Source of the DNA: Gammaproteobacteria bacterium
Lineage (GTDB): Bacteria > Pseudomonadota > Gammaproteobacteria > Thiohalobacterales > Thiohalobacteraceae
Assembly (NCBI GenBank): GCA_002699185.1
Contig: PABG01000138.1
Location: 1 to 48,991, forward strand
DNA: 48,991 bases
Reading direction: 5' to 3'
Shown: piece after piece, positions 1 to 48,991 of the stretch
How positions within the stretch are numbered: the stretch's first letter is position 1
How the letters are laid out: each line of letters opens with the position of its first letter
Program-made: the position numbers and the translations under genes
Notes under the pieces: model-generated
What the model saw: the letters and a program-made list of their open reading frames with translations, nothing else
The model's database searches: none
What the model was told of the DNA's origin: nothing

Positions 1-195
1 AGGTTGATCGCATTCAGCTGATATTGCACCCTCATTATTGCAACAGGCCCCGCCGATGAAGCCGAACACCGCTGGGTACATGGGTAAGCAGCAGGGATTG
101 AACGCGGTGATCAGACCGCCGAGCACGACCAATGGCAGGGCCAGCAGGGAGCCCCCAGTCAAAAACGGTGTCAGCCATACGGCGAAAGCATCCAT
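1..195 (-). CDS. CcdA/DsbD-type membrane electron carrier, N-terminal part (cut by window edge)
   Basis: The 65 visible residues begin with ATG at 195 and run off the window. They hold a first hydrophobic segment (about residues 14-32) followed by the motif N-P-C-C-L-P-M-Y-P, which resembles the P-C motif in the first membrane helix of CcdA/DsbD transporters. Those proteins pass thiol electrons from cytoplasmic thioredoxin to the cell exterior. An extra C-C pair lies near residue 50. The gene starts 3 nt after the stop of a thioredoxin-fold gene, so the two are probably a redox pair at the end of a metal-regulated operon. The family call is good, but the exact subfamily is not resolved because most of the protein is missing. 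Confidence 0.7.
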   Translation of the reverse strand, partial: MDAFAVWLTPFLTGGSLLALPLVVLGGLITAFNPCCLPMYPAVFGFIGGACCNNEGAISAECDQP

Positions 196-198
196 GCG

Positions 199-606
199 CT
201 ATTGCCGAAGCAGATCGTCAATCTGAGCCAGCGCCTGCGCCAGCCTTTGTTGCACTGCCGGGCTTTCGCCAACGATACGTCCCACTTCCTTATCGTGACG
301 GTCGACAAAGACAACCGTGGGGAGAAAACGTATCTGATAGTGTTTTATCAGTGGGTTGTCCGCGGACCAGTCCAGTTGGGAAAAGTGGATCTGTTTGCCG
401 TGACGGGCCGCCGCTTGATCCACCAAGCGGTGAACGGCCTGGCAGCTTGGACTGTTGTCGCCCCGAAACAGGATCACCGCCGGGCCTTCGACCTGTGTTG
501 ATGACGGGGTTATGGATGCGGACTGCTGTTGCCAGGCCTTCCAGCCCAACACGGCGCCGACAATGACGAGTATAAACAGGCTGGGGCCGACATGTTTCAA
601 TGACAT
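199..606 (-). CDS. Membrane-anchored thioredoxin-fold protein with a single active-site cysteine
   Basis: This is a 135-residue protein with one N-terminal membrane segment (about residues 8-24), so the thioredoxin domain should lie outside the cytoplasm. The domain shows beta-strand V-I-L-F, then N-S-P-S-C at residues 51-55 where thioredoxins have C-x-x-C, and the conserved cis-proline in F-L-P-T-V (Pro96). Only the second position of the usual pair is a cysteine, so it cannot form the normal intramolecular disulfide. A good ribosome site (AAGGTGA) precedes the ATG. It lies between the MtrA-like gene and the CcdA-like gene. It may relay thiols to, or bind, a metal or a partner cysteine; this role is inferred. 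Confidence 0.75.
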   Translation of the reverse strand: MSLKHVGPSLFILVIVGAVLGWKAWQQQSASITPSSTQVEGPAVILFRGDNSPSCQAVHRLVDQAAARHGKQIHFSQLDWSADNPLIKHYQIRFLPTVVFVDRHDKEVGRIVGESPAVQQRLAQALAQIDDLLRQ

Positions 607-623
607 GATTCACCTTTGTCGGT

Positions 624-1775
624 TTAGCACCCGCAACCCGTTGCATCCTGTTGGGTGCTTGTACTTGGCGTAGGTTCCATCTCACCCGGCGCTCGGTCCT
701 GCACATAGTCGTCACCGCTTTGCATCGCGTGTTCCGCACGAGCCAGTTCGCGTCCAAGATAGGCGGCGTGATCCAGACGACTGATGAGTCCGGCTTCGAT
801 GACGCTGGTATATAAAGCTGCGGCTGAGATGGCGGTGAACATTCGGTCCAGCACACCCTTGTTGCTGTAATGTTCCAGTACCAGTCGTCGCTGGCCCCGA
901 TCCGGGTAGACGACGAAATAACCCGCGGGGTCCAGGACCAGCTTGCCGGGTTCCTTAGCCGCCTCTATGGGTACCGGTATGACGTCAGACGGGGCGTCGG
1001 CAAACGGACCGGGATCATGACGCGCGGAATCAGTGATCAAACTCCGCAGGGCGAGCACATCGGTACTACCAATTTGCGTAATCACTTGCACCTGCCGGCG
1101 AAACGCCTCGACATGCTCAGCATGAATATTCTTCAACAACGGGCGTTTACCCTTGGACTCGATGATGCGCATTTTTTCATTAACACCATGTTGCATCAGG
1201 GCAAGCAGCGACTGTCCCGGTAAATGGCCTATCGCCTTGCGAGTGTCTTCACCGCAGAGAATCAGGAATCGAATGTGTGGGTTGGCCAGGGTGTTGCGGA
1301 TCAGATGTTCGATGCCGAGATTTTCCGTATGCAGGCTGCCGACAATCGACAAACCGTCAATTGTTGTCTCGGTCAGCGCCTTGATCAGGTGATCGGAGTT
1401 GAGCGTGCACACCGCTACCGGCGCCCGGAAGCGTACGATCTGATAGTCGCCGGGCAAGGGTGGCCAGCCTTCGCGTTGTTCGGGTTCCTCCGTGGCACAA
1501 TGGCTGCCTTCAGCGACGGCCGGGTCAAGTTCAGCCGCCAGGTTTTGCGCCACGGCGGGCCAGCACACCTCGCAGCCCAAACAGTCGTAACGTTTTGGCT
1601 CCAACAAACCGTGGGCTTCGCTCAGCAACGTCCCCAGGGATTCGTTGATCGCGGCGGATGCCTGCAATGTACTGACCGTGTCCTGATAACAGCCGCAGCG
1701 CCAACACTTTTTCGCCGCCATCGCCGCGCGAAGTTCTGTCTCGATTTTTACCAATAGTTTCGGTGATTGGGCCAT
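624..1775 (-). CDS. MtrA-like corrinoid-binding protein with Cys-rich N-terminus and DUF4346 C-terminus
   Basis: The protein has 383 residues from the ATG at 1775, chosen because it starts 4 nt after the upstream stop; a longer in-frame reading has no support. Residues 24-71 hold C-x2-C-x-C and C-x2-C-x2-C clusters of iron-sulfur type. Residues about 102-275 match subunit A of tetrahydromethanopterin S-methyltransferase: E-G-W-P-P-L-P-G-D-Y, T-E-N-L-G-I-E, I-R-F-L-I-L-C-G and G-H-L-P-G-Q-S. His184 in the last motif aligns with the His84 that ligates cobalt of the cobamide in methanogen MtrA. Residues about 283-383 resemble DUF4346, and the chain ends in G-C-G-C. Mtr partner subunits are absent. 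Context points to metal or metalloid chemistry, but the reaction is unknown. Confidence 0.8.
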   Translation of the reverse strand: MAQSPKLLVKIETELRAAMAAKKCWRCGCYQDTVSTLQASAAINESLGTLLSEAHGLLEPKRYDCLGCEVCWPAVAQNLAAELDPAVAEGSHCATEEPEQREGWPPLPGDYQIVRFRAPVAVCTLNSDHLIKALTETTIDGLSIVGSLHTENLGIEHLIRNTLANPHIRFLILCGEDTRKAIGHLPGQSLLALMQHGVNEKMRIIESKGKRPLLKNIHAEHVEAFRRQVQVITQIGSTDVLALRSLITDSARHDPGPFADAPSDVIPVPIEAAKEPGKLVLDPAGYFVVYPDRGQRRLVLEHYSNKGVLDRMFTAISAAALYTSVIEAGLISRLDHAAYLGRELARAEHAMQSGDDYVQDRAPGEMEPTPSTSTQQDATGCGC

Positions 1776-1779
1776 GATA

Positions 1780-2169
1780 CTAGCGCTTACAGTTCCCCGC
1801 GCAGGCACGCTTCTTGGCGCGAAAATCCCACACGGAAGCAAAGACCAACGCAATGAAACCAGTCAGCTCCAATGGCTTTGAATAGGTGCCGTAGAACACC
1901 CACAAAAGCAAGGCAGCAGACGTGATACTCAGCAATAGTGGGCCGGGGTGCCGATGTACGCTATAGGAATACCCCATACCCGCCAATGCCAGCAGCAGCA
2001 GGCCGCTAACCAATTCTACCAGCAGGCTTTCGTCGATCTCGATGCCGTTACCCATAACGGAAAGCAGCGCGACCGCAGCCAGGGTGCCGTAGCACGTCAA
2101 TACCGCAAGCAGGCTGGCCGCAGATCCAACCCAGGAATAATCCTTTCTATTCGATGTCGTATTTGCCAT
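1780..2169 (-). CDS. MerC-like four-helix membrane protein
   Basis: This 129-residue protein has four predicted membrane segments (about residues 14-36, 45-66, 74-94 and 98-114), the size and layout of MerC-family mercury carriers. One cysteine lies in the first helix (T-C-Y-G) instead of the Cys pair usual in MerC, and two more lie near the C-terminus (C-A-G-N-C). A strong ribosome site (CAGGAGAG) precedes the ATG. It follows the CadC-type regulator gene and ends 4 nt before the MtrA-like gene, so it should be co-transcribed and may carry the ion or compound that the operon handles. MerC membership is inferred from topology and context and is not certain. Confidence 0.55.
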   Translation of the reverse strand: MANTTSNRKDYSWVGSAASLLAVLTCYGTLAAVALLSVMGNGIEIDESLLVELVSGLLLLALAGMGYSYSVHRHPGPLLLSITSAALLLWVFYGTYSKPLELTGFIALVFASVWDFRAKKRACAGNCKR

Positions 2170-2234
2170 CTTCGCTCTCCTGTATGCCTAGTCGTTTTCG
2201 CAAGCATCGAAATGATTAGCTGACAAAAAACACG

Positions 2235-2621
2235 TCATCCGAGCCGTGCCTCCAGCATTTTCAAATCGCCCTTGAGCGCCTTGAGTAAATCAGCGCTATG
2301 CAGCCGGTAGTACACCATCTTGCCGTCATCGCGTTTACGCAACCAACCCTGGTCCCTCAACAGTTTCAACTGATGCGAAGTGGCGGCGATGCTGAGGCCG
2401 AGCACATGGGCGATGTCGCAGACACACAACTCCCCTTCCGACAGAGCGAGCAGGATTTTCAGCCGGGTCGTATTGCCAAGCAACTTGTAAAAGTCTGCCA
2501 GCTCCGGGAGGCGTTCTTCCTCCCGGGCCAAGCTGGCCCGAACAGCGTTAACCTTGTCATGATCGAAGCAAGGGACAGTACACACGTCCCGATGTTTACG
2601 TAACGATGTGGTATTTTTCAT
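2235..2621 (-). CDS. ArsR/SmtB-family metal-responsive repressor, CadC type
   Basis: The 128-residue winged-helix protein carries the ArsR signature L-C-V-C-D-I-A at residues 65-71, followed by the recognition helix S-I-A-A-T-S-H-Q-L. Cysteines 14 and 18 (i, i+4) and 66 and 68 (i, i+2) match the spacing of the thiolate site of CadC (Cys7, Cys11, Cys58, Cys60), which senses Cd, Pb and Zn by leaving DNA. The ATG at 2621 is preferred over the one at 2633 because the latter falls inside the operator and about 10 nt from the predicted transcript start. It is the first gene of the operon continuing to position 1 and probably represses itself and that operon. The actual ligand, including any organometal, is unknown. 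Confidence 0.88.
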   Translation of the reverse strand: MKNTTSLRKHRDVCTVPCFDHDKVNAVRASLAREEERLPELADFYKLLGNTTRLKILLALSEGELCVCDIAHVLGLSIAATSHQLKLLRDQGWLRKRDDGKMVYYRLHSADLLKALKGDLKMLEARLG

Positions 2622-2627
2622 AATTAA

Positions 2628-2678
2628 TATCATTTCGATGAATGCGATAATGATAAGCTGGGGATAAATTTAGGTCAA
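2628..2678 (-). promoter_or_regulatory. Sigma70-type promoter with overlapping inverted-repeat operator for the CadC-like operon
   Basis: On the minus strand TTGACC (2673-2678) is followed by a 17-nt spacer and TATCAT (2650-2655). The -10 box overlaps the right arm of an inverted repeat, TATCATT (2628-2634) and AATGATA (2649-2655), separated by 14 nt. A repressor bound here would block polymerase, as expected for ArsR-family control. The -35 box ends only 2 nt from the end of the IS4 element. Confidence 0.6.
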
Positions 2679-2783
2679 GACACTGCTGTCCCATTAACGA
2701 AGCATAAAAAAGGCCTGGAAACCCACTTGTTTAGATACAATGAAATCGCGACAAGTCATTGGAAAAAAGAAGGAGAACAGGCC

Positions 2784-4208
2784 TTGGCTCATCATAATAC
2801 CGTGTTTTCTCAGTTACTCGAACTGGTCCCGAGACATGAATTTGAAACCCTGGCAAATCAGCACCATGAAGGCCGGAAACTGCGCAAGATGACGCGCTGG
2901 TCACAGTTCGTCGCCATGGAGCTCGCCCAGTTGTCCGGGCGCAACAGTCTGCGCGATGTGGTCAGCAATCTCTCCGCGCAGACCGGCAAGCTCTACCATC
3001 TCGGGACCGCGCTGATCAGCCGTTCCTCGCTGGCCAGAGTTAACGAACAACAACCCAGTGCGCTGTTTGAAGCCTTGTTCACCAAGCTGCTGGCACGCTG
3101 CCAAGGCCGCGCACCGCGCCATGGCTTCCGCATCAAAAACAAGCTCTACTCCCTCGAGGCCTCAACGATCGATCTTTGCTCCAGTGTCTTCCCTTGGGCC
3201 CGGTTCCGCGCCACCAAGGGCGCGGTCAAACTGCACGTCGGCCTGGATCATGACGGTTTGTTGCCGGCGTTCATGAACATCACCGATGGCAAGACGCATG
3301 ACATCACCGCCGCCCGTGGCATGCGGCTACCCAAGGACAGCACCCTCGTCGTCGATCGCGGCTACACCGATCACGCCTGGTATATGACATCAATATCTTC
3401 TTCGTGACCCGACAGCGCCGAAACGCCGTGTATCAGGTCGTGGAGCGCCACGCTGTCCTCAAGGCCAAGGGGCTGAGCAGCGACCAGACCATTTGCCTGA
3501 CCGGCACCAAGGCCAGGGAATATCCGATTCTGTTGCGCCGTATCGGCTACCGCGACGCGGCAACCGGCAAGCACTATGTCTTCCTGACCAACAACTTCAA
3601 ACTCGCCGCCAGCACCATCGCGGCGATTTACAAAGCCCGCTGGCAGATCGAGTTGTTCTTCAAGTGGATCAAACAGAACCTGAAGATCAAGAGCTTCCTC
3701 GGCACCTCCAAAAACGCCGTGATGACCCAGATCTGGACCGCCGTGTGTATCTACTAATGAGAACGTAAGTAAGGCGACACTCAGGGCTTCAAGCCGCGTC
3801 TGCATCAAGGCGCGGTGCGCCGGGAATGGCCCAGCCCTTGCCAAGCACCGCAACGCCGAGGCGGACGCGGCTTGAAGCCCCTGACAATCTGATTCTGGAA
3901 ATGACAGGCCGTTGTGTGCTCACGTACGCCTGCGTTACCGAAGCTTGCTGTAGAAGTGCTACAGCGGCGCTTCGCTGCCTTGGCCTGCGTGAGCACACAA
4001 CGGCTGAGTGTCGCCTTACTTACGTTCTCATTAGTATCTGTTGCTGGCTTATATCAAGCTCGTCAGTCAGATCGGTAGCAGCCTTCAGCAGATGCTGCGA
4101 CTGCTCCAGCTAAATCTGTTCGAACGGCGCGATCTCTTGCCACTATTGCGGGGCGAGCCGCCGGACCCAGCGACCTCAAATCTTCAGACCACCTTGCGGT
4201 TCTCGTGA
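2784..4208 (+). pseudogene. IS4-family DDE transposase, broken by a frameshift and a MITE insertion
   Basis: The likely start is TTG at 2784, 9 nt after AAGGAG, giving the usual N-terminus A-H-H-N-T-V-F. Catalytic residues are visible: Asp in A-S-T-I-D-L, Asp in V-V-D-R-G-Y and Glu in R-W-Q-I-E-L-F-F. The frame breaks near 3381-3403: after H-A-W-Y the original frame soon stops, and F-F-V-T-R-Q continues in another frame. It is broken again at 3753 by the MITE; joining 3753 to 4037 restores a continuous C-terminus (C-I-Y-L-L-L-A-Y-I-K) to the stop at 4206-4208. The element can no longer make an intact transposase. Confidence 0.9.
3754..4034. mobile_element. 281-bp MITE-like element with 31-bp terminal inverted repeats and TA target duplication
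   Basis: The ends are perfect 31-bp inverted repeats (3754-3784 and 4004-4034) starting CTAATGAGAACGTAAGTAAG. A TA flanks each side (3752-3753 and 4035-4036), and removing the element with one TA restores the transposase frame. Inside are two more hairpin arms: 17 bp at 3784-3800 with 3864-3880, and 16 bp at 3909-3924 with 3988-4003. It has no coding capacity. TA duplication is the mark of IS630/Tc1-mariner transposition, so it was probably moved in trans by such a transposase, which is not in this window. Confidence 0.85.
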
Positions 4209-4228
4209 AAGTTTATGGGACAGCAGTG

Positions 4229-4432
4229 ATGCGTCATAAGGATACTTGAACAAATTCACCGCTACAGGGTTCGCCACTGATGGGCTGTAATTGCTCGTAC
4301 ACGCATTCTTCCAGACAACAGCCCTGCGCAAGGGGTTGTGAACCGGGCCGGGGCGCTTGACATGACTCACACCGGCGCCACAAGATCGCTTCACAGGCCA
4401 CCTGCACAGCCAGGGCCCGACACCTGAATATT
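4229..4432 (+). promoter_or_regulatory. Intergenic region upstream of czcD with a possible sigma70 promoter
   Basis: No recognisable gene lies here. TTGACA (4357-4362) and CAAGAT (4381-4386) are separated by 18 nt, a plausible promoter 47 nt upstream of the czcD start. No MerR-type or ArsR-type operator dyad was recognised. Confidence 0.35.
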
Positions 4433-5317
4433 ATGGGTCATGAACATCACCACAATACACAGGCACTGGGCGATCGGCGCCTGGGCTGGGCGATCGCCGT
4501 CAACCTGTTGCTGACTGTGGCCCAGGTCATTGGCGGCCTGGTCTCCGGCAGTCTGGCACTGATCGCCGATGCCCTGCACAACTTCAGCGATGCGTCCTCC
4601 CTGCTCATCGCCTGGGTGGCGCGACGCATCGGCCGCCGGCCACCCGACCGGTTGCGCACCTTCGGCTACAAGCGGGCGGAGGTCATTGCCGCCCTGATCA
4701 ATCTGACCACGCTGGTGCTGATCGGCCTGTACCTGATCTACGCGGCCATGTGGCGGATGTTCGAACCCCAGGTCATCGAGGGCTGGACGGTGATCATTGT
4801 CGCCGCCATCGCCCTGGTAGTGGATATCGTCACCGCCCTGCTCACCCACAGCCTGGCCCGGAACAGCCTGAACCTGCGCGCGGCCTTCCTGCACAATGTC
4901 TCGGATGCCATGGCCTCCGTGGGCGTGATCCTGGCCGGCAGCCTGATCCTGCTCTATGGCTGGTACTGGAGCGACACCCTGCTCACCCTGCTCATTGCCG
5001 GGTATGTGCTCTACCAGGCCGCAGGCACCTTGCCGGAAACCATTCATCTGCTGATGAGTGGCGCCCCGGCGGACATCAGCGTCGAGGAGGTGGCTGGCGT
5101 CATGGAAGCCATCCCGGGTGTACGGGACGTGCATCATATCCATCTCTGGCGTATCGACGAGCACCATAATTCTCTCGAAGCGCATGTGGTAATCGACGAT
5201 TACGCCCATACCGATGCGGTCAGAACGCAACTCAAGCAGGCCCTGGGGGAGCGGTTCGACATCCATCATTCCACCCTGGAATTCGAACTACGGCCCTGCC
5301 CCGCGCCGCACTGCTGA
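4433..5317 (+). CDS. czcD: Cation diffusion facilitator (CzcD-like zinc/cadmium/cobalt exporter)
   Basis: The 294-residue protein has a His-rich start (G-H-E-H-H-H), six membrane segments and a C-terminal ferredoxin-like cytoplasmic domain. Metal-site motifs are present: A-D-A-L-H-N-F-S-D in helix 2 and F-L-H-N-V-S-D in helix 5, supplying the H and D ligands of the transport site. The C-terminal domain has H-H-I-H-L-W. These proteins exchange protons for divalent cations across the inner membrane into the periplasm, where a CBA pump can take over. It is the first gene of the plus-strand block that continues with the czc genes. No strong ribosome site precedes the ATG. Zn/Cd/Co specificity is assumed from the family. 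Confidence 0.92.
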   Translation: MGHEHHHNTQALGDRRLGWAIAVNLLLTVAQVIGGLVSGSLALIADALHNFSDASSLLIAWVARRIGRRPPDRLRTFGYKRAEVIAALINLTTLVLIGLYLIYAAMWRMFEPQVIEGWTVIIVAAIALVVDIVTALLTHSLARNSLNLRAAFLHNVSDAMASVGVILAGSLILLYGWYWSDTLLTLLIAGYVLYQAAGTLPETIHLLMSGAPADISVEEVAGVMEAIPGVRDVHHIHLWRIDEHHNSLEAHVVIDDYAHTDAVRTQLKQALGERFDIHHSTLEFELRPCPAPHC

Positions 5318-5421
5318 GCGGCGACGAACACGGGTTCAGCAACCACCAACGCCGATGGCGCCCGGATTGTACGGGCGAGGCAATTTGCATTGCCGGTATC
5401 AGCGGATTAACATGCTTCTCC

Positions 5422-5745
5422 ATGCAGCGGATACTCGCCAAAGCCCTGGTGTTCTTCATCCTGTTCGCCAACCTCTCCTGGGCCGCGGACCTGCAGGCTG
5501 TCGACCCCGGTCACGATCCAGCCGACACGCATCTGACTGATGATACGGGCGGCGGGCACAGCGACGACTCCGATATCCCGCCCCATGTCTGCGATCACTG
5601 CTGCCACGGCAGTGCCCACTATGTCGGCATCCCCCCGGCAGCGACCATCGCCGCCGCCAGTCCCGTTTCCCTCTTCCCTGCCGGTCTGACCCGGCAACTC
5701 CGGTCCCACGCCGGCGCCCCGCCTCTGCCACCCCCCAATATCTGA
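5422..5745 (+). CDS. CzcI-like small periplasmic metal-responsive protein
   Basis: This 107-residue protein has a signal peptide (F-F-I-L-F-A-N-L-S-W-A-A, cleavage near residue 21) and a short mature chain rich in His and Asp, with the motif H-V-C-D-H-C-C-H-G near the middle. Size, export signal and position directly before czcC match CzcI and related proteins, which modulate expression or activity of czc pumps in other bacteria. The H/C cluster could bind Zn, Cd or Cu. No clear ribosome site was seen. The CzcI label rests mainly on synteny. Confidence 0.6.
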   Translation: MQRILAKALVFFILFANLSWAADLQAVDPGHDPADTHLTDDTGGGHSDDSDIPPHVCDHCCHGSAHYVGIPPAATIAAASPVSLFPAGLTRQLRSHAGAPPLPPPNI

Positions 5746-5823
5746 GCCTCTCCAGCACGATTGCACGGCCACCGCCGAGGCGGACGCCTGTCATCTTCAT
5801 TTGCTACCAGAGGCCCGGAAACC

Positions 5824-7194
5824 ATGCCTTTATTCCATCCGCAGGGATGGCGCACGTCGGCGTACACACCGACCGGACGCTATCATTTCAATAGGCTGCG
5901 CCTGTATGCCGCCGGTCTGCTGCTTGCCCTCAGCATCCCGAGCGGCCCCGTCAATGCCCAGCCGCCGACCGCCGCCGGCCTGCCCGACCCCCTGACCCTG
6001 CAGGCGGCCGTGGATCAGGCCCTGCAGCACAATTACGCCATTCGTGCCGCCGCCGCCGAGGTGCGCCGCTTCGAAGGGGAGGCCGTCCATGCCGGCCGCT
6101 GGGTACCGTCCAACCCCGTCCTCGACGTGAAGAGTGCCGAGCGCGATGCCCCCGGCGGGACCTCCACCGATATCGGCATCAGCCTGGCCCAGGAAGTGTG
6201 GACCGGCGGTAAACGCCGGTTGCAGGCGTCCGCGGCGGATGCCCGCAGCCAGGCGGCGCGCGGCCGGCTGGAGTTTCTGCACACCAGCACCGCGGCGCGC
6301 ACCCGGCGCGCCTTCCTGCAGGTACTGCTCGCCCGCGAGGCCCGGCGCACCGGCCAGCGTCTGCTCACCGCCGCGCAGGAGCTGCAGCGCTATACCCGCC
6401 GCCGCCTGGAAGCCGGCGAGGCCACGGCGCTGGCGGTCAACACCGCGGCCATTGGTGTGGCCCGGGCCCGGGCCGAGCTGAGCCGCGCCGACCGGGATCT
6501 CACCCGCGCCCGCCTGGCGCTGGCCGAACTGCTGGCCGTGGACCCGGGGCAGGACCTGAACCCCGCCGGCCGGCTGCAACCCGTCGCGCTGGAACTGCCG
6601 GACCGGGAGACGCTGCTGCAGCGCTCACTGGAGCGGCGCAGCGACCTGGCCGCCGCCGCCCAGGCGGTGGTCGCCGCGCAGAAGGAGCTGCAGCTGACCC
6701 GCCGCCAGCTGATCCCCAACCTGACCATCATGGGCTTCTACGAGGAGGAGGAATCCGCCGAGATCCTGGGCGGCGGCCTGTCCGTATCCCTGCCGCTGCT
6801 GCATCGCTACCGCGGCGAGCAGCAAAGCGCCAGCGCCCGGCTGCAGCAGGATCAGGTGGCACGCGACGCCCTGCGCCTGCAGGTACGCCGCGAGGTGTTG
6901 CAGGCCCTGGCCGACTACCGGTCGGCCCGGGAACAGGTCGAGGTCGCGGGTGAAACCATGCTCAGCGCCGCCGAGCAGAACCTGGCCCTGACCCGCACCG
7001 CGTTCCGCGCCGGCAAGGTCGGCGCCCCGGCCATCACCACAGCCCAGGACAATCTCCTCAGTGTGCGCCGCACCTACCTCACCGCGCTGGAGGAACTCAT
7101 TGTCGCCGGTACCGCCCTGGAGAGCGCCACGGGCGGTCTCATCCGCATGCACCAGGGCGTGTCTCAACCCGCTTCCCAGGAGTCCACCCGATGA
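5824..7194 (+). CDS. czcC: CzcC-like outer membrane factor of an RND metal efflux pump
   Basis: The 456-residue protein has a basic N-terminus and signal sequence (L-L-L-A-L-S-I-P-S-G-P-V-N-A, cleavage near residue 47), then two repeats of the TolC-type outer membrane efflux domain with long Ala/Arg/Gln-rich coiled helices. It forms the trimeric outer membrane channel of the CBA complex. The ATG at 5824 follows AGAGG, and earlier in-frame codons lack support. It overlaps czcB by 4 nt (ATGA), so the two are translationally coupled. Confidence 0.9.
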   Translation: MPLFHPQGWRTSAYTPTGRYHFNRLRLYAAGLLLALSIPSGPVNAQPPTAAGLPDPLTLQAAVDQALQHNYAIRAAAAEVRRFEGEAVHAGRWVPSNPVLDVKSAERDAPGGTSTDIGISLAQEVWTGGKRRLQASAADARSQAARGRLEFLHTSTAARTRRAFLQVLLAREARRTGQRLLTAAQELQRYTRRRLEAGEATALAVNTAAIGVARARAELSRADRDLTRARLALAELLAVDPGQDLNPAGRLQPVALELPDRETLLQRSLERRSDLAAAAQAVVAAQKELQLTRRQLIPNLTIMGFYEEEESAEILGGGLSVSLPLLHRYRGEQQSASARLQQDQVARDALRLQVRREVLQALADYRSAREQVEVAGETMLSAAEQNLALTRTAFRAGKVGAPAITTAQDNLLSVRRTYLTALEELIVAGTALESATGGLIRMHQGVSQPASQESTR

Positions 7195-8435
7195 ATACCC
7201 GACACCCGTATCTGTACGTTCTGACCCTGCTTGCCGGCCTGACCCTGCCCGCTGCGGCAACTCAGGCCGCCGAGGACGACCACACCGCCGGGCAGGCGGG
7301 CGAACATTCCGAACATTCCAAAGACACCGACGCCGGCAGGCACGCCGGAGAGGAAAAACACCAGGAAAATGAAGTCCATCTCACCGAGGCGCAGCGCAAG
7401 CGACTCAACCTGAAGGTGGCACAGGCCGAACGCGGCAGCGCCGAGGCCATTGTGCGCCTGCCGGCCACGCTGGCCTTCGACGCCGACCGCGTCGCGCGTA
7501 TCGGACCGCGTCTGCGCGCGAAGGTCGTCAAGGTGGTCAAGGATCTGGGCGAGCGGGTGGCGGCCGGTGAGCCGGTGTTGATCATGGACAGTGTCGAACT
7601 GGGCAAGGCCAAGGCCGGGTATCTCACCGCCCGGGCCCGGCTCAATGCCGAGCAGGCCAATTACAACCGCGAACGCAAGCTGGCCGCGCAGGACATCTCC
7701 AGCAAGGCCGCGCTGCTCGAGGCGCAGGCACGCTATCACCAAGCCCGGGCGGAGCTGGACGCCGCGGTCGAGGAACTGCGCCTCTACGGCCTTTCCCGCG
7801 AGAGCGTCGAGGCCATCGAGGCCGGCGGCGAAATACCGCTGTCGCGCTACGTGCTGACCAGCCCCATCGCCGGCGTGGTGCAACAGCGCGACGTCATGCC
7901 CGGACAGACCGTCGGGCCGGAGACCAGCCCCATCCATGTGGTGGATGACAGCCGCCTGTGGGTCATGATCCAGGCCTATGAGCGGCACATTCCGGCCCTG
8001 GCGCCGGGCCAGCAGGTACACCTGCGCCTGCGGGCCCTGCCCGACGAGACCTTCGCGGGCCGGGTCGACTGGATCTCGCGGGCGCTGGATACCGACTCCC
8101 GCACCCTCAGGCTGCGCGCCACGGTGGCCAACCGCCAGGCGATGCTGCGCGCGGGCATGTTCGGCACCGCCTCGATCCATGTCGCCGAGGGCGGCGAGAG
8201 CGCCCTGGTGCCGCTGGGTGCGGTGCAGACAGTGGAAGGTAAACCGACCGTATTCGTCCCCGGTAATGAGCCGGGCGCGTTCCGTGCCGTAACGGTCGTA
8301 CTGGGCCGGGAATCCGGCGGCCAGGTGGAGGTGATCGCCGGCCTGCATCCCGGCGAGCAACTGGTCGTGGCGGGCGCCTTCGATCTGAAATCCGTAATGA
8401 CCGCCGGTGGCCGCAGTGCCGCCCACAACCACTGA
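7191..8435 (+). CDS. czcB: CzcB-like periplasmic adaptor (membrane fusion protein)
   Basis: The 414-residue protein has a signal peptide (L-L-A-G-L-T-L-P-A-A-A) followed by a His/Glu-rich segment (about residues 26-60, eight or so His) of the kind that binds metal in CzcB proteins. Then come the barrel-sandwich lipoyl halves flanking an alpha hairpin (R-A-R-L-N-A-E-Q-A-N-Y-N-R-E) and a beta-barrel domain. It links the RND pump to the outer membrane channel and may deliver metal ions to it. It overlaps czcC by 4 nt and is followed after 12 nt by czcA. Confidence 0.92.
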   Translation: MNTRHPYLYVLTLLAGLTLPAAATQAAEDDHTAGQAGEHSEHSKDTDAGRHAGEEKHQENEVHLTEAQRKRLNLKVAQAERGSAEAIVRLPATLAFDADRVARIGPRLRAKVVKVVKDLGERVAAGEPVLIMDSVELGKAKAGYLTARARLNAEQANYNRERKLAAQDISSKAALLEAQARYHQARAELDAAVEELRLYGLSRESVEAIEAGGEIPLSRYVLTSPIAGVVQQRDVMPGQTVGPETSPIHVVDDSRLWVMIQAYERHIPALAPGQQVHLRLRALPDETFAGRVDWISRALDTDSRTLRLRATVANRQAMLRAGMFGTASIHVAEGGESALVPLGAVQTVEGKPTVFVPGNEPGAFRAVTVVLGRESGGQVEVIAGLHPGEQLVVAGAFDLKSVMTAGGRSAAHNH

Positions 8436-8447
8436 GGGGGCGCGCAC

Positions 8448-11400
8448 ATGATCGACAAGCTGATAAGGGCGGCTCTCGCCAACCGTTTATTGACCCTGGT
8501 GCTGGTGCTCGGCCTGGCCGGTGCCGGCGTCTATTCCCTGCAACGGGTCCCCATCGACTCCTTTCCCGATGTGACGCCGTCCATGGTCCAGGTATTCACC
8601 GTCAGCCCCGGCCTGTCGCCGGTGGACGTGGAGACGCTGATCTCCTATCCGGTGGAGATCTCCATGTACGGCCTGCCCGGACTGAAACGGGTGCAGAGCA
8701 CCTCCATCTTCGGGCTCTCGCGGGTGAATATCTATTTCGAGGACGGCACCGACATCTACTTCGCCCGCCGTCTGGTGATGGAGCGCCTGGCCAAGGCCCG
8801 CGAAGCCATCCCCAAGGGGCTGGGCGAACCGGAGCTCGGCCCCATCACCACCGGCCTGGGCCGGGTGTTCATGTACACCATCGATAACAAGGAAGGGGCA
8901 AGCCACTCGCCGATGGAGCTGCGCACCGCCCAGGACTGGATCGTCAAACCCATGCTGCGCACCGTCCCCGGCGTCACCGGGGTCTTGTCCATCGGCGGCT
9001 ATGAAAAACAGTACCAGGTGAAACTGGACCAGAACGCCCTGGTGGCACGGGATCTGAGCATTGCCGACATACGCCGCGCCATCGTCGCCAACAACCGCAA
9101 CGTAGGCGCCTCCTTCATCAACCGCGGCGGCGAGGAGTACATCATCCGCGGCTACGGTTGGGTAAAGCCCGGTGATCAGGGGCTGGAGGATCTGCGCAAT
9201 ATCCTGATCCGGGAGCAGGGCGGCACGCCGGTCTATCTCGGCGACGTAGCCGAGGTGAGTTATGGCCCCGCCATCCGCCGCGGTGCCCTGGTGGCCAACG
9301 GCGAAGAGGCGGTGGGCGGCTTCGTGCTCAAGCTCATCTACACCAACACCCAGGAACTGCTGGGTGCGATCGAGGACAAGGTCGCCGCCATCAACCAGGC
9401 CCTGCCCGACGGCATGGTCCTCAATGAGTACTATTCCCAGGGCGATCTGGTCTCCAAGGCGGTGGGCACGGTGGAGAAGGCCCTGCTGGAAGGCGCGGTG
9501 CTGGTGCTGGCGCTGTTGTATCTGTTCCTGGGCAATCTGCGTTCCACCCTGATCGTGATCGCCAGTCTGCCGCTGGCCGTGCTGGTGGCCTTCATCGCCA
9601 TGGACTACGTGGGCATGTCCGCCAACCTGATGAGTCTCGGCGGCCTGGCCATCGGCATCGGGATGATGGTGGACGGTGCCGTGGTCGTGGAGGAAAACAT
9701 CTTCCGCCACCTGGAGGAACGCCAGAACGAGCGGGTCAGCATGAGCCGCCTGGTGGGCGAGGCCGCACGCGAGGTGGCACGTCCCGTGGTATTCGCCATC
9801 GGCATCATCATCATCGTGTTCCTGCCGCTGTTCACCCTGCAGGGTGTGGAAGGCAAGATGTTCTCGCCCATGGCCTATACCATCTCCTTTGCCCTGGCCG
9901 GCGCCCTGATCATGGCCCTGACCCTGGTGCCGGTGCTCTCCAGTCTGGTGTTCTCCCGGGGCAGCGCCCACGGCGAACCCCGGCTGGTCAGCTGGCTCAA
10001 GAATGCCTACCGACCGATCATCCGCACTCTGGTGGAACGCCCCAGGGCGGTGTTCGGCACCGCCGTGGCGGTATTCGCGGCCAGCCTGGCCCTGTTCCCG
10101 TTTCTGGGGACGGAATTCGTGCCGACGCTGCGCGAGGGCACCTTCTTCGTGCGCTCGACGCTGCCGCCCGGCACCAACCTGGACAAGTCCATCGAATACT
10201 CCAGGCATATCCAGGGGATCTTCGATGAGTTCCCCGAGGTTACCGGTACCTATGCCCGCGTCGGTCGCGCCGAGGTTGGGGGTGATCCCGAGCCGGTGAA
10301 CGTGGTGGCATCGCTGGTGGCGCTCAAACCGCTCGATAAATGGAAAAGCGGGCGCAGTTATGAACAACTGCAAAGCGTCATGGCCGAACGGCTGCAGGCC
10401 GAGCTGCCGGGGTTGGCCAACAACTTCTCCCAGCCCATTGCCCTGCGCACCGACGAGTTATTGTCGGGCATCATGGCCCAGGTGGTGATCAGTCTGTATG
10501 GCGACGATCTCGACGAGCTGGCCGAATACGGCGAGAAGATCCAGCACATCGCCAGACAGGTCGATGGCGCGGTGGATGTGCGCATGCAACAGCAGGGCGG
10601 CAAGCCGCAGGTCGTGGTACGACCCGACCGCCGGGAACTGGCCCGTTACGGCATCGCCCTGGATGATGTCCTGTCCGCGGTGGAAACCGGTATCGGCGGC
10701 GCCACCGCGGGCCAGGTGTTCGAGGGCATTCGCCGCTTCGATATCTTCGTGCGCCTGGACAAGGATGCCCGCGAGCGGGTCGACCAGATCCGCAGCCTGC
10801 CCCTGCACACCGCCGAGGGCGCGCTGATCCCGCTGTCGCGGGTGGCCGACGTCGACGTATTCATCGGTCCCAAGAAGATCTCACGCGCCAAGGCCAGCCG
10901 GCGGGTGTTCGTGCAGCTCAACGTGCGCGGACGTGACATGGGCAGCGTAGTCGCCGACATCGAACGGCAGGTGGCCGAGAAAATCGATCTGCCGGCGGGC
11001 TACTACGTCGAATACGGCGGTCAGTTCGAAAACCAGCGCCGGGCCATGCAGACGCTGTATATCGTCGTCCCCATCACCCTGGCGCTGATCTTCCTGATGC
11101 TGTTCTCGGCCTTTGGCAGCCTGCGCTATGCGGTGCTGATCTTCCTCAACGTGCCCTTCGCCATCACCGGCGGCATCGTGGCCCTGTGGCTGTCCGGCCT
11201 GTACCTGTCGGTGCCCGGTGCGGTGGGCTTCATCGCGGTGTTCGGCGTGGCGGTGCTCAATGGCGTGGTGATGGTCTCCTACATCAACCAGCTGCGCGAG
11301 CAGGGCATGGAGACGCTGGAGGCGGTGCGGGTCGGCGCCGAACGCCGCCTGCGGCCGGTGCTGATGACCGCCTCGGTGGCCATCCTCGGGCTGATCCCGT

Positions 11401-11552
11401 TGCTGCTGGCCAGCGGCATCGGCGCCAACGTGCAGCGCCCGCTGGCGGCGGTGGTGATCGGGGGGCTCATAACCTCGACCCTGTTGACCCTGCTGGTGCT
11501 GCCGAGCGTCTATCGCTGGTTCGCCGTACCGCGTCGCGAAGCCGAAATCTGA
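8448..11552 (+). CDS. czcA: CzcA-like heavy-metal RND efflux pump
   Basis: At 1034 residues with twelve membrane segments and two large periplasmic loops, this is a full-length HME-RND transporter: R-V-P-I-D-S-F-P-D-V near the N-terminus is typical. The helix-4 proton-relay motif is A-I-G-I-G-M-M-V-D-G-A-V-V-V-E-E-N with Asp409. Classical Zn/Co/Cd CzcA proteins read D-F-G at the start of this motif, so the substrate may differ from CzcA proper. A GAGGGGG ribosome site precedes the ATG. It is the motor of the CBA complex with the two preceding genes and pumps ions from periplasm to outside using the proton gradient. The ion itself cannot be fixed from sequence alone. Confidence 0.93.
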   Translation: MIDKLIRAALANRLLTLVLVLGLAGAGVYSLQRVPIDSFPDVTPSMVQVFTVSPGLSPVDVETLISYPVEISMYGLPGLKRVQSTSIFGLSRVNIYFEDGTDIYFARRLVMERLAKAREAIPKGLGEPELGPITTGLGRVFMYTIDNKEGASHSPMELRTAQDWIVKPMLRTVPGVTGVLSIGGYEKQYQVKLDQNALVARDLSIADIRRAIVANNRNVGASFINRGGEEYIIRGYGWVKPGDQGLEDLRNILIREQGGTPVYLGDVAEVSYGPAIRRGALVANGEEAVGGFVLKLIYTNTQELLGAIEDKVAAINQALPDGMVLNEYYSQGDLVSKAVGTVEKALLEGAVLVLALLYLFLGNLRSTLIVIASLPLAVLVAFIAMDYVGMSANLMSLGGLAIGIGMMVDGAVVVEENIFRHLEERQNERVSMSRLVGEAAREVARPVVFAIGIIIIVFLPLFTLQGVEGKMFSPMAYTISFALAGALIMALTLVPVLSSLVFSRGSAHGEPRLVSWLKNAYRPIIRTLVERPRAVFGTAVAVFAASLALFPFLGTEFVPTLREGTFFVRSTLPPGTNLDKSIEYSRHIQGIFDEFPEVTGTYARVGRAEVGGDPEPVNVVASLVALKPLDKWKSGRSYEQLQSVMAERLQAELPGLANNFSQPIALRTDELLSGIMAQVVISLYGDDLDELAEYGEKIQHIARQVDGAVDVRMQQQGGKPQVVVRPDRRELARYGIALDDVLSAVETGIGGATAGQVFEGIRRFDIFVRLDKDARERVDQIRSLPLHTAEGALIPLSRVADVDVFIGPKKISRAKASRRVFVQLNVRGRDMGSVVADIERQVAEKIDLPAGYYVEYGGQFENQRRAMQTLYIVVPITLALIFLMLFSAFGSLRYAVLIFLNVPFAITGGIVALWLSGLYLSVPGAVGFIAVFGVAVLNGVVMVSYINQLREQGMETLEAVRVGAERRLRPVLMTASVAILGLIPLLLASGIGANVQRPLAAVVIGGLITSTLLTLLVLPSVYRWFAVPRREAEI

Positions 11553-11566
11553 GAGAGGATGCAGAC

Positions 11567-11899
11567 ATGAAAGAAATCAAGGCCTATGTACGCAACAACA
11601 TGGTGGACGCGGTGGTCGATGCCCTCGCGGCCATGCCGGGCGTGCCCGGCGTGGCCGTGGTGCCGGTCAGCGGATTCGGCCATGTCCATGACGATCGGGA
11701 CACCACCGTGCGCATCCGGATGACCAAACTGGAAATCGATGTACCGGACGCCCAGGTGGAAGCCGTGATCGACTGTATCGTCCGTCATGCCCGCACCGGC
11801 GCCGGCCACCCCGGCGACGGCCGGGTCTATGTGACAAGCCTGGAGGAAACGGTACGCATCGCCGATGGTCGGCGCGGCGATGCGAGTCTGGCAATCTGA
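11567..11899 (+). CDS. PII-NG family protein (PII-like, linked to metal RND pumps)
   Basis: This 110-residue PII-fold protein starts K-E-I-K-A-Y-V-R and contains G-F-G-H-V-H and R-V-Y-V-T-S-L-E-E-T-V-R-I near the C-terminus. The long T-loop and the Tyr51 uridylylation site of GlnB/GlnK are not present. Genes of the PII new group (PII-NG) are known to lie next to CzcA/CusA-type pumps, as here, 14 nt after czcA with GAGAGGATG as ribosome site. A role as metal or nucleotide sensor for the pump is likely but unproven. His-rich G-H-V-H-D-D may bind metal. Confidence 0.82.
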   Translation: MKEIKAYVRNNMVDAVVDALAAMPGVPGVAVVPVSGFGHVHDDRDTTVRIRMTKLEIDVPDAQVEAVIDCIVRHARTGAGHPGDGRVYVTSLEETVRIADGRRGDASLAI

Positions 11900-11904
11900 C
11901 TCCA

Positions 11905-11950
11905 GCCGGCATACCGTGCCGGCGGCGGCCGGCCCTGGTGCGGCCGCCGC
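11905..11950 (+). terminator. Tandem GC-rich hairpins after the czc block
   Basis: Two stem-loops follow each other directly after the PII-NG stop: a 7-bp stem (11905-11911 with 11917-11923) and a 10-bp stem (11922-11931 with 11941-11950). The two share two bases, so they would compete. No T run follows, so this is either a weak terminator or an RNA-stabilising end. Confidence 0.4.
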
Positions 11951-12182
11951 TGATCAACCGTTTCGTTCGCAGTACCTACGCTGTGCTGCAGCACCCGGTG
12001 ACCGCTTCCGTGCTGTTCGCGGGCTGATCTGATTCTGGCTGGCACCGTCAATCCATTTCGATGCCATGCTGAGCGACGAGCTGTACCAGTTTATGAACTG
12101 GAGCATGCTGATCGATGGTCTGCTGTTCTGACGGCTGATGCTCGACCCGTGCGATCCTGCGCATCCAACACCCCACGTCACA
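11941..12182 (+). pseudogene. Remnant of a CtaG-like cytochrome oxidase assembly / copper protein gene
   Basis: No intact gene lies between 11900 and 12398. Translation from 11941 gives F-V-R-S-T-Y-A-V-L-Q-H-P-V-T-A-S-V-L-F-A; a one-base deletion near 12022 then shifts the frame, which continues as F-W-L-A-P-S-I-H-F-D-A-M-L-S and L-Y-Q-F-M-N-W-S-M-L-I-D-G-L-L-F, then R-L-M-L-D-P. This resembles the membrane core of CtaG-like proteins (COG3336 type). TGA stops at 12030-12032 and 12129-12131 fall where Trp is expected. Both ends of the gene are missing. From 12183 to 12398 nothing was recognised. Confidence 0.5.
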
Positions 12183-12398
12183 TGACCCGGCTGCTGATCC
12201 GGCTCGCCGGCTGGACAAGGAGCCGGCCAGGAACACCAGGGACATCAGCGGCCATATACCCGAACCCGCCTTCACCTGACCGAAGAGAACGGCCGTCGGA
12301 TCACGACAACAGATTACAAAGTCAGCGTGAATCTGCTGTTCATTGCAAATACGCCGAGGGGCCCCGCGCAGCCTTCGGTGATCTCACCCGATCCCAAT

Positions 12399-12743
12399 TC
12401 AGTCCGACAAGTCACGTCTGCGTTGATCGAACTCCTCTTTGTCGATCTCACCACGGGCATAACGTTCCTTGAGGATATCCAGCGCCGTTTTCTGACTGCT
12501 CCCGGGCGGCGGCAGGGATGCCCCACCCCCTCCCATCCAACGTACCGCGAGCACGATTAGCAGAATTATCCCGCCCCAGAATACGATCATCATAATGGAT
12601 CCGAACACGATATGTCCCCAGCCCCAGCCCCAATCGCCGTGCCAACCATAGTACGGACGCTCGGGGGTCTGGGCGTAGACTGCCATGGAAGCCAGAATGC
12701 CCGTCAGCAAAACGATTGCCTGTTTACCGATCGCTTGTTTCAT
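12399..12743 (-). CDS. SHOCT-domain membrane protein
   Basis: The 114-residue protein has an N-terminal signal-like segment (L-L-T-G-I-L-A-S-M-A-V-Y-A), an aromatic Trp/Gly/His-rich stretch, one strong membrane helix (about residues 44-68), and a C-terminal SHOCT motif (D-I-L-K-E-R-Y-A-R-G-E-I-D-K-E-E-F). SHOCT proteins are small and often sit next to metal efflux genes, but their role is poorly known. GCAGGAGG precedes the ATG at a good distance. It is a single-gene unit, convergent with the czc block and followed by the decayed CtaG-like gene. Confidence 0.8.
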   Translation of the reverse strand: MKQAIGKQAIVLLTGILASMAVYAQTPERPYYGWHGDWGWGWGHIVFGSIMMIVFWGGIILLIVLAVRWMGGGGASLPPPGSSQKTALDILKERYARGEIDKEEFDQRRRDLSD

Positions 12744-13127
12744 AGATCAAACCTCCTGCAATTCGGCCCCTGTACGAACTGGCATTGCAGCATCAAGTTA
12801 CCATGCATTCGTCTATCCAACCTATCAAAAAACTGCCTGGGCATTGCACCGCGCCCATCAATGGCACCGAATCCTTCCCCGATAAAGGAAGCCGCTGTCG
12901 GAGCCGACCCTACTGTGCGGCGGGACCTTCGACGAGGGATCCTGCGGCATGGTCGCCAGAAACCCGCCACCGAAAATCGATGCCAGCAGGGCGCCCATTA
13001 CCGGTGCGATCTGCAACGTCGGAACAGGTGGACGCCCGACCGTACAGCCTTACGTGAGGTGGTCTTGCTGTTGCGTCATGATCCCGCGGCCCATGGCCTA
13101 TAAAACATGACACTGACGGTATCCACT
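12744..13127. other. Intergenic stretch without a recognised gene
   Basis: These 384 bases hold no convincing gene. On the minus strand a 46-codon reading frame (about 12999-12862) begins M-G-A-L-L-A-S-I-F-G-G-G-F-L-A-T-M, a membrane-like stretch. The same frame upstream has a stop after M-T-Q-Q-Q-D-H-L-T (near 13051). It may be the remains of a small membrane protein; no family was recognised. Confidence 0.3.
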
Positions 13128-13637
13128 TCAGCCAGGATGATGGCCGCCATGCCCGTGCGGACCGGGCTGCACCTCGCGGCCCGCCACCTCGGTCTCCTCC
13201 AGGTAATGGACAAAGGCCCGTCGCAACCGCTCGCCCCAGCCCGCACCCAGACGAGCGCCGGCCCGCTGCAGCGTCGCCTCTATGTGCACGGCCGTTGCCT
13301 GCAGCAGATCGTAGGTGATGGTCAGCTTGTCCGCAGCAATATCCACCGCGCACACCCCCATCATGGCGCGGAGTTGCCCGGTGACCTGCTGAGCGTCAGT
13401 ATCCGACAAGGGTGAGTCCAACCGCAGGCGGCGGCGCTTGAGCACCTCCTGCCCTTCCTGCTTCGGTGCCCACTCACCCGGCACGCCGATGTATAGATGC
13501 GGGTTGGCCAGGAAGCGGTCCTTGCATTGTTGCGAGCAGAAGGCGAAAACCATATCCTGATAGTTGATCGCGTTCTGGTCCGGCACCACCAGCATCTGGC
13601 ACACCGGGTCTTTCACCTTTTCACTGCCTGATCCCAT
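13128..13637 (-). CDS. YHS-domain protein with a C-terminal HMA-like domain and His tail
   Basis: The 169-residue protein starts with a YHS domain (about residues 9-50; D-P-V-C-Q-M, then F-C-S-Q-Q-C), a small zinc-ribbon-like metal-binding fold. Residues about 75-150 resemble a ferredoxin-like HMA fold (G-V-C-A-V-D-I-A-A-D-K-L-T-I-T-Y-D), but without the C-x-x-C metal loop. The chain ends in a His/Gly tail (H-G-H-G-G-H-H). A cytoplasmic metal carrier role is likely, possibly for copper. CTGGAGG precedes the ATG. It follows the MFS gene by 53 nt and may be co-transcribed. Confidence 0.75.
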   Translation of the reverse strand: MGSGSEKVKDPVCQMLVVPDQNAINYQDMVFAFCSQQCKDRFLANPHLYIGVPGEWAPKQEGQEVLKRRRLRLDSPLSDTDAQQVTGQLRAMMGVCAVDIAADKLTITYDLLQATAVHIEATLQRAGARLGAGWGERLRRAFVHYLEETEVAGREVQPGPHGHGGHHPG

Positions 13638-13690
13638 CTTCGTGACCCCTCCAGAAGTGCGTCACGTCGTGCGGCCGTCTCCTCAGCCCC

Positions 13691-14917
13691 TTACTCGGCT
13701 GTTGCCGGTACACGACGGCCGGCCGCCATACCGGCCAGCGCCCCGGCCAGCAACAACGCCGCTGTGAGCCAGAACGGCGCCTCGACGGCAATACCGTACA
13801 GCCACCCGGCCGCAGCCGAGCCAAGCCCCTGGCCCAGGCTGGCGGCGGCGGTCTGCTTGCCAAGCGCCGCGCCCTGCGCCAGGCCAGCGTTCAATGTAAT
13901 CCGGTACGCGAGCATCGGGATGAGAATCCCGGAACCGGCGGCGAACAACCCGACCAGCAGTATCAGCCAGTTCCAGTTGGCCGCCGATGGCAACAAGCCC
14001 ACACCCACCGCCATTGCAAGAAAAGCCGGCGTGATGATGAAGCGGAATCCGACACGCCGGACAAGCGGCGAGAACACCAGCATCTGGACCGCCACCATCA
14101 CCAGGCTGCACTCCATGAACATCCAGCCGATCTGCAACGGATCGAGCCCCAGCACCTGTTGGCCCTGCAGGGCGATGGCAACCTCGAAGGCGCCCAGGCC
14201 AAACATGCCCAGCAGCGCCAGCAAGAGCAGCACATTCACCGAATGGACGTTACGCGAACTATGCTGTACCGGAGCCGCGTGGGGTGCGGGCGAGATACCG
14301 GGGAGCCAGCGCCAGACCGCCAGCCAGATCACGACACCGCCGGCAGCCGCGGTAAAGAACGGCGCCGAGAACGAACCACCCGCCCCCACCTCCATCAAAC
14401 CCCCGACCTGCAGCTCCGTGAGCCAGCCGCCAAGCAAGGGCCCCGCCATAAAGCCCAGCGTGGTGGCGGCGGTCATCCAGGCAAAGCGGCGCGCCCGCAC
14501 CTCGGGCGCGCTGGTATCGCTGACGTAGGCCAGGGCCACGGGCAGTACGGCGGCAACCAGTGCCCCACCCAGTCCTCGCGCCAGATAAGCCAGCCACAGA
14601 TTCGTCGCCAGGCCGAAGGTTGCCAGCGTCAGCACGCAGCCACCCAGGCCCAGCAGGATCACCGGCCGACGGCCGACGCGGTCCGAGACCCGCCCCCACA
14701 GCGGCGCACCGACAAATAATGCCAGCATGTAGATGCCGGCGATCATCCCGGTGTGCCAGGCGACCGAAAAACGGGCCGCATCGCCCAACAGGCGTTCCAG
14801 CAGAAACGGCAGCAACGGCAGCACGATGCCGTACCCCACATACACCACGAACACCGCCGCCATGAGCAGAAAGAACGGCAATGTCGCCAGTCCGTCACCT
14901 CGCCGTCCCGCCATCAT
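13691..14917 (-). CDS. Major facilitator superfamily exporter (12-helix, drug/metal type)
   Basis: From the ATG at 14917 the protein has 408 residues and twelve membrane segments. Motif A (G-R-V-S-D-R-V-G-R-R-P) lies between helices 2 and 3, and motif C-like Gly/Pro-rich sequence (L-G-F-M-A-G-P-L-L-G-G-W) in helix 5 marks a proton antiporter of the TetA-like group. The start overlaps the stop of an upstream His-rich small gene (ATGA), so translation is coupled. A longer in-frame extension upstream reads the other gene out of frame and is rejected. The substrate is unknown; coupling to a His-rich protein hints at a metal or metal complex. Confidence 0.85.
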   Translation of the reverse strand: MMAGRRGDGLATLPFFLLMAAVFVVYVGYGIVLPLLPFLLERLLGDAARFSVAWHTGMIAGIYMLALFVGAPLWGRVSDRVGRRPVILLGLGGCVLTLATFGLATNLWLAYLARGLGGALVAAVLPVALAYVSDTSAPEVRARRFAWMTAATTLGFMAGPLLGGWLTELQVGGLMEVGAGGSFSAPFFTAAAGGVVIWLAVWRWLPGISPAPHAAPVQHSSRNVHSVNVLLLLALLGMFGLGAFEVAIALQGQQVLGLDPLQIGWMFMECSLVMVAVQMLVFSPLVRRVGFRFIITPAFLAMAVGVGLLPSAANWNWLILLVGLFAAGSGILIPMLAYRITLNAGLAQGAALGKQTAAASLGQGLGSAAAGWLYGIAVEAPFWLTAALLLAGALAGMAAGRRVPATAE

Positions 14918-15090
14918 ACTCGTGCTTCCGACGCGCGCACATCCGACCCACCCTTGGCAGGTGCCGGATAGGCGCAGCTGGCCGGCGGGCACTCGCAGGC
15001 GTGAAGCGAGGTCATCGCCGCGTGGTCGTGGCCCCGACGGGCATGACCCTGGGAGTGCGGGCCGGCATGATGCTGATGCGATGCCCCCAT
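14914..15090 (-). CDS. 58-residue His/Cys-rich small protein coupled to the MFS gene
   Basis: ATG at 15090 follows CGGAGG at a good distance. The product begins M-G-A-S-H-Q-H-H-A-G-P-H-S-Q-G-H and contains eight His in the first 30 residues, then C-E-C-P-P-A-S-C (Cys 32, 34, 39). It has no signal peptide or membrane segment. Its stop overlaps the MFS start in an ATGA. The strong ribosome site, the overlap and the metal-ligand composition support a real gene for a cytoplasmic metal-binding protein; no named family was recognised. Confidence 0.7.
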   Translation of the reverse strand: MGASHQHHAGPHSQGHARRGHDHAAMTSLHACECPPASCAYPAPAKGGSDVRASEARV

Positions 15091-15167
15091 GATAAAAACC
15101 TCCGTTCATTCAGCCGATCAGGAATCGGAAAAAAACGTCACCGACGCGACAGGGCCGCGCCACGGCC

Positions 15168-16358
15168 CTACAGGTAGCGAAGATAAAACAGGTACAATTT
15201 TTCGAACAGATTCTTTATGCCGATCAATCTTTTTGAATGCCGGGGAAAGAGATTCCAGAACGGCGGTTTGTCATCGGCGGCCCGGTGCAGCCACAGGGCA
15301 TCATTCTCCATGTTGAGGATGCAGGACAGCTCGTACCGATAGGTTGCTGCAGACGAATCACCGTTCAACACGGCGCGCATGTTCTTCGCCGCGGCCCGGG
15401 CGCGAAACTGCGCCATGTGCGCCTGGTGCGGTACCCACGGCGGCGGGTTCTCGTGGCTGGCGCAATCGCCGGCGGTGAAGACCCGGTTCAGCCCCGCGAC
15501 CTGTCCGTACCTGTCCACCTCAATCTGTCCGCCGGCGGAAACGGGCAGGCAGGACTCCCGCACCAGCCGGGAGCCGGTAATGCCGGGCGAGTACAGCACC
15601 AGGTCCGCGCGGCGAAACGCGCCGTCGGCATCCTGCATCCCGCCGGCGACGAACGCCGCCGGTTCGTAGCCGTAGTCGAGGACGATGCCCCGCTCGCGCA
15701 GCCGATCGGTGATGGCGCCAGTCTCGCCGGGTTCGAGGTTCGGGGAGAAGAAGTGGATCTCGAACCTGTCCCGAACACCGCGTTGCCTCAGCACGAAATC
15801 CAGCAGACAGGCGCATTCGTACATCTGCCCCCCGCGGCCGGCGGCGAAACCATCCCGACGGTTGATCTTGAATCCCAGATAAACGATCCCCTCCTCCAGG
15901 GCTTCGATCCGGCGCATGAAGCGCTCCATGTCATCGGGGCCGTTGCAGGGTGAGAGGGTGTACTCCCGGGTACCCGGGATATCGTCCTCCAAAAAGGCCG
16001 GTCCGATCCCCAGAAACAGTGCGTCATTCTCATGGGCCTTCCCGTTGGCGATAACGGTTCTGCCCCCGTCGCGTATATCCGTGACCACCGCGTCGACAAA
16101 ACGGATGTGTCTGCGCCTCAAAAAGGGGCGGATATCTAGGCAGACATCTTTCCTTCCCTTCTTCCCTGTAATGAACTCCGGGATCGCGGGATAGTAGGTA
16201 AAGCGGCCGTTGCCGATCAACGTGATATCGTAGCGAGAATAGAGCCGGCGCAGGAACCCGGCAAAGAAAGGGACAACGGGAAGCGCGAGCAGATACTGGA
16301 TAAAGAACAGTGACGCGAACCCGTTACCCACAATGGTGATCTTTCTCCTGGTACCCAA
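15168..16358 (-). CDS. FAD-dependent pyridine nucleotide / sulfide:quinone-type oxidoreductase
   Basis: The 396-residue protein has the FAD dinucleotide-binding start (I-T-I-V-G-N-G-F-A-S), a middle segment with L-F-L-G-I-G-P, and the C-terminal FAD motif V-F-T-A-G-D-C-A. The C-terminal part is rich in Leu/Tyr/Phe (F-E-K-L-Y-L-F-Y-L-R-Y-L), a membrane-association tail as in NDH-2 and SQR proteins. The reductase may feed electrons into the quinone pool. Start is TTG, 7 nt after AAGGAG; no upstream ATG in frame fits. Whether it uses NADH, sulfide or another donor is not decided by the sequence. Confidence 0.72.
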   Translation of the reverse strand: MGTRRKITIVGNGFASLFFIQYLLALPVVPFFAGFLRRLYSRYDITLIGNGRFTYYPAIPEFITGKKGRKDVCLDIRPFLRRRHIRFVDAVVTDIRDGGRTVIANGKAHENDALFLGIGPAFLEDDIPGTREYTLSPCNGPDDMERFMRRIEALEEGIVYLGFKINRRDGFAAGRGGQMYECACLLDFVLRQRGVRDRFEIHFFSPNLEPGETGAITDRLRERGIVLDYGYEPAAFVAGGMQDADGAFRRADLVLYSPGITGSRLVRESCLPVSAGGQIEVDRYGQVAGLNRVFTAGDCASHENPPPWVPHQAHMAQFRARAAAKNMRAVLNGDSSAATYRYELSCILNMENDALWLHRAADDKPPFWNLFPRHSKRLIGIKNLFEKLYLFYLRYL

Positions 16359-16413
16359 AATTCGACTCCTTGATGGCTCGTTTCAATCGCGACCCGTCAT
16401 TGCGGGGCGCCTG

Positions 16414-17250
16414 CTACAGCCAGTCCCGCGTCTGCGGCAGGAAGTGGACCAGCCCTTCCAGCACGCCGGCGGCATAGTTGCCGTTCATACCGAACAGGCC
16501 GCCCTGCGCCAGGTATAAACGATCACTGTAGCTGCCCGCCTGTACCCGTTGGAGCGCCTCGTCGCGCACCTCGTCCCGCGCGTTTTTGACCAGCACCGCC
16601 TGCAACCCGCTGGTCAGGGCGGGCAGGTCGTTGCCACTGTCGCCGGCGAACACCGTACGCTCATGCGCAAATCCCTTGTGTTGCATCAAAAACTCAATGG
16701 CATTCAGCTTGGTGGCGCGCTGCGGCAGAATGTCCAGCAGGCCGGTATCGGCCGCCTCATCGATGCTCCAGATCAGGCTGGCGCGGATGCCCGCCGACCC
16801 CAGGCGCCGGCGCAGCCGGGTGAGCAGTTCATCCCGCCCGGTATCCGCCGGGGCGTAATAGCTGAGCTTGAGAACGTTCTGTTTTTTCGGCTCCTGCAAG
16901 CGCAGCACCTCGATGCCGGCAAACAGTTTCTGGAGTTCTTCACGGGTTTTGCCACGCCAGTCGGGGGCGATTTCATCATACCAGTCGTCCCATGCCCGCC
17001 AGCCGCCTGCTTTGATCTCATAGATGGTGGTTCCCACATCGCCGATGGCATAGTCGGGCAACGGCAGGTCGTACTCCGCGATGGCCTGTTCCAGCAGTGC
17101 CCGGTGTCGGCCACTGACATAAGCCAGCGTCAGTTCAGGCCGCGCGGCCAGCTGGCGCAACAACGGTCGCGCCTGGGACGATTCGGGTTGCGGGCCGTTG
17201 GGCAGCAAGGTGCGGTCCAGATCCGAGCACAGCAGGATGTCATGTGTCAT
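16414..17250 (-). CDS. HAD-superfamily IIB sugar phosphatase (sucrose/mannosylglycerate-phosphatase-like)
   Basis: The 278-residue protein carries HAD motif I D-L-D-R-T (Asp10, Asp12), Y-V-S-G-R-H as motif II, and G-D-S-G-N-D as motif IV, the layout of sucrose-phosphate and mannosyl-3-phosphoglycerate phosphatases. It removes phosphate from a sugar phosphate. ATG at 17250 overlaps the preceding glycosidase gene by 11 nt. Sucrose or a compatible solute is a likely product, but no sucrose-phosphate synthase is in the window, so the substrate is open. Confidence 0.75.
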   Translation of the reverse strand: MTHDILLCSDLDRTLLPNGPQPESSQARPLLRQLAARPELTLAYVSGRHRALLEQAIAEYDLPLPDYAIGDVGTTIYEIKAGGWRAWDDWYDEIAPDWRGKTREELQKLFAGIEVLRLQEPKKQNVLKLSYYAPADTGRDELLTRLRRRLGSAGIRASLIWSIDEAADTGLLDILPQRATKLNAIEFLMQHKGFAHERTVFAGDSGNDLPALTSGLQAVLVKNARDEVRDEALQRVQAGSYSDRLYLAQGGLFGMNGNYAAGVLEGLVHFLPQTRDWL

Positions 17251-18499
17251 GGTCGCCGATCCCGAAAACGGTTTGTCCGTCCAATGCATGACGGCCGATG
17301 ATCGCCGCCGCGGCGCTCCAGCCCTGGCGCCGGGTGCCGCCGGGGGTGAACTCCTGGCCGTGCACGAATTCGGGGAAGCCCCAGACCTCGCCTGCCATCA
17401 CCAGGACATTGGCCCGGTGGATCGCCTGCAGATACCTTCGGGCCTCGTCCGTACGTCGTCGCCGCGCCAGGTCCGCCACGTAGAAACCGGTGACCATGGG
17501 CCACAGGCCGCCGTTGTGGAACTCATAGGGCTTGTTCTTGAAGGTGTAGGAAAACATCACCTGCAGATCCTCCCAGTCCGCGTCCACCGGCTCGATGACC
17601 GGGTGGAAGGCGGGCAGTAACGGCAGCGCGTCGCAGGTGACCTCGGTGTTGAGAAAGTCGTCGACCCTGGCGCGCTGGGCGTCGTCGGCCACATCCAGCA
17701 GCGAGGCCAGCACGTTGGCGAAGGCGTCGAAACGGTATCCGTAGCCGGCGGGCGAGAAGAAGGGCATCCAATGCCGTCCGGCGCAGTGTGGCGAGGCGGC
17801 GGCACGCCCCTTTTCGTAGAGCACCTCGTGGTAGGCGTCCTCCGGCACGCCGCCGTCGTCGAACCAGTAGTTGGCGCGGATGAGGTGGCGCAGGCGGCTG
17901 ATCTTTTCGTTGAGCGCATGATCGCCGGAGCCGTGCACCGCGGCGTGGATACGCGCCAGTGCCCGCTGGGCCTGCAGGTACAGCAGCTGATCGTAGAGCA
18001 CGTAGCCGTTGTGCAAGTACTCGTCGGCCCAGTCGCCGGTCAGCGGGACATACAACAGGCCGCGGTTATTGAACTCCCAGGCACCGAGCAGGAAGCGCAC
18101 CTTCTCGATGGCGGGCCGCAGGCCTTCCAGGAAGCCATCGTCGCCGGTCACCCGCCAGTATTCGCCGCAGCCGATGAGGAACCAGAGGTTGGCGTCCACC
18201 CGCCCGGTGGTGCCACCGTAGCTGATGCGCTGGGCGACGGGATCGACATTGCTGGGGATCTCGCCGTGGGGGCCCTGATATTCGGCCAGGGTCTCGAAGG
18301 TCCGCCGCGCCGCGCCGATGAGCTCGCTGTCGCCCGTGAGCAGGGCCGCCAGCGCGAGAATGACGCCGTCACGGCCCCACACACGGCGGTAGTTGTCACG
18401 CTCGCTTGGGCTGGCGACAAAGCCGTCCGGCGTGGCACAGTCGTGGAGCAGCGCCAGCGCCTTGCTGTAAGCCTCGTTCGGGTCGATGTCCTGGTTCAT
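17240..18499 (-). CDS. Six-hairpin glycoside hydrolase (GH100 / amylo-1,6-glucosidase-like)
   Basis: The 419-residue protein is all-helical in character with V-W-G-R-D-G-V-I near residue 40, W-F-L-I-G-C-G-E-Y-W in the middle and E-F-H-N-G-G-L-W-P-M near the C-terminus, matching (alpha/alpha)6-barrel glycosidases such as alkaline/neutral invertases and glucosidases of the glycogen debranching type. The D in R-D-G is a candidate catalytic acid. ATG at 18499 is chosen because AGAGG lies 5 nt upstream; a GTG two codons earlier is possible. It overlaps the HAD phosphatase gene. Cleavage of sucrose or of alpha-glucans cannot be separated by sequence alone. Confidence 0.68.
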   Translation of the reverse strand: MNQDIDPNEAYSKALALLHDCATPDGFVASPSERDNYRRVWGRDGVILALAALLTGDSELIGAARRTFETLAEYQGPHGEIPSNVDPVAQRISYGGTTGRVDANLWFLIGCGEYWRVTGDDGFLEGLRPAIEKVRFLLGAWEFNNRGLLYVPLTGDWADEYLHNGYVLYDQLLYLQAQRALARIHAAVHGSGDHALNEKISRLRHLIRANYWFDDGGVPEDAYHEVLYEKGRAAASPHCAGRHWMPFFSPAGYGYRFDAFANVLASLLDVADDAQRARVDDFLNTEVTCDALPLLPAFHPVIEPVDADWEDLQVMFSYTFKNKPYEFHNGGLWPMVTGFYVADLARRRRTDEARRYLQAIHRANVLVMAGEVWGFPEFVHGQEFTPGGTRRQGWSAAAAIIGRHALDGQTVFGIGDHDT

Positions 18500-18557
18500 A
18501 TCCACCTCTGATTACCAAATTGCGGATTATTGCTGGCAAGCACACTCGGTGAAGCAG

Positions 18558-20657
18558 TCATGGCTGCCTCCCTCCTGCGGGGCGCACCAGTACGACGACG
18601 GCCCGGCCCGGCACGCGATACTGCAGCGCCGGCACGGGGCTTTCGTTGCCGGGTTCGAGAAAGTCGGAGGGACTGTCGAGGCTGGTATCGATCACCCGCC
18701 GCCAGGCATTCGCCGCGCCTTCCTGGATCTCAAACGTCTGTGGTTCCCACCAGGCGTTGATCATCACGTACAGGTCGTCGTCCTGCTGCGATGCGCCGTG
18801 CAGGGCAAAGGCGAGGCTGCGGGAGTCGTAAGCCAGGTCGGTATCCTGCCCGACGCCATACCAGCGCACATCGTCACGCCAGAACCGGCTCCGCGCCAGC
18901 GAGGGGTGCGCCTTGCGAAACGCGATCATGAGCTTGAAGAAACGGAACATATCCGGGTTGGCGTGCAACCGGTCCCAGTCGAGCCAGGCCGTTGCGTTGT
19001 CCTGGTTGTAAGGATTGTTGTTGCCGCCCTGGGTGCGCATGAACTCATCCCCGGCGCGGAACATGGGCGTGCCGTTCGACAGGAACAGCAGGCAACAGAA
19101 ATTCCTGATCTGTTGTTTGCGCAGTTGCATGACGTCCGTCGGCACGCCCTCGTCGCCCTCCCAGCCGCAGTTCCAGCTGTGGTTTTCCGCCATGCCGTCG
19201 GTGTTGTCGTGGCCGTTGGCCTGGTTGTGCTTGTGGTTGTAGGCCACCAGGTCATAGAGGGTGAAGCCGTCATGGGAGGCGATGTAATTGACACTCTGAT
19301 GGGGGTGATAGGCGTGCATCCGGTCATCGGGGAACAGGTCGTCGCTGCCGTACAGGCGACGCATCAGGACCGGCACTCCGCCGGGATCGCCCTTGACGAA
19401 GCGGCGCAGATCGTCCCGGTAGCTGCCGTTCCACTGGCAGGCCATGACCCCCGGAAACGCGCGGCCCAGCTGATACACCCCGGCGGCGTCCCAGGGTTCG
19501 GCAATCAGCCGCAGCTGCGCCAGATCCGGATCCGAGGCCATGTCGCTGAGCAGCGGCACGTCATCGGCGTTGACCGAGCCGTCTGCATTGCGGGTAAACA
19601 GTGAGGCGAGGTCGAAGCGAAAGCCGTCGACGCGCATCTCCTTGGCCCAGTGGCGGGCGCTATCCATGATCATCTTGCGCACGGCGCGATTCGCCGTATT
19701 GAGCGTGTTGCCTGTACCGGAGAAATTCTCGTAGGGCGCATCCGGCCGGTCCGTCATCAGATAGTAAGTGCTGTTGTCGATCCCCTTGTAGCTATAAATC
19801 GGGCCATTGTGATCGCCCTCGCCGGTGTGGTTGTAGACGACATCCAGCACCACCTCGATACCCGCCCGGTGCAGCGCCTTGACCATGTCACGCACCTCGT
19901 TATGCCGCGCCTGAATCGAGTGGTCGCTGAGATAGTCTGGGTGGGGGGAGAAGAAGTTCAACGGCATGTAGCCCCAGTAGTTGCCGTCGCCAGGGTCGTA
20001 CTGGAACACCGGCATCAATTCCACCACGGTGACACCCAGGTCCTGTAGATAGGGGATTTTCTCGATCAGACCGGCAAAGGTGCCGCGCGCCTGGTCCCTG
20101 ACGCCGGAGTTGGGATTGCGGGTAAATGCGCCGACATGGAGCTCATAGATGACCGTATCGGCCTCGTGCCGAGGGCGATGATCGCCCTGCCAGTCGAAGG
20201 GTTCGCTGTCACCGGCAAGGACACCCAGGGGCGCCTTGCCCGCGTTCGAGCCGGGCCGGATGGCTTTGCTCCGGTCGAAGGCCGGGGGAAAGAACACGGA
20301 CCTGGCATAGGGGTCGAGCAGGATCTTGTCGGCATCGAAGCCGTGCCACTCGAAGCGGCCAGCGGGCGCGGGGCCATCGACCCGGTAGGCGTAGTAAACC
20401 GCGCCCTGCATCGATCCGAACGGAATACGGCAATGCCAGACCCGGCCCGTTTTGTTCTTCAGGTAATCGAATCGATATTCGAATACGGGATTGACCACAT
20501 CGTGCTCGGTGTAGAGCAACAAGGTGACGCTGTGCGCGTGCTTCGAGTAGAGCGCGAAGTTGTAAGCGCCGGCCTCCTCCAGCCGGGTCGGGCCCAAGGG
20601 GAATGGCAGCCCTTCGGTCGCCGCCCACCGCGATGCTGGCGTCTTCCGCAGGCTCAC
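18558..20657 (-). CDS. glgX: Glycogen debranching enzyme GlgX (GH13)
   Basis: The 699-residue protein has an N-terminal CBM48-like domain and a GH13 barrel with all four regions: D-V-V-Y-N-H-T, G-F-R-F-D-L-A-S (nucleophile Asp), E-P-W-D (acid Glu) and Y-I-A-S-H-D. It hydrolyses alpha-1,6 branch points of phosphorylase-trimmed glycogen. The start is GTG at 20657, overlapping the transaldolase stop (GTGA); longer in-frame readings run through the transaldolase gene and are rejected. It fits with the truncated glycogen phosphorylase nearby. Confidence 0.93.
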   Translation of the reverse strand: MSLRKTPASRWAATEGLPFPLGPTRLEEAGAYNFALYSKHAHSVTLLLYTEHDVVNPVFEYRFDYLKNKTGRVWHCRIPFGSMQGAVYYAYRVDGPAPAGRFEWHGFDADKILLDPYARSVFFPPAFDRSKAIRPGSNAGKAPLGVLAGDSEPFDWQGDHRPRHEADTVIYELHVGAFTRNPNSGVRDQARGTFAGLIEKIPYLQDLGVTVVELMPVFQYDPGDGNYWGYMPLNFFSPHPDYLSDHSIQARHNEVRDMVKALHRAGIEVVLDVVYNHTGEGDHNGPIYSYKGIDNSTYYLMTDRPDAPYENFSGTGNTLNTANRAVRKMIMDSARHWAKEMRVDGFRFDLASLFTRNADGSVNADDVPLLSDMASDPDLAQLRLIAEPWDAAGVYQLGRAFPGVMACQWNGSYRDDLRRFVKGDPGGVPVLMRRLYGSDDLFPDDRMHAYHPHQSVNYIASHDGFTLYDLVAYNHKHNQANGHDNTDGMAENHSWNCGWEGDEGVPTDVMQLRKQQIRNFCCLLFLSNGTPMFRAGDEFMRTQGGNNNPYNQDNATAWLDWDRLHANPDMFRFFKLMIAFRKAHPSLARSRFWRDDVRWYGVGQDTDLAYDSRSLAFALHGASQQDDDLYVMINAWWEPQTFEIQEGAANAWRRVIDTSLDSPSDFLEPGNESPVPALQYRVPGRAVVVLVRPAGGRQP

Positions 20658-21745
20658 GTCTGCCCGCCGTCGGTCAGTGTTTCGGCTTTTGCGGCGATAC
20701 GGTCTATCAGATCGTGCCATGAATTGGCGAAGGCGTGCACACCTTCGTGCTGCAACCGCTCCGCCAGGGCATCGACATCGACACCGGCCTGCGTGAATTC
20801 GGCGAGCAGGGCCTCGGCATCGCCGCCGTCGGCCGGCAATGCCCCGCCTACTTTGCCATGCTCGGCGAAGGCGAGCAGCGTCTTCTCGGGGACGGTGTTG
20901 ATGGTATCCGGCGCTGCCAGCGCCTCGAGATAAAGGGTGTCCGGAGCCTCGGGATCCTTGGTGCCCGTGCTGGCCCACAACAGGCGTTGCGGCCGGGCGC
21001 CGGCATCGGCCAGTGTCTGCCAACGTGTGGAGGCCAACAACTCGCGATAGGCCCGGTAGGTGCGGTGGGCGATGGCGATGCCGAGCCGGTTTCTGAGCGC
21101 CCCTGGCACCTCGTTCCGGACGGCGACGTCCCAGCGGCTGACGAACAGCGAGGCCACGCAACCGACCGCCGGATCGAGTCCGGCAGCGAGGCGCCGTTCG
21201 ATACCGCGCATATAGGCCTCGGCGGCGGCGAGATAATGCTCGCGGGAGAACAGTAACGTGACATTGACCGGCACGCCGGCGAAGATCGTCTCCTCCACCG
21301 CGCTGATGCCGGCGCGGGTGCCGGGAATCTTGATGAACAGATTGGGGCGTTGTGCCTGCGCATGCAGTTGCAGGGCCGCCTCGATGGTGCCGGTGGTATC
21401 GTCCGCGAGCAGGGGGGACACCTCCAGCGAGACCCAGCCGTCGACGCCGCCGGTCGCATCGTGAAGCGGACGCAACAGATCGGCGGCCCGGGTCAGATCT
21501 GCCAATGCCAGCTCGAAGAACAGGGCCTCGCCCGACTTGCCGGCGCGCGCCTGGTCGCGGATGGCCCCGTCATAGGCGTCACCGTGCTGGATGGCCTTAT
21601 CGAAGATCGTCGGGTTGGAGGTCAGGCCCGTCACGCCAAGCTCGCTGATATAGCGCTCCAGTGTGCCGCTGGTGAGCAGTTCGCGCGTGATATTGTCGAG
21701 CCACAGGCGTTGACCGAGATCGTGCAGTTGTACAATGGCGTTCAT
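20654..21745 (-). CDS. tal: Transaldolase
   Basis: The 363-residue protein matches the longer transaldolase class with V-T-G-L-T-S-N-P-T-I-F-D-K near the N-terminus and F-I-K-I-P-G-T holding the Schiff-base Lys139. It transfers dihydroxyacetone units between sugar phosphates in the pentose phosphate pathway. ACAGGAGG precedes the ATG at 21745. It lies after the G6PDH gene and overlaps glgX by 4 nt. Confidence 0.95.
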   Translation of the reverse strand: MNAIVQLHDLGQRLWLDNITRELLTSGTLERYISELGVTGLTSNPTIFDKAIQHGDAYDGAIRDQARAGKSGEALFFELALADLTRAADLLRPLHDATGGVDGWVSLEVSPLLADDTTGTIEAALQLHAQAQRPNLFIKIPGTRAGISAVEETIFAGVPVNVTLLFSREHYLAAAEAYMRGIERRLAAGLDPAVGCVASLFVSRWDVAVRNEVPGALRNRLGIAIAHRTYRAYRELLASTRWQTLADAGARPQRLLWASTGTKDPEAPDTLYLEALAAPDTINTVPEKTLLAFAEHGKVGGALPADGGDAEALLAEFTQAGVDVDALAERLQHEGVHAFANSWHDLIDRIAAKAETLTDGGQT

Positions 21746-21776
21746 CGCTCCTCCTGTTGGGGCAGGCCGGGCGTCG

Positions 21777-23186
21777 TCAATGTGACGCCCCCGGCTCGGG
21801 ATTGTGCCAGCCGCCGCCCGCCGCGATGAGCGCGGCCGCAGCCTCGGGCCCCCAGCTGCCGCAGGCGTACGGCACGACCGGGGGCTGTCCCGTCAGGACC
21901 GGATCGATCACTGCCCAGGCGGCCTCCAGGCAGTCCTCGCGAGCGAACAACGCACCGTGACCGACCATGGCGGCCGCGAGCAGGCGTTCATAAGGGGTTT
22001 GCTCCTGCGGCTGCGTATCCAGCAGTTGCAGCTCGTGCTGCTCGCCGGTGAACTCCTTGCCGACCCGCTTGACGCGTGCGGCCAGGGCGATGGCCGAACG
22101 GGGCGAGAGCCGAAAGCGCAGATAGTTGGCGCGGCCATCGGCCGGCGCCGCGTCGTCGAACAGCCGCTGCGGCGGTGGCTTCAACTCCACCAGCACCTCG
22201 GCCACGGTGCCGGCCAGGCACTTGCCGGCACGCAGATACCACGGCACCCCCTGCCAGCGCCACGAGTCGATGCACAAACGCAGGGCGCAGAAGGTCTCCA
22301 CGTCGGAGTCCGGCGCCACGCCCGGTTCGTCGTGGTAGCCGGCGTACTGGCCGCGCACCAGGTCGTCGGGCGCGAGCGGACGCATGGCACGGAATACCTT
22401 GTATTTCTCGGCGTGCACGGCGCCATAGCCCTGGTAGCCCGGCGGCTCCATGGCCAGCAGCGCAACGATCTGGAACAGGTGGTTCTGCACCACATCACGC
22501 AGACAGCCGGCACTCTCGTAGAACCTGCCGCGTCCCTCCACGCCGAACGCCTCGGCCAGCGTGATCTGCACGCTGGCCACATGATCCCGGTTCCAGATCG
22601 GCTCCAGGAAGCTGTTGGCGAAGCGAAAGTAGAGGATGTTCATGATCGCTTCCTTGCCGAGGAAGTGATCGATGCGGAAGATCGCATCCCGCGGGAACAC
22701 CGCGCGCAGGGTGCGGTTGAGCCGCCGCGCCGAGGCCAGGTCGCGGCCGAAGGGCTTCTCCACGATAACGCGCCCCTGGCCGGCCAGGCCGGCGGCATCG
22801 AGCCCGTTGACCACCGTCTCGAACAGGGCGGGCGGGATGGCGAGATAGTGCGCCGGGCGGCGGGTCGTGCCCAGCGCCTGTTTGAGAGCGTCGAAGGTGC
22901 CGGGATCGTTATAGTCACCGCCCACATAGCCGAGCAGGGACAGCAGGCGGTCGAGCGCCTGCGGGTCGTCGCTGGCACCGGCTTCACGAACGGCGTCCGC
23001 GGCACGCTGACGCAGCCGGGCCGTTTCCCAGTTCGAGCCGGCCACTCCGATAATCGGCACGTTGAGGACGCCGCACCTGGCCATACCATAGAGCGCCGGG
23101 AAGATCTTCTTGCGCGCCAGGTCGCCCGTTGCACCGAAAAGCACCAGTGCATCGGATGGCGCCGGCTCGCCATTGCGCGGTTCCAC
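21777..23186 (-). CDS. zwf: Glucose-6-phosphate 1-dehydrogenase
   Basis: The 469-residue protein shows the Rossmann motif G-A-T-G-D-L-A, then R-I-D-H-F-L-G-K (active-site His) and V-E-K-P-F-G. It oxidises glucose 6-phosphate and yields NADPH for the oxidative pentose phosphate route. The start is GTG at 23186, preceded by TAAGGAGG at a good distance. It sits between the epimerase fusion gene and the transaldolase gene. Confidence 0.95.
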
Positions 23187-23241
23187 TTCAGCTCCCTCCT
23201 TACTCTTCTCGCTCTCGGCCCGAGACGGCCGTCCAGCCGCA

Positions 23242-26200
23242 CTAGACGATATAGCGGTCCCATCCCGCATAAGAGTCGCGGACCTGCCCGCGCGGCAGCG
23301 CCAGGACGATCACCAGCACGCCGCAAAGCACGCCGTTCCACACCGCCAGCGGCGACGCGGCACCGTCCAGCAGCCAGGGCGCCGCGACCAGCCAGGCGCC
23401 GAACGGGATATTGATGAAGCGGAGGGCGCGCCCGACCTCGGCCCAGGCCATGATCGAGAAGGTCACCACCAGCAGGCCGACCAGGTGATCGCTGTCGGCC
23501 ATGGCGCCGGAGCTGTCGAAAGTCAGGCGCGTGAAGGTGAGCCAGGTGCCGATGGCGATGCTGGCAAGCAGCGTCCAGGGATAGGTCACGCCGCGGGTGG
23601 CCTGCGCCCACTGCTCCCGCGGCGTCGCGGCCAGCCCCTTGGCGGTGTCGTCGCTGCCGCCGTCCATGGCATCGCCGGTCCAGAAGGTGCGCCAGAAGGG
23701 CTTGCCCTGACGGCGCACCCAGGCCAGGAACTGGCCCATGGCGACGAACTCGTTGAGCGAATAGGGGATCATCACCGCCATCGCCAGCGCCGCGATCAGA
23801 CACAGGGTGCACCAGGTGCCGATCACGATCGGCTGGATGATGACGAAATAGATGCTCACCACGCCCAGCGGCACGATCAGGATGGCCAGGCCCAGCACCA
23901 TCCAGGGCATGGTGCGCCAGCGGGTCTTGCCGGCCATCCAGACCATCACCAGCTCGAGGGTGTAGACGATGGCACCCAGGGCACCGTCGGCGATGGGCCA
24001 AGCCTTGGAGACATCCGAGGTGATGATGGTCTCGGTACCGTTCATGACGCCCTGCTTCTCGCCGGCGCCGGTGAAGAACGGCTCCCACACGCCGTCGAGG
24101 TGGCCGAGCTGATAGGCGCCCAGGATACGGGAAATAAGAAAGCCGATCAGCGCCAGCACCCCGATGGGCATGCGCTGCAGCCAGGTCGATGGGCAATAGG
24201 CCCAGCCCGGCGGCACGTCCGGCCCGCCCATCATGCCGGCCATGCTCATGCCGGGCATCATCGGGATCAGCACCGAGAGCGCGATGACCAGCACGCCGAC
24301 CAGGGTGCCGTTGGCGTAGGCCTCGGGCAGCGGCGTCCAGAACACCAGCGGCGCGAACAGCAGCCACAGGCCGATGAAGGCATTGGCCCACTGCGCCCAG
24401 GGATTGCGGCGCCAGGCGTCGGCGGACAGGGCGCTGAAGACGATCACCAGGACACCGCTGATGACGTCGCTCCAGCTCATCAGCAGGTTGCGCAGCTCGA
24501 ATGAGGGCAGATCGCGCTCGGCCATGACCCGCAGCTGGTTGGCGTCGGGGACGAAGTCGCTCATGTAGCCCAGCGTGAAGGGGCTCAACAGCAGCCAGAA
24601 GCCGAGCATCAGGTTGACATAGTGCGGCCACAGCATATTGCGGTGGCTGTCGACCATCATGTCGCCGCCGTCGTACCCGTGCGCCGCATGCCCACCGCCC
24701 CCGGCGTCACGCGGCACCAGGGTCATGCCGCACTTGGGGCAATGACCCGGTTCGCTACGCACGATCTCCGGGTGCATGGGACAGGTATATTCGGCCGCCT
24801 TGCCTTCACCACCTTCACCGGACATTACATTCTGATGACCGGCGTGTTCATCCTGCGCGTGGTGTTCATGGTGCTCGTGATGGTCGTCGGGCGTGCCGGA
24901 CGGAACGGCGCGCAGCTCCAGCGCCATGCCGCACTCGGGGCAGCGGCCCGGCTCGCCCTTCACAATCTCGGGGTGCATGGGGCAGGTGTACTCGGCCGCC
25001 GACGCCGGCCCGGCGGTTTCCGCCGGCTCCAGGGCGTTGCCGCAGCGCGGACAGTTGCCGGGCGAGGACTGGCAGACCTCGGGGTGCATCGGGCAGCTGT
25101 GCAAATGGCAATCCGGTGCCGCAGCCGCTTCGCCGGCTGCCGTCGCGGGCGTGATGTCCCCGGCGCGCGTGTGTTCATGCCCCGCCGGACGCGGCCCGGC
25201 AGAAACCGCATGCGCGAGTTCGGGGCTCCCGGGGGGCGCCTCCTGTTTCTTGGTTTTTTTAAGCAAGGCGGGTGGCTCCAGACCATGCTCGCGGTACCAG
25301 GCGACGGGATCGGCCTGCAGTGCCGCCACCATCTGCGGCAGTGTTTCGCGCAGCGAGTGCCGGGGCTGCCAGTCGAGCAGGTCGCGGGCGCGGCTGATAT
25401 CGAGGGCGTAGTGGTCGTTGGCCCGGTCGACCATCCACGGCTTGATGAAGGGATCCTGGCCGGGGATGAGGCCCTGGGCCCAGGCCCCCACCTTGGCGAT
25501 GAGCCCCGGCACGTTGTGCGTCTCATGGGACTTGCCGTGGATCAGACGCATAAAGGTGTGCTGCAGCTCGTCATAGCTCAGCGTCTCCGGCTCGCCGATC
25601 AGGATCGCCGTCTCCGGCGGCAGTTGCGCCCGGCGATCCACGGCATGTTCGATGGCATCCACCGCGTCGTCCAGATGGACGAAGGCCTGGCCGTGGGAGG
25701 TCTCGCCGGAGTAGAGGTGTCCGGCGAGCTGGCCCTCGTAGATACGCTGGATCTGGTGCGCCAGCGGCGGGGAGTGACAAACGTCGTCATAGACGCCGGC
25801 GAAACGCAGGATCAGGGCGGGAATGTCGTTGCGCTCCGCCCGGATGAGCGCCTCGGTACGCACCTTCGACTCCGGATAGGCCCAGGTCGGCTCCAACGGC
25901 CAGTCCTCGGTGATGAACTGCCCCGGCTCGGCCGGGCGGTGTACCAGCATGGTGCTGGAGAAGATGAACTGCCCGACCTCGAATCCCGTCTGGTGCAGGC
26001 CGCGCAGCAGGCGCCGCGTGCCCTCGACCGTGATACGGTCGTATTTCGGGCTCGGTTTACCAAGGAAATCGAAGTAGGCGGCCAGGTGGATCACGCTGGC
26101 GATGCGGCGGCCATGGTGCGCGCGCAGGACGCGCAGCCCCTCCTGAACGCTTTCGTCCGACGTGAGGTCGACCGGTATATATACACAGTCCGGCGGGGGC

Positions 26201-26328
26201 GGAGCCGGCGCCTTGCGGTCAAAACCGACGGCGTTGTCGAAGCGCCGTTTCAGGCGCTGCATCACGGCGTCGCCAATACGCCCCGAAGCACCGGTAACCA
26301 GAACGATATCGTCTTTTTGCTTTCTCAT
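23242..26328 (-). CDS. Epimerase / triple heavy-metal-binding / SPW / VKOR membrane fusion protein
   Basis: The 1028-residue protein starts at ATG 26328, six bases after AAGGAG. Residues about 1-345 are an NAD-dependent epimerase/dehydratase domain with V-T-G-A-S-G-R-I-G and the Y-P-E-S-K pair. Three CPMHPE-type heavy-metal-binding domains follow near 410-435, 445-470 and 515-540, with His-rich linkers. The rest is membrane: a SPW-type repeat, a VKOR-like segment with W-C-T-L-C (near 838), and a second SPW-type repeat. VKOR proteins pass electrons between thiols and quinones. Domain families are known, but their joint role is not. It sits between phosphoketolase and zwf. Confidence 0.8.
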
Positions 26329-26459
26329 TTCGACTCCTTGGTCCTGCGTCACTTCACAGCAATGCTCTGCCGGACGCGCAGAGACGACCCGCTTCGCCGT
26401 GCCTGATGCGGCGCCGCTTCACTCCGGCCCGGCACCGGGATCGTCGCATCCTGTCCGGT

Positions 26460-28877
26460 TCAGTCGCCGTTCCCGTCCCATTGCCATTGGGTCACCTCCG
26501 GCATGTCCACGCCGTGTTCGATGATGTACTGCTCGTGTTCGAGAAGCCTGTCGCGCAGCCACTGCTTGAGATAGGCCGCGGTGGAACCCAGGTGGGGCAC
26601 GCGATCGATGACGTCGGCCACCAGGTCAAACCGGTCCATGTCGTTGCGCACCACCATGTCGAACGGGGTGGTGGTGGTGCCCTCTTCCTTGTAGCCGCGT
26701 ACGTGCAGGTTTTTATGATTGGTGCGCCGGTAGGTCAGGCGATGGATCAGCCAGGGATAACCGTGATAGGCGAATATGATCGGTTTGTCGGTGGTAAAGA
26801 GCGTGTCGAAGTCCTTGTGCGACAGCCCGTGCGGGTGCTCATCCTTGTCCTGCAGTGTCATGAGATCCACCACGTTGATCACCCGCACCTTGAGTTCGGG
26901 CAGATGACGGCGCAGGATATCCACCGCGGCCAGGGTCTCGAGGGTGGGCACGTCACCGGCGCAGGCCATCACCACATCCGGCTCGCCGCCCCGGTCATTG
27001 CTGGCCCACTCCCAGATGCCGATGCCGGCGCTGCAGTGCCTGATCGCTGCGTCCATATCCAGCCACTGCGGCTGCAGTTGCTTCCCGGCGACGATCACAT
27101 TGACAAAATTGCGCGAGCGCAGGCAGCGATCGGCGACGCACAACAGCGTATTGGCGTCAGCTGGCAGGTAGACCCGGATGACATCGGCCTTCTTGTTCAC
27201 CACGTGATCGATGAAACCGGGGTCCTGGTGCGAGAAGCCGTTGTGGTCCTGGCGCCAGACGTGCGAGGTCAGCAGGTAGTTCAACGAGGCAATGGGCCGT
27301 CGCCAGGGGATTTCGTCGTTGGTCACTTTGAGCCACTTGGCGTGCTGGTTGAACATGGAATCGACGATGTGGATGAAGGCCTCGTAGCAGGAAAACAGGC
27401 CGTGGCGGCCGGTGAGCAGGTAGCCTTCCAGCCAGCCCTGACAGGTGTGCTCGGAAAGGATCTCCATCACCCGCCCGTCGGCTGCGAGGTGATCGTCTTC
27501 CGGCAGACGCTCGGCCATCCAGGCACGAGCGGTGACCTCGAACAGCGCACCGAGGCGGTTGGAGTTGGTCTCGTCAGGGCCCATCACCCGGAAGTTGCGT
27601 GTATCCATGTTCAGCCGCATGACGTCACGCAGCCACTCGCCCATGACACGGGTCGCCTCCGCTTGCCGGGCACCCGGCTCCGCCACCTGTACCGCATACT
27701 TACGAAAGTCAGGCAGCTTCAAGTCTCGCAGCAGCTGCCCGCCATTGGCATGCGGATTGGCACCCATACGCCGATCGCCCTGCGGTGCCAGTGCCGCCAG
27801 TTCCGGCCGTAAGGCGCCGCCCTCATCGAACAGTTCCTCGGGACGGTAGCGCTTCATCCACTGCTCCAGCAGGCGGAGGTGATCCGGATTGTCGGCCAGT
27901 TCGGCGAAAGGCACCTGGTGCGAGCGCCAGTACCCTTCCGTCTTCCTGCCGTCAACTTCCTTCGGTCCGGTCCAGCCCTTGGGACTGACCAGAATGATCA
28001 TCGGCCAGCGCGGGCGATGGTGAGTTTCGTTATTGTCGCGCGCAGCTGTTTGAATCGCCCGGATCTCATCGATGACTCTGTCCAGGGTCGCCGCCATTAA
28101 TTGATGCATCCGCTCCGGTTCGTCACCCTCGACGAAATAGGGTCGGTAACCATAACCGACAAACAGGCTTTCCAGTTCCTGGCGCGGGATGCGCGCCAGC
28201 ACGGTGGGGTTGGCGATCTTGTAGCCGTTCAGATGCAGGATCGGCAGCACTGCGCCGTCGTGCACGGGATTGAGAAACTTGTTGGAATGCCAGGCGGCGG
28301 CGAGCGGCCCGGTCTCGGCCTCACCGTCGCCCACCACGCAGGCGGCGATGAGATCCGGATTGTCGAACACGGCGCCAAAGGCGTGGGACAGTGCATAACC
28401 GAGCTCGCCGCCTTCGTGGATCGAACCCGGCGTTTCCGGCGCCACGTGACTCGGCACGCCGCCGGGAAAGGAAAACTGCCGGAACAGTTTCTTCATACCC
28501 TGTGCGTTCCGGGGCACGTTCGGGTACAGCTCGCTGTAACTGCCTTCCAGCCAGGTGTTGGCCACCAGTCCGGGACCGCCATGGCCGGGCCCGGTCACAT
28601 AGATGACATTCAGATCCCGCGCCTTGATCGCCCGGTTCAGGTGCACGTAGACGAAGTTCAGCCCCGGCGTGGTCCCCCAGTGGCCGAGCAGCCGCTTCTT
28701 CACGTGCGCCAGTGTCAGCGGTTCGGTCAACAAGGGGTTATCCAGTAAATAGATCTGTCCGACCGACAGGTAATTGGCCGCCCGCCAGTAGGCGTCCATC
28801 TTGCGCAGTTCGTCGACGGAGAGCACGGCCGGCTCAACACCGAGGCCGGTCGAGCCGATATCCTTCATCTCGTCCAT
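26460..28877 (-). CDS. xfp: Xylulose-5-phosphate/fructose-6-phosphate phosphoketolase
   Basis: The 805-residue thiamine-diphosphate enzyme is full length, with [11 protein letters not shown] and [10 protein letters not shown] cofactor-binding motifs, F-P-G-G-V-P-S-H and the C-terminal phosphoketolase sequence. It splits xylulose 5-phosphate (or fructose 6-phosphate) with phosphate into acetyl phosphate and a triose or tetrose phosphate. ATG at 28877 follows GGAGG; an earlier in-frame start lacks one. Together with zwf and tal it forms a pentose phosphate/phosphoketolase route. Confidence 0.96.
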
Positions 28878-28945
28878 GGTGCTATCCTCCCGTTCCATGA
28901 CAATGCATACCTTGTGTCAGTGCCCTGCCGAGCCAGAGGCAAAGC

Positions 28946-30052
28946 TCACGCCGGCCCCTGCACGGACGCGGTTCCGCTCTGTCGCGCGCGAACAAACACA
29001 CCGGCAGCCAGCGCCGCCCGGGCGCCCTCCCCGGCCGCGATAATGATCCGCTTGCCGAAGCCATTCGTGACATCCCCCGCGGCGAACAGACCGGGGATGC
29101 TGGCACTGCAATCACGGCCGGTCTCGATCTCACCGTCGCGGTTCCTGTCCACCAGCGGCGCCACGCAATCGGTGTTGGGCAGATAGCCGATCTCGATGAA
29201 GACCGCCGAGACATCCAGAAACCGCTCCCTGCCGCCACCGCGCGGTTGCACCCGCAGGCCGTTGACCTGCTCTTCCCCTTCGATGGCGGCCACTTCGTGG
29301 TCCGTCAGTACCACCGTGTTTTCCGCAGCCTCGACCCGGGCGATGTCCCCGGCGTCACCGGTCAGCGGGCCGGAGGAGATCAGCGTCACCCGGCAGCCGA
29401 GGCGGGACAAGGCGGTCGCCGCCTCGATGCCGGAGTTGCCGCCGCCGACTACCGCCACGGCCTGACCCTGGTAACGTTCCAGTTCGTGCACCAGCCGATA
29501 GGAGACGCCGCGTCGCAGCAGTCGCCGCTCGCCCGGCACGTCGAGCCGCCGTCGATGCATGCCCGTGGCGATGATGACCGCGGGCGCTTCGTAGCGGCAG
29601 CCATGCCGCGTTTGCAGCGCGAATCCGTCCGCCACCCGCGCCACGCTCAGCACCTCATCCAGCCGGTGCTCGATGTACTTCTGTGCAAGCAGTTGATCCC
29701 TGAACCTGCCCAGCAACTCGGGCCCCGTCACCAGGTCATACCCCATGTAATTCTTGATACGGCTGGTATCCACCGCCTGTCCGCCCAGATCCCGGGCAAG
29801 CAGCAAGGCATGAAGATGCTGGAGCGAGGCGTAGACGGCGGCAGTCAGGCCTGCCGGGCCGCCACCGACGATGACGAGGTCATAGCGCGCCCTTTCGCCC
29901 TTGTGGCTCAGGCGCAGCGCGGGGTCCCGGCGGAACAGTGCCAGGCAGCCTTCGGAGCAGAAGACGTACTCCCGACCCCGGTAGGTGGTGACCCAACGTC
30001 TGTCATGCACCTGCATGCCACACACCGGATCGTAATCCGCCGAATCAGTCAT
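28946..30052 (-). CDS. YHS domain fused to a thioredoxin-reductase-like flavoprotein without the redox CxxC
   Basis: The 368-residue protein begins with a YHS metal-binding domain (Cys11, Cys32, Cys36) and continues as a thioredoxin-reductase-type flavoprotein: V-I-V-G-G-G-P-A-G for FAD, V-A-V-V-G-G-G-N-S-G for NAD(P)H and L-F-A-A-G-D-V-T. The position where thioredoxin reductases carry the C-x-x-C reads G-V-S-Y-R-L-V-H, so disulfide reduction is not expected. The YHS domain may present a metal to the flavin. ATG at 30052 is 8 nt after GAGG. It precedes the phosphoketolase gene, with another YHS gene upstream. Confidence 0.8.
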   Translation of the reverse strand: MTDSADYDPVCGMQVHDRRWVTTYRGREYVFCSEGCLALFRRDPALRLSHKGERARYDLVIVGGGPAGLTAAVYASLQHLHALLLARDLGGQAVDTSRIKNYMGYDLVTGPELLGRFRDQLLAQKYIEHRLDEVLSVARVADGFALQTRHGCRYEAPAVIIATGMHRRRLDVPGERRLLRRGVSYRLVHELERYQGQAVAVVGGGNSGIEAATALSRLGCRVTLISSGPLTGDAGDIARVEAAENTVVLTDHEVAAIEGEEQVNGLRVQPRGGGRERFLDVSAVFIEIGYLPNTDCVAPLVDRNRDGEIETGRDCSASIPGLFAAGDVTNGFGKRIIIAAGEGARAALAAGVFVRARQSGTASVQGPA

Positions 30053-30147
30053 GGGCATTCCTCACCACGGTCTGTCTGCAAACGCTCAGCGCAGCATCCG
30101 TTGCGCGCGGCTTGCCACCGGATGCACGGGCCGCTACAACCTGACGC

Positions 30148-30339
30148 CTACTTCAGTCCATGCTGGCGGTGAGGGCGAAGGTACTTTTCGGGCTCGGCCT
30201 CGAATGCCTCCCGACAGACCCCGGCACAGAAGTAGTAAGTCTTGCCCTGGTATTCAAACGCCTCGATGGCGGTGGTGCGGCTGAGTTCCATGCCGCAGAC
30301 CGGGTCCTTGAAGGTTTTTTCGCTATCCTGGTGTTTCAT
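30148..30339 (-). CDS. Small stand-alone YHS-domain protein
   Basis: The 63-residue protein is a single YHS domain: D-P-V-C-G-M-E-L, Y-Y-F-C-A-G-V-C and a short basic tail. Such domains bind metal, often copper or zinc, by Cys residues. AAGGAG precedes the ATG. It lies between cyclopropane fatty acid synthase and the YHS-flavoprotein fusion, and could donate metal to the latter. Confidence 0.85.
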   Translation of the reverse strand: MKHQDSEKTFKDPVCGMELSRTTAIEAFEYQGKTYYFCAGVCREAFEAEPEKYLRPHRQHGLK

Positions 30340-30378
30340 AACCGTCTCCTTGCTGTTGACTGAAATACCTGCACCCCC

Positions 30379-31701
30379 TCAGGCGTACAGATCCCGCCGC
30401 GTCAGCGGCAACCGCACCGGGCCGCTGCCGCGGCGCGATCCGAGAATCTGATACACGCCGATATCACCCTGTTCGAACTGCACGGCACAGGCCGCCATGT
30501 AGAGATGCCAGACGCGATAGACGGACTCGGGGACCTGCCTCAGTGCCTCGGCCTTGCGCGCCTCCAGCCGACGGACCCAATGCCGCAGCGTCAGGGCGTA
30601 ATGCGGCCGCAGCGCCTCCAGGTCGAGGATCTCGAAACCGGTACGCTCCATGGCACCCTGGACATTGCTTACCGTATCCAGTTCCCCATCCGGGAAGACG
30701 TAACGGTTGATGAAGCGTGTACCCAGGGTCCGGCCCCAGCCCTCCGTCTCCTGGGTGATGCCGTGATTGAGGAACAATCCGCCGGGCTTTAGCAGTCGCT
30801 GTACCGTGGAAAAGTACAGCGGCAGATTGGCGATGCCGACATGCTCGAACATGCCGACGCTGGCGATCTTGTCGTAGCAGGCCTCGCCCCGGAGCTCGCG
30901 GTAGTCGCAAAGCTCCACTGTGACCCGGTCCTGCAGGCCCGCCTCCCGGATGCGGTTCCGGGCATGGTCGAATTGTTCGCGGCTGAGGGTGATACCCCGG
31001 GCCTGCACGCCATGGCGGCTGGCCGCCCAGCAGATCAGCGCACCCCAGCCACAGCCGATATCCAGCAGGCGTTCGCCGGGCTGCAGCCGCAGCTTGCGGC
31101 AGATATGCTCCAGCTTGTTGCATTGCGCCAGATCGAGACTGTCGTCCGGCGTTTCGAAATAGGCACAGGAATAGACCATCCGCTCGTCCAGCCACAGCTT
31201 GTAGAAGGCGTTGGAGACATCGTAGTGGAAGGCGATAGCCCGGCGGTTCGCACCTTTCGAATGCCTGCGCCACGCTCGTAAGGCAGAAGGCTCGCGTGTT
31301 GCCGCTGCCGCATGGGTGGGAGTCGATGCGCTGCGGAGAAACAGCGCCGTAAACAGTAAGGCTGCCTTCTCAACAGCGGACAGGTTCAGGGACAGCAGAT
31401 GATCCTTCAGACGCAGAGCGGTATAGAGGTCACCCTCCACGTCCAGCCTGTCATGGAAATATGCCTCGGCGAGGCGCAGCGGGTCGCGCGACAGGATCAG
31501 CTCTCTGAACAGACCAGGGTCACGAAAGACCAGTGTGGCGTCCGGCGCGCCCGTGCCGAACCTCAATTCCTCACCATCCCACAGGCGCATTGCCAGATTG
31601 GCCGGACAATCCCGAAACACACGCTGCATAATCTGCCGGATGCGTCCTTTTGACGGAAGCTCCGCAATCGTCGATTGGCGCTCATGCCCGGGCATCTTCA
31701 T
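30379..31701 (-). CDS. cfa: Cyclopropane-fatty-acyl-phospholipid synthase family protein
   Basis: The 440-residue protein contains the SAM-binding loop L-L-D-I-G-C-G-W-G-A, preceded by H-Y-D-V-S-N-A-F-Y and Y-S-C-A-Y-F, all typical of Cfa. It methylates unsaturated phospholipid acyl chains using SAM, which makes membranes more stress-resistant. The ATG at 31701 overlaps the stop of the truncated glgP frame (ATGA), so its translation may depend on that remnant. No other strong ribosome site is evident. Confidence 0.92.
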   Translation of the reverse strand: MKMPGHERQSTIAELPSKGRIRQIMQRVFRDCPANLAMRLWDGEELRFGTGAPDATLVFRDPGLFRELILSRDPLRLAEAYFHDRLDVEGDLYTALRLKDHLLSLNLSAVEKAALLFTALFLRSASTPTHAAAATREPSALRAWRRHSKGANRRAIAFHYDVSNAFYKLWLDERMVYSCAYFETPDDSLDLAQCNKLEHICRKLRLQPGERLLDIGCGWGALICWAASRHGVQARGITLSREQFDHARNRIREAGLQDRVTVELCDYRELRGEACYDKIASVGMFEHVGIANLPLYFSTVQRLLKPGGLFLNHGITQETEGWGRTLGTRFINRYVFPDGELDTVSNVQGAMERTGFEILDLEALRPHYALTLRHWVRRLEARKAEALRQVPESVYRVWHLYMAACAVQFEQGDIGVYQILGSRRGSGPVRLPLTRRDLYA

Positions 31702-31997
31702 ATTCCCTTTCTCGTGGGTACAACGACCCGTGCCGGCAGAGGTTGCGTCACGTCGGCAGGTTCCCAGGGATCGGGGTCCTCATGCTGGCGACCGGCTTCG
31801 TCGATACGCTGGCGAAAATATCCCGCGCGGCTGACGAGACTCACCGTGACCAGCGGCAGCTCCAGATCGGCGGCCGAACGCACGGTGTCGCCGGCGAGCA
31901 CCCCCAGCCCCCCGCTGTAGGTGGGGATGCCCGGACGCAGCGCGACCTCCATGGTGAAGTAGGCGATGCGCTCCGTGTGGATAAACTCGCGACTCAT
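31698..31997 (-). pseudogene. glgP: Truncated glycogen (alpha-glucan) phosphorylase, N-terminal 99 residues only
   Basis: The frame starts with M-S-R-E-F-I-H-T-E-R-I-A-Y-F-T-M-E and contains P-T-Y-S-G-G-L-G-V-L-A-G-D, the glucan-phosphorylase N-terminus. After P-L-P-A-R-V-V-V the family similarity is lost and the frame ends in P-T-R-K-G-I then stop. The catalytic part with the pyridoxal-phosphate lysine is absent, where the family needs several hundred more residues. A good ribosome site (AAGGAGA) is retained, and its stop overlaps the cfa start. A deletion probably fused the 5' end of glgP to cfa. Confidence 0.85.
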
Positions 31998-32078
31998 GGT
32001 GTTTCTCCTTCCCTGCCCGGGCGGGCCCGTGGGACATTGGACGTCGAGCCTGCATGCAGCGCGCTTTCCATAACAAAA

Positions 32079-33209
32079 TTACGCGTGCTGTCCGCGGCCA
32101 TGCCGGCACCATACGCAACTGCAGCCGATATGATTGCAGCTTTCGTCCCGGCGCTGACTGTGGAAGCGCCATCGAGCGAGCGGGGCCAGCAGATGCTTGA
32201 CGTGCGACGGCCGGTAGTGTCGGTACAGCAGTGCGCGTATATCCGGGCGGTGTTCCAGATAACGCAGGAGCCGGCGGTAACCACGGTTGCCCAACAGGCT
32301 GTACAGGGCGCGATTCACCACCGCGGTCGTCATCGTTCCCTGCAGCGCCTGCCGCCAGCGCCTGTCATAATCATCTCCGGTGATCAAACTGTGGGCGGCC
32401 AGCACTCCCGAGGTGATGGCCGCCCGCATCCCGAAGCCCCATAGAGTGTCCTGAAAGCCGGCCTGTTCGCCCGCCACCGCATGCATACCCGACAGCGCCG
32501 TGGTCGGGATGCGGAAATTGCCCACGCCGCCATGCGGACGGGGGTTGATCATCTCCAGACCGACCAGGCGCCGAAAGGCTGCGACAGTGCGCTCCACATA
32601 CACGGCCTCCTGCTTGAATCCGCTGAACATACAGCTCTTGACCGTGCCCTTGCCGCCCATGACCAGCAGATAGGCGTACCCCTTGGGGGCGATGTCATCA
32701 TCGCAGATCGCCCAGAAGCCATCCGGCATGGGGGTATCAAAGTGATAGCCCACCGCGATGGCATCGGCCGCTTTCGGCCCGGTGGCGAAGACAGCGGGCC
32801 CCTGTGTCTGCCGTAGCCGGCTGTTGAATCTGACCTCCACCCCCAGCCCCCGGGCCTGGTGCAACAGGGCCGTGTCCAGCGTATCCGGCCCGGAGCCGCG
32901 CTCCACCATATAGAACAAGGGTGCGTCACTGCGGATGCTGTATGCCCTGCCCCAGGCGTCGAAGACCGTGCCCTGCCGGCAGGGCAGCTGCCTGAAGCCG
33001 GCGGCGATTCCCTGCGCCTGCAGCACCGCCAGGGCATCCTCCCGCGTGCTCCAGTTCTCCAGCCCCTGCAGGTCGCGTTTGAAGCGGTGGCCCACTTCCG
33101 CCTGGGCCTCGTGCACGATGACCCGCCTGCCCGCGCGCGCCAGGGTGATGGCGGCCGCCAGCCCGGCCGGGCCGGCACCGGCGATCTCGATGGAGGCGTC
33201 AGCCGTCAT
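32079..33209 (-). CDS. FAD-dependent oxidoreductase (geranylgeranyl-reductase-like) with a Cys-rich tail
   Basis: The 376-residue protein has the FAD motif G-A-G-P-A-G-L-A-A-A near the N-terminus and G-F-G-M-R-A-A later, matching the geranylgeranyl reductase/halogenase flavoprotein group. C-terminal residues hold C-x4-C-x-C-x2-C (C-N-H-I-G-C-S-C-V-W-C), a possible metal or Fe-S site. It could reduce lipids or quinoid compounds; the substrate is unknown. It is followed 81 nt later by the glgP remnant and lies 48 nt after a DoxX-like gene. Confidence 0.72.
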   Translation of the reverse strand: MTADASIEIAGAGPAGLAAAITLARAGRRVIVHEAQAEVGHRFKRDLQGLENWSTREDALAVLQAQGIAAGFRQLPCRQGTVFDAWGRAYSIRSDAPLFYMVERGSGPDTLDTALLHQARGLGVEVRFNSRLRQTQGPAVFATGPKAADAIAVGYHFDTPMPDGFWAICDDDIAPKGYAYLLVMGGKGTVKSCMFSGFKQEAVYVERTVAAFRRLVGLEMINPRPHGGVGNFRIPTTALSGMHAVAGEQAGFQDTLWGFGMRAAITSGVLAAHSLITGDDYDRRWRQALQGTMTTAVVNRALYSLLGNRGYRRLLRYLEHRPDIRALLYRHYRPSHVKHLLAPLARWRFHSQRRDESCNHIGCSCVWCRHGRGQHA

Positions 33210-33257
33210 GGCACATAACCCGTTTACCTCTCCGCCCTGCTTCCAGCATCGCCTCCG

Positions 33258-33671
33258 CTATCGCCGCGAACCCGCGCGCCGCGCATCCAGACTCCACAGG
33301 TTATCCCGCTTGCGCAGTAGAAACAGGCAGGCGAAGCCCGCCAGCACCGGCAGCGCGGCCAGGTACATGTGGTTGTCACCGAACGGCATCAGCAGTTCGC
33401 GGAATGTCGCCAGCGTTGACACCAGGTGCAACACGAACCCCAGGCCATAGCTCCAGGTCCGCCACACACCCGCCAGGATGGCAAGCGCCAGGGCGATTTC
33501 CAGAACGCCCGCGGCATACATTGCGGCGCCCGACAGATGCAGGCCGTAGTACTGGGCAAAGATGCTGGCGGCCGCATCCGTCGCCACCAGCTTGTCCAGC
33601 CCGAACAACAGTAGAAACAGGCCCAGCCCAACGCGGAGCAGCCACAGGGAAATACCGAGTTCCTTGTCCAT
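33258..33671 (-). CDS. DoxX-like four-helix membrane protein
   Basis: The 137-residue protein has four membrane segments, starts W-L-L-R-V-G-L-G-L-F-L-L-L-F-G-L-D-K, and has F-A-Q-Y-Y-G in the first loop, typical of the DoxX family. Members take part in thiol/quinone redox or redox stress, but this one's role is not known. ATG at 33671 has GGAGG at 5 nt. It lies downstream of the ICMT-like gene in the same direction. Confidence 0.78.
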   Translation of the reverse strand: MDKELGISLWLLRVGLGLFLLLFGLDKLVATDAAASIFAQYYGLHLSGAAMYAAGVLEIALALAILAGVWRTWSYGLGFVLHLVSTLATFRELLMPFGDNHMYLAALPVLAGFACLFLLRKRDNLWSLDARRAGSRR

Positions 33672-33716
33672 GTTCACCTCCGAATTTCGGCATTGAAAGG
33701 TCGCCCCTCACCCGGT

Positions 33717-34361
33717 TCACGACCCGGCCAGGTTGAGGCGCGGGAAAAATCGCGGCGTGACGGCCGCATAACGCGCGTACTCTTTCCCCGACACCCGGTG
33801 CATCTCCGCCTCCTCGCGACGCGCCAGACGGATGTACATGTAGACCAGCACCGGGAACATGAGCAATGTCAGGAGCGTCGGCCACTGCAGAAGAAAGCCG
33901 AACATGATCAGGATGAAGCCGGCATATTGTGGATGGCGGACATATGCGTACGGCCCGTGGGAGGCCAGTGTGCCGGTCTGCTGCGCCGCGTAGAGCACCC
34001 GCCAGGCAGTCGCCAGCAGCCAGAAGCCGCCACCGATGAACGCGAAGGACAGCAGGTGGAAGGGCCCGAAGTGCGGATTGGCCTGCCACCCGAACAGCAT
34101 CTCCAGCAGGTGGCCGGCGTCGTGCGCCAGCCAGTCCACCTCGGGATAGCGGCTCTGCAGCCAGCCGGAGAGGAAATAGATAGTCAGCGGATAGCCGTAC
34201 ATCTCGGTGAACAGAGCCACCAGGAAGGCCGAGAAGGCGCCGAAGGAGCGCCAGTCACGCCCGGTCTGCGGCTTGAAGAAGCTGAAGGCGAACAGGATGA
34301 AGATCGCCGAGTTGACGATCACCAGCGTCCACAGACCATAAGCGGTTGCGTTCCCGATCAT
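33717..34361 (-). CDS. Isoprenylcysteine-carboxyl-methyltransferase-like membrane methyltransferase
   Basis: The 214-residue protein has about six membrane segments. The C-terminal half carries G-P-Y-A-Y-V-R-H-P-Q-Y-A-G, E-E-A-E-M and Y-A-R-Y, the ICMT/PEMT signature with SAM-binding residues in the helical core. It should methylate a small or lipid substrate at the membrane; which one is unknown. GAGGATC precedes the ATG and it overlaps the DUF2933 gene by 4 nt. Confidence 0.78.
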   Translation of the reverse strand: MIGNATAYGLWTLVIVNSAIFILFAFSFFKPQTGRDWRSFGAFSAFLVALFTEMYGYPLTIYFLSGWLQSRYPEVDWLAHDAGHLLEMLFGWQANPHFGPFHLLSFAFIGGGFWLLATAWRVLYAAQQTGTLASHGPYAYVRHPQYAGFILIMFGFLLQWPTLLTLLMFPVLVYMYIRLARREEAEMHRVSGKEYARYAAVTPRFFPRLNLAGS

Positions 34362-34651
34362 GGCCGATCCTCCTTATTGCCACGTCCGCCCCGCTCCCCG
34401 CCACCATGTCCACCGTGGTTGCCGTGACCGCCATGACTGCCATGACCGCCGTGCATGAAAAAATGGAGGCCAAACCAGAGCACAAGCAGCACCAGCAGGA
34501 GCCCGTCACCGGTGAACAGATGCAGGCGATGTTCGTAGACCAGCAACAGCCCGCCGATGACGGCAAAGCCGACCAGCACCTTCCCGGCGCGGGACCGCCA
34601 GAAGCCGCCGGAGGGCGGGGAATCGTCCCGTGGAGAATCAGGTCCGTTCAT
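34358..34651 (-). CDS. DUF2933 family small membrane protein, Gly/His-rich
   Basis: The 97-residue protein has a short polar N-terminus, two close membrane segments (about residues 25-60) and a C-terminal tail of repeated G-H-G-x units (H-G-G-H-G-S-H-G-G-H-G). DUF2933 genes occur in metal-resistance islands. The tail may bind Cu, Ni or Zn. The ATG at 34651 is chosen because the longer in-frame extension lacks support. Its stop overlaps the ICMT-like start. Confidence 0.75.
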   Translation of the reverse strand: MNGPDSPRDDSPPSGGFWRSRAGKVLVGFAVIGGLLLVYEHRLHLFTGDGLLLVLLVLWFGLHFFMHGGHGSHGGHGNHGGHGGGERGGRGNKEDRP

Positions 34652-34770
34652 GGTGTTCGCCCTCGTTCGCCATAGATCTACCGCGGTGCCGGCCGGAGAG
34701 AGTCGCGCCACAAGATCCAACACAGATGCCAGGCACCTCACTCGCCTTGAAAAGCCAGTCTCAAGGCGTC

Positions 34771-34804
34771 GGGATACGGCCGGCGGTCACACCGCCCGTA
34801 TCCC
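34771..34804 (-). terminator. Strong 34-nt hairpin between the Met-rich gene and DUF2933
   Basis: A long stem pairs 34771-34779 with 34796-34804, with an inner arm GGCGGT/ACCGCC at 34782-34787 and 34791-34796. It lies 14 nt after the Met-rich gene on the minus strand. No T run follows, so it may terminate weakly or protect the transcript. Confidence 0.4.
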
Positions 34805-34817
34805 CTGCATTTCCGGC

Positions 34818-35294
34818 TCAACGGCGTTGCATACGCTCGTGTTGCTGCTGGTGCTCCAGCATCTGATCCATCATCATCTGCATCATGTTCATGCGCTGCT
34901 GCATCATCTCGGGCGACATGCCGCTGCCGGCGCCGTCCTTGCCCTGGCCGCCCATCATGCCGCCATTGCCGCGTTGACCCATCATGCCACCGCCCATCAT
35001 GCCGCCCTGGCCCTGTTTGCCCGACATCATGCCGCCGCCCATCTGCTTCATCATCTGCTGGCGACCGCCCATCATTTCGTTCATCCGGCCCATGGTTTCG
35101 CGCATCTCCTCCATATGCTTCTGCATGAGTTTCATATGCTCATCCGAGTCCTTAGCCTTGTGGGCCTGTTGCATCATCTGATCCATATTCTGCATGCGCT
35201 TCTGCATGTCCATCATGCCGGTGTCAGGCTGCGCGGCCGTTGCCGCCAGGCTGCTCGCCATAAGGGTTCCGAACAGTAACGTTTTCCGCTTCAT
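34818..35294 (-). CDS. Met-rich periplasmic protein, probable copper binder
   Basis: The 158-residue protein has a signal peptide (L-L-F-G-T-L-M-A-S-S-L-A-A-T-A-A, cleavage near residue 21) and a mature chain extremely rich in Met, Gln and Gly with repeats of G-M-M-G and M-M-Q. Met clusters bind Cu(I) or Ag(I) in the periplasm. GGAGG precedes the ATG. Its place before a PII-like gene and a Cu-ATPase supports a copper role. It has no close named family that I can identify. Confidence 0.8.
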   Translation of the reverse strand: MKRKTLLFGTLMASSLAATAAQPDTGMMDMQKRMQNMDQMMQQAHKAKDSDEHMKLMQKHMEEMRETMGRMNEMMGGRQQMMKQMGGGMMSGKQGQGGMMGGGMMGQRGNGGMMGGQGKDGAGSGMSPEMMQQRMNMMQMMMDQMLEHQQQHERMQRR

Positions 35295-35407
35295 CTTCGA
35301 TTACCTCCTGTCAGGCGCTGATCCGCGCCGTCTACAAAATCGGCATACCTCGTCAAGAGGTCGCCACCCATCATCTTACAGTCCCTGAACCCGGTACCAG
35401 ACGCTCA

Positions 35408-35719
35408 TCAACCCTCGCTGAATTCACGAATGTGCAACAAATCCTCGACCGGCAACACGGCAACGATGCCGTCGCTGTCCAGGCCCTTATGCACAGTGCG
35501 GGCAATCGCTCTTACAATCTCGTCTGCCTTGTCCGCCTCCGTGTAGACCTCGATGCGCACACAGTCGGTCATGAAATCACGAGTATAGTAGTTCCGATAC
35601 TCACCCATGCCATGCGCCCGGGAAACGGTCATCCCCGAAATACCCGCGCCGATCAGTGCCCGTTCAACCCTATCCAGTTCCAGGGCCGGAAAAATCGCCG
35701 TCACTTTTCTGAATCTCAT
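35408..35719 (-). CDS. PII-like signalling protein linked to the Cu-ATPase
   Basis: The 103-residue protein begins M-R-F-R-K-V-T-A-I and has the PII core G-I-S-G-M-T-V-S with G-D/S-G-I-V-A-V-L-P. The T-loop region is short and the uridylylated Tyr of GlnB is not recognised. It starts 16 nt after the Cu-ATPase stop with AGGAGG as ribosome site. It may sense nucleotides or metal and tune the ATPase; the function is inferred from neighbourhood only. Confidence 0.72.
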   Translation of the reverse strand: MRFRKVTAIFPALELDRVERALIGAGISGMTVSRAHGMGEYRNYYTRDFMTDCVRIEVYTEADKADEIVRAIARTVHKGLDSDGIVAVLPVEDLLHIREFSEG

Positions 35720-35735
35720 CATCCCTCCTGGATCA

Positions 35736-38165
<2,430 letters not shown>

Positions 38166-38181
38166 ACCACCTCTCCCGTTG

Positions 38182-38580
38182 TCACGTCGCCACGGCCGCG
38201 CGCACCCGGTCCAGGCGCTGCCGTACTTGCCGGGCCAGCGCGTGCACTGTCGGGTTATCCACCAGATCTAGCACGGCCGTCGGATCCATGAACTCCACGT
38301 GCACCGTACCGTCATCATCCTGCCTGACGACCACGTTGCAGGGCAGCAGCAGGCCGATCGACGGCTCAGCGGCGAGCGCCTGGTGCGCCAGTGGTGGATT
38401 GCAGGCGCCGAGAATGCGGTAGGGCGGCATGTCCTCGTCGAGTTTCTGTTTCAGGGTTGACTGCACATCGATATCGGTGAGCACACCAAAGCCTTCCTGC
38501 TTGAGCGCCTCAGTGACAACATCGATCGCGTGCTCGAAATCCATGGGAAGCGTGGTGCCGAAACCGTAGTTCGTCGTCAT
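38182..38580 (-). CDS. DUF302 family protein
   Basis: The 132-residue protein matches DUF302: [24 protein letters not shown] and [10 protein letters not shown], with the two conserved Cys. Proteins of this family often accompany copper/redox genes; the role is not known. GAGGT precedes the ATG. It lies 16 nt before the Cu-ATPase start. Confidence 0.88.
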
Positions 38581-38674
38581 ATGTCATACCTCGTCGATTA
38601 TGTCAGTTGGAAATCTGTATCCCTCCTCCGCATTCGGAGGAGGTGGTGGTAGCGGCCTGGCCGCCGAACGCGGC

Positions 38675-39016
38675 TCAATCGGTATCGTCCCGCGGCTGTG
38701 GCGCCTCCAGCGCAGCGCGGGTTCTTATCCGGTATACCTGCTGCGCCGGCAACACCGCCACGATGCCGTCGCCGGACTCGCCCGTGCCGGCTTCCGCCAT
38801 GATGGCCCGGGCCAGGGTGTCAGCGCGCTCGGCAAGGGTGAAGATCTCGATGCGTACATGACGCGTCAGCAGATCTTTCTTGAAGAAGTCCTTCAGTTCG
38901 CCGAAACCCCGGACTTCGGTCACGCTCATCCCGTTGACACCCTCCGAGACCATTCTCTGTTCGATCGTCGTCAGCAGTTCCGCCCTGACGATGGCTGTCA
39001 CCTTGGCATATTTCAC
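38675..39016 (-). CDS. PII-like signalling protein
   Basis: The 113-residue protein begins (GTG start) V-K-Y-A-K-V-T-A-I-V, aligning with the other PII-like protein at 35408-35719, and has G-D-G-I-V-A-V-L-P. The GTG at 39016 is chosen because AAGGA lies 6 nt upstream; an ATG two codons earlier would be too close to it. The region from the Rieske gene to the DUF302 gene is all on the minus strand. The canonical T-loop Tyr is not visible. Function is unproven. Confidence 0.72.
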   Translation of the reverse strand: MKYAKVTAIVRAELLTTIEQRMVSEGVNGMSVTEVRGFGELKDFFKKDLLTRHVRIEIFTLAERADTLARAIMAEAGTGESGDGIVAVLPAQQVYRIRTRAALEAPQPRDDTD

Positions 39017-39125
39017 TGGCATTCCTTACGCTTGCGGAGTCGTGCCGACCTCCATGGGTTCAGCCCCTCATGACCTGCGCATCCGCCACCTGCCTCCTTG
39101 CTCATGCCGATCGCCAGCCCAAGGA

Positions 39126-39728
39126 TCAGGCTGTTGCGGGGTCCTCACCGACAATGACCTGGGTGTCGGAAAGATATCGATGCGGCGGCACAACCAAATT
39201 GGTCGGGGCCGGCACCCCCGTATAGACCCGCCCCGCCAGGTCAAACCGCGAACCGTGACAAGGGCAGTAGTAACCACCGCGCCAATCCTTCCCCAGATCG
39301 TCAGGTGCGATGTCCGGCCGGAACGTGGGGATGCAACCCAGGTGGGTGCAGATGCCGATGACCACCAGGTATTCCGGCTTGATGGACCGCAGTTCATTTC
39401 GGGCATACTCCGGTTGCTGGGTTTCCACCTCGGAGTCCGGATCGCGCAGGCGTTCACGCATGGCGGGCGAGCGCAGGATCTCCCGCATGGCTGATGTGCG
39501 GCGGAGCACCCACACCGGCCGCTCCCGCCACTGTATCGAGACCTGCTGGCCCGGCTCCAGCTTGCTGATATCCACCGTCACCGGGCCGCCGGCGGCGCGG
39601 GCGCGGGCGCTCGGACCCAGACTGCGAATAAACGGGATCGAGGCTGTCGCCAGGCCGGCAAGCCCGGTAACGGATGCCGCCACAACCAGCAGTTTTCGCC
39701 TGTCCTGCCTAATTTCATCCAGATCCAT
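39126..39728 (-). CDS. petA: Rieske iron-sulfur subunit of a cytochrome bc1-type complex
   Basis: The 200-residue protein has an N-terminal membrane anchor ([14 protein letters not shown]) preceded by a basic R-R-K and the Rieske motifs C-T-H-L-G-C and C-P-C-H-G-S with a third segment R-F-D. It carries electrons from quinol to cytochrome c. ATG at 39728 is preferred; the extension lacks a ribosome site. No petB or petC is nearby, and the neighbours are a DUF6316 gene and PII-like gene. Confidence 0.9.
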
Positions 39729-39936
39729 GGTGACGTCCTTCACCTTGTTTGTCGGGGGTGCGCTGTTTGCCCTGCAGCCTGCCAACGTAGGCCCCCAGGG
39801 CCATCACCGCCAGTTCCCGGCTGACGTACGGGCCGCGCGGCGCGCCTTCCCGAACCTCGAAATACCATCCACGCCCTCCACCTTGCGGCGAATCCAGATG
39901 AAAGAGCCGGTTGGTATGAAAGTATGATCTCGTCAT
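39715..39936 (-). CDS. DUF6316-like small protein
   Basis: The 73-residue protein has [20 protein letters not shown], as in DUF6316 proteins. Role unknown. The ATG at 39936 follows AGGAGG closely, and the gene overlaps the Rieske start by 14 nt. The longer upstream reading is rejected. Confidence 0.6.
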
Positions 39937-39985
39937 GGTCGCCACCTCCTGCCATGCTTGGAATCGGGAGGCATTCGCTTTTCCA

Positions 39986-40405
39986 TCAAACGGCTCGCGG
40001 GTGATCGGCACCCCTGGCATGGTGTATGACCCACACACTCCCTACCATTGGCGGCTGCACCGCCAGATCCACGCGGAATGCCAGTCGTCGACTGCCGCCG
40101 CCAGGTGTGATCACCGGCTCCATATCAACGTTCTGCATCCTATACATTCCCCCTTCAGGCAGGCGCACCTCGATATCCACATGCCCGGGCCGGTCCGCGG
40201 GCCAATCGGCGCGCCGGATCACCTCTCCGGTCACCTGTATTCCCCGGCGGCTCTCGAGCACATCGACCCACCAAACCCGTGCGGCATCCGAGGATACGGT
40301 TTCGACACTTATCCTGCCTGCGTCTGTCAGGCTGACGGGTTCGGTTGCGCAACCGGCCAACCCCAGAAACCCGAACATCGCAAGCCTTTTCCAATGCACC
40401 GGCAT
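39986..40405 (-). CDS. Lipoprotein of unknown function
   Basis: From ATG 40405 (GAGG 7 nt upstream) the 139-residue protein has a lipoprotein signal ending L-G-L-A-G-C, with Cys at about residue 18. The rest is a small beta-rich domain (V-D-I-E-V-R-L-P-E-G). No family was recognised. A longer in-frame start at 40435 overlaps the PilZ gene by 8 nt. Confidence 0.65.
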   Translation of the reverse strand: MPVHWKRLAMFGFLGLAGCATEPVSLTDAGRISVETVSSDAARVWWVDVLESRRGIQVTGEVIRRADWPADRPGHVDIEVRLPEGGMYRMQNVDMEPVITPGGGSRRLAFRVDLAVQPPMVGSVWVIHHARGADHPRAV

Positions 40406-40427
40406 CCAGGAGCCTCGCCTGCGTGAT

Positions 40428-40799
40428 TCAGTCATGTTGCAGATTCCATCTCAATGCACGGGCAGTCTTATGCCGGTCGCCGGCACTGCTGTACTGAGGA
40501 GAGTTATCCAACAGCCTGAACAACGCTGTCCTGCTCCGTTCGTCCATGCGGGCGAACATCAGGCCTGCACGCTTGTTTTCGGCCCAGACGACCAGCGCGG
40601 GCAGAATGTGCAGGCCAAACCCGGTTCTGAACGCGACCCTGACCGCGGCCCCGGTCCGGAGTCCCTGCAGCGCCCCCGGCTCGACGCACATTCCGTTCCT
40701 GCTGATATCACGCGTCCTGCCGTCGATGGGGCTATTGCCCCGGTCATGCACGACGACATCGATCCCAACCAACACTCTACGATCACAGCGGTGTTCCAT
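40428..40799 (-). CDS. PilZ-domain c-di-GMP binding protein
   Basis: The 123-residue protein has R-x3-R (R-C-D-R-R) near the N-terminus and D-I-S-R-N-G-M with V-x-F and G-L-M-F, the pattern of PilZ domains that bind c-di-GMP. GGAGGG precedes the ATG. The downstream lipoprotein gene overlaps or follows closely. It is not obviously tied to metal handling. Confidence 0.82.
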   Translation of the reverse strand: MEHRCDRRVLVGIDVVVHDRGNSPIDGRTRDISRNGMCVEPGALQGLRTGAAVRVAFRTGFGLHILPALVVWAENKRAGLMFARMDERSRTALFRLLDNSPQYSSAGDRHKTARALRWNLQHD

Positions 40800-40879
40800 T
40801 TACCCTCCCTGTCATGGCATACGCTTTCCCGGCAGGCCCTGTGCAGCCCTGATGCTGACGATCGGAGTAAACGGCGGAT

Positions 40880-41401
40880 TCACTCGACCTCGATCTCGCC
40901 GGTCATGCCGGCCTCCAGATGCCCCGGCACCAGACAGGCGAAATCGAATGCCCCCGCGTTGTCGAACTGCCAGATCAGCTCGCCGCTCTCCCCGGGGGCG
41001 AGCGAGATCATGTTCGGTTCCGCATGCTGCATGCCGGGCATCTTGCGCATCATCTCGGCGTGCTCCTTGAGCTCATCCACGGTGCCGATCACCATCTCGT
41101 GGCGGATCCTGCCCTCGTTGCGAACCACGAACCGGACCGTCTCGCCCTTGTCGAACTCCATATCAGCCGGGTCGAAGCGCATGGTGTCGTGCATCGTCAC
41201 CTCGACAGTGCGGTCAACCTTGGCCGGATCGCCCGGCCGGCCGGCGTCGGCTTCCGCCCCATGGTCATGCTGCGACATACCATGCATGTCATGGGAACCG
41301 TGCTCCATCCGTTCCATGTCATGACCGCCGTCATGACCTCCGCTCGCAAGCGCCATTGCGGGGAGAACACTGACCATCAGGACTGCAATCGTCTTTTTCA
41401 T
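40880..41401 (-). CDS. Periplasmic cupredoxin-type protein
   Basis: The 173-residue protein has a signal peptide (L-M-V-S-V-L-P-A-M-A-L-A) and a His/Met-rich segment with several H-D-M-like units. The C-terminal domain is cupredoxin-like: R-H-E-M-V-I-G and D-F-A-C-L-V-P-G-H-L-E-A-G-M, giving His, Cys, His and Met type-1 copper ligands. It probably carries or buffers copper in the periplasm. ATG at 41401 follows GAGAGAAG and lies downstream of copB. Confidence 0.9.
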   Translation of the reverse strand: MKKTIAVLMVSVLPAMALASGGHDGGHDMERMEHGSHDMHGMSQHDHGAEADAGRPGDPAKVDRTVEVTMHDTMRFDPADMEFDKGETVRFVVRNEGRIRHEMVIGTVDELKEHAEMMRKMPGMQHAEPNMISLAPGESGELIWQFDNAGAFDFACLVPGHLEAGMTGEIEVE

Positions 41402-41523
41402 ATCATCTTCTCTCAATATTGTTTAACCAACCAATCAAAAGCCGCCATAACCAGAACCTCAGCCCCGCCGTATAGAGCACCTTGTGCATACATCACTCCG
41501 ATTCGACAGTTGGTGAAAGACGG

Positions 41524-42315
41524 TTAAAACCACATCCGCACGCCCGCCACCACGGCGGGCACCTCGGTATCCTCGCCTTCGTCGCGGGCAAGATCGGCGG
41601 TGTCGCCGAATTTACGGTTCCAGGTAACGCCGATGTAGGGTGCGAATTCGCGCCGCAGCTCGTAGCGCAGGCGCAACCCCAGCTGCACGTTGTTCAGACC
41701 CTGACCCACGCCGAAGCGCTCCACCTCCTCGAAGGCGTACGCGGTTTCCAGCCGCGGCTGCAGAATCAGCCGCTGCGTCAACAGCCAGTCGTATTCCGCC
41801 TCCAGATCGGCCGAGAGATCCCCGTCTTCACTGGCACGCAGGTTGGCATCCACCTCGAACCAGTAGGGGGCCAGCCCCTGCAGGCCCACCAGCGCGTAGC
41901 CCCGGTCCCGGTCCGGGCCGGGACCGTACTGGCGCTGATAGCCCAGGCCCGCCTGCACATCCCAGAAGGGCGCGAACCGGCGGCTGTACTGTACATCGAA
42001 GTTTTCCAGCGCCCCGCCATTGCCGCCGGCGACGACGTCCTCGCCCTCGGTCTCGATCCACAGCCGGTTGATGTCGCCGCCGTACCAGAACTGTGCGTCC
42101 CAATTGAGACTGTTCTCCTCGTCGGCGTCGGCATACTCCAGGCGATCCACCAACAGCTTGGCATAGCGGCCCTGGTCGTTGACCGGCGGCGGCCAGTCAG
42201 GCTCGGCCTGGACACCGGTGCCGGCCGCACCCGCCGGTGGTCCGGCCAGTGTCAGCATCAGGCCCAGCAGGCCGAGCCGGCACATTCCGGCCCGGACGAT
42301 AAAATCGGTTTGCAT
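41524..42315 (-). CDS. copB: CopB-type outer membrane copper resistance protein
   Basis: The 263-residue protein has a signal peptide (L-G-L-L-G-L-M-L-T-L-A), followed by beta-barrel strands alternating aromatic residues and R-Y-E-L-R-R-E-F-A-P-Y, ending R-M-W-F. The ATG at 42315 has AGGAG at 7 nt; an earlier in-frame ATG directly follows the copA stop. It belongs with copA, and CopB proteins bind or export copper at the outer membrane. Confidence 0.92.
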   Translation of the reverse strand: MQTDFIVRAGMCRLGLLGLMLTLAGPPAGAAGTGVQAEPDWPPPVNDQGRYAKLLVDRLEYADADEENSLNWDAQFWYGGDINRLWIETEGEDVVAGGNGGALENFDVQYSRRFAPFWDVQAGLGYQRQYGPGPDRDRGYALVGLQGLAPYWFEVDANLRASEDGDLSADLEAEYDWLLTQRLILQPRLETAYAFEEVERFGVGQGLNNVQLGLRLRYELRREFAPYIGVTWNRKFGDTADLARDEGEDTEVPAVVAGVRMWF

Positions 42316-42339
42316 CGCTTCGCTCCTGTTCATGTCCAT

Positions 42340-44178
42340 TCACACCACCGACACGACCCGGAACATGCCGGCCTTCATGTGATAGAGAAGGTGGCAGTGA
42401 AATGCCCAGTCACCCGGGGCGTCCGCCGTGATCTGCGCCGAGAGCATCTCCCCCGGCTTCAGACTGAGGGTGTCCTTGCGCGGACGATGTTTCCCATGCC
42501 GGTTCTCCAGTTCCATCCACATCCCATGCAGATGGATCGGGTGATCCATCATGGTGTCGTTGACCAGGATCAGACGCAGCCGCTCGCCATGGTGGAAGCG
42601 GATCGGCCCGTCCACCTCGGAGAACTTCTCACCGTCGAAGGACCACATGTAACGTTCCATGTTGCCCGTGAGATGGAGTTCGATTTCCCGTTGCGGCTCA
42701 CGCTGGTCCGGCCAGAGGTAGTAACCGCGCAGGTCGTCATAAGTGAGCACCTTGTGCTCCGGTGTGCTCTCGAGACCGACGCCTGGGTCATCCATGCGGT
42801 ATTGGGGGTTCATGGCCACCATGGCCGCACCCGGACCGTGCTGGTCGGGACCGTGAACGATCTTGCGTCCAGCCAACACCCAGTCCGACTTGGACTTAGA
42901 GGCGTCCATGTCATGACCCATGTCCATGCCCGCCATGTCATGGCCCATGGCACTGTGATCCATGGACTGCCTGGAACTGCCCATGCCATTGCCCATATCC
43001 ATGCCCGCCATGTCGTGGCCCATGCCCATGGACGCCATCCCACGCTCCACCGGCTGGGGCCGGGATTCCGGGACCGGTGCCGACATGCCCTGGCGCGGGG
43101 CCAGGGTGGCACGCACATAGCCGGAGCGGTCCATTGACTCGGCAAATATCGTGTAGGCCCGCTCATCCTCGGGCTCCACGATGACGTCGTAGCGCTCGGC
43201 CACGCCGATGCGGAACTCGTCCACTGGCACCGGCTCCACGTTCTGGCCATCGGCGGCCACCACGGTCATTTTCAGGCCCGGTATGCGCACGTCGAAGAAG
43301 CTCATGGCCGAGCCGTTGATGAAACGCAGGCGGATCTTCTCGCCAGGGCGGAACAGGCCGGTCCAGTTCGATGCCGACGTCTGGCCGTTGATGAGATAGG
43401 TGTATTCCACACCGGTAACATCGGCGATGTCCCGGGAGCTCATGCGCATCCGTCCCCACATGCCGCGCTCGGCCCAGGTCCGCTGCCAGCCCTTCGCCTC
43501 CAGGTCTTGGAAGAAGTCGCCGACGGTGCGTTTCTGGTAGTTGAAATACCCCTCGGCCTTCTTCAACCGGGAAAGCACCCAATGCGGATCATGGAAGGTC
43601 CAATCCGAGAGCATTACCACGTACTCCCGATCGTATTCGAACGGATCCGGTTCCGCCGGGTCGATGATCAGCGGCCCATAGTGCCCGAGCTGCTCCTGCA
43701 ACCCGGAGTGACTGTGGTACCAGTAGGTCCCGCTCTGCTTGACGGGGAACCGCGCCTCGAACGTCTCCCCCGGCTTGAGCCCGGGGAAGGTCACGCCGGG
43801 GACACCGTCCAGCTGGAACGGGAGCAGAATACCGTGCCAGTGGATGGAGGTGTCTTCGTCCAGGCGGTTGGTGTAGCGCAACACCGCTTCCCGTCCCTCC
43901 TGCAACCGGATCAATGGCCCGGGGATCGTGCCGTTGAGGGTGATGGGATTGACGCGCCGCCCGCCGATGTCGAGCGGCGTGCGGGCAATCTCCAGCTCGT
44001 AGATGTCCTGATTGCCGGAAACCCGCTTGTCGGCGATCAGATTGCCGCCGCCACGCCAGGCCCAGGCCGGAAGCAGGGCGTCGACCCCCGCCAACAGCCC
44101 CATGGCGGCGGTGCTCTGCAGAAAGCGCCGGCGAGCGCGGCTTACCTGCGCAGGGGGTCGAGATCTCGTGCGTTTCAT
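42340..44178 (-). CDS. copA: CopA-type periplasmic multicopper oxidase
   Basis: The 612-residue protein has a Tat signal (R-R-R-F-L-Q) and the copper-binding motifs H-W-H-G, W-Y-H-S-H, H-P-I-H-L-H-G and H-C-H-L-L-Y-H. A Met/His-rich insert (repeated M-G-H-D-M-A-G-M-D-M near residues 384-425) probably binds extra Cu(I). It oxidises Cu(I) in the periplasm. It is read away from copRS with a shared intergenic control region and directly precedes copB. Confidence 0.95.
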   Translation of the reverse strand: MKRTRSRPPAQVSRARRRFLQSTAAMGLLAGVDALLPAWAWRGGGNLIADKRVSGNQDIYELEIARTPLDIGGRRVNPITLNGTIPGPLIRLQEGREAVLRYTNRLDEDTSIHWHGILLPFQLDGVPGVTFPGLKPGETFEARFPVKQSGTYWYHSHSGLQEQLGHYGPLIIDPAEPDPFEYDREYVVMLSDWTFHDPHWVLSRLKKAEGYFNYQKRTVGDFFQDLEAKGWQRTWAERGMWGRMRMSSRDIADVTGVEYTYLINGQTSASNWTGLFRPGEKIRLRFINGSAMSFFDVRIPGLKMTVVAADGQNVEPVPVDEFRIGVAERYDVIVEPEDERAYTIFAESMDRSGYVRATLAPRQGMSAPVPESRPQPVERGMASMGMGHDMAGMDMGNGMGSSRQSMDHSAMGHDMAGMDMGHDMDASKSKSDWVLAGRKIVHGPDQHGPGAAMVAMNPQYRMDDPGVGLESTPEHKVLTYDDLRGYYLWPDQREPQREIELHLTGNMERYMWSFDGEKFSEVDGPIRFHHGERLRLILVNDTMMDHPIHLHGMWMELENRHGKHRPRKDTLSLKPGEMLSAQITADAPGDWAFHCHLLYHMKAGMFRVVSVV

Positions 44179-44283
44179 CCAGTTACAACCTCCAGCTGAG
44201 AATCAGTTCGGCCGGTGGGGGCCCGGCACGGCTCTACAGGCTGAAAATCTAGCAGCGCGCCGCTTTCCCAGGGATGACGCGAC

Positions 44284-44301
44284 CATTACAATTTTGTAAT
44301 G
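44284..44301. promoter_or_regulatory. CopR/CusR-type operator palindrome
   Basis: CATTACAATTTTGTAATG holds the inverted half-sites CATTACA and TGTAATG separated by 4 nt. This is the form of copper boxes bound by CopR/CusR regulators. It lies 106 nt upstream of copA and 73 nt upstream of copR in the divergent region 44179-44373, so it may control both. Confidence 0.65.
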
Positions 44302-44373
44302 ATGACGTCATGTTGACGCCAGCCTGGCCCGGCTAAGCTGACAAACTGACAGCGGATCTGAGAGGAAAGGGAC

Positions 44374-45057
44374 ATGAAGCTTCTGATCGTCGAGGACGAG
44401 GTCAAAACCAGCGACTACCTCCGCCAGGGCCTCAGCGAGGCCGGCTTCGTGGTCGATGTCGCGCGCAGCGGTCTCGACGGCCACCACCTCGCCATGACCG
44501 AGTCCTATGACCTGATCGTCCTGGATGTGATGCTGCCGGATATCGACGGCTGGCAGATACTGCAGGCATTGCGTGAAGCGGGCAGGAAGACCCCGGTGCT
44601 CTTTCTCACCGCCCGGGACAATGTCGATGACCGGGTCCGGGGACTTGAGCTTGGCGCCGATGACTACCTGGTCAAGCCCTTCGCCTTCGCCGAACTGCTG
44701 GCCCGGGTGCGCACCCTGCTGCGGCGGGGGTCGGCCGCAGTGCCCGAAACCACGCTCGCGGTTGCCGATCTGGAACTCGATCTGATGCGCCGACGCGTCA
44801 CTCGCGCCGGCCGTCGCATCCCGCTCACCGGCAAGGAGTTTGCGCTGCTGGAGCTGCTGATCCGCCACCGTGACGAGGTGCTGCCCCGCTCCCTGATCGC
44901 CTCACAGGTATGGGACATGAATTTTGACAGCGACACCAATGTCATCGACGTCGCCATCCGGCGCCTGCGCGCCAAGATCGATGACGAATTCGAGCCCAAA
45001 CTCATCCATACGGTGCGTGGCATGGGCTATATGCTCGACACCTCGGCGGGCGCCTGA
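44374..45057 (+). CDS. copR: CopR/CusR-type response regulator
   Basis: The 227-residue protein has a receiver domain with the acidic pair E-D-E, phospho-acceptor Asp in V-L-D-V-M-L-P-D and Lys in V-K-P-F, and a C-terminal winged helix ([14 protein letters not shown]). GAGAGGAAAGGG precedes the ATG. Divergence from copA and the operator support copper sensing with the kinase that follows. Confidence 0.93.
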
Positions 45058-45067
45058 GGAGCCCGCC

Positions 45068-46516
45068 GTGCGCCGACCGTCTTCGCTTGCGCTGCGCCTG
45101 ATACTGCTGTTTGGCATCGCCGCGGCCATCGTTTTCCCGCTGTTCGGCTGGGTCATCAATCGCGCCGTGGAAGCCCACTTCGCCGAGGGCGACGCTGCGG
45201 AACTGGAAGTCATTGCGCAGGCGGTGCAGGAGGCGTTGACCCGCTACTCCGGTCCGGACGGCCTCGCCGGCCTCAGGCAGCGCTTCGACGATATTCTCGT
45301 CGGTCATCATGGCGCCTCGCTGTATGTCACCCGCAACAGCGGCGAGGTGATCTATGCCAGTCCGGGCCCGGACCTGTCCGCCGCGGTCGCCTCAGCCGCC
45401 CCTGTTCCGGAAAACGGAAGCATGCGGCGATGGAACGATGGCAACCACAGCTACCGCATGCTGGTGGAAACCGTGCCTGCTTCCCAGGCCATAGTCGATG
45501 CACCCTGCACCCTGGCGGTAGCCGTGCCGATCGACTATCACCTGCGCTTCCTGGCCGTCTTTCGACAGACCCTGTGGCTGATGATCGCCTGCAGCATCGT
45601 CGTCATGGCGTTGATGGGCTGGGTCGCGGTGCGACAGGGCCACGCCCCGCTGAATGACATCGTTGCCCGAATTCGTCGTATCAGCGCCGATGAATTGAGT
45701 ACCCGTCTGCCGCCGCAGGAGATGCCGTATGAACTCAAGGATCTCGCGGTCTCCTTCAATGAAATGCTCGAACGTGTGGATACAGCGTTTCATCGCCTGT
45801 CAAACTTCAACGCCGATATCGCCCATGAGCTGCGCACCCCCATCACCAACCTGATGACCCAGACCCAGGTGGCCCTCTCCCGGGCCCGCAGCAACGACGA
45901 ATACCGGGAAATACTCTATTCGAACATGGAGGAATACGAGCACATGGCACAGATGGTCACCGATATGCTGTTTCTGGCCAGGACGGAAAATCAGGGGCAG
46001 ATCGACCAATCTGAAATTGTGAATCTTGCCGACGAGGTCCGCGCGCTGTTCGATTACTATGAAGGCTGGGCCGAAGAGCGCGGTGTCGCCCTGACGCTGG
46101 AAGGCAGCGCCATGGTCACGGGTGACCGGCCCATGCTACGGCGGGCATTGAGCAACCTCCTCTCCAACGCGATCCGCCATACGCCCGCCGGCGGAGCCGT
46201 CCGGGTGAAACTCGCAGTGCTGAACGGCGACAGTGTCCTCACCGTAGAAAATCCCGGCCCGGTGATCCCGGCTGAGCACCTGCCGAATCTGTTCGACCGG
46301 TTTTATCGCATCGACGCATCGAGACAACGCGGCGGCGAGGGTGCCGGACTGGGGCTGGCCATTGTCAAATCGATCATCACCGCACATGGCGGACGTGTAG
46401 GCGTTGAATCCACAACGGGGCGGACAAGCTTCCGGATCATACTCCCCAGTACGTCAGTATCAGCAGAAACCTCCAGAAACGACCCGGAAAGCAAGAAGCA
46501 ACGCCCAAGCCCCTAA
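45068..46516 (+). CDS. copS: CopS/CusS-type sensor histidine kinase
   Basis: The 482-residue protein has two membrane helices (about residues 10-33 and 170-192) around a periplasmic sensor loop, a HAMP domain, the H-box A-D-I-A-H-E-L-R-T-P and an ATPase domain with N-A-I-R-H-T, F-D-R-F-Y-R and G-L-G-L-A-I. GTG at 45068 is preceded by GAGGAG and lies 10 nt after copR. It senses periplasmic metal (probably copper) and phosphorylates CopR. Confidence 0.93.
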   Translation: MRRPSSLALRLILLFGIAAAIVFPLFGWVINRAVEAHFAEGDAAELEVIAQAVQEALTRYSGPDGLAGLRQRFDDILVGHHGASLYVTRNSGEVIYASPGPDLSAAVASAAPVPENGSMRRWNDGNHSYRMLVETVPASQAIVDAPCTLAVAVPIDYHLRFLAVFRQTLWLMIACSIVVMALMGWVAVRQGHAPLNDIVARIRRISADELSTRLPPQEMPYELKDLAVSFNEMLERVDTAFHRLSNFNADIAHELRTPITNLMTQTQVALSRARSNDEYREILYSNMEEYEHMAQMVTDMLFLARTENQGQIDQSEIVNLADEVRALFDYYEGWAEERGVALTLEGSAMVTGDRPMLRRALSNLLSNAIRHTPAGGAVRVKLAVLNGDSVLTVENPGPVIPAEHLPNLFDRFYRIDASRQRGGEGAGLGLAIVKSIITAHGGRVGVESTTGRTSFRIILPSTSVSAETSRNDPESKKQRPSP

Positions 46517-46690
46517 ACCGCATCCCTATTCGAGCGCATCGATCCTACATTCACCCAAACAAGCGCAACGCTCTATTCTCTGACTAACGTCAGCAGGCGC
46601 AGCCCATAGAGGTGGAAAAGGCGGTCATTGGTCGCACCCTGATTACAGGACAACAGAATACCTCACCAGTTTCCAACTGGACAGTCCAGA

Positions 46691-47158
46691 CTATCGCGTT
46701 TTTCCTCTCCGGCGGTCCGGCCTGCTTAGCGCGGCAATAATGGCGCAACGGTCCTTCCCGGAGACGTTTTCCCTGCAGGCTTTGATCAGTTTGGTGAGTT
46801 CACGCTGCATGGCGCTCAGGTCGTCGATGCGTTGCTGGATAATTTCCTGTTTGTGTTCCGCGATCGCGCGCGCATCAAAACAGTCCCGCTCATTCAGTGA
46901 GAGGAGGTCGGTGATTTCGTCGAGGGAGAAGCCGAGTTCCTGAGCGCGTTTCACAAAGCAAATGCGCTCTACAGTGGTTGCGGGGTAACGGCGATAGCCC
47001 TGTGCTGGTTTCACCGGTTCGTCGACCAATCCGATGCGTTGGTAGTAGCGGATAGTCTCGACATTAACACCCGCGGCCCTGGCGAGCCGGCCTATGGTAA
47101 ATTCCTGGGCACTCTGGCCGGTTACCCTGTTTGTGTTCAAGGAATCATTCGCCGTCAT
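46691..47158 (-). CDS. merR: MerR-family mercury-responsive regulator
   Basis: The 155-residue protein has a MerR helix-turn-helix (F-T-I-G-R-L-A-R-A-A-G-V-N-V-E-T-I-R-Y-Y) and a dimerisation helix. Cysteines in R-D-C-F, K-A-C-R and D-R-C-A match the three-Cys mercury site of MerR (Cys82, Cys117, Cys126 in Tn501). It is placed downstream of merA in the same direction, with a 78-nt gap, rather than divergent from merT as in Tn501. Confidence 0.9.
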   Translation of the reverse strand: MTANDSLNTNRVTGQSAQEFTIGRLARAAGVNVETIRYYQRIGLVDEPVKPAQGYRRYPATTVERICFVKRAQELGFSLDEITDLLSLNERDCFDARAIAEHKQEIIQQRIDDLSAMQRELTKLIKACRENVSGKDRCAIIAALSRPDRRRGKTR

Positions 47159-47236
47159 GACATTCAGGTTCCGAAGTCAGGATGATGTCTCTACCCTATA
47201 CCGGACTCATCATTTTGTGAAACCCCGACATGCAAA

Positions 47237-48886
<1,650 letters not shown>

Positions 48887-48914
48887 CTATTGCATCGATC
48901 ATCGATTTATCGCG

Positions 48915-48991
48915 TTACTGCTCTCGGATGTGTGAGGGGTAGCCCACGTTGGTGGTCGCCCGGGTCAGCGCCTCGACGTCGGTCTTGTCGG
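48915..48991 (-). CDS. merP: MerP-like periplasmic mercury binding protein, C-terminal part (cut by window edge)
   Basis: The 24 visible C-terminal residues include V-E-A-L-T-R-A-T-T-N-V-G-Y-P-S-H and stop at 48915-48917, matching the end of the HMA-fold MerP. The Cys pair lies outside the window. Its place directly upstream of merA supports the call. Confidence 0.82.
   Translation of the reverse strand, partial: DKTDVEALTRATTNVGYPSHIREQ

Follow-up and report, generated by a model that had tools for sequence, protein, structure and literature searches.

The window, the whole 48,991-nt stretch analysed, carries a five-gene operon on its minus strand, reading from position 2633 to position 1. 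The genes encode a CadC-type repressor, a MerC-like protein, an MtrA–DUF4346 protein, a single-cysteine thioredoxin-fold protein and a CcdA/DsbD-type protein. The features are as follows.

2650..2678, minus strand: predicted sigma-70-type promoter of cadC, with -35 TTGACC (2678-2673), 17 nt and -10 TATCAT (2655-2650)
2628..2655, no strand: predicted operator O1, palindrome TATCATT-N14-AATGATA, overlapping the cadC -10 box
2235..2633, minus strand: cadC-like gene of an ArsR/SmtB metalloregulator, from profile scores, Cys-x3-Cys and ELCVCD
2192..2215, no strand: predicted operator O2 (TCGTTTTCGCAAGCATCGAAATGA), between cadC and merC-mtrA
1780..2169, minus strand: MerC-like membrane protein, 129 aa, from Pfam MerC and the gene order of relatives
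624..1775, minus strand: mtrA-DUF4346, corrinoid-type protein of 383 aa, from profiles, sequence alignment and predicted structure
1476..1742, minus strand: helical N-terminal domain with seven Cys (K-C-x2-C-G-C ... C-L-G-C-x2-C-x-P ... C), from invariant columns and the model
978..1475, minus strand: MtrA cobamide-binding domain (by homology), residues 101-266, from Pfam and structure comparison
1224..1226, minus strand: codon of His184, which by alignment corresponds to His84, the cobalt ligand in methanogen MtrA
696..935, minus strand: PterinBD-DUF4346 domain, residues 281-360, from Pfam
627..635, minus strand: Cys-Gly-Cys tail at the C-terminus of MtrA–DUF4346, from the alignment; the tails of most relatives are Cys-rich
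199..606, minus strand: thioredoxin-fold protein with a membrane anchor and a single conserved Cys (S-P-S-C replaces C-x-x-C), from Pfam and homologues
1..195, minus strand: CcdA/DsbD transmembrane-type protein, incomplete because the contig ends at position 1, from Pfam

The operon described in the first-pass annotation, with its ORFs and gene identities, was recovered as stated, with Pfam or profile matches to the repressor, MerC, MtrA–DUF4346 and thioredoxin families. The mtrA–DUF4346 gene starts at the ATG at 1775 and ends at 624; an alternative TTG start at 1853 would overlap merC. The start of cadC is probably the ATG at 2621 and not that at 2633, because the latter falls within the O1 palindrome.

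The cadC product matched HTH_5/ArsR at 54.8 bits (cut-off 22) and the generic metalloregulator model NF033788 at 83.1 bits (cut-off 55), and it carries the CadC signature, an N-terminal D-x-C-x3-C-F together with ELCVCD. The promoter reported earlier looks real: TTGACC-17-TATCAT agrees with the consensus at 10 of 12 positions, its -10 box lies inside the palindrome, and three promoter-like sites were found in the region against 0.5 expected. The 28-bp O1 palindrome was reproduced in no shuffled window, and 13 of the 15 occurrences of its motif among related loci were near an ArsR gene. With up to 3 mismatches allowed, the operator motif occurred at 37 sites in related loci and at 1 in shuffled loci, and O1 and O2 were the sole sites with at most 1 mismatch in the 2.9-Mb genome. 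An inverted-repeat search without a motif model gave noisy output. The CadC-type loci have a palindromic operator in common, usually in two copies, one spanning the cadC promoter and one ahead of the mtrA genes; in most of them the second copy directly follows the ArsR stop codon. The other regulator class has a second operator type of its own. A search for Rfam RNAs, riboswitches included, found none in five regions (the window and loci L044, L040, L053 and L062), so control by a cobalamin riboswitch was dismissed for these regions.

The neighbourhood proved to be conserved across phyla, with common operators. ArsR genes lay within 1 kb upstream of mtrA in 55 cases (0.695 per kb compared with 0-0.08 per kb elsewhere, about 20 times the background), an ArsR gene overlapped mtrA at 29 loci, and 72 of 82 loci had metal-resistance genes within 7 kb. 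The regulators linked to mtrA–DUF4346 are of the CadC type, of a second ArsR class, of the CadR/PbrR type or part of an ArsR-CopZ-P-ATPase cassette. CadR/PbrR-type regulators (141 and 149 bits, cut-off 151) take the place of the CadC type in two further lineages. In Planococcus and Paenibacillus the gene sits behind those for a CopZ-like chaperone and a P-type ATPase, and over 6.1 kb this cassette is 99.97% identical between Paenibacillus and a plasmid of Planococcus. Inorganic-ion exporters are often encoded nearby, and the mobile cassettes carry mtrA–DUF4346 with metal exporters only. SAM methyltransferases were near only 9 loci, without a fixed position. No merB-like lyase was noticed among the neighbouring genes. 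The constant core consists of a metalloregulator and MtrA–DUF4346, and the thioredoxin-CcdA pair belongs to a set of accessory modules that replace one another; the earlier description as a thiol operon was too narrow. Taken together, the conserved ArsR neighbourhood, the operators, the CadR/PbrR-type lineages and the plasmid cassette indicate that mtrA–DUF4346 is, as judged from sequence, a metal-inducible gene and not a remnant of methanogenesis, and its expression is predicted with near certainty to be metal-controlled.

In Pfam, only the MtrA and DUF4346 families matched the protein, at 134.9 bits for Pfam MtrA (PF04208; cut-off 25) and 82.2 bits for PterinBD-DUF4346 (cut-off 29.6). The alignment for the structure model was built without plasmid-collection sequences. 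The modelled MtrA domain superposed on cobalamin-bound MtrA 5laa with a Z of 25.2 and an rmsd of 1.5 Å over 153 aligned residues at 39% identity. Both sequence and fold align His184 with the cobalt ligand His84 and so put it at the cobamide site, as the reading in the first-pass annotation required. Among 60 aligned sequences, T150, E151, N152 and G154 were invariant and N161, H184 and Y111 were kept in more than 90%; these correspond to Thr53, Glu54, Asn55, Gly57, Asn64, His84 and Tyr18 of cobalamin-bound MtrA (PMC4915002). The cobalamin-holding Thr/Glu/Asn/Asn/Tyr set was retained across about 80 relatives from more than 10 phyla, and conservation within the protein is highest at His184, its Glu partner, the Thr/Asn/Asn contacts and the meander segment. 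From sequence and model, MtrA–DUF4346 very probably binds a corrinoid.

A role in methanogenesis or C1 metabolism was rejected in view of the metal-resistance neighbourhood, the lack of Mtr partner genes in the operon and the lack of MtrH in a search of the whole host genome (about 79% complete), which agrees with the earlier statement that other Mtr subunits are absent. The MtrA domain is followed by DUF4346 and not by the membrane-anchor helix of a Na+-pumping Mtr subunit, and the predicted structure contains no membrane helices. The only pterin-binding barrel found in the host lies within a MetH-sized ORF. CobA/BtuR was not found in the host, which is not meaningful at 79% completeness, and B12-dependent enzymes were present in 50 of 52 hosts and 12 of 14 controls and are therefore non-discriminating. 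A literature search returned no paper with "DUF4346" and none describing this operon or a function for it.

The first-pass annotation had counted six Cys in the N-terminus; the Cys-rich character stands, and the conserved Cys number seven (C24, C27, C29, C65, C68, C71 and C93, all invariant columns). The domain was present in every full-length relative, and in the genomes examined it occurred solely as a fusion to MtrA. A Cys-rich tail was found in 57 of 61 full-length relatives, and the Planococcus/Paenibacillus protein has several CGC-type repeats. The domain was modelled with a pLDDT of 89.4 and had no Pfam match. No related solved fold was found (best Foldseek E 5.0; nothing at Z >= 2 with VIA-align), which does not prove a new fold. 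Relationship to PsaC was rejected, since the PDB-sequence match (E 0.32) reflects a chance C-x2-C-x2-C motif. The DUF4346 profile gave only chance matches to PDB sequences.

The MerC-like protein scored 40.3 bits with Pfam MerC PF03203 (cut-off 27.6) and 17 bits with the NCBIfam MerC equivalog (cut-off 140); relatives have merC or a pair of SMR genes in this slot. The thioredoxin-fold protein scored 28.8 bits with Pfam Thioredoxin (cut-off 23.5); its single Cys is invariant in 24 homologues, and the C-x-x-C redox motif is absent. The CcdA-type fragment (65 aa) scored 22.9 bits with DsbD_TM (cut-off 27.1). A full-length homologue at a related locus (L078:2984-3715) scored 75.7 bits with DsbD (cut-off 330) and 46.8 bits with ArsG (cut-off 200), and NPCC and PC-x-TP motifs are kept in the homologues.

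We propose, with a probability of roughly 0.4, that the operon is induced by metals and serves detoxification, and that its central product is a corrinoid protein that acts on a soft metal. Soft metal ions (Cd, Pb or Zn by sensor type, possibly Hg) would release the repressor. The MtrA domain would carry a methyl group on a His-ligated cobamide, with His184 as ligand and Glu151 behind it, and the seven-Cys domain and tail may hold the soft metal beside the corrinoid, or may instead ligate an Fe-S cluster serving to reduce cobalt. Transfer of the methyl group to the metal would follow, and the resulting organometal would be handled by the swappable membrane proteins, that is, the MerC-like protein, the SMR pair, the CcdA/ArsG-like protein with the single-Cys thioredoxin, or P-type ATPase or RND pumps. 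Candidate methyl donors are SAM, as in HgcAB, or methyl-folate via MetH-like enzymes. The likeliest role of MtrA–DUF4346 is that of a methyl-carrying corrinoid protein with a soft metal as its target. That methyl groups move to or from a metal or metalloid seems somewhat more likely than not, and the methylation direction alone is tentative. The metal or metalloid methyl-transfer detoxification suggested earlier is partly supported by the cobamide-site fit and the metal-resistance context; methyl transfer itself, its direction and the metal are inferred. Against a methyl carrier, no dedicated methyl donor is conserved in the operon, most hosts look aerobic by lineage, which would make Co(I) chemistry harder, and the Cys domains alone could explain the metal role. 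To our knowledge, Cd is not readily biomethylated, which counts against a reading as Cd methylation.

The reverse reaction, in which a corrinoid demethylase transfers the methyl or alkyl groups of organometals (alkyl-Pb, -Sn, -Hg or -As) to Co(I) and the inorganic ion is then exported by neighbouring P-type ATPase, RND or CDF systems, seems unlikely. Corrinoid demethylation is standard chemistry in methylotrophic methyltransferases, inorganic-ion exporters often adjoin the gene, and families for which organometal substrates have been reported occupy the accessory slots: MerC is named an organomercurial transporter in NCBIfam, the CcdA-like protein has the weak ArsG match, and a passage of PMC13064478 cites SMR/SugE for tributyltin resistance. 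However, the transporters' family matches are under the equivalog cut-offs, the regulators belong to families sensing inorganic Cd, Pb, Zn or Hg, and a merB-like lyase was not among the neighbours noticed. A Cys-rich metal buffer or chaperone on an MtrA fold, which binds Cd, Pb or Hg and delivers it to exporters with the cobamide unbound or merely structural, is improbable as well. The seven invariant Cys and the tail Cys would suit it, as would the CGC-type repeats and the upstream chaperone and ATPase in Planococcus/Paenibacillus, but His184, Glu151 and the cobalamin contacts would then be superfluous, yet they are the best conserved. Protection of corrinoid or methyl metabolism, with the protein as a cobamide or methyl store or shuttle (e.g., for methionine synthesis) while metals poison MetH or thiols and act as a stress, is very doubtful: the host encodes a MetH-sized protein, the thioredoxin-CcdA and TlpA modules hint at thiol stress and DUF4346 also occurs in DHPS-like pterin proteins, but no met or cob genes are conserved alongside, mobile cassettes pair the gene with metal exporters alone, and a role as metal ligand suits the Cys-rich tail better.

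Many unrelated bacteria carry a predicted B12-holding, Cys-rich protein in metal-resistance clusters under putative metal-sensing repressors, which suggests an unrecognised B12-dependent route for toxic-metal transformation. A bacterial "methanogenesis subunit" is thereby reassigned to metal-resistance operons with their own operators. Widespread, partly plasmid-borne corrinoid enzymes that methylate or demethylate soft metals (Pb/Cd) and are unrelated in sequence to HgcA are a speculative extension; if true, they would mean that B12-dependent metal transformation arose a second time in evolution, and would open the disputed biomethylation of Pb and Cd to genetic study. If the corrinoid chemistry is true, a new class of metal-transforming enzymes would be relevant to what becomes of Cd, Pb, Hg and organometals in soils, mines and sediments. 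This bears on which genes make or break methyl-metal species besides methylmercury. The mtrA–DUF4346 gene is a defined marker, with Methylomonas methanica, Dechloromonas hortensis and Anaeromyxobacter oryzae as culturable hosts.

The protein resembles MtrA of the methyl-H4MPT:CoM methyltransferase (PF04208; 5laa, 5l8x) in fold, cobalt-ligand His and cobalamin contacts. In contrast to MtrA, it is bacterial, is fused to the seven-Cys domain and DUF4346, is without Mtr partners, is regulated by a metal sensor and has a 3-residue insertion before His184. Its family is NCBIfam NF002128 (PRK00964.1-6), "tetrahydromethanopterin S-methyltransferase subunit A", matched over 390 positions at 534.6 bits; the curated cut-off of 568 was reached neither by this protein nor by any other hit examined, and the name is misleading because the genomic context contradicts methanogenesis. 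The dihydropteroate synthase-like proteins of TIGR00284 likewise end in DUF4346, and their opposite end weakly matches the MtrA region, but they are about 500 aa long, with a pterin-binding barrel between, and are not metal linked. Regulator type, operator logic and adjoining exporters are like those of CadC, CadR/PbrR and ZntA Cd-Pb-Zn resistance. We know of no described system of this type that contains a corrinoid protein, and our searches agree. HgcA differs in that it has another corrinoid domain family (CdhD-type), a Cys instead of a His as lower ligand and a transmembrane domain, none of which is found in the window protein; it is also membrane-bound and part of a two-gene system. HgcAB nevertheless shows that a corrinoid protein can methylate a metal, and it too has ArsR-like genes in its vicinity; the combination of a corrinoid protein with a Cys or Fe-S part and a link to an ArsR-type regulator leads us to propose MtrA–DUF4346 as a putative functional analogue of HgcA/HgcB.

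Five co-directional genes lie on the minus strand of the window at 2633-1, as identified by ORF calls and profile searches, and their identities were concordant among Pfam, NCBIfam and PDB sequence searches.

2633-2235, minus strand, ArsR/SmtB regulator gene, CadC type
2169-1780, minus strand, MerC-like membrane protein gene
1775-624, minus strand, MtrA-DUF4346 gene
606-199, minus strand, thioredoxin-fold protein gene
cut at position 1 by the contig end, minus strand, CcdA/DsbD-type gene

All five genes that the first-pass annotation had assigned to this operon were thus recovered, and its view of the regulator as a Cd/Pb/Zn type agrees with the CadC signature (N-terminal Cys-x3-Cys plus ELCVCD). 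The start codon of the MtrA-DUF4346 gene, ATG 1775, lies a few bases past the merC stop. Upstream, an IS4-like element (DUF4372/DDE transposase, 2681-4228) with 18-nt inverted repeats at its ends stops 3 bp from the cadC -35 box; its transposase is interrupted by a 285-bp element (3752-4036), which contains nested palindromes and has perfect inverted ends of 33 bp. On the plus strand, 4433-11552 encodes a CDF cation exporter and, after it, an outer-membrane factor, a fusion protein of CusB/CzcB type and an ORF of 1034 aa, the last of which would fit a CzcA-type RND pump; this is a second metal-efflux cluster, adjoining the mtrA operon.

The CadC-type loci share the palindrome TATCATTTTCG-N7-CGAAATGA. 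Of its two copies in the window, that at 2628-2655 begins on the cadC promoter's -10 box and that at 2192-2215 lies between cadC and merC; no other site in the 2.9-Mb genome has at most one mismatch. Most CadC-type loci are arranged in this double way, with a first site ahead of the regulator and a second about 20 nt past its stop; 37 operator sites were found in related loci vs 1 in shuffled loci. The palindrome of the second ArsR class is a separate one, TTACA-N8-TGTAA, with 17 of its 19 occurrences beside the ArsR gene, and a maximum-likelihood tree required two changes between the regulator classes. In two further lineages there is a divergent gene of the MerR family, of CadR/PbrR Cd/Pb type, scoring 140.8 and 148.5 bits, below the cut-off of 151.45. 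Because different metal sensors were recruited independently, the metal link of MtrA-DUF4346 is hard to explain by chance.

A scan of 84,980 genomes gave 105 relatives, of which 80 were retained as loci, in Gamma-, Beta-, Alpha- and Zetaproteobacteria, Acidobacteria, Myxococcota, Nitrospirota, Planctomycetota, Chloroflexota, Thermodesulfobacteriota, Ignavibacteriota, Bacillota and others. Mapping the genes of 82 loci and profiling their distances from mtrA revealed a neighbourhood conserved across many phyla. The kilobase upstream of mtrA contained 55 ArsR-family genes (0.695/kb vs 0 to 0.08/kb elsewhere), overlapping mtrA at 29 loci, by exactly 4 nt in 13. The kilobase downstream held 24 of 24 thioredoxin and 30 of 31 CcdA genes. 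Metal-type genes (ArsR, MerR, CzcA, ZntA, CDF, Mer) were within 7 kb at 72 of the 82 loci. Between regulator and mtrA, the clade of the window has MerC or an SMR pair; mostly in Acidobacteria, a V4R-domain protein gene lies there (loci L055:2243-2782, L050, L054 and L044). In other phyla, thioredoxin-CcdA is replaced downstream by a pair of accessory genes, c5-c8, or by c5 and an FtsX-type ABC transporter. The c5-c8 pair (Deltaproteobacteria, Planctomycetes; e.g. L082:3940-4353, L084:3689-4246) is undescribed; c5 is an OB-like small protein and c8 a membrane protein with a GCCGSPM motif and weak MerT similarity. A 6.1-kb stretch carrying ArsR, CopZ-like, P-type ATPase and MtrA-DUF4346 genes is 99.97% identical between a Planococcus plasmid and Paenibacillus naphthalenovorans. 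This ATPase (L020:3518-5455, L102:7527-9464) has SCSCSL at the expected CPC metal motif. Very large ORFs of one cluster, in L028 (978 aa, downstream of a CDF gene) and L040 (989 aa), lie beside the mtrA module; by eye they look like a Tn3-family transposase, suggesting transposon carriage.

An AlphaFold2 model from a 60-sequence alignment (pLDDT 87) matched 5laa, the cobalamin-bound MtrA of Methanothermus fervidus, with Z 25.2 and rmsd 1.5 A over 153 residues at 39% identity; the best unrelated fold reached only Z 8.7. In MtrA, cobalamin is held by His84 on the cobalt, Thr53, Asn55, Gly57, Asn64, Asp17 and Tyr18 (Wagner et al. 2016, PMC4915002), with Glu54 hydrogen-bonded to His84 and a conserved meander also at the cobalamin (PMC4915002). 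His84, Glu54, Thr53, Asn55 and Gly57 align with H184, E151, T150, N152 and G154 of the window protein, Asn64, Asp17 and Tyr18 with N161, D110 and Y111, and the meander with a GKRPxLKN segment. By its alignment with the cobalt ligand and by the superposition on 5laa, His184 is placed at the cobamide site. In zero-based numbering, T149/E150/N151/G153 are essentially invariant among 82-83 relatives, and H183 is kept in 80 of 81, N160 in 79 of 82 and Y110 in 75 of 79. Because of the MtrA fold and the conserved site residues, cobamide binding by the protein is strongly predicted.

The N-terminal domain of about 90 residues has seven cysteines (C24, C27, C29, C65, C68, C71, C93), all invariant in 48 aligned sequences, rather than the six counted initially. 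Its model is helical and confident (pLDDT 89). Pfam searches matched no family to it, and PDB sequence and structure searches gave no convincing match. In 48 host genomes it was always fused to MtrA and never found elsewhere. The C-terminal tail is also Cys-rich, with Cys at the aligned CGC position in 57 of 61 sequences, and the Planococcus/Paenibacillus form has several CGC-type repeats inside the protein. DUF4346 also ends DHPS-like proteins of about 500 aa whose opposite end matches the MtrA domain weakly, a hint that both architectures share an origin. Such ORFs (e.g. 67920-69311 of contig G466:C129 from a searched genome), with DUF4346 and a match to the MtrA region at opposite ends, suggest an MtrA-like, pterin barrel and DUF4346 architecture. 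Shorter homologues without the Cys domain (L026:8321-9124, L027:9506-10369) have R-H-L-T-G-A at the His motif; they likely have a different role, because that of L027 adjoins sulfide:quinone reductase- and DsrE-like genes.

The family as such was known before: NCBIfam lists it under a name taken from methanogenesis, and by 2016 bacterial homologues, mostly keeping His84, had been noted (PMC4915002). Searches of open-access literature found no description of its metal-resistance context, operators, Cys domain or any function. MtrA-DUF4346 is under metal-sensor control and combines the MtrA fold and cobamide-site residues with an invariant Cys domain; we infer that it binds cobamide and transfers methyl groups, with a metal as substrate. 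Demethylation of organometals also fits. The accessory families also have organometal links: SugE-type SMR proteins have been linked to tributyltin, in work cited in PMC13064478, and in profile searches the MerC family carries an organomercurial transporter name and the CcdA homologue matches ArsG weakly. A Cys-based buffer without methyl chemistry fits as well. The methyl-transfer reading has its weak points because no conserved methyl donor was found in the operon, either in the neighbourhood profile of related loci or in host genome searches, and because the hosts look largely aerobic by lineage. As a side activity, corrinoid methyltransferases of methanogens methylate several metal(loid)s. 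For metal methylation from cobalamin by the MtrA-DUF4346 system, a chemical precedent is HgcAB, which moves a methyl group from cobalamin to Hg, SAM being the donor (PMC11588087), and near whose genes ArsR-like genes are located (PMC7438021).
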